From NCBI GenBank assembly GCA_014874365.1, contig JACWAH010000020.1, positions 1 through 64,000 on the forward strand: a DNA stretch of 64,000 nt. Reading direction: 5' to 3'. The notes under the pieces are model-generated. The model was given only the letters and a program-made list of their open reading frames with translations. It ran no database searches and had not been told where the DNA came from. Position numbers and translations under genes: made by a program. This document shows, piece after piece, positions 1 through 64,000 of the stretch. This DNA comes from Thermoplasmatales archaeon (GTDB taxonomy: Archaea > Thermoplasmatota > Thermoplasmata > Thermoplasmatales > Thermoplasmataceae). The number at the start of each line of letters is the position of its first letter. The stretch's first letter is position 1.

Positions 1-529
1 CTGATATCTTCAGCTCCTTGAGATCACCAAGCCTGAGACCGTCTGTGCCCTCATAATCACCAAGCGATTCTGGTCTGAGTCCGGAGAATGCCATTATTGA
101 TATCGCGACCCGACCTCTTGATGTAGCCTTCCTGAGAATTCTCGCTAACTCCTCCTTGCTCGGCACTCTCTCGTTAACTATGGTTGGTGTTTCGTTTTCC
201 CCGGATATGTTAACGGTTAACTGCAAACGGATATCATTAAACTTCAGCCATGAGAGAATGACCTTCTTGAACCTTGCGATGTAAGAGCCGGCTTTGCCCT
301 CCTTCTCGAGCTTCCTGACAAAATCCGTAAACTCATACCTGAAATCCTTCTCATTGATTCTGGCTTTCTCCAGGATTTCCTTTGGTGTCGTTCTTGTAAG
401 CTCACAGTAATGCCCTAGATTCCTCAAGGCTACTGTTGCCGTTAATACGGATTTCGCCTTCAGGTTCTCAAACCATCTTCGTATATCATCGTCCAGAAGA
501 AGCTCCCGATACTTCGGCTGCATGGTCAT
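1..529 (-). CDS. Tyrosine recombinase/integrase, N-terminal part
   Basis: The reading frame is open from an ATG at 529 (second ATG at 523) to the left edge, about 176 codons, so the C-terminal catalytic part lies outside the window. It reads as a SAM-like helical core-binding domain followed by the start of the catalytic domain. The stretch near residues 145-172 (MAFSGLRPESLG, then DGLRLGDLKEL) is the box I neighbourhood of archaeal integrase-like tyrosine recombinases, including the first catalytic Arg. A TATA-like TACCTTTTAT at 551-560 sits 26 bases before the ATG, so the transcript is probably leaderless. The tRNA-Ala gene lies immediately upstream, the usual setting of an integrated element or its remnant. 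Family assignment rests on motif recall; the Arg-His-Arg-Tyr set cannot be checked here. Confidence 0.7.
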   Translation of the reverse strand, partial: MTMQPKYRELLLDDDIRRWFENLKAKSVLTATVALRNLGHYCELTRTTPKEILEKARINEKDFRYEFTDFVRKLEKEGKAGSYIARFKKVILSWLKFNDIRLQLTVNISGENETPTIVNERVPSKEELARILRKATSRGRVAISIMAFSGLRPESLGDYEGTDGLRLGDLKELKIS

Positions 530-578
530 GAGAACATAACGATTGGTGGCATAAAAGGTATTCGATTAATAGATTAAA

Positions 579-650
579 TGGACCGGTCGGGATTTGAACC
601 CGAGACCTCCTGCTTGCAAAGCAGGCGATCTACCGCTGATCTACCGGCCC
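579..650 (-). tRNA. tRNA-Ala (anticodon TGC)
   Basis: A complete cloverleaf can be folded. The acceptor stem pairs GGGCCGG with CCGGTCC and contains the G3:U70 wobble pair that is the alanine identity element. The anticodon stem-loop CTGCTTTGCAAGCAG carries anticodon TGC, the T arm contains GGTTCAAATCC, and the discriminator is A at 579. CCA is not encoded and there is no intron. A recombinase gene begins about 50 bases beyond the 3' end, so the 3' half of this tRNA is a candidate attachment site. Confidence 0.96.
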
Positions 651-682
651 AATAGCGGTTAAAAGTTTAGTGGTAGATAAAA

Positions 683-1564
683 CTAAGTTTTCCCGATGAT
701 GGCATCTAACCTAGATTTATATTGGGTATTTCTGCTGTCCAGGGATAGTGCTTTAGAGTAATCATTCTTTGCTCCCTCCAGGTCTCCCGCTTCTTCTTTT
801 AGTGATCCTCTTTCAAAAAAAAGTTGTGGTCTTGATGGGTTGATCTCGATCATTTTGTCATGGCATTTTATGGCTTCTTCTGTCTTTCCAAGTTTTTCGT
901 AGTGTTCGCTAAGATCCTGGTGCCTCAATATTTCATGTGGCCTTATTTCTATTGCTTTGAGCAGTAGTTTTTCAGCCTCGTCATACTTCCCAAGATCGTC
1001 CATCATTCTGGCAGCAAGAATATAGTTAACCGGATCGCAAGGCGCAATCGATGTTGCTTCAAGCACTTCCTTTAAGGCCTCTTCGGGTTTCTCAAGTTCA
1101 AGGTACACTTCGGCCAGCTTGATTCTGTAGTCAGGATGTTCCGGGTTCAACCTGATTGCTTTGGATAACCGGTCTAAGGCTTCTGCCAGCTTCCCAGCCT
1201 CAAACAGAAATTCGGCCTCCTCTACAAGGAGTTCGGGTTCATAAGGGTCCAGTGACAGTGCCTTCTCAAATTCTTCTAACGCCTCATAGTTCCTGTCCAG
1301 CTCGCGAAGAACCTTTATTTTTTCCAACCTGTATTCATGGTTTCTTGGGTCAATGCCGAGCAGAATGTTTAGCTTGACCGCGGCCTTCTCGAATTCGTGC
1401 CCCTGTAAGTAAAGCTCAACAAGTTTCCAAAGATAGGATGGCCTTGGCTCCCTCTCTTGCGTAGCTATTTCGAGATTGGCAATTGCCCCCTTAATATCTC
1501 CGGCTGTTTCACTTAAGAAGGCTTGCCGGTAATAGTATGCTGAGTCTTTGTCCTTCTCTGGCAT
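683..1564 (-). CDS. Tetratricopeptide repeat protein (eight TPRs)
   Basis: The 293-residue protein consists almost wholly of eight consecutive 34-residue TPR units, starting near residue 8 and ending near 285. Each shows the usual pattern of aromatic or Leu at position 8, Gly at 8-9, Ala at 20 and Pro at 32 (for example KALSLDP, KAIRLNP, KAIEIRP, KMIEINP). There is no signal peptide, membrane segment or catalytic domain, so it is most likely a cytosolic scaffold for protein-protein contacts. The partner cannot be inferred. It is divergent from pdxT with only 52 bases between the two start codons, and a shared palindromic TATA element at 1584-1593 places its start about 25 bases away, supporting the ATG at 1564. 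Confidence 0.88.
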   Translation of the reverse strand: MPEKDKDSAYYYRQAFLSETAGDIKGAIANLEIATQEREPRPSYLWKLVELYLQGHEFEKAAVKLNILLGIDPRNHEYRLEKIKVLRELDRNYEALEEFEKALSLDPYEPELLVEEAEFLFEAGKLAEALDRLSKAIRLNPEHPDYRIKLAEVYLELEKPEEALKEVLEATSIAPCDPVNYILAARMMDDLGKYDEAEKLLLKAIEIRPHEILRHQDLSEHYEKLGKTEEAIKCHDKMIEINPSRPQLFFERGSLKEEAGDLEGAKNDYSKALSLDSRNTQYKSRLDAIIGKT

Positions 1565-1583
1565 AGCTCCATAATTTACAGGG

Positions 1584-1593
1584 AAATATTAAA
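1584..1593. promoter_or_regulatory. Shared bidirectional TATA element, TPR gene / pdxT
   Basis: AAATATTAAA, containing the palindrome AATATT, is the only TATA-like sequence in the 52-base divergent intergenic region. Its centre is about 24.5 bases from the TPR ATG at 1564 and about 28.5 bases from the pdxT GTG at 1617. Both fit leaderless transcription in opposite directions from one element. The promoter role is inferred from spacing. Confidence 0.55.
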
Positions 1594-1616
1594 GAGATTG
1601 CAGACGCTACCAAAGG

Positions 1617-2246
1617 GTGAATATCGGAATAATCGGATATCAGGGGGATGTCTCGGAACATGTGGAGATTTTCCACAAGTTATCTCGAGAATACAAAAGG
1701 GATATCGATCCGATTATCATAAAGGACAAACGCTATCTGAAATCGATTTCAGGCCTTATCATACCAGGTGGAGAAAGCACTACAATTTACAAATTTCTAA
1801 AGGAGTATGACCTCTTCGAACCCATAAGGACGATGGTTTCCTGGGGCCTGCATGTGATGGGGACCTGCGCTGGCCTTGTACTTATTTCAAAGGATGATCC
1901 CGGTTCCAGAGTCCGGGGAATGAACCTCTTGGATGTCAAGATCAGGAGGAATGCTTATGGCAGGCAGATGGATTCCTTTTCTGAATTCATAGACCTGGAA
2001 GGCATTGGCAGATTCAATGCTGTATTCATAAGGGCCCCCGTAATTGAAGAGGTTGGCGATGTCGTTGTTCTCGCTAAACACAAGGGCATACCGGTAATGG
2101 TAAGATCGGAAAGAGTTCTTGGCCTGTCTTTTCATCCGGAACTGACTGGTGATACCAGAGTCCATGAATATTTTGTTGAGATGATAGGGGGGGAGGGGTA
2201 CACTTCCATTCCAGAAAGAAAATACACCATAGAGGAATTTATATGA
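1617..2246 (+). CDS. pdxT: PdxT, glutaminase subunit of pyridoxal 5'-phosphate synthase
   Basis: A class I glutamine amidotransferase of 209 residues that supplies ammonia from glutamine to PdxS in the ribose-5-phosphate dependent PLP pathway. Visible motifs are GYQGDVSEH at the N-terminus, the oxyanion loop PGGEST near residue 50, the nucleophile Cys in GTCAGLVL near residue 82, and the His-x-Glu pair in SFHPELTGD near residue 172. The start is a GTG; a TATA-like box at 1584-1593 places the transcription start at about this codon. PdxS is not in the window. The stop overlaps the gcvT start by four bases (ATGA), so the two are co-transcribed; both belong to cofactor-linked amino-acid metabolism. 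A G7AG4 tract near the 3' end (2187-2198) is unusual. Confidence 0.93.
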   Translation: MNIGIIGYQGDVSEHVEIFHKLSREYKRDIDPIIIKDKRYLKSISGLIIPGGESTTIYKFLKEYDLFEPIRTMVSWGLHVMGTCAGLVLISKDDPGSRVRGMNLLDVKIRRNAYGRQMDSFSEFIDLEGIGRFNAVFIRAPVIEEVGDVVVLAKHKGIPVMVRSERVLGLSFHPELTGDTRVHEYFVEMIGGEGYTSIPERKYTIEEFI

Positions 2247-3340
2247 AAACACCATTGTATGAAGAACATGTAAAATTAAATGCACACATTGTCGATTTCC
2301 ATGGATGGGATATGCCGCTGTATTACGAACAAATTATAACTGAACACCTTGCGGTCAGGAATGCAGTTGGAATTTTTGATGTTTCACACATGGGAGATAT
2401 TCTGGTAAGCGGAAAAGATGCCGCTTCATTCCTGGACTATCTCTTTCCTACTGCAGTATCAAAATTAAAAGAGAATTCATGCGTATACACATCTTTTCTT
2501 GATGATTCTGGAAAGATGATTGATGATTGTATATGTTATTTGATAGATAAAGACAGATATCTGATTATACCAAATGCAGCTACCAAGGATAAAGTCTTTT
2601 CATGGATGAACTCCAGGAAAGGTAAATTCTCAGTAAATATAGCAGACATTTCAAGTAAATATGGATGCATTGCAGTTCAAGGACCAAGGTCCAGAGATAT
2701 AGCCTCGGATCTTGGATTTTCTTTTCCGGAACCTTTTAAATGGTTGAGTGCTGACTGGCAATCCAGTAATGAGATCACCAATACCAAGTCGGTAATAATT
2801 TCCGGAACAGGGTATACTGGAGAAAAAGGAATAGAAATAATAGCAGAATCAAAAGCAATAGTGGAGATATGGAAGCTTTTGGTGGATAAACTTGCCAATT
2901 ATAATGGTAAACCCTGTGGGCTGGGTTCCAGGGATACATTGAGGATGGAAAAGGGAATGCTTCTTTCAGGAACGGATTTTAATGAAGATCGAACCCCAAC
3001 AGAATCTTCAATATCATTTATTATAGATAACTCACACAATTTTATAGGAAAGAATAAGATAGATCCTAAACCCAAAGTAATCTTCAGAGGTATAGTTATG
3101 AAAGAGAAGGGAATTCCAAGGACAGGGGATGAGGTATTTATTGGAGATAGGAAAATAGGGTCCCTTACCAGTGGAGGCTATTCTCCTTCCCTTTCTAAAG
3201 GGATAGGTCTTGGATTTATGGACAGGGCATCTGCTAAACTAGGCCAGGAAATAATTGTAAGTCATAATGGAAAGAAAATCAGGGGGGTAGTGGTGAGGCC
3301 AAAAATGTTTCCACTGGAAATCCCCCCCTCCCCCTCTTAA
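2243..3340 (+). CDS. gcvT: Aminomethyltransferase, glycine cleavage T protein
   Basis: A 365-residue GcvT-family protein of normal length. The N-terminus has the family signature HGWDMPLYYE near residues 20-29 and FDVSHMGDI near 45, where the Asp/Ser/His loop contacts tetrahydrofolate. GTGYTGEKGIEI near residue 190 and RDTLRMEKGMLLSG near 230 are further GcvT blocks, and the C-terminal barrel contains TSGGYSPSLSKGIGLGFM. It transfers the aminomethyl carbon from H-protein to a tetrahydrofolate-type carrier. The H and P proteins are not in the window. The gene is visibly richer in A and T, with more ATA and AGA codons, than its neighbours, and lies between poly-G and poly-C tracts, which hints at separate origin. 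It ends two bases before the convergent aminopeptidase gene. Confidence 0.92.
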   Translation: MKTPLYEEHVKLNAHIVDFHGWDMPLYYEQIITEHLAVRNAVGIFDVSHMGDILVSGKDAASFLDYLFPTAVSKLKENSCVYTSFLDDSGKMIDDCICYLIDKDRYLIIPNAATKDKVFSWMNSRKGKFSVNIADISSKYGCIAVQGPRSRDIASDLGFSFPEPFKWLSADWQSSNEITNTKSVIISGTGYTGEKGIEIIAESKAIVEIWKLLVDKLANYNGKPCGLGSRDTLRMEKGMLLSGTDFNEDRTPTESSISFIIDNSHNFIGKNKIDPKPKVIFRGIVMKEKGIPRTGDEVFIGDRKIGSLTSGGYSPSLSKGIGLGFMDRASAKLGQEIIVSHNGKKIRGVVVRPKMFPLEIPPSPS

Positions 3341-3341
3341 G

Positions 3342-5723
3342 TTATCTGAGTCTGGATTTCACTTTCTGGTAAATGCCAAGGTATTCCTTCCCTTTTTCCA
3401 ATCCAATAGAGACTTCTGGCATTTTACTGATCCACTCAATCATGGGACGAACGGCATCTCCTTTTTGCAGACCACAATAGATTGCCAGGTTTGTGATAAC
3501 ATTTGAAGAAGTCACGCTTCCCCTGAAAACCTCAATTATTGTGTTGACAATCCACTGGTAATTTGAAAAAGCGAATTCCCTGCCATAAGGATTCATTGTC
3601 AGATTGATGAAGCTGCTTCCGAAATCCTGCCTTTTGATCTCATTCCTCTTTATCAGATCAAGGAATTTTGACAGATTGCTTTCCCCTTTCAACCAGGCCA
3701 TTGCAGTTATGAATCTCTGCCGATCCTCATCATTGCTTGAGGCTGAGTATTTTTCATACAAAACTTCAAAATTGTTTATGCACCTTGAATGGGCCAGCGC
3801 AATGGAGCCACGAATCTCCGGCCTCTCTTCAAAAATGGACCCAATCTTATCAGCAAGGTGCGACGCAAACGCATCATCTATCAGAACCATTGAATTGTAA
3901 ATAGAGGTTCTAACCTCGCTTATCCATCCTTCCTCGCCTTCCCTTGGATCACCAATCTTCCGGGTCCAGTATGAGAAGAATTCCTTTGCCAAAGTCTTAA
4001 CCGACTCTGACTCCGGAACAATCAGCAGCAGCGAGTGGAGCTGCCTGGAAATCTCCTCGACTACTATCCTGTCTTCCACTTTCATGAACACGGATATCAG
4101 CCGTGAATACTGCGGCCAGGCTATCAGATTAGAGATGAAGAAGGAATAGGAATCATTCAATATGCCCCACCTCTCAACGCCGGATAATTGCGGGAAGATT
4201 TCGGTCAACCTGTGATAATACTGTTGGTCATACAAAACCCTGTAAAATCCGGACTCGCCAGAGTTAAAAGTCAGGTAATCGAAACCGGCATGCGTACTTT
4301 CCTTAGTCTCCAGGAAAATTCTCTCTTCACCGACTGCAGTTCTCGCAGTGATCGGCACCGGCCAGATCGAATCGTCATGAGACCCGTTCAGGAAGAACCT
4401 CTCTTGGGATAGCTTCAACTTATTGCCGGCACTTTCAACCCTGATCACAGGGTAGCCCTGCTTTGAGACCCATTCTCCCATGATTTTCTTTACAGGCTTC
4501 CCGGAAACCCTTTCAATGGATTCCCACAGGTCTTGCCCTTCCGCATTACCAAATTTGAACCTTGGAAGATAATCCCTTAGCCCGTCCCTGAATTGATCTT
4601 CACCGACAAATTTCTCTGCCATTCTGAGAACAAAAGATCCCTTTCCATAGCTGATCTCGTCAAACAGCTGTGCAATGGCATCGGGATCCTTCACATCCAC
4701 TGAAATGGGATGGGAAGCCTGAAGGGAATCCCCGCTCAAGGCAGAAACGCCACGATCCAGAATGTAGTATTCCCAGTACTTCCAGTCAGGATGCATTTTA
4801 TGGGTGCTCTTGATCGACATGAACGTCGCAAAACTCTCGTTAAGCCAGATGTCATTCCACCACTTCATTGTGACAAGGTCGCCGAACCACTGGTGGGCTA
4901 TTTCATGCGCTATTACTTCCACCGACCTCTTCCTAACCCGAAGAGAGGTCCCTGCAGACGGAACCAGCAAAGCTTCTCTAAATGTTATTGCGCCCCAGTT
5001 CTCCATCGCCCCAAATGCGAACTCCGGTACTGCAATTACGTCCATCTTTGGTAGCACGTATTCAATCTGAAAGTAATCCTGCAGAAAGCCCAGAGCGAAT
5101 TTTGATGCAGAAATCGGGTGGTCCTGCGACTGCATCTTTCCCTTTAAAGTTACAAGCCCGACCTCCTTCCCATTATAGGTCTCAAAATAACGTTCCAGTT
5201 TTCCTATTCCTAAATACAGCAGGTAAGTAGACATAATCGGGGTATCCTCGAAGACCGTGGTTTTCCTGTCTCCCTTTACTGCAGACGACTTTGCAGGCAT
5301 GTTAGAAATAACATCATAAACGGAGTCAACGTTTACGGAAACTGAAAAAACTGCCTTAAGATCAGGGCGGTCAAAACAGGGAAACATTCTTCTTGCACCG
5401 GTTGCTTCAAACTGCGTGGTGAAAATTTCTCCGCCCGCCTTATCTTTTGCGTAATATAATCCCGTCAGAAGGTTGGTCACCTTTCCCTTGAATGCCACGC
5501 TTATTACTGAATCCTTATTCGCGGTGACACGCTGTACAGTGATCAATTTGTTGTCATAATGGAAAACAGCATTCCTGCCATCCGCGTGTACCGAATCTAT
5601 TGTAAGGTCAACAGCATCAAGCAGAATTTCACTATCAAAATTTCCGGTTATGTCAACGGTACCGCTATATTTTTTCCCAGGGAAATCCACCGTGAGTTTC
5701 AGGGCGTATTTCGATATCTTCAT
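3342..5723 (-). CDS. M1 zinc aminopeptidase, tricorn-interacting factor F2/F3 type
   Basis: A 793-residue gluzincin aminopeptidase. The substrate N-terminus recognition motif GAMEN is near residue 240, and the zinc site HEIAHQ plus the third ligand Glu in NESFA are near 270-295. A C-terminal all-helical domain of about 300 residues follows. In Thermoplasma the related factors F2 and F3 trim short peptides released by the tricorn protease to single amino acids; F2 and F3 differ in side-chain preference and I cannot say which this is. No signal peptide, so cytosolic. CAATAAATATATTG (reverse strand of 5743-5756) is centred 26 bases before the ATG, indicating a leaderless transcript. It complements the oligopeptide importer at 28807-37627 in peptide use. 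Confidence 0.92.
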   Translation of the reverse strand: MKISKYALKLTVDFPGKKYSGTVDITGNFDSEILLDAVDLTIDSVHADGRNAVFHYDNKLITVQRVTANKDSVISVAFKGKVTNLLTGLYYAKDKAGGEIFTTQFEATGARRMFPCFDRPDLKAVFSVSVNVDSVYDVISNMPAKSSAVKGDRKTTVFEDTPIMSTYLLYLGIGKLERYFETYNGKEVGLVTLKGKMQSQDHPISASKFALGFLQDYFQIEYVLPKMDVIAVPEFAFGAMENWGAITFREALLVPSAGTSLRVRKRSVEVIAHEIAHQWFGDLVTMKWWNDIWLNESFATFMSIKSTHKMHPDWKYWEYYILDRGVSALSGDSLQASHPISVDVKDPDAIAQLFDEISYGKGSFVLRMAEKFVGEDQFRDGLRDYLPRFKFGNAEGQDLWESIERVSGKPVKKIMGEWVSKQGYPVIRVESAGNKLKLSQERFFLNGSHDDSIWPVPITARTAVGEERIFLETKESTHAGFDYLTFNSGESGFYRVLYDQQYYHRLTEIFPQLSGVERWGILNDSYSFFISNLIAWPQYSRLISVFMKVEDRIVVEEISRQLHSLLLIVPESESVKTLAKEFFSYWTRKIGDPREGEEGWISEVRTSIYNSMVLIDDAFASHLADKIGSIFEERPEIRGSIALAHSRCINNFEVLYEKYSASSNDEDRQRFITAMAWLKGESNLSKFLDLIKRNEIKRQDFGSSFINLTMNPYGREFAFSNYQWIVNTIIEVFRGSVTSSNVITNLAIYCGLQKGDAVRPMIEWISKMPEVSIGLEKGKEYLGIYQKVKSRLR

Positions 5724-5742
5724 TCCTTAGGATACCGGAATG

Positions 5743-5756
5743 CAATATATTTATTG
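5743..5756 (-). promoter_or_regulatory. TATA box of the M1 aminopeptidase gene
   Basis: CAATAAATATATTG on the minus strand is a strong archaeal TATA match centred about 26.5 bases upstream of the ATG at 5723, consistent with a leaderless mRNA. Confidence 0.6.
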
Positions 5757-5819
5757 CCATCAACAAGATAAAAGAATAAAGGATTTAGCCTATAGAATCA
5801 TTCTGTCTTGGGTGTAATA

Positions 5820-6566
5820 ATGCCATTAAACATCATTGTACTTATCAAGGTCATACCGGATCTTGAGCAGATCAAGGCAAATGCGTCAACAGGAGAGGTT
5901 CAGACCGACCGGATCCCTTTAAGGCTTGAAACGCTCAGTGAAAACGCAATTGAGGCCGCTGTGCAGTTGCGGGAGAAGCACGGAGGAAAGGTTTTCGGGT
6001 TAATCTTTGGCAAACAGGAGAGCGCGCCGCTCATGAAGAAAGCGTATGCAATGGGGGTCGACGAAGGAACCGTCCTGACAGGTTATGGCGAAAATAATCC
6101 CATGCACACCGCAGAAGTGCTATGCCAGAAAATAAGGACCATGCAATTCGATCTGATAATATCCGGGAACCAGTCTGCAGATACATATACAGGGCTGCTT
6201 CCCGGTATAATCTCCAGCAAGCTCAATATCAACCTATTGAGCAATGCCCTAACGCTTTCGATAGATCAGGCTACAATAACCGTCAGGAGTTCCCTGGACC
6301 GGAAAATCCAGAATCTAAGCAGCCAGTTGCCCGCCATAGTTTCAGTCACACAGGAAACCAATCAGCCCCGTCTCCCTCCTGTTATGCAGATAATGGCGGC
6401 CGGTAGGAAGCAAATTGTTACCGAGGCGGCGCAAGTTGCAGATACTGCTAATGTGAAACGCATCTCAAACAAGGCGCCGAAGAGCGAAAGAAGAAAACAG
6501 TTGTTCGAAAAAACAGATGAAGGTATTGTTGCAATTGTGAAAGCGATAAAGGAGGAGATACGATGA
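5820..6566 (+). CDS. etfB: Electron transfer flavoprotein beta subunit
   Basis: A 248-residue EtfB/FixA-family protein that forms the AMP/FAD-binding heterodimer with EtfA. Family features are the N-terminal IIVLIKVIPD strand, SENAIEAAVQLREK near residue 40, GVDEGTVLTG near 82 and DLIISGNQSADTYTG near 112. I start it at the ATG at 5820, preceded by GGTG; an in-frame TTG at 5808 is less likely. A weak TATA-like CTATAGAA around 5790-5797 has the right distance for this ATG. It overlaps etfA by four bases. The C-terminal segment after residue 215 is short and basic. With etfA and the membrane Fe-S protein downstream it should carry electrons from acyl-CoA dehydrogenases to quinone. Confidence 0.92.
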   Translation: MPLNIIVLIKVIPDLEQIKANASTGEVQTDRIPLRLETLSENAIEAAVQLREKHGGKVFGLIFGKQESAPLMKKAYAMGVDEGTVLTGYGENNPMHTAEVLCQKIRTMQFDLIISGNQSADTYTGLLPGIISSKLNINLLSNALTLSIDQATITVRSSLDRKIQNLSSQLPAIVSVTQETNQPRLPPVMQIMAAGRKQIVTEAAQVADTANVKRISNKAPKSERRKQLFEKTDEGIVAIVKAIKEEIR

Positions 6567-7456
6567 AAACCCTCATTTTTGCCGATGATGGTGAAATAGC
6601 AGGCCAGATATGTTCCTACCTGAAAACGGGCACTGAAAACTACGTAGCTACCCTGCCCGGCGAGGAAAGCAAATGCGGGAAGACCGGAGCAAAACAGATT
6701 TTCGTCCTTAATGGTAAACCGGATTCCAGCAACGTTAGCATTGCCCTGAAGGAACTGAAAGACAGGGAATCCATTGATTATGTGTTCATTGGCTCCACAG
6801 CCTTTGGCAGGGACGTAGCAGGGAAACTTTCAGGGCTGGGCAACATGAAACCGCTTTCCGAAATAACATCCATAGCGTTCAAAGACGGAATAGCTGTTAC
6901 CACAAGATTCCTGTACGGAGGAAAGTCGGTCTTGACTGAGGAAAGCAATTCAAACCTGTTTGTTACCGCACCCGGAATCTCAGAGATAGTGCAGGATAAG
7001 CCGGGTTCGCCTGTACAACAGCTCAACCTGAACGATCCTGCGGTTAAGATTGTCGGAGAAGAAAAGAAGTCCGCTGGCGGCGTTGACCTGGAGAAAGCAA
7101 AGGTGATCGTGAGCATCGGACGCGGGCTGGGCAAGCCGGACGGAATCCCGATGGTTGAGCAACTTGCCAAAGCAGTTAAGGGAGAAATCGCTGGATCAAG
7201 GCCAGTTTGCCTGGACTATCACTGGCTCAGCGAGGATAGGCAGGTTGGACTATCAGGCAAGAAAGTTAAGCCTAAGCTGTACATCGCAGTCGGAATTTCA
7301 GGGCAGATCCAGCACATCGCAGGAATGAGGGGCGCCAAGACGGTAATTGCAATAAATAAGGACAAGACAGCGCCAATATTCGAGGAGTGCGACTATGGGC
7401 TGATAGGAGACCTGTACCAGATTGTGCCGAAACTTGTGGCGTCACTTTTGGCGTGA
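6563..7456 (+). CDS. etfA: Electron transfer flavoprotein alpha subunit
   Basis: A 297-residue EtfA/FixB-family protein. The C-terminal FAD-binding domain is typical: KVIVSIGRGLGKPDGIPM near residue 180, SRPVCLDYHWL near 215, KLYIAVGISGQIQHIAGM near 250 and the closing AINKDKTAPIFEECDYGLIGD. The N-terminal domain contains IDYVFIGSTAFGRDVAGKL. It pairs with EtfB, whose stop overlaps this ATG. The usual Gln/Thr after VG at the FAD site is IS-GQ, as in canonical ETFs. This supports a one-electron carrier rather than a bifurcating complex, but sequence alone does not settle that. Confidence 0.92.
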   Translation: MKTLIFADDGEIAGQICSYLKTGTENYVATLPGEESKCGKTGAKQIFVLNGKPDSSNVSIALKELKDRESIDYVFIGSTAFGRDVAGKLSGLGNMKPLSEITSIAFKDGIAVTTRFLYGGKSVLTEESNSNLFVTAPGISEIVQDKPGSPVQQLNLNDPAVKIVGEEKKSAGGVDLEKAKVIVSIGRGLGKPDGIPMVEQLAKAVKGEIAGSRPVCLDYHWLSEDRQVGLSGKKVKPKLYIAVGISGQIQHIAGMRGAKTVIAINKDKTAPIFEECDYGLIGDLYQIVPKLVASLLA

Positions 7457-7470
7457 TTTGGCTGTCACAT

Positions 7471-7480
7471 CTAATAAATA
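7471..7480 (+). promoter_or_regulatory. TATA box before the ETF:quinone oxidoreductase gene
   Basis: CTAATAAATA is centred about 26 bases before an ATG at 7501, not before the ATG of the large gene at 7527. A leaderless transcript would therefore begin at the mini-ORF at 7501. Confidence 0.45.
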
Positions 7481-7500
7481 CCCGTGAAATATTTGAAAAG

Positions 7501-7530
7501 ATGATGAAGTACCGGGGGCGACGTATATGA
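7501..7530 (+). CDS. Nine-codon leader mini-ORF
   Basis: ATG ATG AAG TAC followed by five more codons encodes MMKYRGRRI and ends in TGA at 7528-7530, overlapping the next ATG (7527-7529) as ATGA. The TATA-like box at 7471-7480 is placed so that a leaderless mRNA would start at this ATG. It may serve as a translational coupling cistron for the downstream membrane protein. It is very short and could be chance. Confidence 0.3.
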   Translation: MMKYRGRRI

Positions 7531-9557
7531 TGTATCTGTCTTCAATACTTTTACTTGCAGGGTTGCTCGCTGCAGCAGCTTCGTTCTTTTACACGCTTTA
7601 TTCCATTTTCTGGAATGCGCTAAGGATACCTGAAAAGAAGATCAAGATGGGTCTTTCTATCGGAAGAAGGATCTACCTTACAATCAGGAACGTTTTACTG
7701 CAAGGGAAACTTTTCAAAGACAGTTCCGGAGGAATAATGCATGCCCTAATGTTCTGGGGATTTGTTGCATTCGCCGGTTATTCAGCCACTTTCTTTGCAA
7801 GGGGAATTGTGCCGTCTTATCAGCTGATCCCCGCCGGACTGTTCAAGGACGTACTGTTCCTGACAGTTGATATCTTTGCCCTTATCGTAATCGTGGACGT
7901 GGGGTATGCCGTCCTGAGAAGGTGGGTCATCAAGGTTCCAAGATATCAGGGATATAATGGATTTGAGGCGTCATTCATCCTCTTCCTGGTTGCCACTTTA
8001 ATGGTTACCTATTACGCACTCGGAGTCCTGAGACTGGACGGGGTCAGCGCAGGCATAACAGGTGCAATAATGGAAGGAATTCCCGCATCCTATACCCCAA
8101 TCTCGGGCTTCTTTGCATCCCTCTTCCCAGGTATTTCAGGTTCATCCGGACTTGACCTGTACTGGATACTGTACGGAATTCATGCGATAGATTTCATAGT
8201 GTTTCTTGCGTATATCCCCACTTCTAAGCACCTTCACCTCGTTGCTGCTCCACTTAACGTTCTACTTTCAAAGGACACCAAGCCAGCACAGATCTCCCTT
8301 ATCGACTTTGAACAGCAGAAGAGGTTCGGTGCAACGGACATCAGGGATTTTTCATGGAAGGACTACATGGACTTCTACTCATGCACGGAATGCGGAAGGT
8401 GCACCTACAACTGCCCGGCATTCCTCACCGGGAAAACACTTTCTCCCAGGGACATAATCTGGGACCTTCGAAAAGTGGTAATGGAGGAAGGCCCGAAACT
8501 CCGTCATGCCGGGATCGAGGAAAAGGACAAGATACTGACTCCGGTTATCGGAGAACCGATCAGCGAGGAGGACCTCTGGTCCTGCACTACCTGCATGGCA
8601 TGCGTGGAGCAGTGCCCTGTAATGATAGACCACGTAGAAAAGATTGTTGATATGAGAAGGTCACTTGTACTGAACCAGGGGAAAGCACCCAAGGAGACCA
8701 TCGAGACTTACACAAACATGGAAATGTATGGTTCCCCGTGGATAAACGATCCCAGTACACGGGGAGACTGGGCTAAGGACCTGAATGTGAACATTCTCTC
8801 AGAATCGCAGAATGACGACTTTGACATACTTTACTGGGTTGGTTGCGTTGCCAGTTATGACAGGAGGAATCAGGATATTGCAAAGTCTATAGTGAAGATA
8901 CTCCAGAAAGCGGGGGTCAGGTTCGCAATCCTTGGGTCAGAAGAAAAATGCACCGGCGACCCTGCCAAAAGGACTGGCAACGAGTATCTAGCACAGAATC
9001 TTGCTACTGCCAACATTGAGACCCTTAACAGGCACAAAGTGCATAAGGTAATCACTGGCTGCCCGCACTGCTTCAACTCACTTAAGAACGACTACAAGGA
9101 AATGGGGCTTGAAATGGATGTAATACACCATACGGAATTTATCAACCAGCTCATTTCTCTTGGAAAGATCGATCTAAAAGCCCTTGAGAGCGACGATAAG
9201 GAGAAATTCACCTATCATGATTCATGCTATCTAGGCAGATACAACAAGATATATGAGGAGCCAAGAACAATCATAAAGACCGTGACCAGCAACTTCGAGG
9301 AAATGGAGATGAACAAGTCAAAGGGCCTGTGCTGCGGTGCAGGGGGCGGTCGCCTCTGGATGAATGAAAACGTGGGAACCAAGATTTCACATAAAAGAAT
9401 GGAAATGGCCGATAAGGTCAACGCCACAACGGTAGTAACCGCCTGCCCATACTGCATGATAATGCTGGACGACGCGAGAAGAGTTATGGGAAAAGACGAA
9501 AAAATGCAGATATCGGACATATCGGAGTTTGTTGCCAGCAGGCTGGTGCAGAACTAG
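7527..9557 (+). CDS. Membrane Fe-S oxidoreductase, EtfAB:quinone oxidoreductase (EMO)-like
   Basis: A 676-residue fusion. Residues 1 to about 240 hold five to six hydrophobic helices resembling the NarI/HdrE-type haem b membrane domain. Two 4Fe-4S ferredoxin motifs follow, CTECGRCTYNCP near 285 and CTTCMACVEQCP near 352. The C-terminal half has two cysteine-rich CCG domains of the HdrB/HdrD type: GCVAS near 438, a variant CTG, GCPHC near 510, then HDSCYLG, LCCGAGGG near 602 and ACPYC. It is thus an HdrDE-like protein. Its position directly after etfBA supports electron transfer from reduced ETF to the membrane quinone pool during acyl-CoA oxidation. The quinone acceptor is inferred. The start may be either tandem ATG, 7527 or 7530. 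The stop overlaps the convergent radical SAM gene by four bases. Confidence 0.82.
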   Translation: MMYLSSILLLAGLLAAAASFFYTLYSIFWNALRIPEKKIKMGLSIGRRIYLTIRNVLLQGKLFKDSSGGIMHALMFWGFVAFAGYSATFFARGIVPSYQLIPAGLFKDVLFLTVDIFALIVIVDVGYAVLRRWVIKVPRYQGYNGFEASFILFLVATLMVTYYALGVLRLDGVSAGITGAIMEGIPASYTPISGFFASLFPGISGSSGLDLYWILYGIHAIDFIVFLAYIPTSKHLHLVAAPLNVLLSKDTKPAQISLIDFEQQKRFGATDIRDFSWKDYMDFYSCTECGRCTYNCPAFLTGKTLSPRDIIWDLRKVVMEEGPKLRHAGIEEKDKILTPVIGEPISEEDLWSCTTCMACVEQCPVMIDHVEKIVDMRRSLVLNQGKAPKETIETYTNMEMYGSPWINDPSTRGDWAKDLNVNILSESQNDDFDILYWVGCVASYDRRNQDIAKSIVKILQKAGVRFAILGSEEKCTGDPAKRTGNEYLAQNLATANIETLNRHKVHKVITGCPHCFNSLKNDYKEMGLEMDVIHHTEFINQLISLGKIDLKALESDDKEKFTYHDSCYLGRYNKIYEEPRTIIKTVTSNFEEMEMNKSKGLCCGAGGGRLWMNENVGTKISHKRMEMADKVNATTVVTACPYCMIMLDDARRVMGKDEKMQISDISEFVASRLVQN

Positions 9558-10393
9558 AAGAGTTTGCCCAGCTCTCCTCTCCTAAGCCACTCGTCTTTCT
9601 GGGAATTTATTTCAATTCCCAATTTCCCAGCCTGAAGAGCCAGCCACCTGGAAACCCGTTCGCGGGCTTGGCCGGATGGCGCCCATCCGCGTTCATCCGT
9701 TCCCGGCAGTCCATCCCGCATCATTCCCGTTGCATTTTTATATGGAGAATACCAGTCATATATTATCCTGGAAGAGGTGCGGGAAGCAACATCCAGTATT
9801 TTCTCAAGCTCTTCAAACGAATCGTTGACGCCTCCGATTATGGGTCCTACGAAGATCCATGTTCTTACTCCGGAAGCCGAGAGGCGTTCCAGCGCAGCTG
9901 CCCGCGACCCGGGAGATGGGGCAAAAGGCTCCAGAACCCTTGCCGCTTTTTCGTTCATCGTCGTCAGCGTCATTCCCACGTCCAGGGACTTCCGGTACTT
10001 CGCCAGTATATCCAGGTCCCTCAATACCAGTGGCGACTTGGTCTGTATGCTGACCCTGAAACCGTTTGCCAGAAGCAGTCCCAGTCCCGATCTGGTCAGG
10101 CCATATTTGCCCTCAATGAAATGATATGGATCGGTTATGGACGAAATTCCAACCAGTCCTCTTCTCATGGAGGCAACCTCCCTTTTCAGTACTTCCACAA
10201 GATTTGTCTTCACGAATACTGTAGAACCCCACCTATCTCTTGCTTCCACCTCCCTTGTGAAGTCCACAGCAAAGCAGTAAATGCATCCATGAAAACACCC
10301 GGAATAAGGATTCATGACGTAATCGTACTCAGGAAGTCCGCTCCTGCCCAGCACGCTCTTGACCTGCAACTCCCTGACGGTTATGTTCCGCAT
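9554..10393 (-). CDS. Radical SAM protein, SplB-like family (COG1533)
   Basis: A 279-residue radical SAM protein. The 4Fe-4S/SAM motif is CFHGCIYCFA near residue 31, a Cys-x3-Cys-x2-Cys, preceded by NPYSGC, a signature of the SplB/spore photoproduct lyase-like group. ITDPYHFIE and DVGMTLTTMNE are further family blocks. The substrate is unknown; membership does not prove photoproduct repair. The ATG at 10393 overlaps the stop of nreA as TGATG, the clearest start; a longer reading from 10456 would run deep into nreA. Tight coupling to a DNA repair factor suggests, by inference only, a nucleic-acid repair or modification role. Confidence 0.8.
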   Translation of the reverse strand: MRNITVRELQVKSVLGRSGLPEYDYVMNPYSGCFHGCIYCFAVDFTREVEARDRWGSTVFVKTNLVEVLKREVASMRRGLVGISSITDPYHFIEGKYGLTRSGLGLLLANGFRVSIQTKSPLVLRDLDILAKYRKSLDVGMTLTTMNEKAARVLEPFAPSPGSRAAALERLSASGVRTWIFVGPIIGGVNDSFEELEKILDVASRTSSRIIYDWYSPYKNATGMMRDGLPGTDERGWAPSGQARERVSRWLALQAGKLGIEINSQKDEWLRRGELGKLF

Positions 10394-11637
10394 CAGTAAA
10401 ACCGATCCAGGGTAGGATTTTTCAGCGATGAAGAAACCCAGGATTCGGAACGCCATCTTTCAATGGGCACTTTTGTGATCCTGCTCAGGTATGCAATCGA
10501 AGCGTCCAGGGTGTCAAAATGCAGGGGCTTGCTTCTGAACATCTCCCTCATGTTTTCCCTTACGTACCATACGCCTAAAGGAATATTGAAATTGGGGTAA
10601 ATTTCTCTCCAGAGAAGGGCGACCCCGGATCTTCCGAGGTTGTTCATATATTCTGATACGGCCAATCTGGAAGAATAATAGCACCCTCCAATGTCCGGGT
10701 AAGTTTTCCTTCCGTAATAGTCCTCATGGTCTATCATTACCGCGGTTCTATCACCAAAACTGTTCCAGGTGCTTCCAGGGAACCACGCCTCTCCCCACTC
10801 ATACCTCCAGCTTCCCGGACCTATAATGCCCATGAATAGATTTCCGCTGACAGATCTAACGAAGACATGGAAGTCATCCACGGAGGGCATGTGCTTCAGC
10901 ATTTTCACATTGAAGTCAGAAACGGTCTTGTCGGCTGCGGTTATTGACCACCTTGTTGGAACGAGCTTGCGGTTTTTTCCGTTTCCCAGGGATCCAACGC
11001 TCAGTATCCGGGAAATTCTGGAAACGTCAATGTTTGATTTATATAATGTGTACATTCCTTCAGCGGCTTTCAGATCTGTATCGTAATACACCTTCTCCGC
11101 CACAGGATCGCTCTTGGTTGTCCCCACTTTCATCTCAAGGAGCGGAGCAGACGGACCCATGGGCGGCGAATATTCCGATAGAAGATACCTCGATCCCGTC
11201 AGCGTTCGATCCAGTTTCATCTCCACCTCCACCGGTGCTGATGAAAGCGTCATGACCTGGACGTCCTGGAGAAAATAATTTGGTGAGGAAGCATCCGAAA
11301 TGGAAACAAATTTCCCGCCCCTTAGCAGGGAAAGCCTCATCTCAAGGAACTTTTCCATGTCCATCGTGAGCCACTGGGAAGGAGCTTCATAAATTGAAGT
11401 ATCGCCGGTTTCAGGCGGCGTTGAGGGATATAACTGGATTTTTGGATATCCGTATCTGCCAACAAATACCGAGGGAGGGGATGAACCCGATATCCCGTTT
11501 CTGGGAATCAGGTTCGCCTTCCTGTCAAGGTGATTTGATATGGAGATCGGGCAATAGGATAAACCGCACAGCAACTTTGCAGTTCTGCATTTAAGACACA
11601 GTTCAGGAGGGATCTTAAAGGTGGTTTTGAGCGGCAA
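10393..11637 (-). CDS. nreA: NreA-family DNA repair protein
   Basis: A 414-residue protein matching the archaeal Nre family, whose members contribute to DNA damage tolerance and bind PCNA. The N-terminus has a four-cysteine zinc-binding motif, CLKC then LCGLSYC, near residues 14-29. VFVGRYGYPKI and later IDHEDYYGRKTYPDIGGCYYSS are characteristic blocks, and the last eight residues NPTLDRFY form a PIP-box-like PCNA-binding tail with Asn in place of the usual Gln. The start is a TTG at 11637; no ATG lies before the zinc motif. The radical SAM gene is translationally coupled downstream (TGATG). Confidence 0.8.
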   Translation of the reverse strand: MPLKTTFKIPPELCLKCRTAKLLCGLSYCPISISNHLDRKANLIPRNGISGSSPPSVFVGRYGYPKIQLYPSTPPETGDTSIYEAPSQWLTMDMEKFLEMRLSLLRGGKFVSISDASSPNYFLQDVQVMTLSSAPVEVEMKLDRTLTGSRYLLSEYSPPMGPSAPLLEMKVGTTKSDPVAEKVYYDTDLKAAEGMYTLYKSNIDVSRISRILSVGSLGNGKNRKLVPTRWSITAADKTVSDFNVKMLKHMPSVDDFHVFVRSVSGNLFMGIIGPGSWRYEWGEAWFPGSTWNSFGDRTAVMIDHEDYYGRKTYPDIGGCYYSSRLAVSEYMNNLGRSGVALLWREIYPNFNIPLGVWYVRENMREMFRSKPLHFDTLDASIAYLSRITKVPIERWRSESWVSSSLKNPTLDRFY

Positions 11638-11689
11638 TAAATTATCTTAATCATTCCGACTATTAACATTTTAACTATATTTCTGAGTC

Positions 11690-12244
11690 TCAATGGTCAC
11701 TTAGCCTGGAGAATAACAGGAAATCCCTGTAGGATCCGTTCCAGAAGAACGCATCCTTCTCCATGCCTTCCTGGGAATAACCACACTTCCTGAGGACCCT
11801 TATGGATGGTATGTTGTCGGAAAACACCCTTGTATGGAGGCGATGAAGCTTAAGTTCCGAAAAGGAAAAATCGGTAAGCACGGAAAGCGCAGCAGACGCA
11901 ATCCCATTACCTCTGTAATCTTTCCCGACAAAATAACCAATGTGTGCAGATCTGTCGACTATGCTTATGTCGGATATCCCTATAATGCCAACAAGCGAAC
12001 TGTCCAGAAGCATGGCAAAGTCTATTGCGAAAGTTTCACCTCCCGACTCCCGGTTCTTCTGTATAAAGTCAACGGCGTCCGTGTATGTGTAGGGATGTGG
12101 GAAAGAGTGAGATCCTATGTTTGTGTATATCGTGTAGTCATTGGCAATACGAGCCAGATTGTCAGCCATGGAAACGTCCAGATCACTGCTTAAAATAATT
12201 CGGGGGAGCTTTTTTGACCTTAAGACCAGTCCTTCAATTTTCAT
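11690..12244 (-). CDS. GNAT N-acetyltransferase, RimJ/RimL-like
   Basis: A 184-residue acetyl-CoA dependent N-acetyltransferase. The acetyl-CoA binding segment is IGYFVGKDYRGNGIASAAL near residue 107, with the R-G-x-G-x-A loop. HTRVFSDNIPSIRVLRKCGYSQEG follows in two motif B blocks and marks the RimJ/RimL-type group that acetylates protein N-termini or small amines. The ATG at 12244 lies five bases beyond the stop of the upstream small gene, so the two form an operon; an upstream in-frame start would overlap that gene extensively. The substrate cannot be predicted. Confidence 0.8.
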   Translation of the reverse strand: MKIEGLVLRSKKLPRIILSSDLDVSMADNLARIANDYTIYTNIGSHSFPHPYTYTDAVDFIQKNRESGGETFAIDFAMLLDSSLVGIIGISDISIVDRSAHIGYFVGKDYRGNGIASAALSVLTDFSFSELKLHRLHTRVFSDNIPSIRVLRKCGYSQEGMEKDAFFWNGSYRDFLLFSRLSDH

Positions 12245-12248
12245 AGAA

Positions 12249-12623
12249 CTATTCGTTTGCCTGGCTCTGGCTGACTTCCTTAAAATATTCGTCATAGGGA
12301 TTCTTGTCCGGCTCCTCATCCACCTTCTTGCTGGCAGCCTTGTCTATATTATTCTTGTTGTACGTCCACTGATTTACTCTCCAGGCTTTTCCCTTAGCAA
12401 TATTGACCTCTTCCCTGTGGGCATTGAGCAATCCACACTCCTCGAGATTATAGAAAATATCCCTTTCAGCAGAGGACAAAACATTATCGAGGACGTAATC
12501 CTCATAACCAAAAAAGGAAAGGACAAAATCCGCAAGTTCCTCAACGTCGCCTCTGACCATCCCCTTGCTGCCGAATACATTTTCGAGGGCTGCAATTAAA
12601 ACTTCCCTGGTCACTACTGGCAT
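12249..12623 (-). CDS. Conserved small archaeal protein, possibly DUF6015
   Basis: A 124-residue acidic, mostly helical protein. The core TREVLIAALENVFG...ELADFVLSFFGYEDYVLDN...RDIFYNLEECGLL resembles a two-helix plus winged-helix module, and I recall a similar short protein family in Thermoplasmata (DUF6015). The C-terminal 30 residues are charged and probably disordered. Start choice: TATTATACAA (reverse strand of 12644-12653) is centred 25.5 bases before the ATG at 12623, so I prefer it over a GTG at 12692. It is followed by the GNAT gene after a four-base gap. No function is known to me. Confidence 0.7.
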   Translation of the reverse strand: MPVVTREVLIAALENVFGSKGMVRGDVEELADFVLSFFGYEDYVLDNVLSSAERDIFYNLEECGLLNAHREEVNIAKGKAWRVNQWTYNKNNIDKAASKKVDEEPDKNPYDEYFKEVSQSQANE

Positions 12624-12643
12624 CGGAGACTCTCTATTTCTTA

Positions 12644-12653
12644 TTGTATAATA
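12644..12653 (-). promoter_or_regulatory. TATA box of the small protein/GNAT operon
   Basis: TATTATACAA on the minus strand lies about 25.5 bases upstream of the ATG at 12623 and decides that start in favour of the GTG at 12692. Confidence 0.5.
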
Positions 12654-12764
12654 ATCTTTGCCGGGATATACAGGTTTTTCAGCAATCTCCACAGCGCACT
12701 CGGTAGCATATCGAACAGCTAAAGCCCAGAATTACGATCCCCGTCTAACATGTTAACCGCTATG

Positions 12765-13691
12765 TTAACTGCTTGACGGAACTAACTCAAGAATCGCTAT
12801 ATCCTCAGCCCTGATCACAGCCTTTTCACTGATTTCTGAACTCTCTCCTGATATGAATAATTCATTGTCCGCCCAGACCTTTCCTTTCAGGACCATGAAC
12901 TTACCCGCAATGCCGGGAACAAAGGATTTTGCAGAGTTAACCCTGTATTTCCACAGTGGCTTTCCATCATGAAGGCCCGAAAGTTTTCGGTATCCCCAAT
13001 CAAAATCATCGCGGGACTCGAACATCTTCCTGGCAGATTCAAGTTCTTTTTCGCTGTCGACCCCGATCCAGTCTCCCTCTTCCTTATATGCCCTGATTTT
13101 CCCTTCCCCGGCAAGCATCGGGAAAATGGTTGTTTCTAACTCTGTCGAGTTATAATCTTTAAGGAAGTAAGGAAACAGCTCTTTTTTAAAGTAATATATT
13201 CCGGCGTTTATGTATACTTCAAGCAAAGGCTTTTCCCTGAAACCGGTTATAACATCAGAGGCAAGGTCAACAACCCCAAAGGGACTCTTCATCTTTGTGA
13301 CAAAAATCGAGATCAGGGCGTCATGATCTTTCGCTGATTCCTCCATCTTTCTGAGGTCTATGTCACAAACGGTGTCTCCATTTCTAAGGATTACGTCCTC
13401 GTCGCAAACTTCAACCAGGTTCCTCATTGAAAATAGTTTGCCAAGAGGCTTCTCTTCACGTAGATATTCCAGGCCGATCCCCTTATAGGAACTGCCAAGG
13501 GTATCCTCTATTTTTTTAGAGAGATAGCTGGTCAACAAAATAACGCGCTTTACACCAGCAGCAGCGAAATCATCCAGCTGCTTGTGCAGAATAGTGTACC
13601 CGGGTTTCAGTTCAAGCAACCCTTTTGGGACCCGGTCTGTGTAGGGACGGAGTCTCTTGCCGTAACCCCCGGCTAAAATTGCGCCGATCAT
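12765..13691 (-). CDS. Sugar-phosphate nucleotidyltransferase
   Basis: A 308-residue NTP_transferase-family protein. The nucleotide-binding signature GAILAGGYGKRLRPYT with PKGLLEL near residue 23 is at the N-terminus. GNGDTVCDID-like NGDT near 103 corresponds to the metal-binding Asp, and YINAGIYYFKKELF plus GDWIGVDSEKEL are the sugar-side blocks. It activates a sugar-1-phosphate to an NDP-sugar for glycan synthesis; which sugar is not evident. The C-terminal 80 residues lack clear left-handed beta-helix hexapeptides, so no acetyltransferase domain is present. TTTTTTAGA upstream (about 13711-13720, minus strand) fits a leaderless start at 13691. Confidence 0.83.
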   Translation of the reverse strand: MIGAILAGGYGKRLRPYTDRVPKGLLELKPGYTILHKQLDDFAAAGVKRVILLTSYLSKKIEDTLGSSYKGIGLEYLREEKPLGKLFSMRNLVEVCDEDVILRNGDTVCDIDLRKMEESAKDHDALISIFVTKMKSPFGVVDLASDVITGFREKPLLEVYINAGIYYFKKELFPYFLKDYNSTELETTIFPMLAGEGKIRAYKEEGDWIGVDSEKELESARKMFESRDDFDWGYRKLSGLHDGKPLWKYRVNSAKSFVPGIAGKFMVLKGKVWADNELFISGESSEISEKAVIRAEDIAILELVPSSS

Positions 13692-13884
13692 CCAGTGGTG
13701 AACCGGACTAATCTAAAAAATTCTTTCTCGAGTTTTAACTCAATTTCACGAAAATAGTGCAATAAAGTCCGTTCTTTAGGGAGGCAACGCCGGAATTGGC
13801 AACAACCTTACAATCCGGAAACGGGTTCCTGCAAGACATTCCGAATAATGGGAAGTGAAGGCGCAAGCGAAGCTAAAGTGAGCA
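13692..13884. other. Intergenic region with possible folded RNA or decayed coding sequence
   Basis: About 190 bases without a clear gene. On the plus strand a nested fold can be drawn around 13790-13850: outer arms CGGAAT/ATTCCG, inner AAC/GTT, and a CCG-GAAA-CGG tetraloop hairpin. On the minus strand a frame with one stop ends in a TGA overlapping the ATG of the nucleotidyltransferase gene. Neither reading is strong. Confidence 0.2.
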
Positions 13885-13905
13885 CCTCAGATGATTTATC
13901 TGAGG
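13885..13905. repeat. Perfect inverted repeat 3' of the HAD/ECH gene
   Basis: CCTCAGAT and ATCTGAGG form an eight-base-pair perfect stem around a five-base loop, nine bases beyond the stop codon of the fused HAD/ECH gene. There is no following T-run on the minus strand, so it is more likely an mRNA 3'-end stabilising or processing hairpin than a classical terminator. Confidence 0.5.
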
Positions 13906-13913
13906 ACGCGGTG

Positions 13914-15938
13914 TCAATTGCCCTTGAATTCTACCTTTCTCTTCTGAAGAAAAGCGCTCACACCTTCCTTTATGTCGTCAGTTGCAAAAAGCAGACCCAT
14001 TGCAGTGCTTTCTTTTTCCAGACCTGATTGCAGAGACGCACCCGCTGAGGAACGGATAAGCTCCTTGGCCATTCTCACGGAAACAGGAGCGCAATTCTCT
14101 GCGATATTTTGAGCCAGATCCAGCGCGTCTCTGTCGAGATTTTCAGGCATAGATAACTGTGATACGATCCCCATCTCATGAGCCCTCTTCCCTGTAATCC
14201 TCTCTCCGGTCAAAATCAGGTAGGATGCCGGCCCCTGACCAACCAATCTGGGCAACCTCTGTGTACCCCCCCATCCCGGGACAATCCCCCTGGTAACTTC
14301 AGGAAATCCAATCAGCGCTCTTTCCGTTGAAATCCGGATATCACAGGCAAGAGCAAGTTCAAACCCCCCTCCAAGGGCATAACCGTCAATTGCGGCGATT
14401 GACAGAAATGGAAGGTTGGAAATCCTTTCGTAAACCGCCTGACCCCTTCTGGAGAAATTCATAAAATCAACGGCCCTGGGGAAGAACTGGGATAGTTCGG
14501 CGCCAGCGGAAAACACTTCACCGGCTCCTTTTATCAGCAGGACTCTGATTTCACCGGAAGATGCAATGCTCTCAACCGCACTCTCCATCTCACTCAAAAC
14601 CTGTGCGTTGATTAGATTATTTTTTCCATTTGACAGCCTGAGCGTAGCAACCTTCCCCTCCACGCTAAGCTTAACCAGGGAGTCCGTGGTCTCACTCACT
14701 TTGGCAGCAACCGGTTCGCCAGCGGGTAGAGGAATAGGTTCAGTAACGGATTCCGTAACAGCTTTCGTCTCTTTCGGTTTCTCCGCTATTCCTGCAAAGA
14801 CTTCTTTCAGCCTTCCACTTTCAATCACTGAACTGGGCTTAAAAACGTCAAGTCCAGTCCTGTCGTAAATCTCGTTCAGCTTCTCCTTGATTTCAGCAAC
14901 GCTGAGCCCTTCTGCAACGGAAATTGGGCCAAAGGGACGATTCATTCCAAGTTTGACACCGGTCTCAATATCAGAAGGAGATGCAATGCCCTCGTCCACT
15001 ATCTTGGAAGCTTCGTTCACTTCAATGGCAAGGATGTCCATTAACGTTAGATCAGGCAGGCCGGTAGATGGAGGGATCTTCGCCTTTCCATCCTGCCACT
15101 TGTAGAAACCCTCCCCCGACTTTAGCCCCAACTTGTTCTGGGCTACGAGATTATGATAGGTTTTGCAAGTGCCGTAATCAGGCGAAAGCTCCTTGGAAAA
15201 GTAATCGAGCGAATGAACAAGGGTGTCCAGCCCAACGTAATCCATTAATTCATAAGGTCCCATCGGCAGCCCTTGCGACCTCGCGAATGCATCCACGTCC
15301 TCGGGCCTGAAACTCATCTTCTCAATCAACAAGCAGAAGAAAAGGGACTCCGGAGCATTGACCCGGTTCACAACGAATCCGGGAGTGTCCTTCATCACCC
15401 GTATTGGGACTTTGCCGATGCTCTTGACGAGCTCGAACGCCTTCTCAAAAACATCTTCGGAAGTCTTCTCTCCCCTGATCACTTCTACGAGCTTAAGTAC
15501 AACAGGCGGATTGAAAAAATGGAGTCCAACAGCTCTGGAGGGGTCTTTCATGTTGGCTGCAATCTCGGATATCCTTATGTTAGAGGAGTTTGATGCAATT
15601 ATGCAGCCTGAGGGAGCAAATTCCTCAACCTGGGAAAAGAGGGCCACCTTCATTTCAAGGACTTCAGGAATCGCCTCAATCACTACCCCCGCGTCCTGTG
15701 CACAATCTTTGACGGAAGTGGTATAGTTTATCCTGGCCAGGATCTCCTCCTTTTTTTCCGGAGTGATCTTTTGCGACTTCACCATTCTCTCAAGGCTGCT
15801 GGAAACGGCCTGCCTGGCCTTGAAAAGAACATCATCCGATACGTCAGAAACTGTGACTGTAAAGCCACTGAGTGCAAATACCTCGGCGATACCGTGGCCC
15901 ATCTGCCCAGAACCAACGACGCCAATTTTCATTGTCAT
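13914..15938 (-). CDS. Fused 3-hydroxyacyl-CoA dehydrogenase / enoyl-CoA hydratase
   Basis: A 674-residue bifunctional beta-oxidation enzyme. Residues 1-290 are the NAD-binding dehydrogenase (GVVGSGQMGHGIAEV Rossmann loop, SNSSNIRISEIA, HFFNPP with the catalytic His, GFVVNRV). A second C-terminal dehydrogenase lobe lies near 300-390. A Pro/Thr-rich linker near 400-420 leads to a crotonase domain with AGAELSQFF (oxyanion hole) and YALGGGFELALACD. It hydrates 2-enoyl-CoA and oxidises the 3-hydroxyacyl-CoA. The order dehydrogenase-then-hydratase is the archaeal and some bacterial arrangement, opposite to FadB. It follows the SCP2 gene by 14 bases. A second ATG two codons in is an equal start candidate. 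Confidence 0.92.
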   Translation of the reverse strand: MTMKIGVVGSGQMGHGIAEVFALSGFTVTVSDVSDDVLFKARQAVSSSLERMVKSQKITPEKKEEILARINYTTSVKDCAQDAGVVIEAIPEVLEMKVALFSQVEEFAPSGCIIASNSSNIRISEIAANMKDPSRAVGLHFFNPPVVLKLVEVIRGEKTSEDVFEKAFELVKSIGKVPIRVMKDTPGFVVNRVNAPESLFFCLLIEKMSFRPEDVDAFARSQGLPMGPYELMDYVGLDTLVHSLDYFSKELSPDYGTCKTYHNLVAQNKLGLKSGEGFYKWQDGKAKIPPSTGLPDLTLMDILAIEVNEASKIVDEGIASPSDIETGVKLGMNRPFGPISVAEGLSVAEIKEKLNEIYDRTGLDVFKPSSVIESGRLKEVFAGIAEKPKETKAVTESVTEPIPLPAGEPVAAKVSETTDSLVKLSVEGKVATLRLSNGKNNLINAQVLSEMESAVESIASSGEIRVLLIKGAGEVFSAGAELSQFFPRAVDFMNFSRRGQAVYERISNLPFLSIAAIDGYALGGGFELALACDIRISTERALIGFPEVTRGIVPGWGGTQRLPRLVGQGPASYLILTGERITGKRAHEMGIVSQLSMPENLDRDALDLAQNIAENCAPVSVRMAKELIRSSAGASLQSGLEKESTAMGLLFATDDIKEGVSAFLQKRKVEFKGN

Positions 15939-15952
15939 TCCAAGACCTCAGC

Positions 15953-16288
15953 TTATTTACCTGCCTTCTTTGCAAGTTCAGTAAGTCTCTGAGCAGCAAA
16001 AATGTCACCGGATACCTTCAACTGGCCTGACATGAACGCCTTGACCGCGTCAAGCTTGCCCGAAAAAACATCATTCAAAACTTCTTCGCTTGCAGAAACT
16101 GTCGCTGCCGGGCTGGGCACTACACCGTCTACCAGTGAAACCTCTCCAGGTTTCAGCACAAGCGAGAAAGAATCCTTGCCGGTAACTGAGAAAGTAAACT
16201 GCTTGTTCATTTTCTCCAGCTCTTGTGCAACGCCCTGGTTATCTCTCGCGTTCTTTAGCATATTTGCAACCATGTCCTTAAAGCTCAT
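15953..16288 (-). CDS. SCP2 sterol-carrier domain protein
   Basis: A 111-residue single-domain SCP2-fold protein with the typical pattern of an amphipathic N-terminal helix, FSVTGKDSFSLVLKPGEVSLVDG strands, ATVSASEEVLNDVFSGKLDAVKAFMSGQLKVSGD and a C-terminal helix. SCP2 domains bind lipids or acyl-CoAs in a hydrophobic tunnel. It is the first gene of an operon with the HAD/ECH fusion, so an acyl-CoA carrier or donor role in beta-oxidation is plausible. ACTTTATGTT (reverse strand of 16309-16318) is centred 25.5 bases before the ATG. Confidence 0.85.
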   Translation of the reverse strand: MSFKDMVANMLKNARDNQGVAQELEKMNKQFTFSVTGKDSFSLVLKPGEVSLVDGVVPSPAATVSASEEVLNDVFSGKLDAVKAFMSGQLKVSGDIFAAQRLTELAKKAGK

Positions 16289-16452
16289 AATATGCTATAA
16301 CCTGAGAACATAAAGTTTTTCACTTCCTGAGCTTGGATGCAATACAGAAATTGTTTTCCGGCCTTATCTGTGCCCCGTTAGAACAGGTGTAAGCATAACA
16401 AGAACGTGAAGCCATGAATCTGTAAATTTAACAAAGTACTGGTAAAAACAGT

Positions 16453-16849
16453 TTGAAAGCCTTCCTTGAACCCCATCGCATATCAAGAGAGGATTGATTG
16501 ATCCCTGTATATGAAGAATACGGGAAACCGTGCACTATGGCATGCCTGTATTATTCATCAAGCGCTCCAAGGGACGATTAATTGGGCGTGAGGCCTTATT
16601 CATCCGATCCTGGAGCTTCATGATCGCCCCCTCGGGAGATTGCTGCTGACATCTCCGATTTCGGAGCAGGACCTGATTCCAAGGATAACATCAGGCAACT
16701 CGTGGAGAAAGCGCTCACGTATAGCAAGGATGATCCCCCCTGACATCCTGGAAAAATTAAAATGCAAGATATTCAACAGCGGGATCGTAATACAGGATCC
16801 CAAAAAAAAAGATAAGAGTAAGCAGCGCGTCCTTGGGCTTACCCTATAG
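16453..16849 (+). pseudogene. Decayed unidentified protein-coding gene
   Basis: The 550-base gap between the SCP2 and disulfide oxidoreductase genes has one coherent plus-strand frame from about 16453. It is interrupted by TGA (16495), TAA (16579) and TGA (16621), then reads EIAADISDFGAGPDSK and IRQLVEKALTYSKDDPP to a C6 run at 16735-16740. There the frame closes, but removal of one C continues it as DILEKLKCKIFNSGIVIQDP to a TAG at 16847. The codon pattern looks protein-coding on both sides of the shift. I do not recognise the family. It overlaps the end of the convergent gene by 11 bases. Confidence 0.35.
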
Positions 16850-17492
16850 TATCCAGGATGAACTCCGCAAAATCAGCGTCAGGACGGGCGCCTATAAACG
16901 AGGCATCTCCGTTAACGACAATGTGTGGTACGGAAGAAACGCCAGCTTCCTGGGCTTCTTTGGGGAACTCCGTAGCCTCAATCATCTCACCGGTGATGTT
17001 GGAATTCAGCATTGCAAACTTGTGGGCAGTGCCAACTGCTCTCGGGCAATAAGGGCAGGTGGGAGTAACGTACACCTTGATGTCTACCGGCTTGTTAATA
17101 GACTGGATTTTCTCCTTCACTCCTTCCGGAATCTGGATAATGCCGCTTGAAACAGCCTTAATGTCTTCAAAGAGTGATGAGAACTCATAGCCCGACGGTA
17201 TCCCTGAATATCTTACCCTGTTTCCCAGCTCTTTTCCATCAGACACTATCAGTGTCGGAAACCGGACAATGTCTGCCGATTCGCTCTCCTTCTCCTGGGG
17301 ATTCCTGGTAATTATACTGAGCTTGATCCTGCTGTCGAGGGCACTTAGTTCTTTCGCTATTTCAACCGTGGGACCGCAAAACTGGCACTTCTCATCGTCA
17401 TCGACATAAACTTTCAGCTCCACTTGATCCTTAAGATGCTCCTCAAATTCTTTCAGTATTATCTTCCTGTTCTCATCGCTGATCAGACTCAT
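16839..17492 (-). CDS. Archaeal protein disulfide oxidoreductase (PDO), double glutaredoxin fold
   Basis: A 217-residue protein of two tandem thioredoxin-fold units. Both redox centres are present, CQFC near residues 36-39 and CPYC near 147-150, and each unit has its cis-Pro strand (FPTLIV and VPHIVV). PDOs of hyperthermophilic and thermophilic archaea make, reduce and isomerise intracellular disulfides, usually with a thioredoxin reductase partner. CTATAAAAATGG (reverse strand of 17511-17522) is centred 25 bases before the ATG, indicating a leaderless transcript. The stop region overlaps the decayed gene on the other strand. Confidence 0.9.
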   Translation of the reverse strand: MSLISDENRKIILKEFEEHLKDQVELKVYVDDDEKCQFCGPTVEIAKELSALDSRIKLSIITRNPQEKESESADIVRFPTLIVSDGKELGNRVRYSGIPSGYEFSSLFEDIKAVSSGIIQIPEGVKEKIQSINKPVDIKVYVTPTCPYCPRAVGTAHKFAMLNSNITGEMIEATEFPKEAQEAGVSSVPHIVVNGDASFIGARPDADFAEFILDTIG

Positions 17493-17627
17493 AAACTGAA
17501 TATTGCCGAACCATTTTTATAGTTAACGGTACGACCCGACTTACGGCAGGAAGCACTGACCTAAAAACGAGAGATATCCACTTCATTTGTATAAATTTGA
17601 GAAAATCCCTTATCAAGCGTTAAGTAA

Positions 17628-18926
17628 ATGAATTATATCTACTATAAATTGCCATCAATGGAAGAATTTCCCACACTGGGCGATATAGAAAAAGCTGCCC
17701 AGTTTCTCAGGGGAAAGATAAACAGGACCATACTGGACTATTCTGCCACCCTGAGTGAACAGTTCGGCTGCAATGTATACATGAAGCTTGAAAATCTTCA
17801 GAAGACAGGGTCTTTTAAGTCACGAGGAGCACTCTTCAAGATGAACTCCCTGACGGTTGAAGAGAGGAAAAGGGGGGTCATTGCTGTGAGCGCAGGCAAC
17901 CATGCGCAGGGAGTGGCATACGCAGGCACATTAATGAACATCAGCACTAAAATAATAATGCCTGAAAACACCACGCCGGCCAAGATCAACGCAGTGATAA
18001 GATACGGTGCTGTGGTTGAGCTGAAGGGAAAGGACTACAGTGAAGCCCGGGAATACGCGATCGATATCGGAAAGAAGGAAAACCGTGTCTTCATTGAAGG
18101 GTTCAACGACAGGTGGATCATTGCAGGACAGGGAACCATTGGACTCGAGATTATGAACGACCTGCCTGAAACGGACGTAATTGTAGTCCCGGTAGGCGGA
18201 GGCGGCCTGATCTCAGGAATTGCCATGGCTGCAAAGGAAACGAAGAAGAGCGTCAAGGTTTTTGGTGTCCAGTCTGAAATGATAGACTCGATGAAGGAGT
18301 CCATAAACCAGGGAAAAATAGTTTCAAGAGTGAAAGGAGAGACCATCGCGGATGGAATCGCGATTAAGTTACCAGGCCAGATAACTTTCGAGCTGACTAA
18401 AAAATACGTGGATCAAGTTGTGTCAGTATCGGATGAATCGATGGCATATGCCCTTTTCCGCCTGCTTGAGAGGAATAAGCTGCTTGTCGAGCCATCCGGC
18501 GCTTCCACCCTTGCTGCGTTAATTGAGCATAAAATCGAAGTGAAAGGGAAGAATGTGGTACTGGTGCTATCAGGCGGGAACGCGAACCTACTCCTGCTTT
18601 CAAAAATAATATACAAATCAATGGAAAGGGAATATCAACTGGTTCGGATCGAGTTCAACATACCCGATAAACCCGGCACCCTTTATCGCATTGCACAGGC
18701 AATTTCTGAATCCGGCGGAAACATATACCATGCGGAGGTCGACAACCTGCATGAAGAGACCCCGGTTGGCTACCAGACCGTGATATTCACCGTAAACGTC
18801 AGGGGGAGGGAACATGCTGAGAGACTGTACAAGAAGGTGGCTGAAACCGGTTACCGCTTTACCGTTAAAGAAGATTCCACAAGCATAGGCGAAGCTTTTA
18901 GAGGAGACAGCGAAAAGACAAAATGA
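17628..18926 (+). CDS. ilvA: Threonine ammonia-lyase (threonine dehydratase) with ACT domain
   Basis: A 432-residue fold-type II PLP enzyme converting threonine to 2-oxobutyrate and ammonia. PLP Lys lies in KTGSFKSRGA near residue 63, SAGNHAQGVA near 88 is the substrate loop, and VGGGGLISG near 189 binds the phosphate. Residues from about 335 form a C-terminal ACT domain (RIEFNIPDKPGTLYRIAQAISESGGNI), typical of the regulated archaeal form. With KorAB downstream, 2-oxobutyrate could be oxidised or used for isoleucine. The start is an ATG at 17628 behind a TATA-like GTATAAATTT (17589-17598); an ATG at 17658 (MEEFPTL) is possible, since the first ten codons themselves are TATA-like. Confidence 0.92.
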   Translation: MNYIYYKLPSMEEFPTLGDIEKAAQFLRGKINRTILDYSATLSEQFGCNVYMKLENLQKTGSFKSRGALFKMNSLTVEERKRGVIAVSAGNHAQGVAYAGTLMNISTKIIMPENTTPAKINAVIRYGAVVELKGKDYSEAREYAIDIGKKENRVFIEGFNDRWIIAGQGTIGLEIMNDLPETDVIVVPVGGGGLISGIAMAAKETKKSVKVFGVQSEMIDSMKESINQGKIVSRVKGETIADGIAIKLPGQITFELTKKYVDQVVSVSDESMAYALFRLLERNKLLVEPSGASTLAALIEHKIEVKGKNVVLVLSGGNANLLLLSKIIYKSMEREYQLVRIEFNIPDKPGTLYRIAQAISESGGNIYHAEVDNLHEETPVGYQTVIFTVNVRGREHAERLYKKVAETGYRFTVKEDSTSIGEAFRGDSEKTK

Positions 18927-18994
18927 TCTTATATAGACTCAAAGAATAGTGGACTCGAAAACAGGTTCAGGCAACTGGACTGCTGGTAGATCGG

Positions 18995-20053
18995 ATGGAA
19001 TTTGAAAAATACAAAGTTATGCAGTTTCCCAGAGACGTCATCGTAGGGCATTCTGTCATGCACACTATCCCATCCCTGATCCCGCTGTACTCCAGAAGTG
19101 ATGAGATCGTCATAATCACTGGAAATACCACATACGAAATTGTTGGAAGAGAAATAGAAGGAATGCTCAAAGATGCAAATTATAGCCCTCACGTCATAAA
19201 GACCGGTGACGCTACCTATGACAACCTCATGAAGTGTGAAGAGGAAGCAAGGGGCGTGAAACCCGGCATAATGATAGGTATTGGCGGCGGGTCGAAGATC
19301 GACCTGACAAAAAAGGCTGCATTTGATCTTTCCGTTCCCTTCATAAGCGTTCCCACTTCACCAAGCCACGATGGCATCGCATCTCCCCGCGCATCTATCA
19401 AGAAAGGCCCGGTGATTCTCTCAGAGAATGCAAGGATGCCGATCGCGATTGTAGCGGACACATCAATCCTGATAAAAGCTCCTTACAGATATCTGGCTGC
19501 AGGTGCTGCAGATGTTATTTCCAATGTCACAGCAGTACTTGACTGGAAGCTTGCGAACAGGATAAAAGGGGAAGAAGTAAGCAGCAGTGCTGCGACCCTT
19601 GCCGAATATGCCGCTTCCGAACTTATTGAAAAAGCTCACCTCATCCTGCCAGGAGTGGAGGAATCTGTCTGGCTGGTGACAAAGCAGATACTGGCATCCG
19701 GCACTGCTATGGCAATAGCATCATCATCGAGACCTGCAAGCGGAAGCGAGCATCTCTTCACCCATGCAATTGAAATGACCGGAAAAGGGAAAGCAATACA
19801 TGGTGAACTGTGTGCGATGGGCACCGTGGCGTCCATGTTCCTGCATGGTGGAGACTGGAAAAAACTGGTCTCCGTATTCAAGACGCTCAACATTTCGCTG
19901 AAATCCAGCGATTATGGACTTACAGATGAAGAAGTAATCGATGCTCTATCGACTGCTCACAAAATCAGGCCCGAACGGTACACTATCCTTGGTGAATCGG
20001 ACCTCAGTCACAATGCAGCGCAAAGAGCACTCGAAATCACGACAATAATCTAG
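18995..20053 (+). CDS. egsA: Glycerol-1-phosphate dehydrogenase [NAD(P)+]
   Basis: A 352-residue enzyme of the iron/zinc-containing dehydrogenase superfamily that makes sn-glycerol-1-phosphate from dihydroxyacetone phosphate, the backbone of archaeal ether lipids. GIGGGSKIDLTKKAA near residue 92 is the NAD-binding loop, and SPSHDGIASPRASI near 120 is a family block. The metal ligands are an Asp near 150, His in SEHLFTHAIEM near 252 and His in HGELCAMG near 269. CTTATATA at 18928-18935 predicts a leader of about 36 bases, unlike most neighbours. The UPF0179 and YchF-like genes follow closely and are probably co-transcribed. Confidence 0.95.
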   Translation: MEFEKYKVMQFPRDVIVGHSVMHTIPSLIPLYSRSDEIVIITGNTTYEIVGREIEGMLKDANYSPHVIKTGDATYDNLMKCEEEARGVKPGIMIGIGGGSKIDLTKKAAFDLSVPFISVPTSPSHDGIASPRASIKKGPVILSENARMPIAIVADTSILIKAPYRYLAAGAADVISNVTAVLDWKLANRIKGEEVSSSAATLAEYAASELIEKAHLILPGVEESVWLVTKQILASGTAMAIASSSRPASGSEHLFTHAIEMTGKGKAIHGELCAMGTVASMFLHGGDWKKLVSVFKTLNISLKSSDYGLTDEEVIDALSTAHKIRPERYTILGESDLSHNAAQRALEITTII

Positions 20054-20072
20054 TTCAAAGAGGTAAATAGAA

Positions 20073-20510
20073 ATGGCAAGAGTTTCGTTCATAGGAACAC
20101 AGATAGCTAAGGAGGGGTTGGAGTTCACATTTGCTGGCCCCTTACAGGAATGCTCAAGCTGCAAGGTCAAGAACGTATGCTTCAGCCTCGAACAGGGAAG
20201 GGATTACAGGATCACAAAGGTCCGCGAAAAGACGAATCCCTGTGGCATATTTCTAGGAGATAGGGCAACGGCAGTTGAAGTTGAGGAGCTGGACGGGTTT
20301 CTCAACGTAAAGTATGATCTATCAATACAGGAGGGTTCCACCATAAACACGATCTCCATGAAATGCGACAATCACGCATGCAGGAACATTGAAACCTGCA
20401 ACCTGATCTTCATGAAGGAAGGAGTGAAGGCAAAGATTGAGTCTGCCGGAGACAAGATCGACTGCCCCAAAAGGTACGATATGAGACGGATCAAAGTAAA
20501 ATTCAGGTAA
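20073..20510 (+). CDS. UPF0179 family cysteine-rich protein
   Basis: A 145-residue archaeal protein of unknown function. It has nine cysteines in clusters: CSSCKVKNVC near residues 28-37, a Cys near 56, CDNHACRNIETC near 96-109, and CPKRYDM near the C-terminus. The pattern suggests binding of zinc or an iron-sulfur cluster, but no ligand is established. An AGAGGT ribosome-binding sequence precedes the ATG, consistent with an internal operon gene after egsA. Found widely in euryarchaea; I infer a conserved housekeeping role from that distribution. Confidence 0.85.
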   Translation: MARVSFIGTQIAKEGLEFTFAGPLQECSSCKVKNVCFSLEQGRDYRITKVREKTNPCGIFLGDRATAVEVEELDGFLNVKYDLSIQEGSTINTISMKCDNHACRNIETCNLIFMKEGVKAKIESAGDKIDCPKRYDMRRIKVKFR

Positions 20511-20529
20511 CCTGCGGGACCGGATAGAA

Positions 20530-21714
20530 TTGAGCAGCTTCAAGGTTGGACTCATCGGAAAGCCCAATGTGGGGAAGAGTACCGTTTTCTCAGCCCTGAC
20601 AAAACATAATTCCGAGATAGCCAACTATCCTTTTACAACTATTAAGCCAAATCTGGGAACTGCATTTATAAGACACAGGTGTCCTCACGAAGAGAAAGGC
20701 AGGCAATGCGATCCAGCAGAAGGGTCGTGTGTAAATGGAACCAGATACATCCCGGTACAGCTTGTGGACGTACCAGGCCTAATTGAGGGCGCATCCGAAG
20801 GAAAGGGTATGGGAAATCAGTTCCTGGAAAGTATAAGGGATTCTGACGCCCTGATCCATCTCTTCGACGCTTCCGGGAAAACAGATCTGGGCGGCAGTCC
20901 GGTTATTGAAAGTTCGCTTGACATAGATCAGGAAATTGCAATGATAAGAGAAGAGATGAAGAAATGGGTATCCTCCTTCATTTCAAGAGACTGGGAGCGA
21001 TTCGCGAAGAAGGCGGACAGCAGCGGAGATAGAGTCAGCAGGTCTCTTTTGTCTAAACTGTCACAGCTGAGGTTGAGTGAAACACAGGTTGCAGAACTGC
21101 TTACTTCTGGTGTTTTCCCCTCACAGCTGTCCATCTGGCAGCAATCAGACTTCGACGACCTGGCCCTGAAGATTATCGAAAAAACCAAACCCGGAATACT
21201 TTTGGGAAACAAGATCGATCTGATTGAAGATACAAGAGCAGAGGAGATATGCAGCAGGAAACAGGGAATCTACCTTACAAGCGGTGAGACCGAACTCATA
21301 CTTATGAAGGCAAGGGAGTCCGGGATACTTATGAATGAGGATATTCCTTTTGTAATTTCAGGAAGCGCAACAGCCGATCAGCGTTCCGCTCTTTTGAAAC
21401 TTGAGAATACAATTTCAAGGAAGCTCTACACTGGATTAAGGAGCGCCCTGGAAATAACCGTATACGACAAGCTTCAACGTATAGTGGTTTTTCCTGTGTA
21501 CGACGAATCGCTGTGGGAGGACAGGCAGGGAAGGCTGCTGCCCGATGCATTTCTTGTTAAGAATGGTGAAACTGCCCTGGATCTTGCATTCAGGGTCCAC
21601 TCTGAAATCGGGGAGGGTTTCATCAAAGCAATAGACTGCAGGACAAGAAGAACCCTTGGAAAGGATCATGTCCTTGCTGATGGCGACGTGATCAAGATAG
21701 TGTCCAAGCAATGA
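20530..21714 (+). CDS. Archaeal Obg/YchF-like GTP-binding protein with TGS domain
   Basis: A 394-residue P-loop GTPase of the TRAFAC Obg-HflX group. G1 is GKPNVGKST near residue 11, G3 is DVPGLIEGA near 82, G4 is NKID near 236, and a TGS domain closes the protein (DAFLVKNGETALDLAFRVHSEIGEGFIKA). A Cys-containing insert RHRCPHEEKGRQCDP near residue 50, within switch I, is typical of the archaeal branch. It probably binds ribosome or RNA. The start is TTG, fixed by the conserved first strand KVGLIGKPN. It ends the egsA-UPF0179 group. Confidence 0.88.
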   Translation: MSSFKVGLIGKPNVGKSTVFSALTKHNSEIANYPFTTIKPNLGTAFIRHRCPHEEKGRQCDPAEGSCVNGTRYIPVQLVDVPGLIEGASEGKGMGNQFLESIRDSDALIHLFDASGKTDLGGSPVIESSLDIDQEIAMIREEMKKWVSSFISRDWERFAKKADSSGDRVSRSLLSKLSQLRLSETQVAELLTSGVFPSQLSIWQQSDFDDLALKIIEKTKPGILLGNKIDLIEDTRAEEICSRKQGIYLTSGETELILMKARESGILMNEDIPFVISGSATADQRSALLKLENTISRKLYTGLRSALEITVYDKLQRIVVFPVYDESLWEDRQGRLLPDAFLVKNGETALDLAFRVHSEIGEGFIKAIDCRTRRTLGKDHVLADGDVIKIVSKQ

Positions 21715-21759
21715 ACACTCATCAGGAATCGTTATAACCCACTTTGTGGTACTATCGCC

Positions 21760-21945
21760 ATGCATTTAATCTGCCCGCAGTGTAAAACAGACGGCATAAC
21801 CGGTGGATGGTCATTCATAACTGGTCAGTATAGATGCGCCAACTGCGGTTACGTAGGATCGTTTGTAATAGAAATGGATGACGAGAACTATCACAAGTTT
21901 CAGGAGGACCAGGATGACCAGAAGGTGGAAGGAAAAGGGGACTAG
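21760..21945 (+). CDS. Small zinc-ribbon protein
   Basis: A 61-residue protein with two Cys-x2-Cys knuckles, CPQC at residues 5-8 and CANC at 27-30, forming a one-domain zinc ribbon, followed by an acidic tail. Similar proteins are small nucleic-acid or protein-binding factors in archaea; a specific role cannot be given. GTTATAACC around 21731-21739 is centred 25-26 bases before the ATG, so the mRNA is probably leaderless. The stop overlaps the convergent SDR gene by four bases. Confidence 0.8.
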   Translation: MHLICPQCKTDGITGGWSFITGQYRCANCGYVGSFVIEMDDENYHKFQEDQDDQKVEGKGD

Positions 21946-22676
21946 AGGCTTATTCCCCCGTCTACAACCATCGTATGACCGGTAATGAAGCTGCTCTCCG
22001 GAGAGAGAAGGAAACACACTGCAAAAGCAACTTCCTCTGCTTTTCCCCATCTCTTCAGGGGCGTCCTCTTCTCGACAAAGGACTTGAACTTCTCATCCTT
22101 CCGATCCTCAGCATTCATTTCTGTTGCAATGAAACCCGGTGCAACACAATTTACCCTTATGCCAGGAGCGAATTCTTTTACCATGCTTCTTGTTAGGTGA
22201 ATCAGGGCTGCCTTGGTTGCCTGATACGCATACCCCCATGGATCGCTCTTCAATCCATACACGGAAGCAATGTTTACGATGGAACCTCCGTCACTGACCA
22301 CTGATTTCAAATCCCTTACCAGCCTGAACGGTGTGCTGAGATTGACTTCAATTACTTCATCCCACGATTCATCAGTTGTTTCCTGCAAACTCTCGCCTTT
22401 ATAGATGCCTGCATTGTTTACCAGGCCTGCAAATTGAATCCCTCTAGAGATTATGTCATCAACAAATTCCCGGTAACTCTTTCTATCCTGTGCAGCCATA
22501 TGGAAGGTTTCACAGCTGACGCCCAACTTCTTGATCTCAGCTGAAGTAGATTCAGCCACAGATTTTCCTGTGTTGTAAGTTATAGCGAGGTCATACCCGC
22601 GTCTTGCACATTCGAGAGAGATAGCCTTCCCAATGCCTCTCCCTCCACCGGTAACGAGAATCCACCCTTTTCCCAT
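21942..22676 (-). CDS. Short-chain dehydrogenase/reductase, FabG-like
   Basis: A 244-residue classical SDR. The NAD(P)-binding loop TGGGRGIGKA is near residue 10, NNAGIYKG near 87, the catalytic Ser in NIASVYG near 137, and Tyr-x3-Lys in YAYQATKAAL near 150. RVNCVAPGFIATEMN near 177 is the FabG-type segment, and the protein ends in GHTMVVDGG. It is probably NADP-dependent because Arg lies in the first loop. The substrate is unknown; a 3-oxoacyl thioester is suggested by the adjacent acyl-CoA ligase. A palindrome lies between its TATA box and start codon. Confidence 0.88.
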   Translation of the reverse strand: MGKGWILVTGGGRGIGKAISLECARRGYDLAITYNTGKSVAESTSAEIKKLGVSCETFHMAAQDRKSYREFVDDIISRGIQFAGLVNNAGIYKGESLQETTDESWDEVIEVNLSTPFRLVRDLKSVVSDGGSIVNIASVYGLKSDPWGYAYQATKAALIHLTRSMVKEFAPGIRVNCVAPGFIATEMNAEDRKDEKFKSFVEKRTPLKRWGKAEEVAFAVCFLLSPESSFITGHTMVVDGGISL

Positions 22677-22680
22677 GCGG

Positions 22681-22697
22681 GCAGATGCTTTATCTGC
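22681..22697. promoter_or_regulatory. Palindrome over the SDR transcription start region
   Basis: GCAGAT and ATCTGC are inverted arms around a five-base centre, lying between the TATA-like GTTATATG (reverse strand of 22697-22704) and the SDR ATG at 22676. The position suits a repressor operator, but the arms are only six bases. Confidence 0.3.
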
Positions 22698-22829
22698 ATA
22701 TAACCCTGAAAGTGTATTTTTGAACTACAAACTTAACAAAAGCCAAACGCGATTTAGTCTGGACTTTTTTGGGGTCAATGCTGAAGAATTCATAGAAAGA
22801 CTAATATAATTTCTATCCCCTTCTCTTTC

Positions 22830-24431
22830 ATGGATTCTTATAAATATGAACTGACTTTGGACAAGATCCTTTCCACCTCAGTAGTGAACAACCCGGACCA
22901 AGTTATATCATACAAGGGCGAAAAGACTGTAACTTTTTCGGAATTCAAGCAGAAAGTCTACGCGTTTGCCAGAAGCCTGGTTGCGGCAGGCCTTAAGAAA
23001 GGGGAAAAAGTCGCAGTCCTGGACTGGGATAGCCTGACGTACCTGATTGCATACTATGCGGTTCCAATGGCTGGGGGCGTAATTCACACCGTTAACATAC
23101 GGTACGCGCCGGAGTTGATTTTTTACACGATGAGGCACGCCGATGACCGGTTCGTAATAATCAGGGACGAGTTCGTGCCCATGGTGAGCGACAAGACCGC
23201 ACTTTTCGATTTTGTTACCACCTGGATTGTAACCAGCGACCATGACAAACCTTCCGCCATGATTGAGGGAGCCATGCTAGCTGAAGAAATGATAAAAAAT
23301 CCAAAAGAAGCAGAGCTTCCGGAGATCAAGGAAGACGACGTGGCAACAACCTTCTACACCTCTGGCACGACTGGACTGCCAAAGGGGGTCCAGTTTACTC
23401 ACAGACAGATAATGCTGCACACGCTCGTGCTGTCAACAGTTCTGGCCGACGAGCCATCAAATGTGAAATCTACCGACGTCTTGATGCCTCTTGTTCCTAT
23501 GTTTCACGTACACTCATGGGGAGTGCCGTACCTTGCCCTCTTCAGGGGGATAAAGTACGTACTGCCGGGGAGATATGACTTCAACGAGATCCCAAAAATA
23601 ATGAGGAAAGAAAAGGTGACAGTCTCTCTCATGGTTCCATCAATACTATACTTGATCTTGGCAAATCCTGAAGGACCCGGCACACTGAAAGACCTGGGGG
23701 TCAGGATAACCATTGGAGGGGGTGCAATTCCCGAGGGACTGGCAAACAGGGCAAAGCAAGCTGGCCTGAGCCTGATCTCTGGTTACGGTATGTCAGAGAC
23801 GGCACCGGTCATAACATACGGTAATGTGACAAACTCTGCAATGAAACTGGACAGCGCACAGCGTGAGCGGCTAACCACGTTTTCCTCTGTGCCAGTTCCC
23901 CTGGTGGAACTGAGGGTTGTGGACGATCATGGAATGGATGTGCCTAAAGATTCGAAGACCATAGGTGAGATTCAGGTCAGGGCTCCCTGGCTTACGAGCC
24001 AGTACGTCAACGACGAAGAGGGAACCAGGAGACTCTGGGACGGAGGATGGATGCATACCGGAGATCTGGCAGTTTTGAATTCGATAGGGTATGTTTCACT
24101 GGTAGACAGGGAGAAGGACGCCGTAAAATCGGGGGGAGAATTCATCCCTACAATCATACTCGAGGACGCAATCAGTACCTTCCCTGGAGTTGGCGAGGTT
24201 GCAGTGGTTGGCAAAAAAGACGAGAAATGGGGAGAGAGGCCGGTGGCATTCATCTCGGGGTTGAAGGAAATTGATGAAGAAAAGATGAAAGCCCATCTGA
24301 TGGAATACGTGAACGCAGGAAGGATTGCTAAATTCTGGATTCCCGAAGAATACCGGTTTATAGAGACCTTCGAGAAGACCAGTACCGGGAAGATAGACAA
24401 GAAACCATTGCGGGAAATAATAGAGGGTTAA
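22830..24431 (+). CDS. AMP-forming acyl-CoA ligase (fatty acid CoA ligase family)
   Basis: A 533-residue member of the ANL superfamily that activates a carboxylic acid with ATP and CoA. The P-loop is YTSGTTGLPKGVQFTH near residue 178, GYGMSETAPV near 317, the hinge region contains GGWMHTGDLAVL near 414, and the C-terminal catalytic Lys lies in STGKIDKKPLREI near 522. HVHSWGVPY near 223 is common in medium/long-chain acyl-CoA ligases. It would feed the HAD/ECH-ETF beta-oxidation route seen at 5820-16288. TAATATAAT at 22802-22810 is centred 24 bases before the ATG, indicating a leaderless transcript. Chain-length preference cannot be read from the sequence. Confidence 0.9.
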   Translation: MDSYKYELTLDKILSTSVVNNPDQVISYKGEKTVTFSEFKQKVYAFARSLVAAGLKKGEKVAVLDWDSLTYLIAYYAVPMAGGVIHTVNIRYAPELIFYTMRHADDRFVIIRDEFVPMVSDKTALFDFVTTWIVTSDHDKPSAMIEGAMLAEEMIKNPKEAELPEIKEDDVATTFYTSGTTGLPKGVQFTHRQIMLHTLVLSTVLADEPSNVKSTDVLMPLVPMFHVHSWGVPYLALFRGIKYVLPGRYDFNEIPKIMRKEKVTVSLMVPSILYLILANPEGPGTLKDLGVRITIGGGAIPEGLANRAKQAGLSLISGYGMSETAPVITYGNVTNSAMKLDSAQRERLTTFSSVPVPLVELRVVDDHGMDVPKDSKTIGEIQVRAPWLTSQYVNDEEGTRRLWDGGWMHTGDLAVLNSIGYVSLVDREKDAVKSGGEFIPTIILEDAISTFPGVGEVAVVGKKDEKWGERPVAFISGLKEIDEEKMKAHLMEYVNAGRIAKFWIPEEYRFIETFEKTSTGKIDKKPLREIIEG

Positions 24432-24496
24432 AATCTCATAACAGGCAATAAATCTCCGGTTCTTTAAACTATGAAGAATAAGTAAAATGGCGGGAG

Positions 24497-25870
24497 TTAG
24501 TTTGGTACTCCCGCTTTCATAACCTTGTCGTAATCCTCTGACGAAATCTTCCCCGTTTTAAGTGCAAGTTCCTTGATGGACTTGCCCGTATGCATAGATT
24601 CCTGGACTATCTTTGCAACCGTGTCATACCCGAGGTATGGGTTCATCAGAGCTGCAGAGCCAAAACTCGTCTCAAGGTGACGCTTGCAAATTTCGACTTC
24701 AGGTTCCAGGCCGTCAATCAGCTTTTCCCTGAACATCTTTACCCCATTCGTAAGGATGTCAAGGGATCGGGAAAGCTCAAGATCAATTCCGGGCATCATA
24801 ACGTTCAACTCGAGTTGCCCGGCCTGAACAGACATATTCACCGCCTGCTGGCTGCCTACTACGGAATGGCAGATAATATTCATAGCCTCTGCAATTGAAG
24901 GATTTATCTTTCCAGGCATTATGGATGAGCCCTGCTGGACGGCTGGGATCTTTATTTCATGTATGCCGGCACCAGGGCCGGAGTAAAGGAGTCTGATATC
25001 ATTCGAAATCTTGTTAAGGTCAAGAGCGAGATTAGAAACCGAATTCATGACTCTTGAGAAGTCTGACTGGAACTGCATTATTCCCGGGAGATTTGGGGAG
25101 GGAATCCACGAAATGCCAGTCAGTTCCGACAGGGCCTTCACTACCTCAGCCTGGAACCCTTTTGGGGTGTTGATTCCAGTTCCAACTGCAGTTCCTCCGA
25201 TGTTAAGCTCTCTCAGGAACTCGATTGCGTTTTCCAACCCTTTCACGTCCCTCGATACGCCATAAGAGTACGCGGACATCTCTACTCCAAGAGTAACGGG
25301 CGCAGCATCCTGAAGATGCGTTCTGCCTGGTTTCACAACAGTCTTCATCTGAACTGCTTTCCTGTCAAATGACTCGGCTAGTTTCTTTGCCTCCGAAATT
25401 AGTTTCAGGGCTTTCTTCATTGCGGTCAACCTCATCATAGTGGGGAAAACATCGTTAGTGCTCTGGGCCATATTCACGTGGTCATTAGGGTGAATTACGC
25501 TGTATTCGCCAGCTTGCCTGCCCAGCAGTTCCAGAGCAACATTGGCAATCACCTCATTGGAATTCATGTTGAAAGAAGTTCCAGCCCCGGCCTGGAATAT
25601 GTCGATCCTGAAATCGGATAGATGGTAACCGGAGGAAATTTTGTCGCAGGCCTTTGCGATAACTTCCGCCTTCTCTTTTGGAAGTTTTCCTATCTTTGCG
25701 TTTGTGATAGCTGCGGCCTTTTTGATAGTAACCATGGATATTACATGGTCAGAATCTGCAGTCTGTCCCGAAATCCTGAAGTTGTCAATTGCCCGGTGGG
25801 TATTGACGCCATAAAAAGCCCCTTCAGGGAGTGTAACCTCGCCCAAAACATCATGCTCTTTTCTTGCCAT
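24497..25870 (-). CDS. aspA: Aspartate ammonia-lyase (aspartase/fumarase superfamily)
   Basis: A 457-residue lyase. The superfamily signature GSSIMPGKINPSIAE is near residue 316, TSFNMNSNEVIANVALE near 100, and the catalytic His region PNDHVNMAQSTND near 127. The N-terminal YGVNTHRAIDNFRISG fits aspartase better than fumarase C, whose equivalent usually reads YGAQTQRS. It would release ammonia from aspartate to give fumarate, feeding the citric acid cycle next to KorAB. GTATATAC (25890-25897) is centred 23.5 bases before the ATG, indicating a leaderless transcript. Fumarase remains a possible alternative. Confidence 0.8.
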   Translation of the reverse strand: MARKEHDVLGEVTLPEGAFYGVNTHRAIDNFRISGQTADSDHVISMVTIKKAAAITNAKIGKLPKEKAEVIAKACDKISSGYHLSDFRIDIFQAGAGTSFNMNSNEVIANVALELLGRQAGEYSVIHPNDHVNMAQSTNDVFPTMMRLTAMKKALKLISEAKKLAESFDRKAVQMKTVVKPGRTHLQDAAPVTLGVEMSAYSYGVSRDVKGLENAIEFLRELNIGGTAVGTGINTPKGFQAEVVKALSELTGISWIPSPNLPGIMQFQSDFSRVMNSVSNLALDLNKISNDIRLLYSGPGAGIHEIKIPAVQQGSSIMPGKINPSIAEAMNIICHSVVGSQQAVNMSVQAGQLELNVMMPGIDLELSRSLDILTNGVKMFREKLIDGLEPEVEICKRHLETSFGSAALMNPYLGYDTVAKIVQESMHTGKSIKELALKTGKISSEDYDKVMKAGVPN

Positions 25871-25889
25871 GACAAGGAATCGAATGCAA

Positions 25890-25939
25890 GTATATACGCA
25901 AGTCGCAGTACTTTTAAACGCCTCAAAAATGTATTATAT
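25890..25939. promoter_or_regulatory. Divergent promoters of aspA and korAB
   Basis: The palindromic GTATATAC at 25890-25897 serves aspA on the minus strand. TATTATAT at 25932-25939 is the best TATA match for korA on the plus strand. They are separate elements about 40 bases apart. Confidence 0.45.
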
Positions 25940-25973
25940 CGACGTGAGATAGCTGGGGGACTGGTTGAGAATA

Positions 25974-27707
25974 ATGAGAGAAGATGAGGTTATCATTAGG
26001 GTTGCAGGGGCTGCCGGGGACGGAGTCCAGTCTGCGGGGCAGATCATTGCAAAGACCTTTTCAAGGAAAGGGTTGAACGTAATGACTTACAATTATTATC
26101 AGGATATCGTGAGAGGGGGGCAAAGCTGGTACCAGATCAGGGCTTCCCACAAGAAAGTTCGATCACAGGGGGACGGGCTCGACATCCTGATTGCACTTAA
26201 CAAAGATGGAGTGGAAAGGCACACCAACCCGGATATAAACGAAGGGGGTGCCTCTCCTCTTTCGGGTCTAGCCATTTTCGACACCGCGATCACAGGATAT
26301 ACAGAGAGAAAGGTGGACTACATGCCTTTGCCACTCGTAGAGTTGGCATCGAAACACAGCAGCTTTCCCCTCATGAAGAATACCGTAGCCATCGGAGCGG
26401 CCATGGCTGCTACTGGTGTGGACTTTGAAACTCTTTCTTCTGTAATATTGGATGTTTTCGGAAAGAAAGGTAAGGTATCCGAGCAAAACGTCAACGCCGC
26501 AAAGGAAGGATACGATCACTACCTTTCGAAGCACAAGCCGATTGGGAAGAAACTCGTATTCGGAGACAAAAAGAAGTACCTGATGGGTGGAGGAGAAGCT
26601 GTCGGGTTGGGAGCAGTGCGCGGTGGGTTGAAAATGTACATTGGCTATCCAATGACCCCAGCCTCGTCCACACTTCATTATCTTGCGGCTCACTCCAAGG
26701 ACTTCGGTATCTTCGTCAAGATTCCAGAGGATGAAATATCGGCACTTAACATGACTATCGGGGCAAACTATGCTGGAGCAAGAGCCATGACCGGTTCATC
26801 AGGCGGCGGATTCTCGCTCATGGTCGAAGCACTTGGGCTAGCGGGAATGCTTGAGATTCCGGTAGTGATCTATGAGTCGCAGAGACCCGGGCCATCGACC
26901 GGGTTGCCAACGAAGACAGAACAGGGAGACCTGAATCTGGTGCTTGGGGCGTCCCAGGGGGACTTTCCCAGGATCGTCTTGAGTCCGAGAAGTGCCGAAG
27001 ATTGCATAAGCCTGACATCGGAGGCAATGAATCTCGCACAGAAGTACCAAACTCCGGTAATAATAATGTCAGATCTGTACCTGGCTGAACACAGCGAGAC
27101 GGTAGACGAGATAAATCCTGAATTCGCGATCGACGATGGAGACAGGCCAAGAGACAATGCGGCTGATTACAGGAGGTACCTGCTTACGAAATCCGGAATA
27201 TCTCCAAGAGCAATTCCAGGACAGAAGGGCCTTATGCACAACGAAGACTCAGATGAGCACGATGAGCGCGGTGACGTAGTGAGCGACGCCGAAACCGATC
27301 CTACAAAGCGTGTTTCCATGATGGAAAAAAGAATGAAGAAGCTCGACGGGTACATAGCGGAGATGCCTCAAACTGATACTTATATGCTGGAAGATGCCGA
27401 ATTCGTGGTAATACAGTGGGGTTCCACTGCTGGCGTTTCTGAAGAGGCAATTGATATTCTCAGGTCGAAGGGACACAAGGTTGGTTTAATTGAAATTAAC
27501 AGGGTATTCCCCTTGAACCCGGATATTGAGAAACTATGTTCCGGAAAAAAGAAGGTACTAGTGGCAGAAAACAACTTCACGGGGCAGTTTAACCGCCTGC
27601 TGAAAGCCGAATTCGGGCTGAAGACCACCCTGGTAAGGAAATTTAACGGAGAAGCATTTTATCCAAACGAACTGGCTGGTTTAATAGAGGGAGAAATAAA
27701 GAGGTGA
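25974..27707 (+). CDS. korA: 2-oxoacid:ferredoxin oxidoreductase, fused gamma-alpha subunit
   Basis: A 577-residue subunit joining the gamma domain (residues 1-190; GAAGDGVQSAGQIIAKTFSR) to the alpha domain (from about 200; GEAVGLGAVRGGLKMYIGYPMTPAS, then SGGGFSLMVEALGLAGMLEIPVV). With KorB it oxidises 2-oxoacids such as 2-oxoglutarate or branched-chain oxoacids to acyl-CoA, reducing ferredoxin. The fusion is common in Thermoplasmata, Sulfolobales and haloarchaea. The alpha domain lacks the residues needed to name one substrate. Start: an ATG at 25974; an in-frame TTG at 25965 is closer to the leaderless distance from TATTATAT at 25932 and cannot be excluded. The stop overlaps korB as GTGA. 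Confidence 0.9.
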   Translation: MREDEVIIRVAGAAGDGVQSAGQIIAKTFSRKGLNVMTYNYYQDIVRGGQSWYQIRASHKKVRSQGDGLDILIALNKDGVERHTNPDINEGGASPLSGLAIFDTAITGYTERKVDYMPLPLVELASKHSSFPLMKNTVAIGAAMAATGVDFETLSSVILDVFGKKGKVSEQNVNAAKEGYDHYLSKHKPIGKKLVFGDKKKYLMGGGEAVGLGAVRGGLKMYIGYPMTPASSTLHYLAAHSKDFGIFVKIPEDEISALNMTIGANYAGARAMTGSSGGGFSLMVEALGLAGMLEIPVVIYESQRPGPSTGLPTKTEQGDLNLVLGASQGDFPRIVLSPRSAEDCISLTSEAMNLAQKYQTPVIIMSDLYLAEHSETVDEINPEFAIDDGDRPRDNAADYRRYLLTKSGISPRAIPGQKGLMHNEDSDEHDERGDVVSDAETDPTKRVSMMEKRMKKLDGYIAEMPQTDTYMLEDAEFVVIQWGSTAGVSEEAIDILRSKGHKVGLIEINRVFPLNPDIEKLCSGKKKVLVAENNFTGQFNRLLKAEFGLKTTLVRKFNGEAFYPNELAGLIEGEIKR

Positions 27708-28567
27708 AAAAATTGGTTACATTAAATGAATATAATGGGAAGATCAGGCCCGACTGGTGCCCGGCATGTGGAAATTTCGCTCAACTGTCTGCAATTAAGA
27801 ATGTGCTGGTTGAACTGGCAATTGAACCGGAAAACGTAGCGGTTATTTCGGGAATAGGCTGCTCCAGCAACCTTCCAGAATTCATTCACGCCTACGGATT
27901 TCATGGACTGCATGGCAGATTGATACCAGTGGCTTCCGGAGTCAAATGGGCCAACAGAAAACTAACGGTTATAGGCTACGGTGGCGACGGCGATGGATTC
28001 TTTGAGGGCACACAGCACTTCTACCACACGGCGAAGAGAAACGTTGACATTACATACATTGTATCCGATAATCAGATATTCGGGTTGACCACTGGCCAGG
28101 CATCGCCAACATCGGAGATAGGCTTTATTTCCAAAACCACTCCTGACGGAAACATTGAAAAACCGGTAAACCCGCTGGCATTTGCGCTTGCTGCAGGAGC
28201 TACCTTTGTGGCAAGATCCTTTTCTGGCGATCCAAAGCACCTGCAGGAAGTGATCAAGCGGGGAATTCTTCATAAAGGGTTTTCATTCATAGACGTTTTC
28301 AGCCCCTGCGTTACTTTCAACAAGACAAACACATACGATTACTTCAGGAAGCGCGTTTACAAATACACAGCTGAAAATCCGGAAGATTTCGAGCAGGCAT
28401 ACAGGGCTGCGCATGAATGGGGAGATAAAATCCCGATAGGAATATTCTACCAGAAAAAAGAATCCACGTACGAGGATATGGACCCCGTTATCTCTTCTTC
28501 CGAAGTACCTATTGCGGCAAGACCCTATAGAAAACTCGACCCGGAAGACTACGCAGAATTTCTCTGA
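27704..28567 (+). CDS. korB: 2-oxoacid:ferredoxin oxidoreductase beta subunit
   Basis: A 287-residue thiamin diphosphate-binding subunit. WCPACGNFAQL near residue 18 has two of the 4Fe-4S cysteines and GIGCSSNLPEF near 49 a third; the fourth lies in FSPCVTF near 202. The ThDP/Mg motif is GYGGDGDGFFEG near 93, followed by DNQIFGLTTGQASPTSE near 123. The lack of an extra ferredoxin domain or delta subunit matches the two-subunit archaeal type. The start is GTG, overlapping the korA stop. LTTGQASPTS is the classical substrate-loop sequence of this family. Confidence 0.93.
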   Translation: MKKLVTLNEYNGKIRPDWCPACGNFAQLSAIKNVLVELAIEPENVAVISGIGCSSNLPEFIHAYGFHGLHGRLIPVASGVKWANRKLTVIGYGGDGDGFFEGTQHFYHTAKRNVDITYIVSDNQIFGLTTGQASPTSEIGFISKTTPDGNIEKPVNPLAFALAAGATFVARSFSGDPKHLQEVIKRGILHKGFSFIDVFSPCVTFNKTNTYDYFRKRVYKYTAENPEDFEQAYRAAHEWGDKIPIGIFYQKKESTYEDMDPVISSSEVPIAARPYRKLDPEDYAEFL

Positions 28568-28744
28568 AAGCATTCAGGCATTGGCAGTTTGATTGGATGG
28601 TCAGAATAACACAGTCAATTAAAACCTTTAAATTTATTTAACATTACTTCCTCCATAAAGTCAAGTTCCCTGCCATGTCAGCGGTTGACACCCTCTTTCC
28701 GCTTCCTAGGAATGGGCTTATTTCCGGTAAAACATCCAGGCGAC

Positions 28745-28754
28745 CTTTTAAAAT
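28745..28754 (+). promoter_or_regulatory. TATA box of the oligopeptide transporter
   Basis: CTTTTAAAAT is centred 26.5 bases before an ATG at 28776, which begins a mini-ORF rather than the binding protein. A second T/A-rich candidate, CCTTTAAATTTA, lies further up near 28624-28635. Confidence 0.45.
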
Positions 28755-28775
28755 CTGGCGCAAAGTAATAAATAC

Positions 28776-28817
28776 ATGAGTTTCAATGGACTTGACGGAG
28801 GTTACTATGGAAAGTAA
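28776..28817 (+). CDS. Thirteen-codon leader mini-ORF
   Basis: ATG at 28776 opens a frame encoding MSFNGLDGGYYGK, ending in TAA at 28815-28817. It begins where a leaderless transcript from the TATA-like box at 28745-28754 should begin and overlaps the binding-protein start in another frame. Its GGA-GGT codons also form the ribosome-binding sequence of the binding-protein gene. It may couple or regulate translation of that gene, or be chance. Confidence 0.3.
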   Translation: MSFNGLDGGYYGK

Positions 28818-31545
28818 CACGGATAATACACCTAAAGGAACAGGCGGGTCAGAACCTATTGTACCCCCAAGGAAACCATCATCAGTAGCAAAATGGCAGG
28901 CAATAACTGTTGTTTTGATATTGGCAGTGGCAGCTCTTGCGGTTGCATATGCTCTGAAATCGCCTAGTAGCAGCAGCAGCACGACAGGCCCATCATTACC
29001 ATCAATAAGCGGTTATACACCGACAGCAACACTGGGCCAGAGCTATGGATTTGACATAAGTGTGAACAGCAGTTTTTCGAACGCGACGTTTTATTTTGGT
29101 GACGGAACCCACACGACTTATACCGCAACAAACGTATCTAACGGTATGATTTCGGTTTCGCATAAGTATAACACAGCGGGAGAGTACTACATATACTACA
29201 CGATGAACTTTGGCAAAAATATGCTGAACAATGCCCAAAGCCTGATACCATTAACTGTATCGCCGACCATAACTGCAGATCAGGCAATTGCACAGTTTTC
29301 GGTAAATGTGTCAAGTTCGAGTTCACAGGCTATCAAGAATACCAACATATACTATCCTGGAGCTTTCTTCACATATTTCATCGGTTACACTGATATAAAC
29401 AACTCATCATACTCCGTGGCTTCTCAATCTTATGCGACCCTCTTAAACGATGTAGCAGTCCCCAGTCTTTCTGGGACGGTAAATCTGTCATCGCCTATCT
29501 ATACAGTTAACAACGCGGAAACTGGAGTATACGAGGTCCTGATTACCACCACCACTGGAACAGGAAACGCAAGTGTGGGATTCAGCAACTTAACGACAAC
29601 TACCTTTATGTTTGACTTGCCTGTGTTCGGAAACCCTGGAGTTTACACCGCGCCCATTTTCTCGACGACGAGCACGTTTACCAACGATGAAGTTGTACCA
29701 TCAGGGTTTAAGACTCTCGACGGCGCAATCGGTTATGATACCGTCAGTTATGAACTAATGTCCAATATTTACCAGTACCTGGTTCAGTATAACGGGTCAT
29801 CCAATGGATCATTCTTCCCTGAGCTCGCAACCAACCTTCCAAGTGCGGCGAATGGTGAAATTAGCTCCAATAATATGAACTACACTTTCACCATTAGAGC
29901 GAACGCAACCTGGCAGGATGGAACCCCAGTTACAGCATACGATGTGTACTACAGCTTTGTCAGAACATTGCTATTCGATGCAGGTCAACCCGGAACGCCC
30001 GGATGGATTATAGCTCAGGTATTGCTACCAGGTGATTATTACACCAGCAACACCTACCAGAACATCACCACAGCTCTAACGTACGACAACAGCACAAACT
30101 CGATAACCTTCCACTTCGTGGCTCCAGAGACACCAACATACATATTCCAGCTGCTGGCTTCAAGTGGGGACTTCATAATGAATGCCAACTGGCTCATCGC
30201 ACACGGAGCAGGGATAACCTTCACGCAGGCAGGATTCAACGCTTACAAGGCGCAGGGTAACGCAGTGAACTATAATCAATATGTTCAGTTCCATGCAATG
30301 GCCGATGGTCCATACATGATAGAATATGTTAGTCCCGGTTCAGAAGTAGTTCTTGTAGCAAACCCTGACTTCCAGTCACCGGGTCCATGGTACCCCGCTG
30401 CAAAGGAAACAACAGTCAACATTGTATATGTTTCAACCTACAACACAGCGGTGCTCAACCTAGAGTCTGGATCCGCGCAGACAGCAGCCGGCATCCCAAC
30501 AACCGTTTGGAGCCAGGTTCTCGCCATGCAGAACAACCATATCATCAACATATACCCGGTTCCTACACTGGACATCTATTGGTTCAACATCAACGCGAAT
30601 GTGAACCTGACAATGCTGAGCGCGCTTTACCCAACTTCGAACCTACCAGCGACATTGTTCACTTCCCTTGCAATGAGGCAGGTGTTATCATACACTTTCA
30701 ACTACCAGTACTATATCAACCAGCAGCTGGGAAACAAGGTGTACAACACAATATTCGGCGCTAACTACGCGGGAATGCTACCTACAGGAATGCTGTACGC
30801 ACAGAACCTATCAAATCTCGTTGCCGCCGGTGCACCAGCACCCACATTCGATCTAATTACGGCACACCACTACTGGAGCCAGTTCATCAACAGCTCTGCG
30901 AACGCAGTATTCGGGATTACGTCCAACGGAATGTACAACGGCAAACAGCTGAGCTTCCCGATCATTACTTTCGATCAGGATCCAGTTGACGAAGCGGCAG
31001 CAGCCACATGGGCAAGTAACCTGTCACAAGTGATATTCGGTACCTCAGCTGACTCCGGTCAGTTCCCCGTTGCACCCACGAGTTTCGTCAACCTGCTTGG
31101 ATACATGGTACAGGGACAAAACCCCGCGCCAATCTATGAACTTGGCTGGGCTCCAGACTATCCTAACCCCACGGATTACATGGGACCGATGGCACTTCCA
31201 ATCAACTCAAGCACGTATCCAGGTGCGAACGACTTTACCCCATATTGGTTCAATGGCAACGCAAGCAACCCAACTCCAAACGGAACCGAAGCAGCAACAT
31301 TGACCACCATGGTTAATGAGTATGCCAACGGTACAAACGCAACTCTACCGCAAGCTAAGCAGCAGGCCGCATTCCAGCAGATGAATGAGAACTTGGTAAA
31401 CATGAGCTTCTACGTATACCTATTCCAGGCATATGGATTCCAGCTCATCTCATCCAAAGTGCCATCTAATGTTGTCTACCAAGACCTGGAAAATGTCATG
31501 ATATCGGCTTCCGGATATTTGTACAACTACTTCTATACCACTTAA
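28807..31545 (+). CDS. Oligopeptide ABC transporter substrate-binding protein with PKD-like domain
   Basis: A 912-residue extracellular binding protein. Residues about 30-52 are a single hydrophobic segment followed by a Ser-rich stretch, which anchors it as a type II protein. A beta-rich region near 75-150 with YFGDGTHTTY and HKYNTAGEYYI matches a PKD-like immunoglobulin fold. From about 290 the SBP_bac_5 fold follows, with NYTFTIRANATWQDGTPVTAYDVYYSF and a C-terminal ELGWAPDYPNPTDYMGP. It captures peptides outside the membrane. Many Asn-x-Ser/Thr sequons suggest glycosylation. GGAGGT at 28797-28802 supports the ATG at 28807 over 28786. It is followed by a strong T-rich terminator, so it may be made in excess over the permease. 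Confidence 0.88.
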   Translation: MESNTDNTPKGTGGSEPIVPPRKPSSVAKWQAITVVLILAVAALAVAYALKSPSSSSSTTGPSLPSISGYTPTATLGQSYGFDISVNSSFSNATFYFGDGTHTTYTATNVSNGMISVSHKYNTAGEYYIYYTMNFGKNMLNNAQSLIPLTVSPTITADQAIAQFSVNVSSSSSQAIKNTNIYYPGAFFTYFIGYTDINNSSYSVASQSYATLLNDVAVPSLSGTVNLSSPIYTVNNAETGVYEVLITTTTGTGNASVGFSNLTTTTFMFDLPVFGNPGVYTAPIFSTTSTFTNDEVVPSGFKTLDGAIGYDTVSYELMSNIYQYLVQYNGSSNGSFFPELATNLPSAANGEISSNNMNYTFTIRANATWQDGTPVTAYDVYYSFVRTLLFDAGQPGTPGWIIAQVLLPGDYYTSNTYQNITTALTYDNSTNSITFHFVAPETPTYIFQLLASSGDFIMNANWLIAHGAGITFTQAGFNAYKAQGNAVNYNQYVQFHAMADGPYMIEYVSPGSEVVLVANPDFQSPGPWYPAAKETTVNIVYVSTYNTAVLNLESGSAQTAAGIPTTVWSQVLAMQNNHIINIYPVPTLDIYWFNINANVNLTMLSALYPTSNLPATLFTSLAMRQVLSYTFNYQYYINQQLGNKVYNTIFGANYAGMLPTGMLYAQNLSNLVAAGAPAPTFDLITAHHYWSQFINSSANAVFGITSNGMYNGKQLSFPIITFDQDPVDEAAAATWASNLSQVIFGTSADSGQFPVAPTSFVNLLGYMVQGQNPAPIYELGWAPDYPNPTDYMGPMALPINSSTYPGANDFTPYWFNGNASNPTPNGTEAATLTTMVNEYANGTNATLPQAKQQAAFQQMNENLVNMSFYVYLFQAYGFQLISSKVPSNVVYQDLENVMISASGYLYNYFYTT

Positions 31546-31555
31546 GGAAGTAGTT

Positions 31556-31603
31556 AATTTTTATTTTTTATAATTTTTATTTTTTTTCTTTTTTTAGTTT
31601 TTA
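31556..31603 (+). terminator. T-rich archaeal transcription terminator
   Basis: Beginning about ten bases after the binding-protein stop, a run of some 48 bases is almost all T with a few A, G and C, including a T8 and a T7 tract. Poly-T tracts without a hairpin are the standard archaeal termination signal. Confidence 0.75.
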
Positions 31604-31988
31604 AAATTGTGGTTTTATATCATGGTGACAACACAACCCTAACAAATTTTAGAGTTGCAATATTATTGCTTTACACGCATTTCATGTGTATCCCAGAACA
31701 AAACAAAACTGCTTGAGTTTGGTACAAATACACTTATCGACAAGAATCGGTGATCTCAGATTGTGCCCACCTCAAGACCCCGGATTTGACAACGCTCTTT
31801 CAATTACAACTGCAAAGAATAAGAAGGAATAAATCGGGAAACAGTGAAAAATCAGGTTTTTGAGTTTTGCAGTGAAAATAAATGCGTTTCACCAGGATCA
31901 AGTTTGGTTTCATCGAAGTTCACAAGATTGCTCAAGGGTCCGTTCTGCGGACGATGTGCTGATTGGGCTCACCGCCAATACAACAAGA
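31604..31988. other. Non-coding gap between binding protein and permease genes
   Basis: About 385 bases without a convincing gene. A plus-strand frame from 31844 continues into the permease and contains two cysteine pairs, but the promoter at 31989-31996 and the permease signature favour a start at 32021. No repeat, tRNA or clear hairpin was found. Confidence 0.4.
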
Positions 31989-31996
31989 TTAAATAT
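31989..31996 (+). promoter_or_regulatory. TATA box of the oligopeptide permease operon
   Basis: TTAAATAT is centred 28-29 bases before the ATG at 32021 and is the reason for preferring that start over the much longer frame from 31844. Confidence 0.45.
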
Positions 31997-32020
31997 CTAT
32001 ATTTACATCCTATGCAGCGT

Positions 32021-33175
32021 ATGGAACTGAAATACTTCATATTGAGAAGATCGCTGGTCATCATACCTACTCTTATGGGACTTACTGTTATAACCTTCAT
32101 TCTTCTTTGGGGGCTGGGCCCGGAACTGATTTACAGGGGGATAAACTCTTCACCTAAAGTGAATATTCCCCTGAGCCAGCAAGCTCTTATCCTGTCGCAG
32201 AATGGCTTCAGTGCCGCAGTCGTTAACGGGAAACTTGTTTTTACCAATCCAATAGGAATGTACTTCAATTTCGTTTCGGATTTATTCAGGGGAAACTGGG
32301 GATACATAATAGGCCAACCTCTTACTGCCCCTACACTGCAAGCTATAGAATTCTATTTTCCTAATACTATACAGCTGGCTGTTGGCGCCACGGTAATGGC
32401 GCTTTTGATAGCCATGCCTCTTGGAACATATATAGGGGCAAGGCCAAACAGTGCATCCGATCAGGTAGGGAGGATCTTTTCGTTGAGCGGATATGCGTTG
32501 CCCGCTTTCTGGCTCGGATTGGTGCTGATTGTTCTCTTTGGAAACAACGGAACCGCGGGATTTGGGAATGGTACGTCCGGAAATACGCCAGTCGGAATAA
32601 TTCCGTATCTTAACATCTTCCCATATTTCGGAAACGGGACAGAATTTTTGTCTACAACGGCACCCAAGGGCTTCTTCAGCTCCACTTTTGGCCAGACTCT
32701 CCCGACTCACATTTTTCTGATTGACTCCCTGATAGCTGGTAAATTGAACTATTTCGTGATCGCGCTTGCTCACATGGTACTCCCTGTAGCTACGGTTACG
32801 TATGGGGTGCTTGCCGGGATTCTCAGGTTTATTAGGGCTGGAATGGTCGACGCCTCAGGACAGGAGTTTGTTAAGACAGCAAGGGCCAAAGGCGTTCCTG
32901 AGGGACAGGTTATCAAGAAACATATTAGAAAAAATGCATTGCTCCCAACGGTTACGGTGTTAGGATTGCTCATCTCCGGACTCTTGGGGGGAGTGGTAAC
33001 GGTGGAGATTGTTTTCAATTACAAGGGAATAGGTTGGCTTGCAGTTCAAGCTGCTTTGAATTACCAGGCGTGGGGAATACTCGCTATTACTTTCCTGTTC
33101 GGCATTATCTTGATGGTTACAAACCTGATTGTGGATGTAGTTTACGCTTTTATGGACCCGAGGATCAGATATTGA
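32021..33175 (+). CDS. Oligopeptide ABC transporter permease, DppB/OppB type
   Basis: A 384-residue inner permease. The N-terminal helix FILRRSLVIIPTLMGLTVITFILLW is typical of the DppB group, followed by a large extracytoplasmic loop and five more membrane helices. The EAA coupling motif VDASGQEFVKTARAKGVPEGQVIKKHIRKNA near residue 285 contacts the ATPases. The loop around residues 165-225 is Gly/Asn-rich and longer than in bacterial DppB. The start is the ATG at 32021, nearest the predicted leaderless position; an ATG at 32012 is a close alternative. It pairs with the DppC-type gene 13 bases downstream. Confidence 0.9.
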   Translation: MELKYFILRRSLVIIPTLMGLTVITFILLWGLGPELIYRGINSSPKVNIPLSQQALILSQNGFSAAVVNGKLVFTNPIGMYFNFVSDLFRGNWGYIIGQPLTAPTLQAIEFYFPNTIQLAVGATVMALLIAMPLGTYIGARPNSASDQVGRIFSLSGYALPAFWLGLVLIVLFGNNGTAGFGNGTSGNTPVGIIPYLNIFPYFGNGTEFLSTTAPKGFFSSTFGQTLPTHIFLIDSLIAGKLNYFVIALAHMVLPVATVTYGVLAGILRFIRAGMVDASGQEFVKTARAKGVPEGQVIKKHIRKNALLPTVTVLGLLISGLLGGVVTVEIVFNYKGIGWLAVQAALNYQAWGILAITFLFGIILMVTNLIVDVVYAFMDPRIRY

Positions 33176-33188
33176 AAGGGTGTTGGAA

Positions 33189-34223
33189 ATGGTAGAAGAT
33201 GTTATTGGAACTGATTTGTTAGATATACAGGGCGAAAAGAGTTATCATCCGAGAACAGAGCAACTTTTGGCAACGGCCAGGAGCTTCCTTTCATACAAAG
33301 CATCGGTTGTGGGGTTGGTGATAACCGCTATATACTTTATATTCGCGCTGGTGGATTGGGTTTACCCCGCTATTTTAGGAATACCTGCCGCTACTTTTAA
33401 TAATATGACCACCTACTCTCCATTTGCTATAGGGACTATATCGGGGGGGATCAACAACGACGGGATTTTCAGGCCCGGTCTAGCACACGGTTTCCCATAT
33501 TTACTTGGGGGGACGATTTTTAACTTTCCGTTACTATTAGGAATGATCGCTTCTCTTAGATTCGATATAGGATATTCTGTACTTGTCGTTTTTACTGGAG
33601 CAGCCATCGGTTCATCGGTTGGAGTCATCGCCGGTTACCTTGGCAGGTGGGCTGATGAACTTTTAATGAGGCTTACTGATATCTTTTTCAGCATTCCATT
33701 CCTGATTCTTATAATTGCATTTAGTCTTGCTTTTACGTCGTTTTTCAATAGCTCCCTTACCGCCATGATCGTAGCACTTATCATAGTCTGGTGGCCCACT
33801 TATGCCAGGCTATCTAGAAGTCTTGCCCTTTCCACTAAATCCTTGAACTACGTCGAAGCAGCTACCGCAGCTGGATCTTCAAAAACCAGAAACATCTTTT
33901 ATCACGTATTCCCAAATGTTCTTTCACCGATATTTGTGCAGATTTCTCTCGACCTTGGTTCAGTAATCTTGATTTTTGCAACCTTGGCCTTTCTGGGGGT
34001 CGCCGGATCGCAAATTAGCAATTACACGTTCCCTGAGCTTGGCCAGCTTATCTCCAGTGGATCAAGTACCTTCCAGACTACTTTTACAGGGGTGCATCTT
34101 GGTACCCCGGTAATATGGTGGCCAATAATTATCCCTGGAATTTTCCTCCTAATTTTTACGGTATCGATTAACCTATTCGGAGACGGGCTCAGGGATGCCC
34201 TCGACCCGAGACTGAGGAAGTGA
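33189..34223 (+). CDS. Oligopeptide ABC transporter permease, DppC/OppC type
   Basis: A 344-residue permease with about six membrane helices. The OppC-type N-terminus is present as RSFLSYKASVVGLVITAIYFIFALVDW, and the EAA loop as NYVEAATAAGSSKTRNIFYHVFPNVLSP near residue 220. The protein ends FGDGLRDALDPRLRK, the hallmark tail of DppC proteins. An extracytoplasmic loop near 65-110 is longer than in bacteria. I prefer the ATG at 33189, which has GGTG six bases upstream, over a GTG at 33180. Confidence 0.9.
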   Translation: MVEDVIGTDLLDIQGEKSYHPRTEQLLATARSFLSYKASVVGLVITAIYFIFALVDWVYPAILGIPAATFNNMTTYSPFAIGTISGGINNDGIFRPGLAHGFPYLLGGTIFNFPLLLGMIASLRFDIGYSVLVVFTGAAIGSSVGVIAGYLGRWADELLMRLTDIFFSIPFLILIIAFSLAFTSFFNSSLTAMIVALIIVWWPTYARLSRSLALSTKSLNYVEAATAAGSSKTRNIFYHVFPNVLSPIFVQISLDLGSVILIFATLAFLGVAGSQISNYTFPELGQLISSGSSTFQTTFTGVHLGTPVIWWPIIIPGIFLLIFTVSINLFGDGLRDALDPRLRK

Positions 34224-34228
34224 AAAAG

Positions 34229-35803
34229 ATGGAACAGAACGTAATGTTAAACCAGGAAGAAAGCCAGTTAAGCGTGGAAGGTTTAAAGGTCAGATTTTTC
34301 ACCAGCAAAGGTATCGTAAAGGCGATTGACAACCTATCTTTTTCGATTAGAAAGGGTGAATCGTATGGTCTGGTTGGCGAGAGTGGAAGCGGGAAAAGCG
34401 TGACTGCAACTTCAGTAATGGACCTGATTCCTGATCCTCCAGGCAGGATAATAAGGGGCAAAATTTTCATCAACGGATATAACATTCTCAACGATCTTGA
34501 CAGACTCGTTACTATCAGGATAAGGAAACCAACTGATGTCAGGATTAAACGAAGAAAAAGGCTGATGAAGAGGCACAATTACATAATGTCAGGCATAAGA
34601 GGCGACCGAGTCGCAATGATATTCCAGGAGCCTTTTTTATCCCTCAATCCGGTTATGACCATTGGCGACCAGATCAGAGAAGCAATATTGTTGCATAGCA
34701 GAGTAGAAATCGCGAATTCAATAATAAAGAGGGAGACGCTTAACGAAGATGACGTGTCAAAGATAGCTGACACACTGATGGCACAACCGGATAACTTCAC
34801 CCGGAAGAAACTTATAGTGAGGGTGTGCAGCCAGTATGCAATACCGGAGCTTGCAAAACTATTCATTGATCTTTTTGAAAATTCAACGGATAAAGAATTC
34901 ATTACAAAAGAACTGCTATCGCTTGTTAACACAAAAAAAACTGGTCTCTCTCTTGAAGAACTGGAAGAGGCAAGGAATTACTTTCTCTTAATGGACAGGA
35001 AACATGACCTGAGTCTGCGATTGCTTGAAGCTGAAAAACAGGAAAACGAGAAGCTCGCAGAAAAGCTCCACCTTCAGATTAGAGCCATCAATCAACAGCT
35101 AAGGTCTGATTATCTGGTTTATTCCCTTAAGAGACGATTTTTGAGGAGGTTCATAGATAAGCCATTTGTAGAGTATGCCACCGGAAGAACTCTAGAATTG
35201 CTGATGCAGGTCAATATTGCCGGGCCAGAAAGAGTAATTGATGCTTACCCACATGAACTGAGTGGCGGAATGTTGCAGAGGTGCATGATCGCCATGGCAT
35301 TTTCTTCAAATCCACAAATACTTATAGCCGATGAGCCAACTACCGCACTTGACGTGACAACACAGGCACAGATACTCGATCTTATGAGGGAAGTAAACAA
35401 GACGTACAATACATCGATATTTTTCATAACTCACGATCTTGCTGTAATAGCTGAGATGTGTGATCGCGTAGGAGTGATATATGGTGGTAACCTGGTCGAG
35501 GAAGCTTCTGTCAAAGAGATTTTCTATAACGCAAAGCATCCGTATACGACTGGTTTAATGAATGCAATTCCAAAGGCTGAACGAAGGTACGAAAAGACTG
35601 CAAGGCTCGAATCAATACCCGGGAGTGTACCTAACCTTATAGATCCACCAACCGGTTGCCGGTTTCACCCGCGATGCAAGTTTAGAATGGACGTATGTTC
35701 AGAAAAGAAACCCAAGCTGGTGGAGATAGAGAAGGAACACAAGGTTGCCTGCTTCCTGTATTCTGATGAGGTTGAAAACGAGATTGAGGAGGAGGTCCCA
35801 TGA
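34229..35803 (+). CDS. Oligopeptide ABC transporter ATPase, DppD type, with large helical insertion
   Basis: A 524-residue ATPase; usual DppD proteins have about 330. Walker A GESGSGKS is at residues 50-57, the Q-loop [12 protein letters not shown] near 128, signature LSGGM near 345, Walker [13 protein letters not shown] near 366, and the C-terminal Fe-S/metal-type cysteines in [14 protein letters not shown]. Between Q-loop and signature, normally about 65 residues, there are some 215, with a charged helical segment near 245-290 that reads as a coiled coil. A shorter basic insertion (about 30 residues, [13 protein letters not shown]) precedes the Q-loop. The catalytic motifs are intact, so the protein should be active. 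The ATG at 34229 has GAGG 11 bases upstream; a GTG at 34220 is the alternative. Confidence 0.9.
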
Positions 35804-37269
35804 CCACTAAAATATCAGCTGATGAAAACGTTTTGATGTATGTGAACGGTCTCAAGAAATATTTCCCTATCTACGGAGGAATGGGAGGAGTTAAAGGGTA
35901 TGTAAAGGCTCTTGACGACGTTACGTTCTATCTTAGGGAAGGAGAATCCTTAGGCGTAGTGGGTGAAACGGGCTGTGGGAAGACAACCTTGGGAAGAACC
36001 TTGCTGAGACTCATTGAGGCTACCGGTGGAGATGTATACTTTAATTTGCCCAGAGAAGAAATGCTGCAGATTATTGAGCTTGAAGATAAAATCCACGACA
36101 AGCTTGAAGCCGGCGCAGATGAGGAATCGGACCCTGAACTTAGTAACCTGATTGCAGAAGTTTCCATTTTTAGGAGGAGGCATTCTCTTTTGAAACTCTC
36201 ACAGAGAGAACTTAGGAGGGCCAGGAAGCAAATGCAGCCAGTGTTTCAGGATCCTTTCAGCTCTCTTGACCCGCGTAAGATCATAAGAGAAATCATAGGA
36301 GAGCCCATGAGGGTACTTCTAAGGTTGAATCAAGTTGAAATCCTCAAGAGGGAAAAGAAGATTGTCGAAGAGATTGGACTTTCGGAAGATCACCTGTACA
36401 GGTTCCCGCATGAATTCAGCGGTGGTCAGAGGCAGAGGATTGGAATTGCCAGGGCAATTTCAATCGAACCAAAACTCCTGGTGCTTGACGAACCAACTTC
36501 TGCGCTGGACGTTTCCGTTCAGGCGCAGATCCTGAACATCTTGAGGGATCTCCAGAACAGGATGGGACTCTCATACGTTTTCATTTCCCACCATCTCAAT
36601 GTTATACGTATGATGTCGGACAGAGTTGCTGTAATGTATCTGGGAAAGATAGTTGAACTTGCGTCCACCGAGGAACTGTTTAACGAGATGCTTCACCCGT
36701 ACACAAAGGCCCTGCTTTCGGCTATTCCAGTGCCCGACCCTGAAGTCAAAGTGCAAAGAACGATACTTGAAGGAGAAATCCCGAATCCTGCGGATCCTCC
36801 AAAAGGATGTCACTTCCATCCGAGATGCCCTGTTGCGATGGTAAATTGCGGGTGGTCATCCAGGGACCTTTCTGAACTGATAAAATCGATGCTTGACCCG
36901 GTTAGAAATGCGGAAGCAGCAGCAATTACTGGGATCGCCGAGATCCAGGTTGACGAGGAGGGAAACTCTTTAGATTTACTATTTGAAGAAGGACATACGA
37001 TTACTGAAGAATATCTCGAACTTATCAAGAGCCTAATTGAAAAAGAGACCTTCCTTACAAAGGGAGTGGCTTTTAAGGCAATCAAATCTGTTGAGAAGAC
37101 TGCTGCAGGTAATGCTGTAAGATTCACGCTGGTTCAGCCAGACGTTCCTAAACTTAAGGAAGTAAAGAGAGGACATTTTGTCTCATGCCTGATTTACAAC
37201 TATAACTATTACGATTCTCAGGCCGAGGCAAAGGAAGACTATGGCCCCGAGATCTATACGAATAACTGA
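35800..37269 (+). CDS. Oligopeptide ABC transporter ATPase, DppF type, with insertions
   Basis: A 489-residue ATPase; usual DppF proteins have about 330. Walker A GETGCGKTT is near residue 50, the Q-loop PVFQDPFSSLDP near 148, signature FSGGQRQRIG near 207, and Walker B LLVLDEPTSALD near 226. Two additions stand out. An acidic helical insert of about 55 residues lies between Walker A and the Q-loop. About 100 residues lie between CPVAMVNC and the final Cys of the C-terminal metal-binding region (HFVSCLIYNY), normally a gap of about 20. The gene overlaps dppD by four bases and the next gene by 29. Confidence 0.9.
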   Translation: MTTKISADENVLMYVNGLKKYFPIYGGMGGVKGYVKALDDVTFYLREGESLGVVGETGCGKTTLGRTLLRLIEATGGDVYFNLPREEMLQIIELEDKIHDKLEAGADEESDPELSNLIAEVSIFRRRHSLLKLSQRELRRARKQMQPVFQDPFSSLDPRKIIREIIGEPMRVLLRLNQVEILKREKKIVEEIGLSEDHLYRFPHEFSGGQRQRIGIARAISIEPKLLVLDEPTSALDVSVQAQILNILRDLQNRMGLSYVFISHHLNVIRMMSDRVAVMYLGKIVELASTEELFNEMLHPYTKALLSAIPVPDPEVKVQRTILEGEIPNPADPPKGCHFHPRCPVAMVNCGWSSRDLSELIKSMLDPVRNAEAAAITGIAEIQVDEEGNSLDLLFEEGHTITEEYLELIKSLIEKETFLTKGVAFKAIKSVEKTAAGNAVRFTLVQPDVPKLKEVKRGHFVSCLIYNYNYYDSQAEAKEDYGPEIYTNN

Positions 37270-37627
37270 AAAGCCTCTCATAAAAAGGGGTCTGGACGAG
37301 ATCTCAGCAAAGGAGATGCCCAGGGGCATCTTCTATCGTTATATTTTTGGGCCAACAATGCGATGGATGTTCATAATTGGAGTAATACTACTTGACTTTA
37401 TAGCAGTGCCTTCGCTTTTCATATCTATCCCTCCGTACCTCGGTTCTTACTCCCCTTCACTCTCAAATACGCCTGCCGCTCTCGTATATTATCTGGTCGT
37501 CTTATACATCCTGGTTGTTGCGCTGCTTATTTTAATAGAAGTCAAGTTCTATAATACCAGCCTGAGCAGAGAAAAGGAAGATGATAAGTTTGCGCAGTTT
37601 CTACTGGAAAAGCAGAAAGGATTATGA
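37241..37627 (+). CDS. Small membrane protein of the oligopeptide transporter operon
   Basis: A 128-residue protein with two hydrophobic helices near residues 42-63 and 80-103 joined by a Pro/Ser-rich loop, and a charged, probably cytosolic C-terminal tail (NTSLSREKEDDKFAQFLLEKQ). I do not recognise a family. The ATG at 37241 lies within the end of the DppF-type gene; another ATG at 37316 would remove the overlap and keep both helices. Position at the end of the operon suggests an accessory subunit, by inference. Confidence 0.65.
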   Translation: MAPRSIRITEKPLIKRGLDEISAKEMPRGIFYRYIFGPTMRWMFIIGVILLDFIAVPSLFISIPPYLGSYSPSLSNTPAALVYYLVVLYILVVALLILIEVKFYNTSLSREKEDDKFAQFLLEKQKGL

Positions 37628-37631
37628 TCGC

Positions 37632-38153
37632 TTAGCCGATCCAGAGCGACATTAAGACGTCATCCACGTACTTGCCGTTAATTACAAACTGCTTCTTTTT
37701 TCTACCCTCCTCTTCAAAACCTAGTTTCCTGTATAATTCAATGGCGTTAATATTAGAAGAAAAAACTTCGAGGTTGATTTTCACCAGCCCTTCATTTCTG
37801 GCCCATTCGAGAGCGTCCTGCATCATCTTTTTACCGAGCCCGGCTCCCCGGAAACCACCCTTGACTGCTATGCCGAGTGTCCCGGTGTGCCTGTTCTTCT
37901 TGTATGTTCCCCTCTGAAGAGTCAGAACCCCGACTATTTCCCCGCGTGCCTCTGATACTAAAGTCAAATCAGTTCTGGAATTGATTCTCTCCCTTTCAGC
38001 CCTCTCAGTCATCAGGTAGTACTCCCCGAGCAGGTAGATCTCCTCATCCATTACACTCTGCATGCACTCGATTACACCCCCTGCATCTGAAGGCACCCCC
38101 TGCCTTACAATGGGAAAAGAAAAATCAGTGTCTAGAACTTTCTTTTTCAGCAA
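37632..38153 (-). CDS. GNAT N-acetyltransferase
   Basis: A 173-residue GNAT protein. The acetyl-CoA binding segment is GTLGIAVKGGFRGAGLGKKMMQDAL near residue 92, with R-G-A-G-L-G. INLEVFSSNINAIELYRKLGFEEEGR follows, the usual motif B. The N-terminal block MDEEIYLLGEYYLMTE near residue 35 resembles the archaeal/bacterial PseH- or YjcK-like group; the substrate is unknown. Its start at 38153 overlaps the end of the HTH gene upstream by 29 bases, so it is the last gene of a three-gene operon. Confidence 0.8.
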   Translation of the reverse strand: MLKKKVLDTDFSFPIVRQGVPSDAGGVIECMQSVMDEEIYLLGEYYLMTERAERERINSRTDLTLVSEARGEIVGVLTLQRGTYKKNRHTGTLGIAVKGGFRGAGLGKKMMQDALEWARNEGLVKINLEVFSSNINAIELYRKLGFEEEGRKKKQFVINGKYVDDVLMSLWIG

Positions 38154-38511
38154 CCTTTCTCCTCTCTGAATTACTGGAAAGCAACATGTCGGATTCGCGT
38201 TTTACGTCACCGAAGCGGTCGTACATCTTGCCAATGCGGTTTATGAGCTCTGATCGGTTATCCAGGAATACGGGCGAAACAATGGCCCCTGATTTTGATG
38301 GTTCAATAATCCCATCCTTCTGCATCACCCTTAGAGAATAGCGCACTATGTGCTCTGGCAAGCCCGTAGACTCAGATATCCTGGAAATACCTATCGGCTG
38401 GGAATTCAAAATTACCTGAAGGATAGCCAGCGTTCGATGGATCTTATCCATTGATTTATCCATTTCCAGCAGCATTCCGTCAAATATGTCCTTTTTTTTC
38501 ATTGGCTTCAT
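38125..38511 (-). CDS. Winged-helix DNA-binding protein
   Basis: A 128-residue protein. Residues about 20-80 form a winged helix-turn-helix: RTLAILQVILNSQPIGISRISESTGLP, then HIVRYSLRVMQKDGIIEPSKSGAIV as recognition helix and wing. The C-terminal 45 residues are helical and charged and may mediate dimerisation. It is probably a transcriptional regulator, perhaps of its own operon or the divergent rtcB gene. Its ATG overlaps the stop of the 67-codon gene upstream (one base shared) and its end overlaps the GNAT gene. Confidence 0.7.
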   Translation of the reverse strand: MKPMKKKDIFDGMLLEMDKSMDKIHRTLAILQVILNSQPIGISRISESTGLPEHIVRYSLRVMQKDGIIEPSKSGAIVSPVFLDNRSELINRIGKMYDRFGDVKRESDMLLSSNSERRKVAEKESSRH

Positions 38512-38714
38512 CAGGGATAGATTTTGGTTTCTTTCTCGTAAACCTCAACGCCATTTCCACACAACTTAGTTATCTTCTCTTTTCTTTGTTCAATGTACTC
38601 TGCAAACTTTTCCGGGTCGGCAGAAACTTCCTGAATTCTCTCTGCATTCCTCAGGAGAGCAACCTGCAGCCTGATCTCAAATCTCAAATCCTCTGGAAGC
38701 GAGGAAATATCCAT
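38511..38714 (-). CDS. Small helical protein divergent from rtcB
   Basis: A 67-residue protein, mostly alpha-helical and charged (EDLRFEIRLQVALLRNAERIQ, then EKFAEYIEQRKEKITKLC). I recognise no family. It is the first gene of the HTH-GNAT operon, overlapping the HTH start. Its ATG and the rtcB ATG lie on opposite strands of the same CATG at 38712-38715. CTTTTTAATCTT (reverse strand of 38731-38742), inside the rtcB coding region, is centred about 23 bases before the ATG, consistent with a leaderless transcript. Confidence 0.6.
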   Translation of the reverse strand: MDISSLPEDLRFEIRLQVALLRNAERIQEVSADPEKFAEYIEQRKEKITKLCGNGVEVYEKETKIYP

Positions 38715-40218
38715 GATTCCCTATCCGATTAAGATTAAAAAGCTATCAGGAAAACCCTATTATCCAAAAGGGGAATGGCGACGAGTGAGCGAGCTTCCTC
38801 TGCGCAAAGTCGGAGACTTTATATTCGGTATCGACAGGGACGTGAACAGAGGAATGAATTCAGGTGCGTTGATCTTCGCTTCCGAGGATCTTGTTCAGAA
38901 AGCCATGTCTGACGGTTCAATCGAGCAGCTTGTCAATGTCACCAAGCTACCAGGTATCGTGGGTCCAGCAATTGCAATGCCGGACATTCACCTGGGATAC
39001 GGATTTCCAATTGGAGGCGTTGCCGCATTTTCATACGACGATGGGCTGGTATCACCAGGTGGAGTAGGTTATGACATCAATTGCGGGGTTTCCCTGCTAT
39101 CTATACCGATTACGCAATCGACCTTTGCTTCCAAGCGAAAAGAGGTGATCGATGCGCTATTTCAGCGAATTCCATCAGGCGTTGGAACAAAGGGGAAACT
39201 TGACCTTAGCAGGCAACAACTTGCTTCTGTAATGACGGAGGGCATTAACTGGGTCATAGAGAATGGAATGGGCGATGCAATGGATGTGGATCATACGGAT
39301 GAGCTTGGAAAGTTTGGTGAAGCAGAAGTGTCCAAGGTATCCCCCGCAGCAACCGGAAGAGGAATGAAACAGCTTGGAACGCTTGGAGCGGGCAACCACT
39401 TTGTCGAAATACAAAGAGTCTCGAGGGTATTTGACAGCAAGATAGCCTCCGCTTTCAACCTGTCTGAAAACAACATAACTGCAATGGTGCATACCGGATC
39501 CAGAGGATTGGGGCATCAGGTAGCCACGGATTACATTGAAAAACTTCTACGAAGTGGAAGCAACCAACTTCCGGATAGGCAGCTTGTGTTTGCAAGGAAC
39601 GGGGAAAGGCTTTTCGACGATTATATTGGGGCAATGCAGGCAGCTGCAAATTTTGCCTTTTCCAATAGGGAAATCATAATTGATCAGATCAGGAGAGTAT
39701 TTGCAAAAGCATTCAACTTAGAATATGAAGACATGAGGATCGTTTACAGTATTTCTCACAATCTTGCACGTGTGGAGGAGCATGAAGTGGAAGGGAAGAA
39801 GACCAGGCTAATTGTGCACAGAAAGGGGGCGACCAGGGCATTTCCCCCGGGAAGGAAAGAAAATGGCAGCCTGTTTAAATTGACTGGGCACCCGGTGCTT
39901 GTTCCCGGGAGCATGGGTTCCGATTCCTACGTGCTTGTCGGAGAAAAGAAGAACATGGAACTTACATTCGGTTCATCGTGCCACGGAGCAGGAAGGGTGA
40001 TTTCCAGGCACAAAGCAATGGAAACCCTCAATCTTTCCCGTGTGTCCGAAGAACTGAATGAGAAAGGAGTATACCTCAAAACTGCTTCCAGGAAGGTGAT
40101 CCAGGAAGAGGCGCCAGGAAGCTATAAGCAGATTGAGCAGGTGATAAGGAGCATAGAAGGAGCTGGGATCTCACGTTCGGTGGTTTCCTTGAGTCCACTG
40201 GGGGTGATCAAGGGATGA
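38713..40218 (+). CDS. rtcB: RtcB, RNA-splicing ligase (3'-phosphate/5'-OH)
   Basis: A 501-residue ligase that joins tRNA exon halves after intron removal, using GTP and manganese. Metal and catalytic residues are visible: Cys in DINCGVSLL near residue 124, GAGNHFVE near 227, HTGSRGLGHQ near 260, SHNLARVEEH near 350, and the guanylated His in SSCHGAGR near 423. PDIHLGYGFPIGGVAAF near 91 is the family signature. The first 30 residues are an unusual Lys-rich extension. GAGG at 38701-38704 with an eight-base spacer supports the ATG. No archease gene is in the window. The next gene overlaps it by four bases. Confidence 0.94.
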   Translation: MIPYPIKIKKLSGKPYYPKGEWRRVSELPLRKVGDFIFGIDRDVNRGMNSGALIFASEDLVQKAMSDGSIEQLVNVTKLPGIVGPAIAMPDIHLGYGFPIGGVAAFSYDDGLVSPGGVGYDINCGVSLLSIPITQSTFASKRKEVIDALFQRIPSGVGTKGKLDLSRQQLASVMTEGINWVIENGMGDAMDVDHTDELGKFGEAEVSKVSPAATGRGMKQLGTLGAGNHFVEIQRVSRVFDSKIASAFNLSENNITAMVHTGSRGLGHQVATDYIEKLLRSGSNQLPDRQLVFARNGERLFDDYIGAMQAAANFAFSNREIIIDQIRRVFAKAFNLEYEDMRIVYSISHNLARVEEHEVEGKKTRLIVHRKGATRAFPPGRKENGSLFKLTGHPVLVPGSMGSDSYVLVGEKKNMELTFGSSCHGAGRVISRHKAMETLNLSRVSEELNEKGVYLKTASRKVIQEEAPGSYKQIEQVIRSIEGAGISRSVVSLSPLGVIKG

Positions 40219-41240
40219 GCAAAGCCATTTTCACCGGCCATTTGTACGTAAATGGAAGGTTTATGCGCGCCACGGTAACGGAGAAAGATGGGGAAACGGA
40301 AATTAAACCGGGTCTGGAATCTGAAGCGAAATTCAGGGGTACAGCTATTCCAGAACTGGTCAACTCTCACACACACCTGGGAGATTCATTTGTAAACGAG
40401 GAACCGCCGCTTAACCTGAAAGACTCAGTGGGACCTCACGGTTTCAAACATACTAAACTTGAAAAAGCGAGCCTGGAGGAAATCACTGCTGGAATGCGGA
40501 AAAGCCTGGATGTAGCCTGGAAGACCGGGACGGGAGTATTATTCGACTTCAGGGAAGGTGGCAAAAGCGGCGCTTTGGCACTCAAGAATGCGGCAAAAGG
40601 GAAAAAGGTTAAGGTCAAGGTTCTAGGCAGACCCGTTAACTATGATGAAGCTGTACAAATTATAGAACAGGTAGATGGATTTGGCATGAGTTCCATGGCT
40701 GATCATAATAACGAGTTACTCTCAAAACTTTCAGAACTGGCCAGGTACAGGAGAAAAGTCTTCGCGATACATTTTTCTGAGCGCGATAGAGAAGATGTAG
40801 ACAGGCTTATTGATTTGAAGCCAACTTTCGTTGTACACGGGATACACTGCAGGCCTGACGATCTCATGAAATTGAAGAATGAAGGCATCCCTGTTTGCAT
40901 AACACCAAGATCGAATCTTTTTTATGGACTGACGACAGACTACTCCAGCTTTTTCAGGTCAGGTATTTCCCTGTGCATTGGGACCGATAACGGCATGGCA
41001 GTTCCACCAGACATGTTTTCGGAAATGGCATCTCTTTACCTATTGCAGCGTGTTAAGAACAGGATTTCCCCGGAAGAAATAATTCATGCTGCACTAGGCT
41101 ATCCTCTGCGCCCGCCAGGAACTGCTATCCAGGAAACCATGAGGAAAAGATACGTAATCCTGGAAGGCGAGCCTCTTACACCATATGAGATAGTAATGAA
41201 AGGATACACGAAGCGGAAAAGACACGCTTACATTACATGA
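40215..41240 (+). CDS. Amidohydrolase-superfamily protein (nucleoside/cytosine deaminase-like)
   Basis: A 341-residue metal-dependent hydrolase. The first metal motif NSHTHLGD is near residue 50, a His-containing strand AIHFSERD near 183, the second HGIHCRPDD near 206, and the catalytic Asp in GTDNGMAVPPDMF near 255. This pattern, with His-x-His and HFSE, matches the adenosine/cytosine deaminase-like branch. It lacks an obvious C-terminal beta-sandwich domain, making it shorter than the family's usual 400-450 residues. It overlaps rtcB by four bases; a link to RNA repair or salvage of bases is conjecture. Confidence 0.78.
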   Translation: MSKAIFTGHLYVNGRFMRATVTEKDGETEIKPGLESEAKFRGTAIPELVNSHTHLGDSFVNEEPPLNLKDSVGPHGFKHTKLEKASLEEITAGMRKSLDVAWKTGTGVLFDFREGGKSGALALKNAAKGKKVKVKVLGRPVNYDEAVQIIEQVDGFGMSSMADHNNELLSKLSELARYRRKVFAIHFSERDREDVDRLIDLKPTFVVHGIHCRPDDLMKLKNEGIPVCITPRSNLFYGLTTDYSSFFRSGISLCIGTDNGMAVPPDMFSEMASLYLLQRVKNRISPEEIIHAALGYPLRPPGTAIQETMRKRYVILEGEPLTPYEIVMKGYTKRKRHAYIT

Positions 41241-41356
41241 CTGCAGTCTGGAGATTTTATTCGGCCAAAACCGCATTCCTCGTTTTATCCCCGATACCTG
41301 AAATCCACAGATTTTTAGAGACGATTATATTGCGGGCGCTTGAAACGTGAAGAATG

Positions 41357-41364
41357 TTTATATC
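41357..41364 (+). promoter_or_regulatory. TATA box of the large surface protein gene
   Basis: TTTATATC is centred 27.5 bases before a GTG at 41388 that opens a signal-peptide-like sequence. This fixes the start at that GTG and indicates a leaderless mRNA. Confidence 0.55.
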
Positions 41365-41387
41365 GGGATATTCCTTTAACCGCCACT

Positions 41388-44300
41388 GTGAGGAAGATTT
41401 CAGTGAACAAAAAACTGGCAATTTCAGTGCTTATCGTGATAGCATTACTGTTTGGCTCAATGGCACTGACAACGAACTCTCTGGCTTTCACGCCTGGAAC
41501 GTCCAATGTCAATCTGGTGCTAAAGTATGATAATAGTACCATTAGTGGAGGAAACCCATTCTCATTGGCGTCCAGCTCCACTGAAATTACAATCTCCTCT
41601 GTTTCTGGCCAGGATGTGAACTCACCTCTTGTGGGGAATTCTGTGTCAACTAGCCTGCCTTACGGACAGTACAAGATAACCATCCCTGAACTATATACAT
41701 TCAATGCTGTAGTCAATGGATACATTCTTTCGTCCGCCTATACAGAATACGTTAACCTGTCTTCCACCCACTATTCACAGAACATAAGCATCCCTGTTGA
41801 ACTGACAAGCAACACAACCGTAAAGGTATCCGGAATCTCGTCAGGGAATACTGCTACTGTAAGCTTTAAGACAAATTCAGGCTACACCTTCATCAGCGGT
41901 AAAACCGCGAACTTTTCTGTACCTACATTCTACGCCAACTTACCCAATGGGATTTCATTCTTTGCGGATGCGGTATATGGCGGGGACCAGCATGTATACA
42001 CAGAGACTGTCCCGGCTAACAACACAATTGTGATACCGCTTTCAAGCCAATATCTGTTTGGAGTGGTCTCTGCAGCTGACGGCGCTCAAATAACCAAGTT
42101 GAATGTTGCGGTCCTTAATGAGACAACTCTAAAGTACACTTCACTTTCGTTTTCTGGTAACACATTTTCTCTTTTCAGTTTAGTGAACGCCTTCTCCAAC
42201 GTTGTTTTGATAATAGGTTCACCCGGATATGCGTCAGCTCAGATTAGTGTATCCACTGCCGGAGAAGTGGCCGTTCCCCCGTTGCAGGCAGAGAATTCTT
42301 CCGTATCCACAAATTATGCAGTGAACTATAAACTCGGGGTAGTGTCCGAGACTGTTAATTTCAGTTTCCTTAATGGCACAGCAGTACCATTCCTCCCTAA
42401 CAGTTCAGTGAGTTCATTGTACTGGCAAATGCAACTGGACCACGTTAATCTGTATACAGTGTTTTCATCGTATCTTCAGACCTATACCAACGCTTCATTC
42501 ATGATTAATGGATATTCGTATGAAATGAGAGCCGGGTCTATGAGCATTGACAAACTGGTCATGCCATCTGCAGGGAACCTCTGGAGTCTTACGGCTTCCA
42601 TAAACGCCACGTACAACAACTCCGCACTGTTAAACAAATCCACCATCACCAGTGTATCTATATTCAGCACAGCCACTAATTATACCTCTGGGCAGGTCAA
42701 CTACACATACTCATTCACATATGCAAACACCAGTTTGGCACTTGAATCATCGAACTACCCTACTACGACCTTCAAGTCCCCGGTTAACATTTCTACACAG
42801 TCACAGTCGCACTGGATAAAGCTTAAGTTTACCGCAGTCAAGGGACCAACTTTCATCGATCAGTATACCAAGCTATACTGGAGTGGCCTTAACTCCTCCA
42901 AGTACGTACTTAATACTTCGAGGAACAACACTGCATTTGTGGTTCCGGTAGGTACTACAGTGTATCTCAATGTCTCAAACGCGTACTATAATCCCGTGAC
43001 CGGAACGAACGACTATCTGTTGACGAACTTCATGTGGACAATCAACGGAGTTCCAGTGACAAACTACACTGCAGGGAAGACCTATAACAACTCGTACATG
43101 TTCAACACTCAAGGTATGAACTACACTGTTGTTGTCAACGCGACCAGCCCTTCTAACGGTTCAAACCAGACCACATTCTTCGTGTTTGCTTTCAGTGGCT
43201 CAATAACCGTGAATTATTCAGTGAATTACAGCGGGGCAAATCATTTCAACGCAACGTACAATGGTACTTCACCAACAGTTTCCGTGCCACAGAACGTTAT
43301 ATCCATCTTTTCGGTTTACAACTCGTCCGCCGGCATAGGAAAGTACTTTGTACCCCTGTTGTACAAGTGGAACTTTGCAAACTACACCACACAGGCGCCA
43401 AATGCAACTTATACATTTAAAAAACCAAACCTTGACAACAGCAGCTACCAGACTGCCAATGTCACCATTATGACAGTCACCGGACAAGCCAAGAACATGA
43501 CGTTCAAGGTTCACGTCAATGATACAACGAAACCAATCGCATACATTAACATGTACAACTCCACAAACAAGAGTATCAGCAACCCTGTGGCTGGTCAACT
43601 GGTAAACTTCACCGCTTTAAATAGAGGTAATATAGCAAGCAAGAACAGCAGGGATCAGTATGACAGCAACTTCAGTCACCTTAATTTCAACTGGACTGTG
43701 AGATATGGTAACAACGGAACGCTAGCGCCAGTTAATACTTCCAGCTCTATATACACCATAATAAATAGTTCCTCGAACGACCCATTTGATAACGGAACGT
43801 GGATTACAATCCGTTTCACTACACTTAACACCATGATCATCTCACTGAACCTGACAAATAAGTTCACGAACCTTACGAGCTACGCAAACCTTACCCTGAC
43901 GATTTCTGTAGTCACTCCCAGAATAGTAGTGAATAGCGTTGACATCCCAGGCGGGTTAACACAAAACGTGCAAACAACCATTTACGTTAATGTTAGCAAC
44001 CAGGGAACTGTTACCGCCAATGGTTTCTACCTTCTAATCTGGGCCAATGGAAAGGTTGTAGCTGATCAGAACTACACCAGGCAACTTAAGGTCCACTCGT
44101 ACGCCAACGTATCTCTGAACTGGACTCCAAGCCAGACAGGATCAGTGTCGGTAACAATCGTGGGAAGCAACACATCCGAGGACGCATCTGGAGCAGGTTT
44201 CTTCGCGACAATAGGAGGAATTACACAAACGGTCAGCATCAGTCCCCCCTCTTACGTTACGCCTCTAATAATTATTGGAGTGATACTTGTGATTGTAGTT

Positions 44301-44417
44301 GTTGGTTACGTCTACTACAAACTGTCAACTGGAGGACTCAGAAAGAAATCTTCCTCTTCAGACAAGCTTTCACTTCTGGAACAGAAGAAACTGCAGGAGA
44401 AGAAAGGAAACAAATAA
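41388..44417 (+). CDS. Large secreted/membrane-anchored surface protein with CARDB-like domain
   Basis: A 1009-residue surface protein. It starts with a basic segment and a hydrophobic stretch, KLAISVLIVIALLFGSMALTTNSLAF, a likely signal peptide. The body is beta-rich, Ser/Thr/Asn/Tyr-rich and carries dozens of Asn-x-Ser/Thr sequons, suggesting heavy N-glycosylation. Near residues 840-935 is a CARDB-like adhesion fold (NVSNQGTVTANGFYLLIWANG). A C-terminal helix PLIIIGVILVIVVVGYVYYKL and a Lys-rich tail anchor it with the bulk outside. It could be an S-layer-like or adhesion protein, or sense extracellular ligands; function is unknown. The GTG at 41388 is preferred to a TTG at 41340. A short inverted repeat follows the gene. 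Confidence 0.75.
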   Translation: MRKISVNKKLAISVLIVIALLFGSMALTTNSLAFTPGTSNVNLVLKYDNSTISGGNPFSLASSSTEITISSVSGQDVNSPLVGNSVSTSLPYGQYKITIPELYTFNAVVNGYILSSAYTEYVNLSSTHYSQNISIPVELTSNTTVKVSGISSGNTATVSFKTNSGYTFISGKTANFSVPTFYANLPNGISFFADAVYGGDQHVYTETVPANNTIVIPLSSQYLFGVVSAADGAQITKLNVAVLNETTLKYTSLSFSGNTFSLFSLVNAFSNVVLIIGSPGYASAQISVSTAGEVAVPPLQAENSSVSTNYAVNYKLGVVSETVNFSFLNGTAVPFLPNSSVSSLYWQMQLDHVNLYTVFSSYLQTYTNASFMINGYSYEMRAGSMSIDKLVMPSAGNLWSLTASINATYNNSALLNKSTITSVSIFSTATNYTSGQVNYTYSFTYANTSLALESSNYPTTTFKSPVNISTQSQSHWIKLKFTAVKGPTFIDQYTKLYWSGLNSSKYVLNTSRNNTAFVVPVGTTVYLNVSNAYYNPVTGTNDYLLTNFMWTINGVPVTNYTAGKTYNNSYMFNTQGMNYTVVVNATSPSNGSNQTTFFVFAFSGSITVNYSVNYSGANHFNATYNGTSPTVSVPQNVISIFSVYNSSAGIGKYFVPLLYKWNFANYTTQAPNATYTFKKPNLDNSSYQTANVTIMTVTGQAKNMTFKVHVNDTTKPIAYINMYNSTNKSISNPVAGQLVNFTALNRGNIASKNSRDQYDSNFSHLNFNWTVRYGNNGTLAPVNTSSSIYTIINSSSNDPFDNGTWITIRFTTLNTMIISLNLTNKFTNLTSYANLTLTISVVTPRIVVNSVDIPGGLTQNVQTTIYVNVSNQGTVTANGFYLLIWANGKVVADQNYTRQLKVHSYANVSLNWTPSQTGSVSVTIVGSNTSEDASGAGFFATIGGITQTVSISPPSYVTPLIIIGVILVIVVVGYVYYKLSTGGLRKKSSSSDKLSLLEQKKLQEKKGNK

Positions 44418-44453
44418 TAACGAGCGTACCTGTTTAAACTTTCAACTTTTTCA

Positions 44454-44478
44454 TTTTGACGGCAAGATTCCGTCAAAA
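44454..44478. promoter_or_regulatory. Perfect inverted repeat upstream of the Ada-like gene
   Basis: TTTTGACGG and CCGTCAAAA are perfect nine-base arms around a seven-base loop. The repeat ends immediately before the TATA-like CTTTTTATTTAA at 44481-44492, in the position of an archaeal activator or repressor site for the ada-APC operon. It also lies 37 bases after the surface protein stop and is followed by a T5 run, so it might be that gene's terminator. Both roles are possible. Confidence 0.55.
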
Positions 44479-44519
44479 ACCTTTTTATTTAATCCAGATA
44501 GGGCAAAAGGTCAGGATAA

Positions 44520-45614
44520 ATGACCGGAAATGGAATCGGCCAAAAGGCTGAACTAGAAAGTTCTACTGAAATATACATTCAGGCTCTGATGAGGCGTGAC
44601 TCATCTTACGATGGCAAGTTCGTCTTTGCCAACAGAAGGTTAAAGACCTATAGCAATCCTTCATGCCCGGCAAGAAGACCTGCGAGAGGCAACATCATTA
44701 TTTTCATGACTACGGAAGAGGCGGAGAAGAATGGTTACAGGGAATGCAAAAGGTGCTTGCCAAAATCTGAGAATAAATTCAAAAGAAAAAAAGAAAAGAT
44801 AGAGGAAATTTGCAACTACATCCGCCAGAATTATAATGGAAAAATAAGCCTGGAATCCCTGGGCAAAACTTTTGGGATGAGTCCTTACACACTTCAGAAG
44901 GAATTCAAAAAAACCATCGGAATTTCACCCAGAAAATACCTGGAAGAAACCAGGATCGCGCATCTAAAACTCAAGCTCAGGGATGGGGATTCCATTCCCT
45001 CGGCAATCCATGGTGTTGGTTATAGTTCCCAGAGCTGGTTGTACGAAAACCCAGGTTTAAAACTCGGTATCTCTCCATCAACCTACAGGAAAGGAGGAAA
45101 GGGAGTGAGAATTAGGTATTTAACAGGGGACACATTCCTGGGAAGACTGATTGTCGCGTTTACTGAAACAGGCATATGTTCTGTGAGCGTGGCAGATACA
45201 GAAGAGGAACTACTGGATTTCTTGAAAAAAGAGTTTCCAAACGCCCATCTCGAAAAATCGGAGGACAGAGAGAATTACGTTCAGGGAGTGAACGAATACC
45301 TGACAGGCAGGAAAATTGACTTTCCACTGGATATATTGGGAGGCACGGAATTTCAGAGGAGGGTTTGGGCAGCGTTGACCAGTATTCCTTACGGTTCCAC
45401 CGCAAGTTACAGTGATGTGGCAGAAGCAATTGGAAACCCAAAGGCAGTCAGGGCAGTGGCCGGAGCCTGTGCCAGTAATCCCGTCCCCCTCATTATCCCA
45501 TGCCATAGGGTCGTAAGGAAAAGCGGAGATCCGGGAGGTTATGGGCTGGGAATAGACAGAAAGATTAAGCTCCTCGAAGTTGAGTCTAAAAATACCTCAA
45601 AGGATCTAATTTGA
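44520..45614 (+). CDS. ada: Ada-like protein: Ada metal-binding, AraC-type HTH and O6-methylguanine transferase domains
   Basis: A 364-residue protein with the full E. coli Ada order. Residues 25-85 are the Ada zinc domain, about 95-190 an AraC-type helix-turn-helix, and about 200-355 a methyltransferase with the acceptor Cys in IPCHRV (Cys328) and GGYGLG. In the N-terminal domain, the metal Cys49, Cys76 and Cys79 match E. coli Cys42, Cys69 and Cys72 with identical spacing. The residue aligned with the methyl-phosphotriester acceptor Cys38 is Ser45 (SNPSC in place of CRPSC). So direct O6-alkylguanine repair should remain, while phosphotriester sensing is probably lost or changed. AraC-type regulators are rare in archaea, so acquisition from bacteria is likely. 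The APC permease gene starts at its stop codon. Confidence 0.9.
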   Translation: MTGNGIGQKAELESSTEIYIQALMRRDSSYDGKFVFANRRLKTYSNPSCPARRPARGNIIIFMTTEEAEKNGYRECKRCLPKSENKFKRKKEKIEEICNYIRQNYNGKISLESLGKTFGMSPYTLQKEFKKTIGISPRKYLEETRIAHLKLKLRDGDSIPSAIHGVGYSSQSWLYENPGLKLGISPSTYRKGGKGVRIRYLTGDTFLGRLIVAFTETGICSVSVADTEEELLDFLKKEFPNAHLEKSEDRENYVQGVNEYLTGRKIDFPLDILGGTEFQRRVWAALTSIPYGSTASYSDVAEAIGNPKAVRAVAGACASNPVPLIIPCHRVVRKSGDPGGYGLGIDRKIKLLEVESKNTSKDLI

Positions 45615-46891
45615 CCGATACCGAATTAAGACGGGTGATCAGGCTGCCTCATGCCATAGCTATATACATGGCTTCCGTGCTTGGAGCGGGCATACTGATC
45701 ACTCCTGGTCTCTCAGCACAGGTCGCAGGGCAGGCTTCTATTTTAGCATGGATCCTTCTCTCGGCCCTGAGCTACCCGTTCGCATACACATTTGCGAAGA
45801 TGGCAACCATGAATCCCCAATCAGGAGGCATATATTCCTTTTCAAGGCAGGCATTTGGAAAATACACAAGCAATTCCATTGGATGGTTGTTCATGGCCTG
45901 GTTCATGTTCGGCGCGCCGGCAAACGCAATAGCAGCAGGTTACTACCTATCCTATTCAATTCCCATGACGCGAATAGACGTATTTCTGTTTGCAGGGACC
46001 CTCATAGCGTTAGCATCCTTGATCAACTATCTGGGAATGAAGTTCAGCGCACGCGTTCAGATACTGGTTATAGTGTCAATCGTAGTGGTGTTAATAATCG
46101 CCATAGGCGCTTCCCTGCCTACATTGAATACAGGCAGTTTTGTGCCTCTTATCCCCGGTGGGAATCTTTATCCTATTGGCGTCGCATCTGCACTTATAAT
46201 ATGGGCCTTTTTTGGGTATGAAAACGTACCAAACCTTGCTGGCGAAATAGAAGATCCAGAGAAAGTTCTTCGGCGTGCGGTCCTGTTCAGCGTTGTCATA
46301 ATCGGGATACTCTACGTGTCTGTTTCAATAGTGATAGTGGGTACTGGGGCTTACAAAGTTGGCGGGGGCATTGTGCCGTTTGAGGTTTTGATGTCAAATT
46401 TCCTTGGCAAATATGGAATGTTTGCAACGTCGATAATCGCCGTTGTTGCGGTTTTCAGCACAGCTAACGCATACATTGCAGGGATGAGCCGGGTCATATA
46501 CTCAGTTTCAAAATCCAACGGAATGCCGTCTCTGCTTTCGAATCTTCACCCGGTCTCCAACGTACCTTACAAAGCTATAACGCTGATGGCACTCCTTGGC
46601 TTGTTAAACCTCTTTTTCTATTTCATATTTAACGTAAACCTGGTTACTGCATTCCTTATGGTGAGCGGAATAGGAGGGACGGTTTACGTCGTGGGCTCGG
46701 CAGCCGGAATAAGATTGCTGAAGGTTACCGGGTGGAAGAAATTTCTTCCCTGGATCTCTCTTATCACTTCAATCGTTATACTGTCATTCATAAACTATCT
46801 CCTGATTTTGACGTTAGTAGTTGTAGTCCTGTCAATATTTTACACCAGGTTGTTCGGCGGATCAAAAGACCCTGGTGCAAATCCAGGATAA
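45611..46891 (+). CDS. APC-family amino acid permease
   Basis: A 426-residue transporter with about twelve membrane helices. The unwound helix 1 motif GAGILITPGL near residue 21, together with LSALSYPFAYTFAKMATMNPQSGGIYSFSRQAFG, identifies the APC superfamily. FFGYENVPNLAGEIEDPEKVLRRA near residue 203 is the conserved helix 6-7 block. It should import amino acids with protons or exchange them. The start is a TTG overlapping the ada stop as TTGA; the N-terminus LRRVIRLPHAIAIY fits the family. Co-transcription with ada is unexpected and has no obvious functional reason. Confidence 0.85.
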   Translation: MTDTELRRVIRLPHAIAIYMASVLGAGILITPGLSAQVAGQASILAWILLSALSYPFAYTFAKMATMNPQSGGIYSFSRQAFGKYTSNSIGWLFMAWFMFGAPANAIAAGYYLSYSIPMTRIDVFLFAGTLIALASLINYLGMKFSARVQILVIVSIVVVLIIAIGASLPTLNTGSFVPLIPGGNLYPIGVASALIIWAFFGYENVPNLAGEIEDPEKVLRRAVLFSVVIIGILYVSVSIVIVGTGAYKVGGGIVPFEVLMSNFLGKYGMFATSIIAVVAVFSTANAYIAGMSRVIYSVSKSNGMPSLLSNLHPVSNVPYKAITLMALLGLLNLFFYFIFNVNLVTAFLMVSGIGGTVYVVGSAAGIRLLKVTGWKKFLPWISLITSIVILSFINYLLILTLVVVVLSIFYTRLFGGSKDPGANPG

Positions 46892-46932
46892 ATCCCTTCA
46901 TCGTTATTTTTGCTCAAGGATGGAAAACGTCT

Positions 46933-48579
46933 CTACATTCTTTCCAGCATATTAATGCCCAACATGCCTGCAGCATCTTTGATTATGGTTCTGTACATCT
47001 CCACGATTCTTCTGCGCGTGCCTCTTATATCGTCCTCTGCAACATTAACCTGGCATGAGGAATAAAAATCGTTAAACGTCTTTGTCAGGGCCAGGGCGTA
47101 GGAAGCAATCAAGTCCGGCCTCTTTGAATTCATTGACTTTTCTATGAAATCCGGGAAGAGGTACATGTTCCATAGCAGGGCCTTTTCCTCCTTGCCATAG
47201 CTGCTTTTTCTTTTCTCAGATGGTTCTCCCTTCTCGAGTATGGAAGATGATCTGGCATAAGAGTACATAATGAAAGGAGCAGAATCTCCCTCAGTGTTAA
47301 GCGCTTCTCCCCACCTGAATACAATTGCCTTCTGTGGATTTACCCTGACAACGTTAAAACGGATCGAAGCGACGGCCACCTCCTTTGCAATTTTCTCCCT
47401 TGTCTTTTCATCATAATCGTTTCCTTTTTCAGATACAATCCTGGACGCTTCTTCAAGCCCTTTTTTAATGAGCTCTTCCACAGTGATAATATTGCCCTGC
47501 CTCGTTGAAAGCTTGGAACCTTCAAGCGAAATGAAAGAGTAAATCAGAAACTCAAATCTCTTATCAAGTTCCATTAGGTCCGGAAGCACGTAACCAAGAG
47601 TCTTTGCGTAATCTCTGTGATCCTCGCCAAGCACGTCCACAATTACGTCAAAGTGTTCAGTCTTGAAAAGGTGATACGCGAGGTCCCTTACCAGGTAGAG
47701 CTTTGTGCCGTCAGACCTCACGAGATACTCTTTCTTTCCCCATGGCATTTCCAGGAATTTTGCCTTTTTTTCCTCCTTTATATGGGTCCCAAGCCTTTCA
47801 AAAACTTCCACAAGCTCCTCAGATTGAAGGAAACCCGATTCCCAGATGTAATCCTCTATATTTACGTGGAGCTGTCCGAGCGTTTCCTTGATGTTTTTCA
47901 AGACTACCGAACATGCTCCTTTTATCTCTTCGAGCAACTTTACATCGGGCAGCTCGTATCTCTTCAGCAGCGGCCCAATCACTGCAGTCTCACCCCCAAG
48001 TTCTTCCATATGCCTGTATATCTCCTGATAACCATGCAGCAGGTTCTCCACTGTCAGCTCACAACCCTTGCAGTACCTGACAAATCCTTCGTACAGCGCC
48101 ATGACCTGCTTTCCGGAGTCATTAACAAAATAATGGGTCGACACCCTGTAACCATACCTTGCAAAAATTCTCGCTACAGAGTCACCAATGATTGAGTTCC
48201 TTATCCTGCCAACATGAATTGGCCCGGTAGGGTTCGCACTAGTATGTTCAACAACAACCCTCTCCGGGTCCTGAAATGTCTCCGGGTACATTCCGACGCC
48301 CGAAATGGCGTCGTCGATTATTGAATAAAGCTTTTCCGCTTTTACCTTTATGTTCAGATACCCCCCGGTTGAAGAGCACTCTTCAACGAAATCCAGTTTT
48401 GCAATAGCGTCGGAAAGCGCTGTAATATCCGAAACAGGGTGATCCTTGAACTTGAAAGTCTTGACCACGAAATCTGCGAAACCCCTTGAGTCAATCTCAA
48501 TATCTGTCTTCTCAATTTTTAGCTTAAGACCGGAAGTGGAGGTTGCTATTCTCTTCCCAAGGTCGTCGTAGATCAGCAT
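46933..48579 (-). CDS. argS: Arginyl-tRNA synthetase
   Basis: A 548-residue class Ia synthetase. HSTANPTG-type sequence is present as HTSANPTGPIHVGRIRNS near residue 110, containing the HIGH-equivalent HVGR. The KMSKS-equivalent is KLSTRQGN near 356. The N-terminal domain and the C-terminal anticodon-binding DALR domain (EEKALLWNMYLFPDFIEKSM...MYRTIIKDAAGMLGINMLERM) are complete. ATTAAATCAC (reverse strand of 48601-48610) is centred 27 bases before the ATG, giving a leaderless transcript. Confidence 0.95.
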   Translation of the reverse strand: MLIYDDLGKRIATSTSGLKLKIEKTDIEIDSRGFADFVVKTFKFKDHPVSDITALSDAIAKLDFVEECSSTGGYLNIKVKAEKLYSIIDDAISGVGMYPETFQDPERVVVEHTSANPTGPIHVGRIRNSIIGDSVARIFARYGYRVSTHYFVNDSGKQVMALYEGFVRYCKGCELTVENLLHGYQEIYRHMEELGGETAVIGPLLKRYELPDVKLLEEIKGACSVVLKNIKETLGQLHVNIEDYIWESGFLQSEELVEVFERLGTHIKEEKKAKFLEMPWGKKEYLVRSDGTKLYLVRDLAYHLFKTEHFDVIVDVLGEDHRDYAKTLGYVLPDLMELDKRFEFLIYSFISLEGSKLSTRQGNIITVEELIKKGLEEASRIVSEKGNDYDEKTREKIAKEVAVASIRFNVVRVNPQKAIVFRWGEALNTEGDSAPFIMYSYARSSSILEKGEPSEKRKSSYGKEEKALLWNMYLFPDFIEKSMNSKRPDLIASYALALTKTFNDFYSSCQVNVAEDDIRGTRRRIVEMYRTIIKDAAGMLGINMLERM

Positions 48580-48765
48580 TCGAATCTCTTATAGGTGCTC
48601 GTGATTTAATTTTTGTGAGATGGGGGTGAAAGTGCGCCTCTCAGTAAAAAGCATAATGATGCGCATTTTGCCAACTGGCTGGCAGAACAGATGAAGACTG
48701 GGCTGCAACTTGCTCCATGCAGGCCTGTGTCCGTAAAGGCGGGTGGTTTAGAACGGAGGACAAAG

Positions 48766-50025
48766 CTAGCATGCACCCGGTTCGCATCCCAGGCGTTTCA
48801 ATGAAGGCATAAAACCGGGAAAACTCTTCGAAATCCTCTCCAGATTGTTGTTTATGACAGGACTGCCAGAGCATATGGAGGCAATGACCCCAGCCATTAC
48901 CGATCGATGCTCAGTGAAGCTTACTTCATGTGAAGCCACCGGATTCTCAGGCGGAATGATGGTTATTGTATTTTCACTCAGGCTTGCTTCTCCGCCAAAA
49001 GCGGCTACAAGTTCCTGTATTGATTCAATCCTGTCAGCTTCCTTGTATCTCAGCCTGGAAACCCCATGGATTAAAGTCTTACCGGATGAAAAAATAGCTG
49101 CAACTGCAAGTGGCAGTGCAAGATCCGGGCAGGAGTCGACATCAAAGTCTCCCCCATTCAGGCTGGACTTTCTCGCCGTTATCGAATCACCATTGACCGT
49201 GATATCAGCCCCCGAATCCTTCAAAAAATCCACCATTCTTTTGTCAGGCTGCAGGCTGTTTTTTTGCAGTCCTTTCAGAACTATCCCATCTTCCGAACAG
49301 AGAGATCCAAGAACCATGAAATATGATGCAGATGAAAAATCACCCTCAAGCCTGCAGGTCAGGCTTTCAACAGGATTGAACGACTCAATGGAGTAGGAAC
49401 TCCCCTCTTCCTTAACTGCATAACCGTACATCTTCAACGTTTCCAGCGTTATGTCCACGTATCCGGCAGACGATAATCCGTCAACAACGGATACAGTCGA
49501 ACCAAAATCGTTCATGATGGCTTTCATTACAATAAGCGAGGAGATAAATTGCGAGCTCACCCTTCCAGCAATTTCAACAGGACCACCTCTGGCGTGGGTT
49601 GCATTCATGAGGTAACCTTTGCTCTGTGGTGTGAAACTGGCTCCCATTGAAGTGAGAACTTCCATCAGTTCTGCATGCTTTCTCTTCATCAGAGACTCAG
49701 AAAGGCGGAAGTTTACAAGTTCCTTCTTTCCCGCCAGTCCACCAATAGCCAACCTGAAAAGTGTAGCGGATTCTCCAACAAAGATCTCCTTTGGAGACCT
49801 GTAAGTGCCACTTATCATGCAATTATGGCTGGAGTTAGTTGTCGACATTCCGCATTGAGAAGCAACTGATATGGCCCTCAACTCATCTCCAGAATACGAG
49901 ATATTCTCAAGCGTAAGTGGTATTGAAAGCAGGGTAGAAAGCAAGACCAGGCGCTGGGAAAAGCTCTTTGAACCAGGGATCTCGATGACTCCCGCAGGAC
50001 TCGTGCAATTAAAAGTTGCTCTCAT
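48766..50025 (-). CDS. aroA: 3-phosphoshikimate 1-carboxyvinyltransferase (EPSP synthase)
   Basis: A 419-residue enzyme joining phosphoenolpyruvate and shikimate-3-phosphate. PGSKSFSQRLVLLS near residue 16 is the first substrate motif, GESATLFRLAIGGL near 82 the second, and SRLRYKEADRIESIQELVAAFG near 325 the C-terminal signature. Both inside-out alpha/beta domains are complete. The ATG at 50025 overlaps the aroK stop (ATGA) and aligns with the family start. It is the last gene of the operon. The 186 bases after it up to argS show no gene. Confidence 0.95.
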   Translation of the reverse strand: MRATFNCTSPAGVIEIPGSKSFSQRLVLLSTLLSIPLTLENISYSGDELRAISVASQCGMSTTNSSHNCMISGTYRSPKEIFVGESATLFRLAIGGLAGKKELVNFRLSESLMKRKHAELMEVLTSMGASFTPQSKGYLMNATHARGGPVEIAGRVSSQFISSLIVMKAIMNDFGSTVSVVDGLSSAGYVDITLETLKMYGYAVKEEGSSYSIESFNPVESLTCRLEGDFSSASYFMVLGSLCSEDGIVLKGLQKNSLQPDKRMVDFLKDSGADITVNGDSITARKSSLNGGDFDVDSCPDLALPLAVAAIFSSGKTLIHGVSRLRYKEADRIESIQELVAAFGGEASLSENTITIIPPENPVASHEVSFTEHRSVMAGVIASICSGSPVINNNLERISKSFPGFMPSLKRLGCEPGAC

Positions 50026-50849
50026 TCTACCCCCTGTATGGGATCGTTTGATGTCCTTGTCAATATGGTCATGATATTTTTCTGTTTTGAAAGAGTACTC
50101 GCGCACTCCCTCATTTCTATGGTATTCTTGAATACTGCAAATATTGCAGGACCCTTTCCTGACTGGGAAACTGAAAGAGGATGAAAACCCTTGATTAAGT
50201 CGATGAGGTCATTCCGAATGCCAGTCTTCCTCGAAATGATCTGGCCATTCAGGGCTGCAACAGGGAGAAAACTCCCTTTCTTTACCCGTTCAACAAGAGT
50301 CTCAATCTCTGCGGCTGCCTCCTCCGGAAAGGAGTCTTTCAAAGCGTACGAGCTTCTTTGCTGATTTGCATCATACGCAATTAGAATGGGCATTACAGGA
50401 ATCTCCTTCCTCAGCAGCAATCTGTTCTCTTTGTTATCTGCCAGAGCAAGGCCACCAAAGTAAGCAGCAGAAAGGTCATCATACGCCCCTGTGGCCGAAA
50501 GTTTCATCTCCCTGGAAACCTGAGCAGCAGCCGCGAGTTTTTCCTCGTCAGCCAGTCTTGATCCGTTTTCGATACAAAGGAGTTCAATAACGCCAATCGC
50601 AAGTGCACTGCTGCTCTTCAGGCCCTGTCCACGTGGTATCCTGCTATGGACATTGATTTCAGGTTTGATCTTGAAATTGAACCTCTTTGCATACCATTCA
50701 GTCATCTCATGTAAAACTGGATCTGGATCTTCCGCTTCCCGGGTAGTCATCAGGCGCATCGGAAGATCTATGGACACGGCAGCGCCTATGCCGTTTATGA
50801 AAGCAGATATGACACTGATCCCTCCATTTACAGTAACAATCGACATCAT
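50022..50849 (-). CDS. aroK: Archaeal shikimate kinase, GHMP family
   Basis: A 275-residue kinase of the galactokinase-homoserine kinase-mevalonate kinase superfamily, unrelated to bacterial AroK. The ATP loop PRGQGLKSSSALAIGVIEL is near residue 68, GAYDDLSAAYFGG near 119 and QSGKGPAIFAVF near 234. It phosphorylates shikimate for AroA, whose gene overlaps its stop. The ATG directly follows the aroE stop (TGA ATG ATG). It is tied to aroE and aroA by context and sequence. Confidence 0.92.
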   Translation of the reverse strand: MMSIVTVNGGISVISAFINGIGAAVSIDLPMRLMTTREAEDPDPVLHEMTEWYAKRFNFKIKPEINVHSRIPRGQGLKSSSALAIGVIELLCIENGSRLADEEKLAAAAQVSREMKLSATGAYDDLSAAYFGGLALADNKENRLLLRKEIPVMPILIAYDANQQRSSYALKDSFPEEAAAEIETLVERVKKGSFLPVAALNGQIISRKTGIRNDLIDLIKGFHPLSVSQSGKGPAIFAVFKNTIEMRECASTLSKQKNIMTILTRTSNDPIQGVE

Positions 50850-51641
50850 TCACCTCAAACCGTCAAGCAGTTGCCTTAAAAGCTCTATGTCCGCATCCAT
50901 ATTGAACCAGGACCTTACCGCCTCCCTTGCCTGCCCGAGAAACATGTCTCCGCCGCCAACCGAAGAGACACCCCTATCCCTGGCAAACGACATAAAGCGC
51001 GAAACAACGGGATTATACACAAGGTCAATCAATAATGAAGGGCTGGTTTTTTCAATAAGCATCGCAAATTTGGGGAGGAAATTTGATTGATGCTGATAAG
51101 GAATAGTGCTAACAATTAAGTCAACATGAGTACGAACCTCTCCGTAGGCCACCAATCCTGGCAAACTAGAAGCCAGGTTCCTGGTGACCACTTCCACTGA
51201 ATCAGCGTTAAACCAACTGGTGAGTGCATATCTTACAGATGAGGCAGCGCCACCGCTTCCAAGAATGAGGATTCTCTTTCCGGATATCTCGATGGAATTG
51301 TGATCAACCAGGAATTTGAAACCAGCCGGGTCCGTATTAGACCCCATAAATTCACCGTCATCAACCTTGACCAGGTTGACAGAACCGGTATCTATGCTCT
51401 CGTTGCTCAAGATGTCACAACTCTCAAGTATGCTGCGCTTAAATGGTGAAGTTACGTTGAACCCTGAAAAAGTTCCTCTCATCGCATCAAGTATCACTTT
51501 TGACTGAAGCTCGCCAAATTCGACCGGTATGTATACGGAATCCATAGAGTTCCTCTTGAAAAAGCGATTAAACAGATCAGGGCTGGAAGACCTGAGGAGC
51601 GGGTTTCCAATTACTCCATAAAGCTTACTCAAGCAACTCAT
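50850..51641 (-). CDS. aroE: Shikimate dehydrogenase
   Basis: A 263-residue NADP-linked enzyme reducing 3-dehydroshikimate. YGVIGNPLLRSSSPDLFNRFF is the substrate-binding N-terminus, NVTSPFK near residue 60 holds the catalytic Lys, and SNTDPAGFKF near 100 the catalytic Asp. ILGSGGAASSVRYAL near 118 binds the nucleotide, and GGGDMFLGQAREAVRSWF closes the fold. The ATG at 51641 lies inside the end of aroB, overlapping 17 bases; a TTG at 51632 is another candidate. Confidence 0.93.
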   Translation of the reverse strand: MSCLSKLYGVIGNPLLRSSSPDLFNRFFKRNSMDSVYIPVEFGELQSKVILDAMRGTFSGFNVTSPFKRSILESCDILSNESIDTGSVNLVKVDDGEFMGSNTDPAGFKFLVDHNSIEISGKRILILGSGGAASSVRYALTSWFNADSVEVVTRNLASSLPGLVAYGEVRTHVDLIVSTIPYQHQSNFLPKFAMLIEKTSPSLLIDLVYNPVVSRFMSFARDRGVSSVGGGDMFLGQAREAVRSWFNMDADIELLRQLLDGLR

Positions 51642-52695
51642 CCATTGTATTCTTCTCAAGGAATTTACTTAAAGTGGCAAGTGATATTTCCAAATCACCG
51701 GCACCTCCAGAATTTAAAGGAAACGGCAATTTAATTGTTTCTCCGCTCACTTTCTTGTCATTCTGCACGAAGCCGGCAAGAGAGTCAAATCTTGATTTGA
51801 CAAGTTCCTCTGACATATTGAACATAGGTACGAATGGTTTAAGGAGCGAGATTGTCCTGGAAGCGTTCACGCCTGTGGACTGCGCCAGGAATGATTCTAT
51901 AAGCATCCCCCAGTAGACCCCTTCACCATGGGAGATCCTGAAATCGGTGGCAGACTCCAGCGCATGGCCAATTGTGTGGCCAAAATTCAACATCCTTCTT
52001 ATCCCGTTTTTGTCATAGAAGTCCTTTGCAACATAATCCATCTTGAGCTTCGAGCATGTAAAAACAATCTCTTCAAGTACGCTCATATTGCCCTGCAACT
52101 CGGCAAAATCCTCGCCAAAAAGAGACCAGTTGAACTCCTCAGGGTTAAGAATATAGTATTTCAATAATTCCCCAAGACCGTTAAGGAACATCTTCTGCGG
52201 CATTTTTTCAATAAAATACAGGTCGCTGTAGATTTCAACCGGGAGACAGAAACTGCCAACCAGGTTCTTTGTATTGGCAAAATTGATGGCATTCTTCCCA
52301 CCTATAGACCCGTCAATCTGCGCAAGGAAAGTCGTAGGGACAGAAATTAAATTCACCCCACGCTTGAACGTTGCAGCGGCAAATCCTACAACATCACCAA
52401 GAGTCCCTCCACCTGCATAGCCCACGATATCTTCTCTGCCTACGCTATGCGACGACAGGGCTGTAATAATTTTATAATACCCTTCCGGGGTCTTGATTGC
52501 CTCACCGTCTTCAACTGGTATTATTACTGATCTGGAAAAGCATTCTTCGATATACTTCCTGAATGCTTGCGGAAGATTTTTCGATACGAAAAGGATCGCG
52601 GGTTTTTTCACTTTGCCCGTTAAGGTGCTAAGCAGGCGATATCCTATTGAAATGGTGGTTTCCCTCCCTTCAACGGTAAATGAAGTACTCTTCAC
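51625..52695 (-). CDS. aroB: 3-dehydroquinate synthase
   Basis: A 356-residue NAD- and zinc-dependent enzyme. GGGTLGDVVGFAAATFKRG near residue 93 binds NAD, PTTFLAQIDGSIGGKNAIN near 120 is the signature, and the zinc ligands lie in LGELLKYYI, NFGHTIGHALE and SHGEGVYWG. It starts the shikimate operon; this is the classical AroB, not the archaeal alternative AroB'. DAHP synthase, dehydroquinase and chorismate synthase genes are not in the window. The start is a GTG at 52695: CTTTTAAC upstream (reverse strand of 52726-52733) predicts a start within about seven bases of it. Confidence 0.93.
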   Translation of the reverse strand: MKSTSFTVEGRETTISIGYRLLSTLTGKVKKPAILFVSKNLPQAFRKYIEECFSRSVIIPVEDGEAIKTPEGYYKIITALSSHSVGREDIVGYAGGGTLGDVVGFAAATFKRGVNLISVPTTFLAQIDGSIGGKNAINFANTKNLVGSFCLPVEIYSDLYFIEKMPQKMFLNGLGELLKYYILNPEEFNWSLFGEDFAELQGNMSVLEEIVFTCSKLKMDYVAKDFYDKNGIRRMLNFGHTIGHALESATDFRISHGEGVYWGMLIESFLAQSTGVNASRTISLLKPFVPMFNMSEELVKSRFDSLAGFVQNDKKVSGETIKLPFPLNSGGAGDLEISLATLSKFLEKNTMDELLE

Positions 52696-52725
52696 GATCC
52701 AACCCAAAAACTGATGGCTTCGACG

Positions 52726-52737
52726 GTTAAAAGTTAA
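52726..52737. promoter_or_regulatory. Divergent promoter region, aroB / GH15 gene
   Basis: GTTAAAAGTTAA contains TATA-like matches on both strands. It is about 34 bases from the aroB GTG (52695) and 32 bases from the GH15 ATG (52764), so one short element may drive both genes with leaders of only a few bases. Confidence 0.4.
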
Positions 52738-52763
52738 TAGTATGTGTGAATATACAAGCAAAG

Positions 52764-54623
52764 ATGCCGTCCTTCTTCCCTACATTATACAGGAGCGTTG
52801 AAAGGGATGGATATTCTCTCATTAAGAATCATGGGATGATCTGCAGTAACAGGACCGCAGCATTAGTTTCAATGAATGGAACAATAGACTGGGCCTGCAT
52901 GCCAAATTTTAACTCCGATCCAGTTTTCTCCTCAATTCTCGACAGCCAGAAAGGAGGATACTTCCGGGTTTCCCCAATGAACGGCGAACATCTGAGGGTT
53001 ATGCAATACTATCATGACCATACAAATATCCTAATCACCGAATTCTACGAAGACCTCCTGCTTGTTTTAAGACTGACCGACTTCATTCCTACTTCAGAAT
53101 ACAGTACGATAAATTTCCCTGAAATACACAGGTATATGGAAACCCCGAACAAGGATATTGATGTGAGGGTAAACATCAGGCCCGTCTTCAACTATGGCAA
53201 GACAGAACCTCTAATAACGCAAAAGAAGGATGGTTTTGTTTTCAAAGCCAAGAGCCAGACTTTAGGAGTTTCATCAGATCTACCCCTGAAGAAGAAAAGC
53301 GACATGGTTTCCGGGGGCATTAAAATGAAGAAAGGCGAGGATGCCAGGATCGTAGTACTGCACGGTGTGAAGGACGTGCAGAGGGTCTCTGACTATAAGT
53401 CCCTTGAGAGAATGGAAGAAACCTCAAAATACTGGAAAGACTGGGTTTCAATTGGCCATTATCCTGCGCTTTATAACAGGGAAACCGTTCGCTCGGCTCT
53501 GGTCCTGAAGGGATTATTCTACGAGCCTACAGGGCTTATGGTGGCGGCTCCAACCTCGAGCCTGCCGGAATGCATAGGCGGAGAGAGGAACTGGGATTAC
53601 AGGTTCACATGGATTAGGGATACAGCATACGTGGTGGAGTCTCTATCTATCCTGGGCTACAAGAAAGAGGCAATCAAGTTTCTTTACGATATAATGGAAA
53701 CCGTAAAAAAGCAGAGAAAACTCAAGACTATTTATCAGATAAATGAGTTTGGTTCAGTGGAGGAAGAGGTGCTGGATTACTCAGGTTATATGGGCTCATC
53801 CCCGGTAAGGATGGGCAACCAGGCCGCAAAACAGTTGCAGATTGATGAATATGGAAGCATAATCAATGCGATTTATTATGTTGCCAACGCGGGTGGAACG
53901 ATAAACAGTTTCCTCTGGGACTTCGTGAAGGAAACACTGGGCCATCTTTCAAGGATATGGCAGAAGGAGGATTCCTCTATCTGGGAGTTTCGTACAGCGC
54001 CAAAGCATTATACATATTCAAAAGCGGTCGCATGGGTAGCCTTTAAAAGAGCTATGGAGATGGGCAGGAAGCTGGGGTTTTCCGGGCCGTACTCGGTTTG
54101 GCAAAAGAATGCCGATCTCATAAAAGAGAGCCTGCTTACCAATGCAATCGACAAGAAGACAAACTCGTTTGTACAGTATTATGGAGCACAGCACACAGAC
54201 GGTGCACTGCTCAGGATGCCACACTTTGGCATTCTTCCGCCTGATGACGAAAGGATAAGAAACACTATCCATAGAATTGAAGAGGACCTGATGACGAAGG
54301 ACTATCTTTTCAGCAGGTACACAATCGACGACGGACTCAAATGCAAGGACAATGCATTCCTCCTGCTCTCGTATTGGTACGTTGAAGACCTGGTGCTGCT
54401 GAAGGAATACGAAAAAGCCAGGGAGGTTTTCGATCATCTTCAGAAATATTCGAATCATCTTTACCTTCTTTCTGAAGAAGTGGATCTGAAAAGCGGGGAG
54501 CCAATAGGGAATTTTCCCCAGGCCATGAGCCACCTGGGTTTGATTCGTGCAGCCAAGCGTCTTAATGACGTTTTCAAGGGGAAATCACAGACGACCAGGA
54601 AAGAAGGGATACGCGATCAGTAG
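52764..54623 (+). CDS. GH15 family glycoside hydrolase (trehalase/glucoamylase)
   Basis: A 619-residue enzyme with an N-terminal beta-sandwich (to about 255) and a C-terminal (alpha/alpha)6 barrel. GH15 motifs are ERNWDYRFTWIRDTAYVV near residue 275 and SSIWEFRTAPKHYTYSKAVAWVAF near 405, where the Glu is the general acid, with a second Glu near the C-terminus (LLSEEVDLKSGEPIGNFPQAMSHL). Thermoplasma relatives of this type were shown to be trehalases rather than glucoamylases, so trehalase is my first guess. No signal peptide, so intracellular, as expected for use of stored trehalose or glycogen. A GTG at 52746 would add six residues; the ATG at 52764 better fits the promoter. Confidence 0.87.
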   Translation: MPSFFPTLYRSVERDGYSLIKNHGMICSNRTAALVSMNGTIDWACMPNFNSDPVFSSILDSQKGGYFRVSPMNGEHLRVMQYYHDHTNILITEFYEDLLLVLRLTDFIPTSEYSTINFPEIHRYMETPNKDIDVRVNIRPVFNYGKTEPLITQKKDGFVFKAKSQTLGVSSDLPLKKKSDMVSGGIKMKKGEDARIVVLHGVKDVQRVSDYKSLERMEETSKYWKDWVSIGHYPALYNRETVRSALVLKGLFYEPTGLMVAAPTSSLPECIGGERNWDYRFTWIRDTAYVVESLSILGYKKEAIKFLYDIMETVKKQRKLKTIYQINEFGSVEEEVLDYSGYMGSSPVRMGNQAAKQLQIDEYGSIINAIYYVANAGGTINSFLWDFVKETLGHLSRIWQKEDSSIWEFRTAPKHYTYSKAVAWVAFKRAMEMGRKLGFSGPYSVWQKNADLIKESLLTNAIDKKTNSFVQYYGAQHTDGALLRMPHFGILPPDDERIRNTIHRIEEDLMTKDYLFSRYTIDDGLKCKDNAFLLLSYWYVEDLVLLKEYEKAREVFDHLQKYSNHLYLLSEEVDLKSGEPIGNFPQAMSHLGLIRAAKRLNDVFKGKSQTTRKEGIRDQ

Positions 54624-55150
54624 TTTCTTCTCATTGCGATGCTAATCTCTCTTCTCCTGATTATGTAAGCCAGAATGAGGATTCCACCACCAGAAACAAG
54701 CAGTGCAAGAGCCAGGTCGAGCATTAAAAGCGATGTGAACGGTACCACCGCCATAGAGACTGAAAAGTTGGCCGAATTATTATTGGCATTGTTAAGGAAC
54801 CCGATTTGCCAGGTCCCGGAGTCTGGAGCTATGATCACCTGGGTCACCGTTATAGATAGCGTTATATTGGAATATGCCAGACTCTGATTGCTGGGTGAGA
54901 TAAGAAACACGGTAAGATCTATTAGGCCATGACCGGAGTTCGAAGGCGTAACGACATATTCAAGGTCATCGCCCGCGTTGACGCTCTTCGTGAATGTCAG
55001 TTTTCCCTCCATGCCGGCGGGGATACTCTGTCCTGGAAAACTTTCTCCTCCGGAAGCAATCTCGGAAATCGACAAACCGAACAGGACAATGGAAGCTGCA
55101 GCAAGTATAGCTCCTATCCTGAAAAGCATCTTTGGGCTTGGGATTGCCAT
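54617..55150 (-). CDS. Membrane-anchored extracytoplasmic protein of unknown function
   Basis: A 177-residue protein with a hydrophobic N-terminal segment (residues 9-28), a beta-rich outer region with Asn-linked glycosylation sequons, and a second helix near 140-163 followed by a basic tail RRREISIAMRRNY. The outer part (LTFTKSVNAGDDLEYVVTPSN...DSGTWQIGFLNN) resembles a small beta-sandwich. No family recognised. ATTATTTTAA (reverse strand of 55171-55180) is centred 25 bases before the ATG. It overlaps the convergent GH15 end by seven bases. Confidence 0.7.
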   Translation of the reverse strand: MAIPSPKMLFRIGAILAAASIVLFGLSISEIASGGESFPGQSIPAGMEGKLTFTKSVNAGDDLEYVVTPSNSGHGLIDLTVFLISPSNQSLAYSNITLSITVTQVIIAPDSGTWQIGFLNNANNNSANFSVSMAVVPFTSLLMLDLALALLVSGGGILILAYIIRRREISIAMRRNY

Positions 55151-55274
55151 GCTCTGTTAATAATGATCCATTAAAATAATGTTCGATCCTCTCTATGTTT
55201 TTCCGAATGCCCCAATTAAGATGCTAAGCGCAATAAAAGGCATATTTCATTGGAATTTTCCCGTGAAATGAGTT

Positions 55275-57635
55275 TCAGCTGTCGATCTCAGCTACCAATT
55301 CTCCTTTTTGGTCGCTTATCTCAAGTTTATCAACCTTCAGCAATCTTGACAGGATCGCAGAATCTCTTTCAAGAATATTCATGTCTCCTTTTAACGTAAC
55401 CTTTTTCACTGATGCAGCAGGCGGGATTTTCATTGCCGACCTTGCAGACCTTATCTTTGAAATTGCTTTTATAGTGGTATCAAAGCCAGAATCATCGTTA
55501 CTGATGCCCGATAAGTTCGGCCACCTATCTGAGTGAATGCTGTTCTTCTTGCCTGGGATGTTCAGAATATCATGAACTTCCTCTGTTATGAACGGCACGA
55601 AAGGGGCATACATTCGCAAAATGTTCAGGAAAACGAAATGTGCTGTATCCAGGCTCTTCCCCTCGGGATCATTTCCGGCTCTGCTCTCGCTTTTCAGGAT
55701 TTCAAGATAGTTGTCACAGAAACTGTTCCAGTAGAAATTATCCAGCGCCAGCCTCGCCCTGTAAAAGTTAAACTCGTCCATTGCGGAAGTAACTTCCTGC
55801 CAGGTATTCTTTAGTAGGGAAACTACCCATCTGTCATAGGGTGCAGTAGAATTGGCAGATACCTTGACATTCCTGCCACTGGAAAGCATCCCAAGAAGCT
55901 TCCCTACATTAAAGATCTTTATTGCGAGTCTTCTCCCCCTCACAAGTTCCTGGTCACTAATGCTGACATCCTCCCATGGAGATATGGATGCGCTCCAGTA
56001 CCTGATTGCATCTGCACCGTATTTTTTGATGAGTTCAACAGGCGAGAAGCTGTTCCCTTTACTCTTGCTGAGTTTCTTGCCTTCGGGATCATTCACGTTC
56101 CCGCTTATGGAAATTTCTTTCCAGGGAATGCTCGAGTGCTTGAGGTGAGCGCGCAGGATAGTTGTAAACCCCCAGGTGGAAATTATGTCATGTCCCTGAA
56201 ACCTGCAGCTGAGGGGATAATCCGTCTTGCCCAGATCGTACTTTTGATAAAGTATATCCGGGGTCAGAGACGACGTTGCCCAAGTATCTAGGACGTCAGT
56301 CTCAGGTTCAAGGTCTTCACTACCACAACTGTGACACTTTTCCCGGGGAGAATCAGTTCTTGGATCCACAGGTAGATCTTTCTCTTCGGCGAGTACAATT
56401 CCGCCGCATTTCCTGCAGTACCACACAGGGAAAGGAACACCGTAGAATCTCTGTCTTGAGATGCACCAGTCCCACTTGAGACCATTGACCCAGTTTTCAT
56501 ACCTTATCCTCATGAAATCCGGCTTCCACTTAATTTCCCTCCCACGGTCTATCAACTCCTCCTTCAGTTCAAGTGACTTCACGAACCACTGGGTGCTGAT
56601 AGCGATTTCAACTGGTGTATCACACCTCTCATGGGCATTCACTGTATGGGTGATCTTCCTGCTCCCCTTCAGATAACCTTCCTTATCCAGCCTTTCGACG
56701 ATTTCCCTCTTCGCTTCATTGATCTTCTTTCCCAAAAGAAACAGGGCTTCAGCATTCATCCTTCCACTGTCATCCACAATTACCCTGAGTGGAAGTTCCA
56801 GCCTCTTCCATATCTCCAGATCGTTCTGGTCGCCAAAAGTGCAGATCATTTCTGCCCCAGTTCCTTTACCCGTATCAACAGACTGTTCCCCAATCACGGA
56901 AACCTCATAGCCGGCAATTGGCACCCTGAACTTTTTTCCTATAAGATGAGAATATCTGTCATCCTGTGGATTCACTGCCAGCGCCACACAGGCGAAAAGC
57001 AGTTCTGGTCTGGTCGTGGAAATAGTTATGGAACCCGCTTCACCTTTAAATTCTATGTCCACGAAGTCTGTTTCCTTTGTCTTGTTCTTAAGTTCGCTTT
57101 GGGAAATAGCCGTACCACACAGAGGACACTTGTAGGAAGGCGCTTTCTTCCTGTATGCGGAACCTTTCCTAACAAGAACAAGGAATGCCTTCTGAGATAT
57201 GGCCTGTACTTCCCTGCTTATGGTTCTGTATGCTCGCTCGAAATCCACACTCAGCCCTAGGGACCTTGCGGTTTCCGAGAGTTCTTTTTCAAGTTCTGTA
57301 CTTATCCTGTAACATTCAGCATTGAACTCAGAAATACTCTCCGCGCTGCCCTTTTTCCCTGTTATTTTCTCAACGTATCTTTCGGTGGCAAGACCATTGT
57401 CGTCAAGTCCCCATGGATAGAGGACCCTGTATCCTCTCATTCTCTTGTAGCGGGCAACAAAGTCCTGATGTGGATATGAAAACGCATGGCCCATATGCAT
57501 GGTCCCGGAAACGGTGGGTGGCGGGCCATCTATTGAAAACAACTCCCCTGAAGATTTGATCGGAAAAGAATAGAGGCCCGAATCGGCCCAGTTTTTCTTC
57601 CATTTTTCTTCGATCAGTTGAATGTCTAAGTCCAT
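55275..57635 (-). CDS. valS: Valyl-tRNA synthetase
   Basis: A 786-residue class Ia synthetase. The HIGH motif is HMGH in PPTVSGTMHMGHAFSY near residue 41, and the KMSKS motif is KLSKSKGNS near 515. The editing domain contains STTRPELLFACVALAVNP-type sequence near 210, and DVLDTWATSSLTPD near 448 is characteristic of ValRS. CRKCGGIVLAEE and KCHSCGSEDLEP form zinc knuckles. It lacks the C-terminal coiled coil of bacterial ValRS, as usual in archaea. GGTTAAATATATCC (reverse strand of 57653-57666) is centred 25 bases before the ATG. Confidence 0.93.
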   Translation of the reverse strand: MDLDIQLIEEKWKKNWADSGLYSFPIKSSGELFSIDGPPPTVSGTMHMGHAFSYPHQDFVARYKRMRGYRVLYPWGLDDNGLATERYVEKITGKKGSAESISEFNAECYRISTELEKELSETARSLGLSVDFERAYRTISREVQAISQKAFLVLVRKGSAYRKKAPSYKCPLCGTAISQSELKNKTKETDFVDIEFKGEAGSITISTTRPELLFACVALAVNPQDDRYSHLIGKKFRVPIAGYEVSVIGEQSVDTGKGTGAEMICTFGDQNDLEIWKRLELPLRVIVDDSGRMNAEALFLLGKKINEAKREIVERLDKEGYLKGSRKITHTVNAHERCDTPVEIAISTQWFVKSLELKEELIDRGREIKWKPDFMRIRYENWVNGLKWDWCISRQRFYGVPFPVWYCRKCGGIVLAEEKDLPVDPRTDSPREKCHSCGSEDLEPETDVLDTWATSSLTPDILYQKYDLGKTDYPLSCRFQGHDIISTWGFTTILRAHLKHSSIPWKEISISGNVNDPEGKKLSKSKGNSFSPVELIKKYGADAIRYWSASISPWEDVSISDQELVRGRRLAIKIFNVGKLLGMLSSGRNVKVSANSTAPYDRWVVSLLKNTWQEVTSAMDEFNFYRARLALDNFYWNSFCDNYLEILKSESRAGNDPEGKSLDTAHFVFLNILRMYAPFVPFITEEVHDILNIPGKKNSIHSDRWPNLSGISNDDSGFDTTIKAISKIRSARSAMKIPPAASVKKVTLKGDMNILERDSAILSRLLKVDKLEISDQKGELVAEIDS

Positions 57636-57652
57636 CGGTCTGCATTTTTTCT

Positions 57653-57792
57653 GGATATATTTAACCTTTCAGAGCGAGAATTCAAGCCCAGGGAGATTGT
57701 ACAATCAACCTTTGAAATGGGAAACTCCAAGCGAAAGCCGGAGTGGACGTAACGATTTGGATACTTTTTCCAATAAAACAGTCACTTTTATT
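57653..57792. promoter_or_regulatory. Divergent promoters of valS and the dtdA operon
   Basis: Minus strand: GGTTAAATATATCC at 57653-57666, 25 bases before the valS ATG. Plus strand: CTTTTATT at 57785-57792, 28 bases before the ATG at 57817. Both predict leaderless transcripts. No gene is seen between them. Confidence 0.5.
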
Positions 57793-57816
57793 ATCTCGAA
57801 TGTATGAAGCAAGAGG

Positions 57817-58254
57817 ATGGCACGAACCAAAGCCGATGCAACAAAGCAGGTCATAGACATTCTGGCCGAGACCATGAGAGCTTATTCTAAATTGCTAGAT
57901 GAGACTAACCTTATCAATGCAAAGCAATTCCTCGAATTCTTCATGGACATTGACAGGAAGTGTATTTCGGCAATGGAAAAGAATAAAATAATCGGCGTTC
58001 CCATAGATCTCCACACCGACATACACACGTCAGATCACCTGCTTCCACACAGATCTGTCGACTCAACCAGCCTGGCAAGCATTCTGAGATTCATAACCAA
58101 GGAACAGCGGCATTTGCAGGAGAGAGTTGAAAAAATAATTGGGGGGAGCATGATGGAAGTTGGAACAGTGGAGGACTCTGTCCTCAGGACATTGCAGAGG
58201 GCCAGCATGAAGGGAGAGATAATTTACAGCGAAATTATACAGAAGCAATATTGA
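57817..58254 (+). CDS. Helical protein of unknown function, coupled to dtdA
   Basis: A 145-residue protein predicted to be almost all alpha-helix, with helices near residues 8-27, 33-53, 84-112 and 118-142 and a His-rich loop at 66-78 (DLHTDIHTSDHLLPHR). I recognise no family; a four-helix bundle is likely. The His/Asp-rich loop could bind metal. A TATA-like CTTTTATT at 57785-57792 is centred 28 bases before the ATG. The stop overlaps dtdA as TTGA, so the two proteins are probably made together. Confidence 0.65.
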   Translation: MARTKADATKQVIDILAETMRAYSKLLDETNLINAKQFLEFFMDIDRKCISAMEKNKIIGVPIDLHTDIHTSDHLLPHRSVDSTSLASILRFITKEQRHLQERVEKIIGGSMMEVGTVEDSVLRTLQRASMKGEIIYSEIIQKQY

Positions 58255-59045
58255 TTATACTGACAGTCGCCTCAAAGCAGGATCCAGCCAGTATGAAAAT
58301 GGCTGAATTTTTCGTAGAAGAATACAAACCCCACAGGATCAACGACACGACATACCAGTCTGGTAAACTGATCCTGAAGATAATCGAGGAAACACATCTT
58401 TACGCGAACACTGCAAAGCTGGCCAGCAGCGTTGCCACAAATGATGAAATCGAAGGTATCGTATTCCTGTCCAAGCACAGTTCCAAAGCAAGAATTAAGT
58501 CAATAACTGTTCACCCGGTAGGCAACATCTCTGAAGCTATCCTTGGGGGGCTTGAAGGCGTATTAGGAATGTCGTATCCAGACATTATGACTGAGACCCT
58601 GAGAAACATGAAGAAAAATAACGTCAATGATGAGATTGAGGTTACTTTTGAAGCGACTCATCACGGGCCATTTTCTGAAGTCCCCACGTTTTACCTGGAA
58701 ATTGGTACAACAGAAGAAGAATGGACAAGCCCGCAGTTGTTGCGGTGTGTTCTTAAATCATTTTACGAAGCAGAACATAATTCAATGCCGAACTACGTTG
58801 GAATCGGAGGAGGGCATTACGCACCAAAGTTTTCGCAGTACGTCTTTTCCCACAGGATAAACGTTGGTCATATATTGCCAAAATACCAGAGGGATCACAT
58901 AGTAAAGGATTCAATGTTACAGGCAGTCCAGAAAACTCCAAACTGCAGAGGATTCCTCATGGACTTTAAAGGATGCAATTCAGATATGAGAAAAGTCGCC
59001 AGGGAGGTCTCAGGTGAGCTTGGGATCGAGATGATCGAAATTTAA
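58251..59045 (+). CDS. dtdA: D-aminoacyl-tRNA deacylase (archaeal DtdA/GEK1 type)
   Basis: A 264-residue zinc-dependent enzyme that hydrolyses D-amino acids mischarged on tRNA. The signature EVTFEATHHGPFSEVPTFYLEIGT near residue 129 and GIGGGHYAPKFS near 182 contain the conserved His residues. FLSKHSSKARIKSITVHPVGN near 72 is another family block. The start is a TTG, overlapping the previous stop. The D-amino-acid theme of the genes that follow makes this location notable, although dtdA itself is a housekeeping gene in archaea. Confidence 0.93.
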   Translation: MIILTVASKQDPASMKMAEFFVEEYKPHRINDTTYQSGKLILKIIEETHLYANTAKLASSVATNDEIEGIVFLSKHSSKARIKSITVHPVGNISEAILGGLEGVLGMSYPDIMTETLRNMKKNNVNDEIEVTFEATHHGPFSEVPTFYLEIGTTEEEWTSPQLLRCVLKSFYEAEHNSMPNYVGIGGGHYAPKFSQYVFSHRINVGHILPKYQRDHIVKDSMLQAVQKTPNCRGFLMDFKGCNSDMRKVAREVSGELGIEMIEI

Positions 59046-59150
59046 AACAACAGTGTTATATATTATTATTAATATAGATAAGATATGAATTTGTCAGATG
59101 CCGTAAAACCCTAGGTTTCCTGTCGAATTGTTTCAAGGTAACTACAATAC

Positions 59151-59160
59151 ATTTATATAT
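59151..59160 (+). promoter_or_regulatory. TATA box of the PLP-DUF1611-MurL-like cluster
   Basis: ATTTATATAT is a strong TATA match about 55 bases before the ATG at 59211, predicting a leader of some 28 bases that contains the ribosome-binding sequence GAGAGGA. The region from 59060 is strongly A/T-rich. Confidence 0.55.
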
Positions 59161-59210
59161 ATAGAAAAACTGACATCTTAACAGGTTTCTGCTGAGAGGA
59201 ACAAAAGAGA

Positions 59211-60179
59211 ATGGAGATAGTTAGTGAGGAGGAAGAACCTCCAGATACGACTCCTTTTTTTAGAGCCAAGAATATTGAAAAATCCCTGAAATTGAAAAAA
59301 TTATACATTAAGTTTGAAGGCGCAAGCGTTACTGGAACCCAGAAAGACAGGATTTCCAGATTGCATGCGAGGAGAGCAAGATCCCTTGGCTACGACACGC
59401 TTTCCCTGGCATCATGTGGAAATTACGGTGCATCAGTGTCCCATTACGCTTCAACATACGGTTTGAACAGCGTTGTCGCCGTGCCTAACAGCTACTCTGG
59501 CGAGAGAAATTCCGAAATATTGGGGTATGGCGGGAAACTTCTCCTTGAGGATGGAAAATATGAGAGTTTAGTTGAAAGGATGCGCGACATGGGGAATGAC
59601 AACTGCTGGTACGACTGTAACCCCGGCTCCACAAATTCGTTTATAGATATTCTGGGATACGAATCAATCGCGTTTGAGATCATTTCGCAACTTGGCCATG
59701 CGCCAAATTTTGTTGCAGTTCCTGTAGGCAACGGCACGACCATGTCGGGTATTTATTCAGGATTCAAGAAAGCGTTCCGGCTGGGAATGGCGGACAGGAT
59801 ACCGAGATTGATTGCATCGTCCACAAACGGTGGAAATGCAATTGTTCATTCGTGGAAGGTAAAAAGCAAGAGGATAATTGATCTTGAACCGAACATATTG
59901 AAGGAAACAACGGCGAATGAACCTCTTGTTTCGTACCATTCCATAGACGGGCAGAAGGCTCTCAACGCAATCTATGAAAGCAGAGGGTTCGCTGAATATG
60001 TAACAGATGAAGAGATGTTACGAACTTCATCGTTCATTGAGAGGCTGGAGAAGATACAGGCACTTCCCGCATCATCATCTGCGCTATCCGTTGCAGTAAG
60101 GATCATGAGAAGATTTGTAGATTACCCGGAATGTGTGGTTGTACTTACGGGTCGGGGAAAAACTTGGACGACGCAGTAA
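59211..60179 (+). CDS. Fold-type II PLP enzyme, threonine synthase-like
   Basis: A 322-residue PLP enzyme. EGASVTGTQKDRIS near residue 37 holds the Schiff-base Lys, ASCGNYGASVSHYAS near 66 is the substrate-carboxylate loop, and PVGNGTTMSGIYSGF near 167 is the phosphate-binding loop. The N-terminus and general pattern resemble threonine synthases, but it is shorter than the usual 350-400 residues, and the family also includes racemases, dehydratases and diaminopropionate synthases. It begins a cluster with DUF1611 and MurL-like genes, whose reading frames overlap or nearly touch. The reaction cannot be named; context suggests an amino acid or D-amino-acid metabolite. Confidence 0.8.
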   Translation: MEIVSEEEEPPDTTPFFRAKNIEKSLKLKKLYIKFEGASVTGTQKDRISRLHARRARSLGYDTLSLASCGNYGASVSHYASTYGLNSVVAVPNSYSGERNSEILGYGGKLLLEDGKYESLVERMRDMGNDNCWYDCNPGSTNSFIDILGYESIAFEIISQLGHAPNFVAVPVGNGTTMSGIYSGFKKAFRLGMADRIPRLIASSTNGGNAIVHSWKVKSKRIIDLEPNILKETTANEPLVSYHSIDGQKALNAIYESRGFAEYVTDEEMLRTSSFIERLEKIQALPASSSALSVAVRIMRRFVDYPECVVVLTGRGKTWTTQ

Positions 60180-61198
60180 TACTGAGTGAAAAGGTCTTCG
60201 GCACAACATACGGAAAGACCGCAAATGGACTGATAAGATATGGAACCAGGTTCCGGCCGGTTGCAGTCATCGATTCCAAGTTGGCTGGAAAGGATGCCGG
60301 GGAGGTCCTGGAAGGGAAGAAGAAGGGAATACCCATTGTGAGCACTCTTTCCGAAGCGCTACCGCTTAACCCAAAAGTCATGGTTGTTGGAATCGCCAGT
60401 GATGGGGGTTACCTGCCTGTGGAGTACAGGAGTTTCATTAAGCAGGCACTCGAAAACGGCCTGGATATCGTATGCGGACTCCATGAGTTTCTTTCTGAGG
60501 ATCCCGAGTTTTCCATACTTGCCAGAGAGCACTCCTGCAGGATAACAGACGTCAGAAAGATATACAGGGACATGAAAATCCCATATTCTGGAAAGATAAA
60601 CGAAGTTAAGTCGTTCAAACTGGCTGTTCTCGGTACGGACAGTGCAGTTGGAAAGAGAACGACCTCCGTTTTCCTTAACAGGGCAATGCAAGCCGCGGGA
60701 AGAACAAGCGTTATGATAGGAACTGGCCAAACCGCATGGATGCAGGGCTTTGAATACACCGTCGTAACGGATGCAATGATCAACGACTTTATTTCCGGAA
60801 ATCTTGAGGACACAGTGTACAGGGCCTGGCAGGATCTTCACCCGGAATACATGTTCTTGGAGGGACAGGGATCAGTTCTTCACCCCGCATATCCAGGGAG
60901 TTATGAAATAATAGCTGCCTGCAGGCCAGATGCCATAATATTACAGCATTCCCCGTCCAGGATATACTATGACGGTTTTCCTGGATTCAAGATAGAGTCT
61001 GTGGAAAAATACGTAAAGATATTGCAATTGATATCCGGCAAGCCCGTTATTGCCGTTGCTCAAAACAACGAAAACTTGAGTCCTGAGCGTTACGCTGAGG
61101 AAACAAGCATGATCAGCAGGAAACTTGGCATACCTGTTTTTGATCCCCTGTCCGATCTGACCGAAATCACGAAATATATTGAGTCAGTATCCCGGTGA
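60164..61198 (+). CDS. DUF1611/DgcN-like P-loop protein (possible D-glutamate N-acetyltransferase)
   Basis: A 344-residue protein. The N-terminal Rossmann-like domain has KTANGLIRYGTRFRPVAVID and AGKDAGEVLEG near residues 12-45. The C-terminal P-loop domain has GTDSAVGKRTTS near 158 and FLEGQGSVLHPAYPG near 228. This is the DUF1611 family; a bacterial member, DgcN, acetylates D-glutamate, and others sit beside dipeptide epimerases. I take the TTG at 60164 as start because relatives begin near DDAVILSEKVFG; a longer frame from an ATG at 60131 would overlap the PLP gene by 49 bases. The next gene starts three bases after its stop. Confidence 0.75.
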   Translation: MDDAVILSEKVFGTTYGKTANGLIRYGTRFRPVAVIDSKLAGKDAGEVLEGKKKGIPIVSTLSEALPLNPKVMVVGIASDGGYLPVEYRSFIKQALENGLDIVCGLHEFLSEDPEFSILAREHSCRITDVRKIYRDMKIPYSGKINEVKSFKLAVLGTDSAVGKRTTSVFLNRAMQAAGRTSVMIGTGQTAWMQGFEYTVVTDAMINDFISGNLEDTVYRAWQDLHPEYMFLEGQGSVLHPAYPGSYEIIAACRPDAIILQHSPSRIYYDGFPGFKIESVEKYVKILQLISGKPVIAVAQNNENLSPERYAEETSMISRKLGIPVFDPLSDLTEITKYIESVSR

Positions 61199-61201
61199 TA
61201 G

Positions 61202-62599
61202 ATGCTTGGCTATACATCGAGAATAACTTGTTTCAAAAACGCTAAAGTCCGATTAAAGGAAGTCTCAGAGGGAAGGATAACCTCCGCAATAGACCTTGAC
61301 GGGGAGGTATTCGACCTGATATTCTCCTATAGTGAAAAAATTCCAAGGGTTGACGATAACCTTGCCGGGCTTATCTCTTTGATGCCGCTGATAAACTTCT
61401 CTCTTTTCATCAACGAGATACAACTTGATTTCCCAGCCGAAAAAGTAGACCATGAATTCCTATCAAGGATGATTGAAATAAACAATACTGAGGTATTCGT
61501 CAACAAGATATGCAGGCGAAGATTTGAATTTTACAAAAAGGAGTATCTGCCAAAGGACGACGAGATTACGATTGATAATGCAAGAGGAAACACCAGATTG
61601 AGTTACACTGATAGAGAAGAATACAATAGAAAATACGAATCGAATAGAACTGGAATACTGCTTTCAGGCGGCAAGGAGAGTCTGACTACTTTTGGAATGC
61701 TGAACGAGACGGGGTTCAAGCCGGATGCCTTATTTTACAACGAATCCGGAGCCCACTGGTTTCCCGCTATCCCAAGTTACAGGAAAATGAAGGAAAATAA
61801 TGTAGCATTCAAGGTCTGGGCTAATACGGACAGGTTCTACAGATGGGTATTCAAGAGAATGAAAGTGCTGGATCAAAAGGTCGTATCCAAAGTGGCAGAT
61901 ACGTACCCAGTGCAGCTTTTTGTGTTCCCGGTATACCTGCTGGCGCTTCTTCCCCTCACAATGGCGAGAGAAATAGGAACAGTTTTCATGGGAAACGAGT
62001 TCGACGATCCAAGGGAAATGACCCCTTTCAGGGGAATAAAGCACTATTACGGGATATATGACCAGACAGAAGATTTCGAGAAGGAATTCAACTCGTACCT
62101 TCTCAGTAAAGGTATCGGGATAAGGCTGATGTCAGGGGTCTACCCTGTGAGCGCAACAAAAGTGGAGGAAATACTGGTGAAGCGATATCATGACCTGTTT
62201 GTACTGCAAAGATCCTGTCACAGTTCCAGGATTATCAAAGGGCAGGTAATACCATGCGGGAAATGCTCGAAATGCATTGGCGTGATCTCCCTTATCCTGG
62301 CTGCAGGAGGAGACCCCGGTGAAATCAACTATTCAAAGGAAGCAATTGAAGCGGCAAAAGAATCTCTCGGGACAGACAGGATCAGGTTGGACAGAGATGA
62401 GGTTGCATATTTGCATGCAATAATTAACGGCAAGCTGCCAGGTCCAGAGAAACAGATCCAGGGTATACATGTTCTGCCCGGAGAAAGACTTCCGTTTCAA
62501 AGGCTCGATCCGGATTTCAGGGAGAAAATTCAATCGATAGTGGAAAAATATACAACTGGAATTTACCGCCTGGATAATGGTAAGTGGATAATGTCCTAG
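61202..62599 (+). CDS. PP-loop ATPase related to MurL (L-glutamyl epimerase)
   Basis: A 465-residue protein. The central PP-loop ILLSGGKESLTTFGML near residue 153 is the ATP pyrophosphatase motif of QueC, asparagine synthetase and MurL. FMGNEFDDPREMTP near 262 and YPVSATKVEEILVKRYHDLF near 317 follow, then SCHSSRIIKGQVIPCGKCSKCIG near 338-360, a cysteine cluster like the one in MurL. Bacterial MurL epimerises the terminal L-Glu of UDP-MurNAc-L-Ala-L-Glu through an adenylate. Here, without murein, the substrate must differ. The order of domains fits MurL better than QueC. GGTGAT precedes the ATG. Family relation is from motif recall. Confidence 0.6.
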   Translation: MLGYTSRITCFKNAKVRLKEVSEGRITSAIDLDGEVFDLIFSYSEKIPRVDDNLAGLISLMPLINFSLFINEIQLDFPAEKVDHEFLSRMIEINNTEVFVNKICRRRFEFYKKEYLPKDDEITIDNARGNTRLSYTDREEYNRKYESNRTGILLSGGKESLTTFGMLNETGFKPDALFYNESGAHWFPAIPSYRKMKENNVAFKVWANTDRFYRWVFKRMKVLDQKVVSKVADTYPVQLFVFPVYLLALLPLTMAREIGTVFMGNEFDDPREMTPFRGIKHYYGIYDQTEDFEKEFNSYLLSKGIGIRLMSGVYPVSATKVEEILVKRYHDLFVLQRSCHSSRIIKGQVIPCGKCSKCIGVISLILAAGGDPGEINYSKEAIEAAKESLGTDRIRLDRDEVAYLHAIINGKLPGPEKQIQGIHVLPGERLPFQRLDPDFREKIQSIVEKYTTGIYRLDNGKWIMS

Positions 62600-63090
62600 A
62601 AAAATTCAGACTGTACGGACTCCACGTCAGAGTTGTTTTTGCAGCCTGAATATGCTTTTAGCAGCTCTTCATTGGTTCGATAAAAAGATCCTGACCATGT
62701 GAATTTAGCCAGGAGTTCTGCAGCCTGAGCACTTTCTCCTATAATGTAAAGGGCAGAAGCCACTGCTTCAACAGAGGAAAGGGTCCCAGGTTTACCGTAA
62801 TTCACCGGGTTTACAGGAACCAAAAGCGGCAGTTTCCTGGAATATTTTGCAATATCAGAATACCTGTCCACAATCTGTTTCCAGGAAGTTTCAATGACGC
62901 AAAGGCCAGAGTGTAAAATCCTGTTTCTATCCTTTTGAGTTAAGAACAATGGGGAAAAAGGCCAGAGAAGAATTCTGCTATGCAGCTTTTTGTAGTCTGT
63001 CTTGACTGCAAGCCCAAACCTGCCTAGTTTTCTCATGGTAGATTTTTTAGGATCGTCAAGACGCTCATCGATATAGTAAATCCTGATCAT
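62596..63090 (-). CDS. tsr3: Tsr3, 16S rRNA aminocarboxypropyltransferase
   Basis: A 164-residue SPOUT-like enzyme (DUF367) that transfers the aminocarboxypropyl group of SAM to a hypermodified uridine in helix 31 of small-subunit rRNA. IYYIDERLDDPKKSTMRKL at the N-terminus and LLVPVNPVNYGKPGTLSSVEAVASALYIIG near residue 90 are the signatures, followed by KFTWSGSFYRTNEELLKAY. The ATG at 63090 has AGGAAGGT upstream and fits the TATA-like TTGTATATTGG near 63122-63132; a longer frame begins at 63123. It overlaps the MurL-like stop by four bases on the other strand. Confidence 0.9.
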   Translation of the reverse strand: MIRIYYIDERLDDPKKSTMRKLGRFGLAVKTDYKKLHSRILLWPFSPLFLTQKDRNRILHSGLCVIETSWKQIVDRYSDIAKYSRKLPLLVPVNPVNYGKPGTLSSVEAVASALYIIGESAQAAELLAKFTWSGSFYRTNEELLKAYSGCKNNSDVESVQSEFF

Positions 63091-63314
63091 TTGACCTTCC
63101 TGTATGTTAGTGAAGGTATCCAATATACAATTTGGTTCTTCTTTTCGGATGAGTCAGCGTTGGCCTTCAATATAAGTAAGGAAAATGCAGGGAGTTTTGC
63201 ATTCATGGGAAATTGTACAAACGCCTGGTAATCCGACAGTTATTAGAATCGCCTCAATCGGCGAACTCCGTAACCATTTTATAAAGAGAATGGGCAGATC
63301 AGAATCATTACGGC
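63091..63314. other. Intergenic region before the transposase remnant
   Basis: About 220 bases hold the tsr3 promoter region and then A/T-rich sequence with short open frames. One plus-strand frame near 63243-63340 (RIASIGELRNHFIKRMGRSES) may be upstream sequence of the transposase remnant, but this is weak. Confidence 0.3.
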
Positions 63315-63481
63315 ATGCAGTGGCTAGCTAATGAAGGAATATTCTCTGCAGTGAAGAGAAAGTTCGGCAAGACCACCGTATCCAGAAAGTAGAATGGCCT
63401 TTTGCTGAAAACTATCAGCGCTTCTGGATCTACCATGAGATGCTTGAGTACGGAGGAAAGGAGGAAGAATATGGGGATTGA
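63315..63481 (+). mobile_element. Transposase remnant, C-terminal fragment
   Basis: One frame (63315-63392) encodes WLANEGIFSAVKRKFGKTTVSRK before a TAG. After a frameshift, a second frame (63416-63481) encodes RFWIYHEMLEYGGKE. The pair resembles the C-terminus of IS5-like DDE transposases, where EGIFSAVKRKFG contains the catalytic Glu region and a WIYxEML segment lies near the end. Only about 50 residues survive and no terminal repeats were found. Confidence 0.5.
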
Positions 63482-63603
63482 AGAAAGAAATAGGGGCGGA
63501 AAGACAAAAAATCATTGAAGAGAGAGGCAATATCCAGATTCGTTAAACAGAGCAACGGAGGAGCATCATTTATATAGCTAATTCTTCTCAGACGTTTGAT
63601 TAT

Positions 63604-63807
63604 ATGGCTTCTGGATTGAGTTCTAAACAGACCGGCATACTTCTCGCGGTAATTGGCTTAGTTTTCCTTGTTATAGGAATTTACATTCTTTCGGGAACTA
63701 TAGCTATCACAAACCAGACTTCATTCTATGGCAGCCTGGTTCTGATTCTAATTGGGATTATCCTCGTAGGATTCGAGTACGTTTACGAAAAGATAAAGAA
63801 ACCTTAG
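63604..63807 (+). CDS. Small membrane protein with two helices
   Basis: A 67-residue protein with hydrophobic helices at about 10-31 and 42-60, a short loop and a basic tail EKIKKP. No family recognised. TTTATATA at 63569-63576 is centred about 31 bases before the ATG, giving a leader of only a few bases; this supports expression. Its stop overlaps the stop of the convergent ABC ATPase gene. Confidence 0.6.
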   Translation: MASGLSSKQTGILLAVIGLVFLVIGIYILSGTIAITNQTSFYGSLVLILIGIILVGFEYVYEKIKKP

Positions 63808-64000
63808 AAAGAGTAGGCGAACCTCTTCCCTTCCGGGGAATCATAACTGCTGAATTTGAGGCCAAATACCTTTTTCAGGTTTTCCTCATTAACAACTTCG
63901 CCTTTTGGGCCATAGGCTACGCATTCCCCACTTTTCATCAGGCATACCTTGTCTGAATACTTGTGCAGTGCGCTTATATCATGGAGGACGAAGACTATAG
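63804..64000 (-). CDS. ABC transporter ATP-binding protein, C-terminal end (FecE/BtuD type)
   Basis: The frame is open from the right edge to a TAA at 63804, about 65 codons. It begins with VFVLHDISALHKYSDKV, where His is the switch His after the D-loop, and continues LMKSGECVAYGPKGEVVNEENLKKVFG to a short tail. The pattern H-D-x-S/N-x-A with YGPKGEVxNEENLKKVFG is typical of FecE/BtuD/HmuV ATPases for iron-siderophore, haem or cobalamin import. The Walker and signature motifs are beyond the window. Confidence 0.8.
   Translation of the reverse strand, partial: IVFVLHDISALHKYSDKVCLMKSGECVAYGPKGEVVNEENLKKVFGLKFSSYDSPEGKRFAYSF

Follow-up and report, generated by a model that had tools for sequence, protein, structure and literature searches.

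Thermoplasmatales are acid-loving archaea that have neither a cell wall nor murein, and the question raised by the locus described here is what three adjoining genes with apparent ties to bacterial D-glutamate chemistry might do in such a lineage. The genes lie at the end of the window, by which we mean the whole stretch of 64,000 nucleotides that was analysed, in a Thermoplasmatales-type genome of 1.48 Mb in 26 contigs; they encode a PLP enzyme, a DUF1611 protein and a PP-loop protein (hereafter PPL). An earlier note had likened PPL to the epimerase MurL and the DUF1611 protein to DgcN, and had proposed a pathway that makes and caps a D-glutamyl or similar compound. We find that the trio is a real, conserved and uncharacterised archaeal operon, for which epimer chemistry is plausible, the earlier reader having been right both on this point and in holding that the cluster deserves attention; the labels MurL, DgcN and D-glutamate, however, exceed the evidence.

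Results

Architecture of the cluster

The three genes are tightly packed on the forward strand, as had been described: the PLP enzyme gene (59211-60179) overlaps that of the DUF1611 protein (60131-61198), which is followed after 3 bp by the PPL gene (61202-62599, 465 aa). The TATA-like element TTTATATATATA, read from the sequence at 59152-59163 of the forward strand, is a putative promoter for the operon, and in the alignment five relatives show elements resembling TTTAAATA or TTTATATA at this position, in agreement with the earlier view that the cluster has a TATA box of its own. The true start of the DUF1611 gene is more likely TTG 60164 than ATG 60131, since the starts of homologues fall at the former and residues 1-9 of the model, counted from the latter, are disordered.

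Conservation and linkage

Every one of the 18 genomes sampled from the window's family has the trio, and among the 38 full-length PPL genes found in 37 of 194 Thermoplasmatota genomes it is complete for 35, strictly so for 33 and with one inserted gene in genomes G013 and G043. DUF1611 is linked to 36 of the 38 PPL genes (35 directly, that of G013 with one gene between) and always lies upstream; genome G126 carries PPL without DUF1611. The PLP gene is located elsewhere in the genome in three cases (G113, G197, G200) and was absent from the search results in four (G194, G195, G196, G199), and its subfamily adjoins DUF1611 solely where PPL is present (with the one extra gene in G013 and G043): it is the least fixed member, and the core of the operon is the DUF1611-PPL pair. 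A wider search of 84,980 species yielded 304 loci, of which the best 80, including three Bathyarchaeota as well as named Ferroplasma, Acidiplasma, Thermoplasma and Cuniculiplasma, show a gene order that is mostly unchanged. The linkage of the three genes in relatives, whose absence the earlier note had counted among the outcomes against its reading, is thus widespread in Thermoplasmatota and Bathyarchaeota and far beyond chance.

The earlier note had also pointed out that the cluster follows dtdA, which does lie upstream of the trio at 58251-59045 (PF04414, E 3e-59) and adjoins the cluster in 48 of the best 80 of the 304 loci. As a functional clue this adjacency says little, and we dropped it because tsr3 and valS, unrelated housekeeping genes that are also conserved next to the cluster, are equally syntenic. 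Beyond the window's family the neighbourhood loses dtdA, valS and tsr3 while it retains the trio, Bathyarchaeota included, so that slow rearrangement alone is insufficient to account for the linkage.

The PP-loop protein

No match of value was obtained with PPL in Pfam, in NCBIfam or, by sequence, in the PDB, and DUF6395 was rejected as its family, the bits being under the cut-off. Its AlphaFold2 model (mean pLDDT 94.2) nevertheless matched QatC 9y02 in Foldseek with E 1e-5 over 462 columns, nearly the full length (prob 1.00), QueC 3bl5 (E 1.5e-3) and Cap9 9nto being also among the best PDB matches. Judged from this model, PPL belongs to the QueC/QatC/Cap9 structural superfamily, and it has the PP-loop Rossmann core with a C...CxxCxxC site by which QueC/QatC members are recognised; as identity to these fold relatives is 12-15% and TM 0.28-0.65, the assignment is to the superfamily and no closer. 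In an alignment of 54 sequences the PP-loop core residues and the cysteines are near-invariant or invariant, the conserved motifs being SGGKES, ESGxHW, DR, QRSCH and CGxCxKC. Within the PP-loop SGGKES (61664-61681, forward strand) S155, G157 and K158 are invariant and G156, E159 and S160 conserved in more than 90%; within the cluster C339-H340...C352-G-K-C355-S-K-C358 (62216-62275, forward strand) all four cysteines are invariant. This cluster, which the earlier note had called MurL-like, is a Zn motif of the QueC/QatC type, matching in kind the zinc site of QatC, which consists of four cysteines (PMC13279940).

That the PP-loop protein might prove to be clearly a QueC, an outcome which the earlier note had said would count against it, can be ruled out, since the canonical QueC of the genome is located elsewhere (C16:28033, 221 bits); the canonical profile PF06508 gave no match over cut-off for PPL, the best of 25 relatives reaching E 0.054. 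A QatC defence protein was likewise rejected: the neighbours QatA, QatB and QatD are missing, and those that recur are the PLP enzyme, DUF1611, dtdA, tsr3 or a GNAT. PADLOC returned weak QueC matches only (E 0.001-0.014), and in a library of viral protein structures QueC-like matches alone were of note. A tblastn search for a MurL sequence gave no match in plasmids, weak and partial matches in phages and none in viral contigs.

The PLP enzyme and the DUF1611 protein

The product of the first gene is, as had been stated, a fold-type II PLP enzyme (PALP, PF00291, E 4e-47), threonine-synthase-like (PRK06381 group), with its PLP lysine K45 encoded at 59343-59345 of the forward strand. It passes the NCBIfam threonine synthase model NF004996 (392 bits, cut-off 266) and is an offshoot of that enzyme; we rejected it as the sole or canonical ThrC, given that a separate canonical ThrC is encoded elsewhere in the genome (428 bits, cut-off 301) and that the SxGN[AT]xAS loop, SGNAGAS in the other ThrC, is replaced by CGNYGAS, which together with TGTQKDR and NGTT characterises the family.

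The assignment of the second gene to DUF1611 holds for both of its domains, Rossmann and P-loop, with DUF1611_N (PF17396) at 101.7 bits against a gathering cut-off of 22.6 (E 3e-29) and DUF1611_C (PF07755) at 183.1 bits against 25 (E 5e-54). Its model (pLDDT 92.5) matches 2obn with TM 0.85 and DgcN 7xrj with TM 0.69, 2g0t being also matched; cyclic diphosphoglycerate synthetase, dethiobiotin synthetase and Mur ligases follow at a greater distance. The core residues GTD..xGK, TGQ and EGQ are conserved across the partner classes and DgcN; in the Walker A loop GTDSAVGKRTT (60632-60664, forward strand) G168, T169, D170, G174 and K175 are invariant in all three partner classes, DgcN included.

Likeness to DgcN goes no further than this. 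The window protein scores 144 bits against the DgcN NCBIfam equivalog, below the cut-off of 480 (other PPL-linked DUF1611s reach 159-173 bits), and the PPL-linked proteins form one clade (support 100/99) that falls outside the DgcN clade and nearer to DUF1611s linked to ornithine/alanine racemase (Orr) than to DgcN. D-glutamate, which the earlier note had singled out, is therefore not a safe substrate. No DgcA lies beside the DUF1611 gene of the window, PPL coming next instead. The Bathyarchaeal DUF1611s are nested within those of Thermoplasmatota (100/100), which suggests that the cassette has passed from one phylum to another.

The gene slot beside DUF1611

A comparison of the 21 informative DUF1611 loci of the phylum that do not have PPL revealed, no further than one gene away, an enolase-superfamily epimerase homologue in 13 and a PLP racemase of the Orr type in two, a racemase not being seen in the other six; the enolase-superfamily examples tested were matched best in NCBIfam by L-Ala-D/L-Glu epimerase and DgcA, all under cut-off. 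On plasmids of bacteria and haloarchaea, DUF1611 was directly followed by a racemase in 13 of 18 records inspected (dipeptide epimerase/DgcA in eight, alanine/ornithine racemase in five), a tally that is illustrative because the records were chosen from the matches and some are related; a D-aminoacylase or D-amino-acid transaminase sometimes flanks these pairs. PPL hence occupies a place that is held elsewhere by epimerases or racemases of two unrelated folds, and of the earlier proposal it is amino-acid epimer chemistry that this pattern sustains, D-glutamate in particular being left aside.

Genome G013 combines both arrangements, having PPL at one DUF1611 locus and an enolase-type gene at the other. 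In the window genome the sole enolase-superfamily gene over cut-off is a gluconate/galactonate dehydratase (578 bits), and no DgcA-like gene reaches its cut-off; the best enolase-superfamily gene of G148 and G168 is likewise a gluconate/galactonate dehydratase. A few f21 genomes combine the two, PPL having as further neighbours an epimerase homologue of the enolase superfamily, a GNAT and a weak match to M14 carboxypeptidases, so that the mutual exclusion of PPL and the enolase type is incomplete.

Discussion

The explanation that we tentatively prefer, with confidence a little short of even, is that the cluster is an archaeal DUF1611-plus-epimerase module, in which PPL would be an ATP-driven, MurL-like adenylating epimerase acting on a DUF1611-modified amino acid. 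The epimerase role is drawn from gene position, in that DUF1611 usually has a racemase, of either of two unrelated folds, at its side wherever PPL is absent. MurL itself requires ATP, forms AMP and works one way on a substrate with an N-acylated terminal L-Glu, an acyl-adenylate intermediate having been proposed (PMC8788868; PMC5808125). By analogy, the DUF1611 protein would block an amino acid at its amino group, by acylation or otherwise; PPL, with ATP bound, would adenylate the carboxylate and so render the alpha-proton acidic; and inversion of the alpha-carbon with release of AMP would then make the epimerisation one-way, as it is in MurL. The amino acid substrate is probably supplied or consumed by the PLP enzyme linked to the pair. 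Since Orr works on free amino acids, what DUF1611 catalyses may vary from one context to another. Several observations speak against an epimerase: the demonstrable fold relatives QueC, QatC and Cap9 make nitriles, amides or protein conjugates rather than epimers; an enolase-type homologue stands next to PPL in the few f21 genomes; and there are the six PPL-free DUF1611 loci where no racemase was seen, together with the PPL of G126, which has no DUF1611.

The fold predicted for PPL in itself favours the chief rival, namely that PPL is a carboxylate-activating enzyme of the amide-forming or conjugating kind, like QueC, QatC and Cap9, which would adenylate the carboxylate of a product of DUF1611 and the PLP enzyme and couple this product, its chirality unchanged, with ammonia, an amine or the N-terminus of a protein. 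The nearly full-length match to QatC, those to QueC and Cap9, and the QueC-type Zn cysteines all point in this direction, and several lineages have a RimI-like GNAT gene overlapping the PPL stop codon or immediately adjoining it, an arrangement that would suit N-terminal or amide chemistry. We nonetheless consider it rather unlikely, for it leaves the usual racemase neighbours of DUF1611 unexplained, the identity to these folds is 12-15% only, and neither a GATase nor a carrier-like substrate protein is seen in the cluster. As to the window, a GNAT was not counted as a member of the operon because the nearest, RimI-like, lies 5.7 kb past PPL by riboflavin-type genes.

A scavenging role, whereby D-glutamate or another D-amino acid from bacterial walls would be N-acetylated by DUF1611 and turned from the N-acetyl-D into the N-acetyl-L form by PPL, much as in DgcN-DgcA, draws on the core that DUF1611 has in common with DgcN, on the dipeptide-epimerase homologue and M14 carboxypeptidase by the cluster in f21 and on the frequent adjacency of dtdA. 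It strikes us as improbable: the unrelated tsr3 equals dtdA in adjacency, the window DUF1611 belongs to another clade than DgcN and scores far under its cut-off, such a pathway holds no part for the PLP gene, and a stable locus amid housekeeping genes, kept throughout the sampled family, is unlike an accessory catabolic operon.

More improbable still is that DUF1611 and PPL are an archaeal counterpart of MurD2-MurL, in which DUF1611 would ligate an L-amino acid to a peptide or carrier metabolite, whereupon PPL would flip the residue to D with ATP, the outcome being a conjugate of a D-amino acid (cofactor, glycan or solute); the weak hints toward it are a match of DUF1611 to Mur ligase profiles at E 9e-5 and the presence of MurD and pseudomurein peptide ligases, at low TM, in its Foldseek list. 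Finally, that the PLP enzyme is simply a threonine synthase and the three genes unrelated neighbours held together by slow rearrangement accords with the NCBIfam label and with the high synteny of the family, but it is very improbable and largely refuted by the separate canonical ThrC, by the differing substrate loop and by a trio that persists in other families, and in Bathyarchaeota, unaccompanied by dtdA, valS and tsr3.

Should the preferred reading of PPL as an epimerase be true, one conserved gene slot would hold a third unrelated epimerase fold, and the cluster would indicate that a D-amino-acid (or epimer) pathway is widely retained among archaea that have no murein. A chemistry would be assigned to a protein that carries no family name, the automatic labels 'threonine synthase' and 'DgcN-like' would be refined, and MurL-type ATP-driven epimerisation would be tied to the QueC/QatC fold, so far known from tRNA modification and phage defence.

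Comparison with known systems

With threonine synthase the first gene product shares the PLP enzyme fold and the PLP-lysine motif, differing in its CGNYGAS and NGTT loops and in coexisting with a separate canonical ThrC. PPL resembles QueC, QatC and Cap9 in fold, in the PP-loop SGGxxS, in the CxxCxxC Zn site and, as in QatC, in an N-terminal extension, whereas it has no Pfam QueC match, carries ESGGHW and other motifs of its own and keeps other neighbours. To MurL the likeness lies in the proposed chemistry, that is, in ATP-to-AMP carboxylate adenylation with one-way epimerisation of an N-acylated residue, with a Rossmann/P-loop enzyme as neighbour; the window lineage, however, is without murein, and DUF1611 is not a Mur ligase. 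DgcN-DgcA, a D-glutamate pathway made up of an N-acetyltransferase and an N-acetyl-D-Glu racemase (PMC12363236; NCBIfam names), shares with the cluster the fold of DUF1611 (TM 0.69 to 7xrj), its core motifs and a following gene in the epimerase position, but the window DUF1611 is of another clade and below the DgcN cut-off, and PPL and the PLP enzyme replace DgcA. The nearest DUF1611 relatives among the plasmid records, at 36-39% identity, are those of the DUF1611 and Orr pairs of Vibrio and Rhodobacterales plasmids, in which a racemase again lies directly downstream, although there the partner is not a PP-loop enzyme but a PLP-dependent racemase of another fold.

Genes surrounding the cassette

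In several families of Thermoplasmatota and in Bathyarchaeota (loci L131, L133, L139, L024, L026-L028, L030, L031, L146, L183-L185), a RimI-like GNAT gene lies convergent with the gene for the PP-loop protein (the proposed epimerase; window 61202-62599, forward strand), in a tail-to-tail arrangement whereby its 3' end overlaps or abuts the PP-loop stop codon, and at these loci it looks like a fourth member of the cassette. In the genome under study, a RimI-like GNAT gene adjoining riboflavin-type biosynthesis genes is found outside the window, 5.7 kb past the PP-loop gene (contig C14:68282-68731). At L146 and L184, GNAT and PP-loop genes neighbour an enolase-superfamily epimerase homologue and also an M14 carboxypeptidase (a weak match); the genome carrying L184 (G126) encodes the PP-loop protein and lacks DUF1611.

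Among the family loci, the operon is most clearly broken at L104 and L105, where about 4.2 kb and 0.5 kb, respectively, separate DUF1611 from the PP-loop gene. At L143 (genome G027, contig 122), the gene that a second PP-loop copy overlaps is not DUF1611; it is an ORF of 474 aa whose C-terminal part is a NUDIX domain.

Upstream of dtdA, a 145-aa ORF (window 57817-58254) matches no family, and its counterparts are recognised in the closest relatives only (L071, L072). Following the PP-loop gene at L020, L122, L123, L124 and L127 is a convergent EamA-family transporter gene, possibly encoding an exporter of the product.
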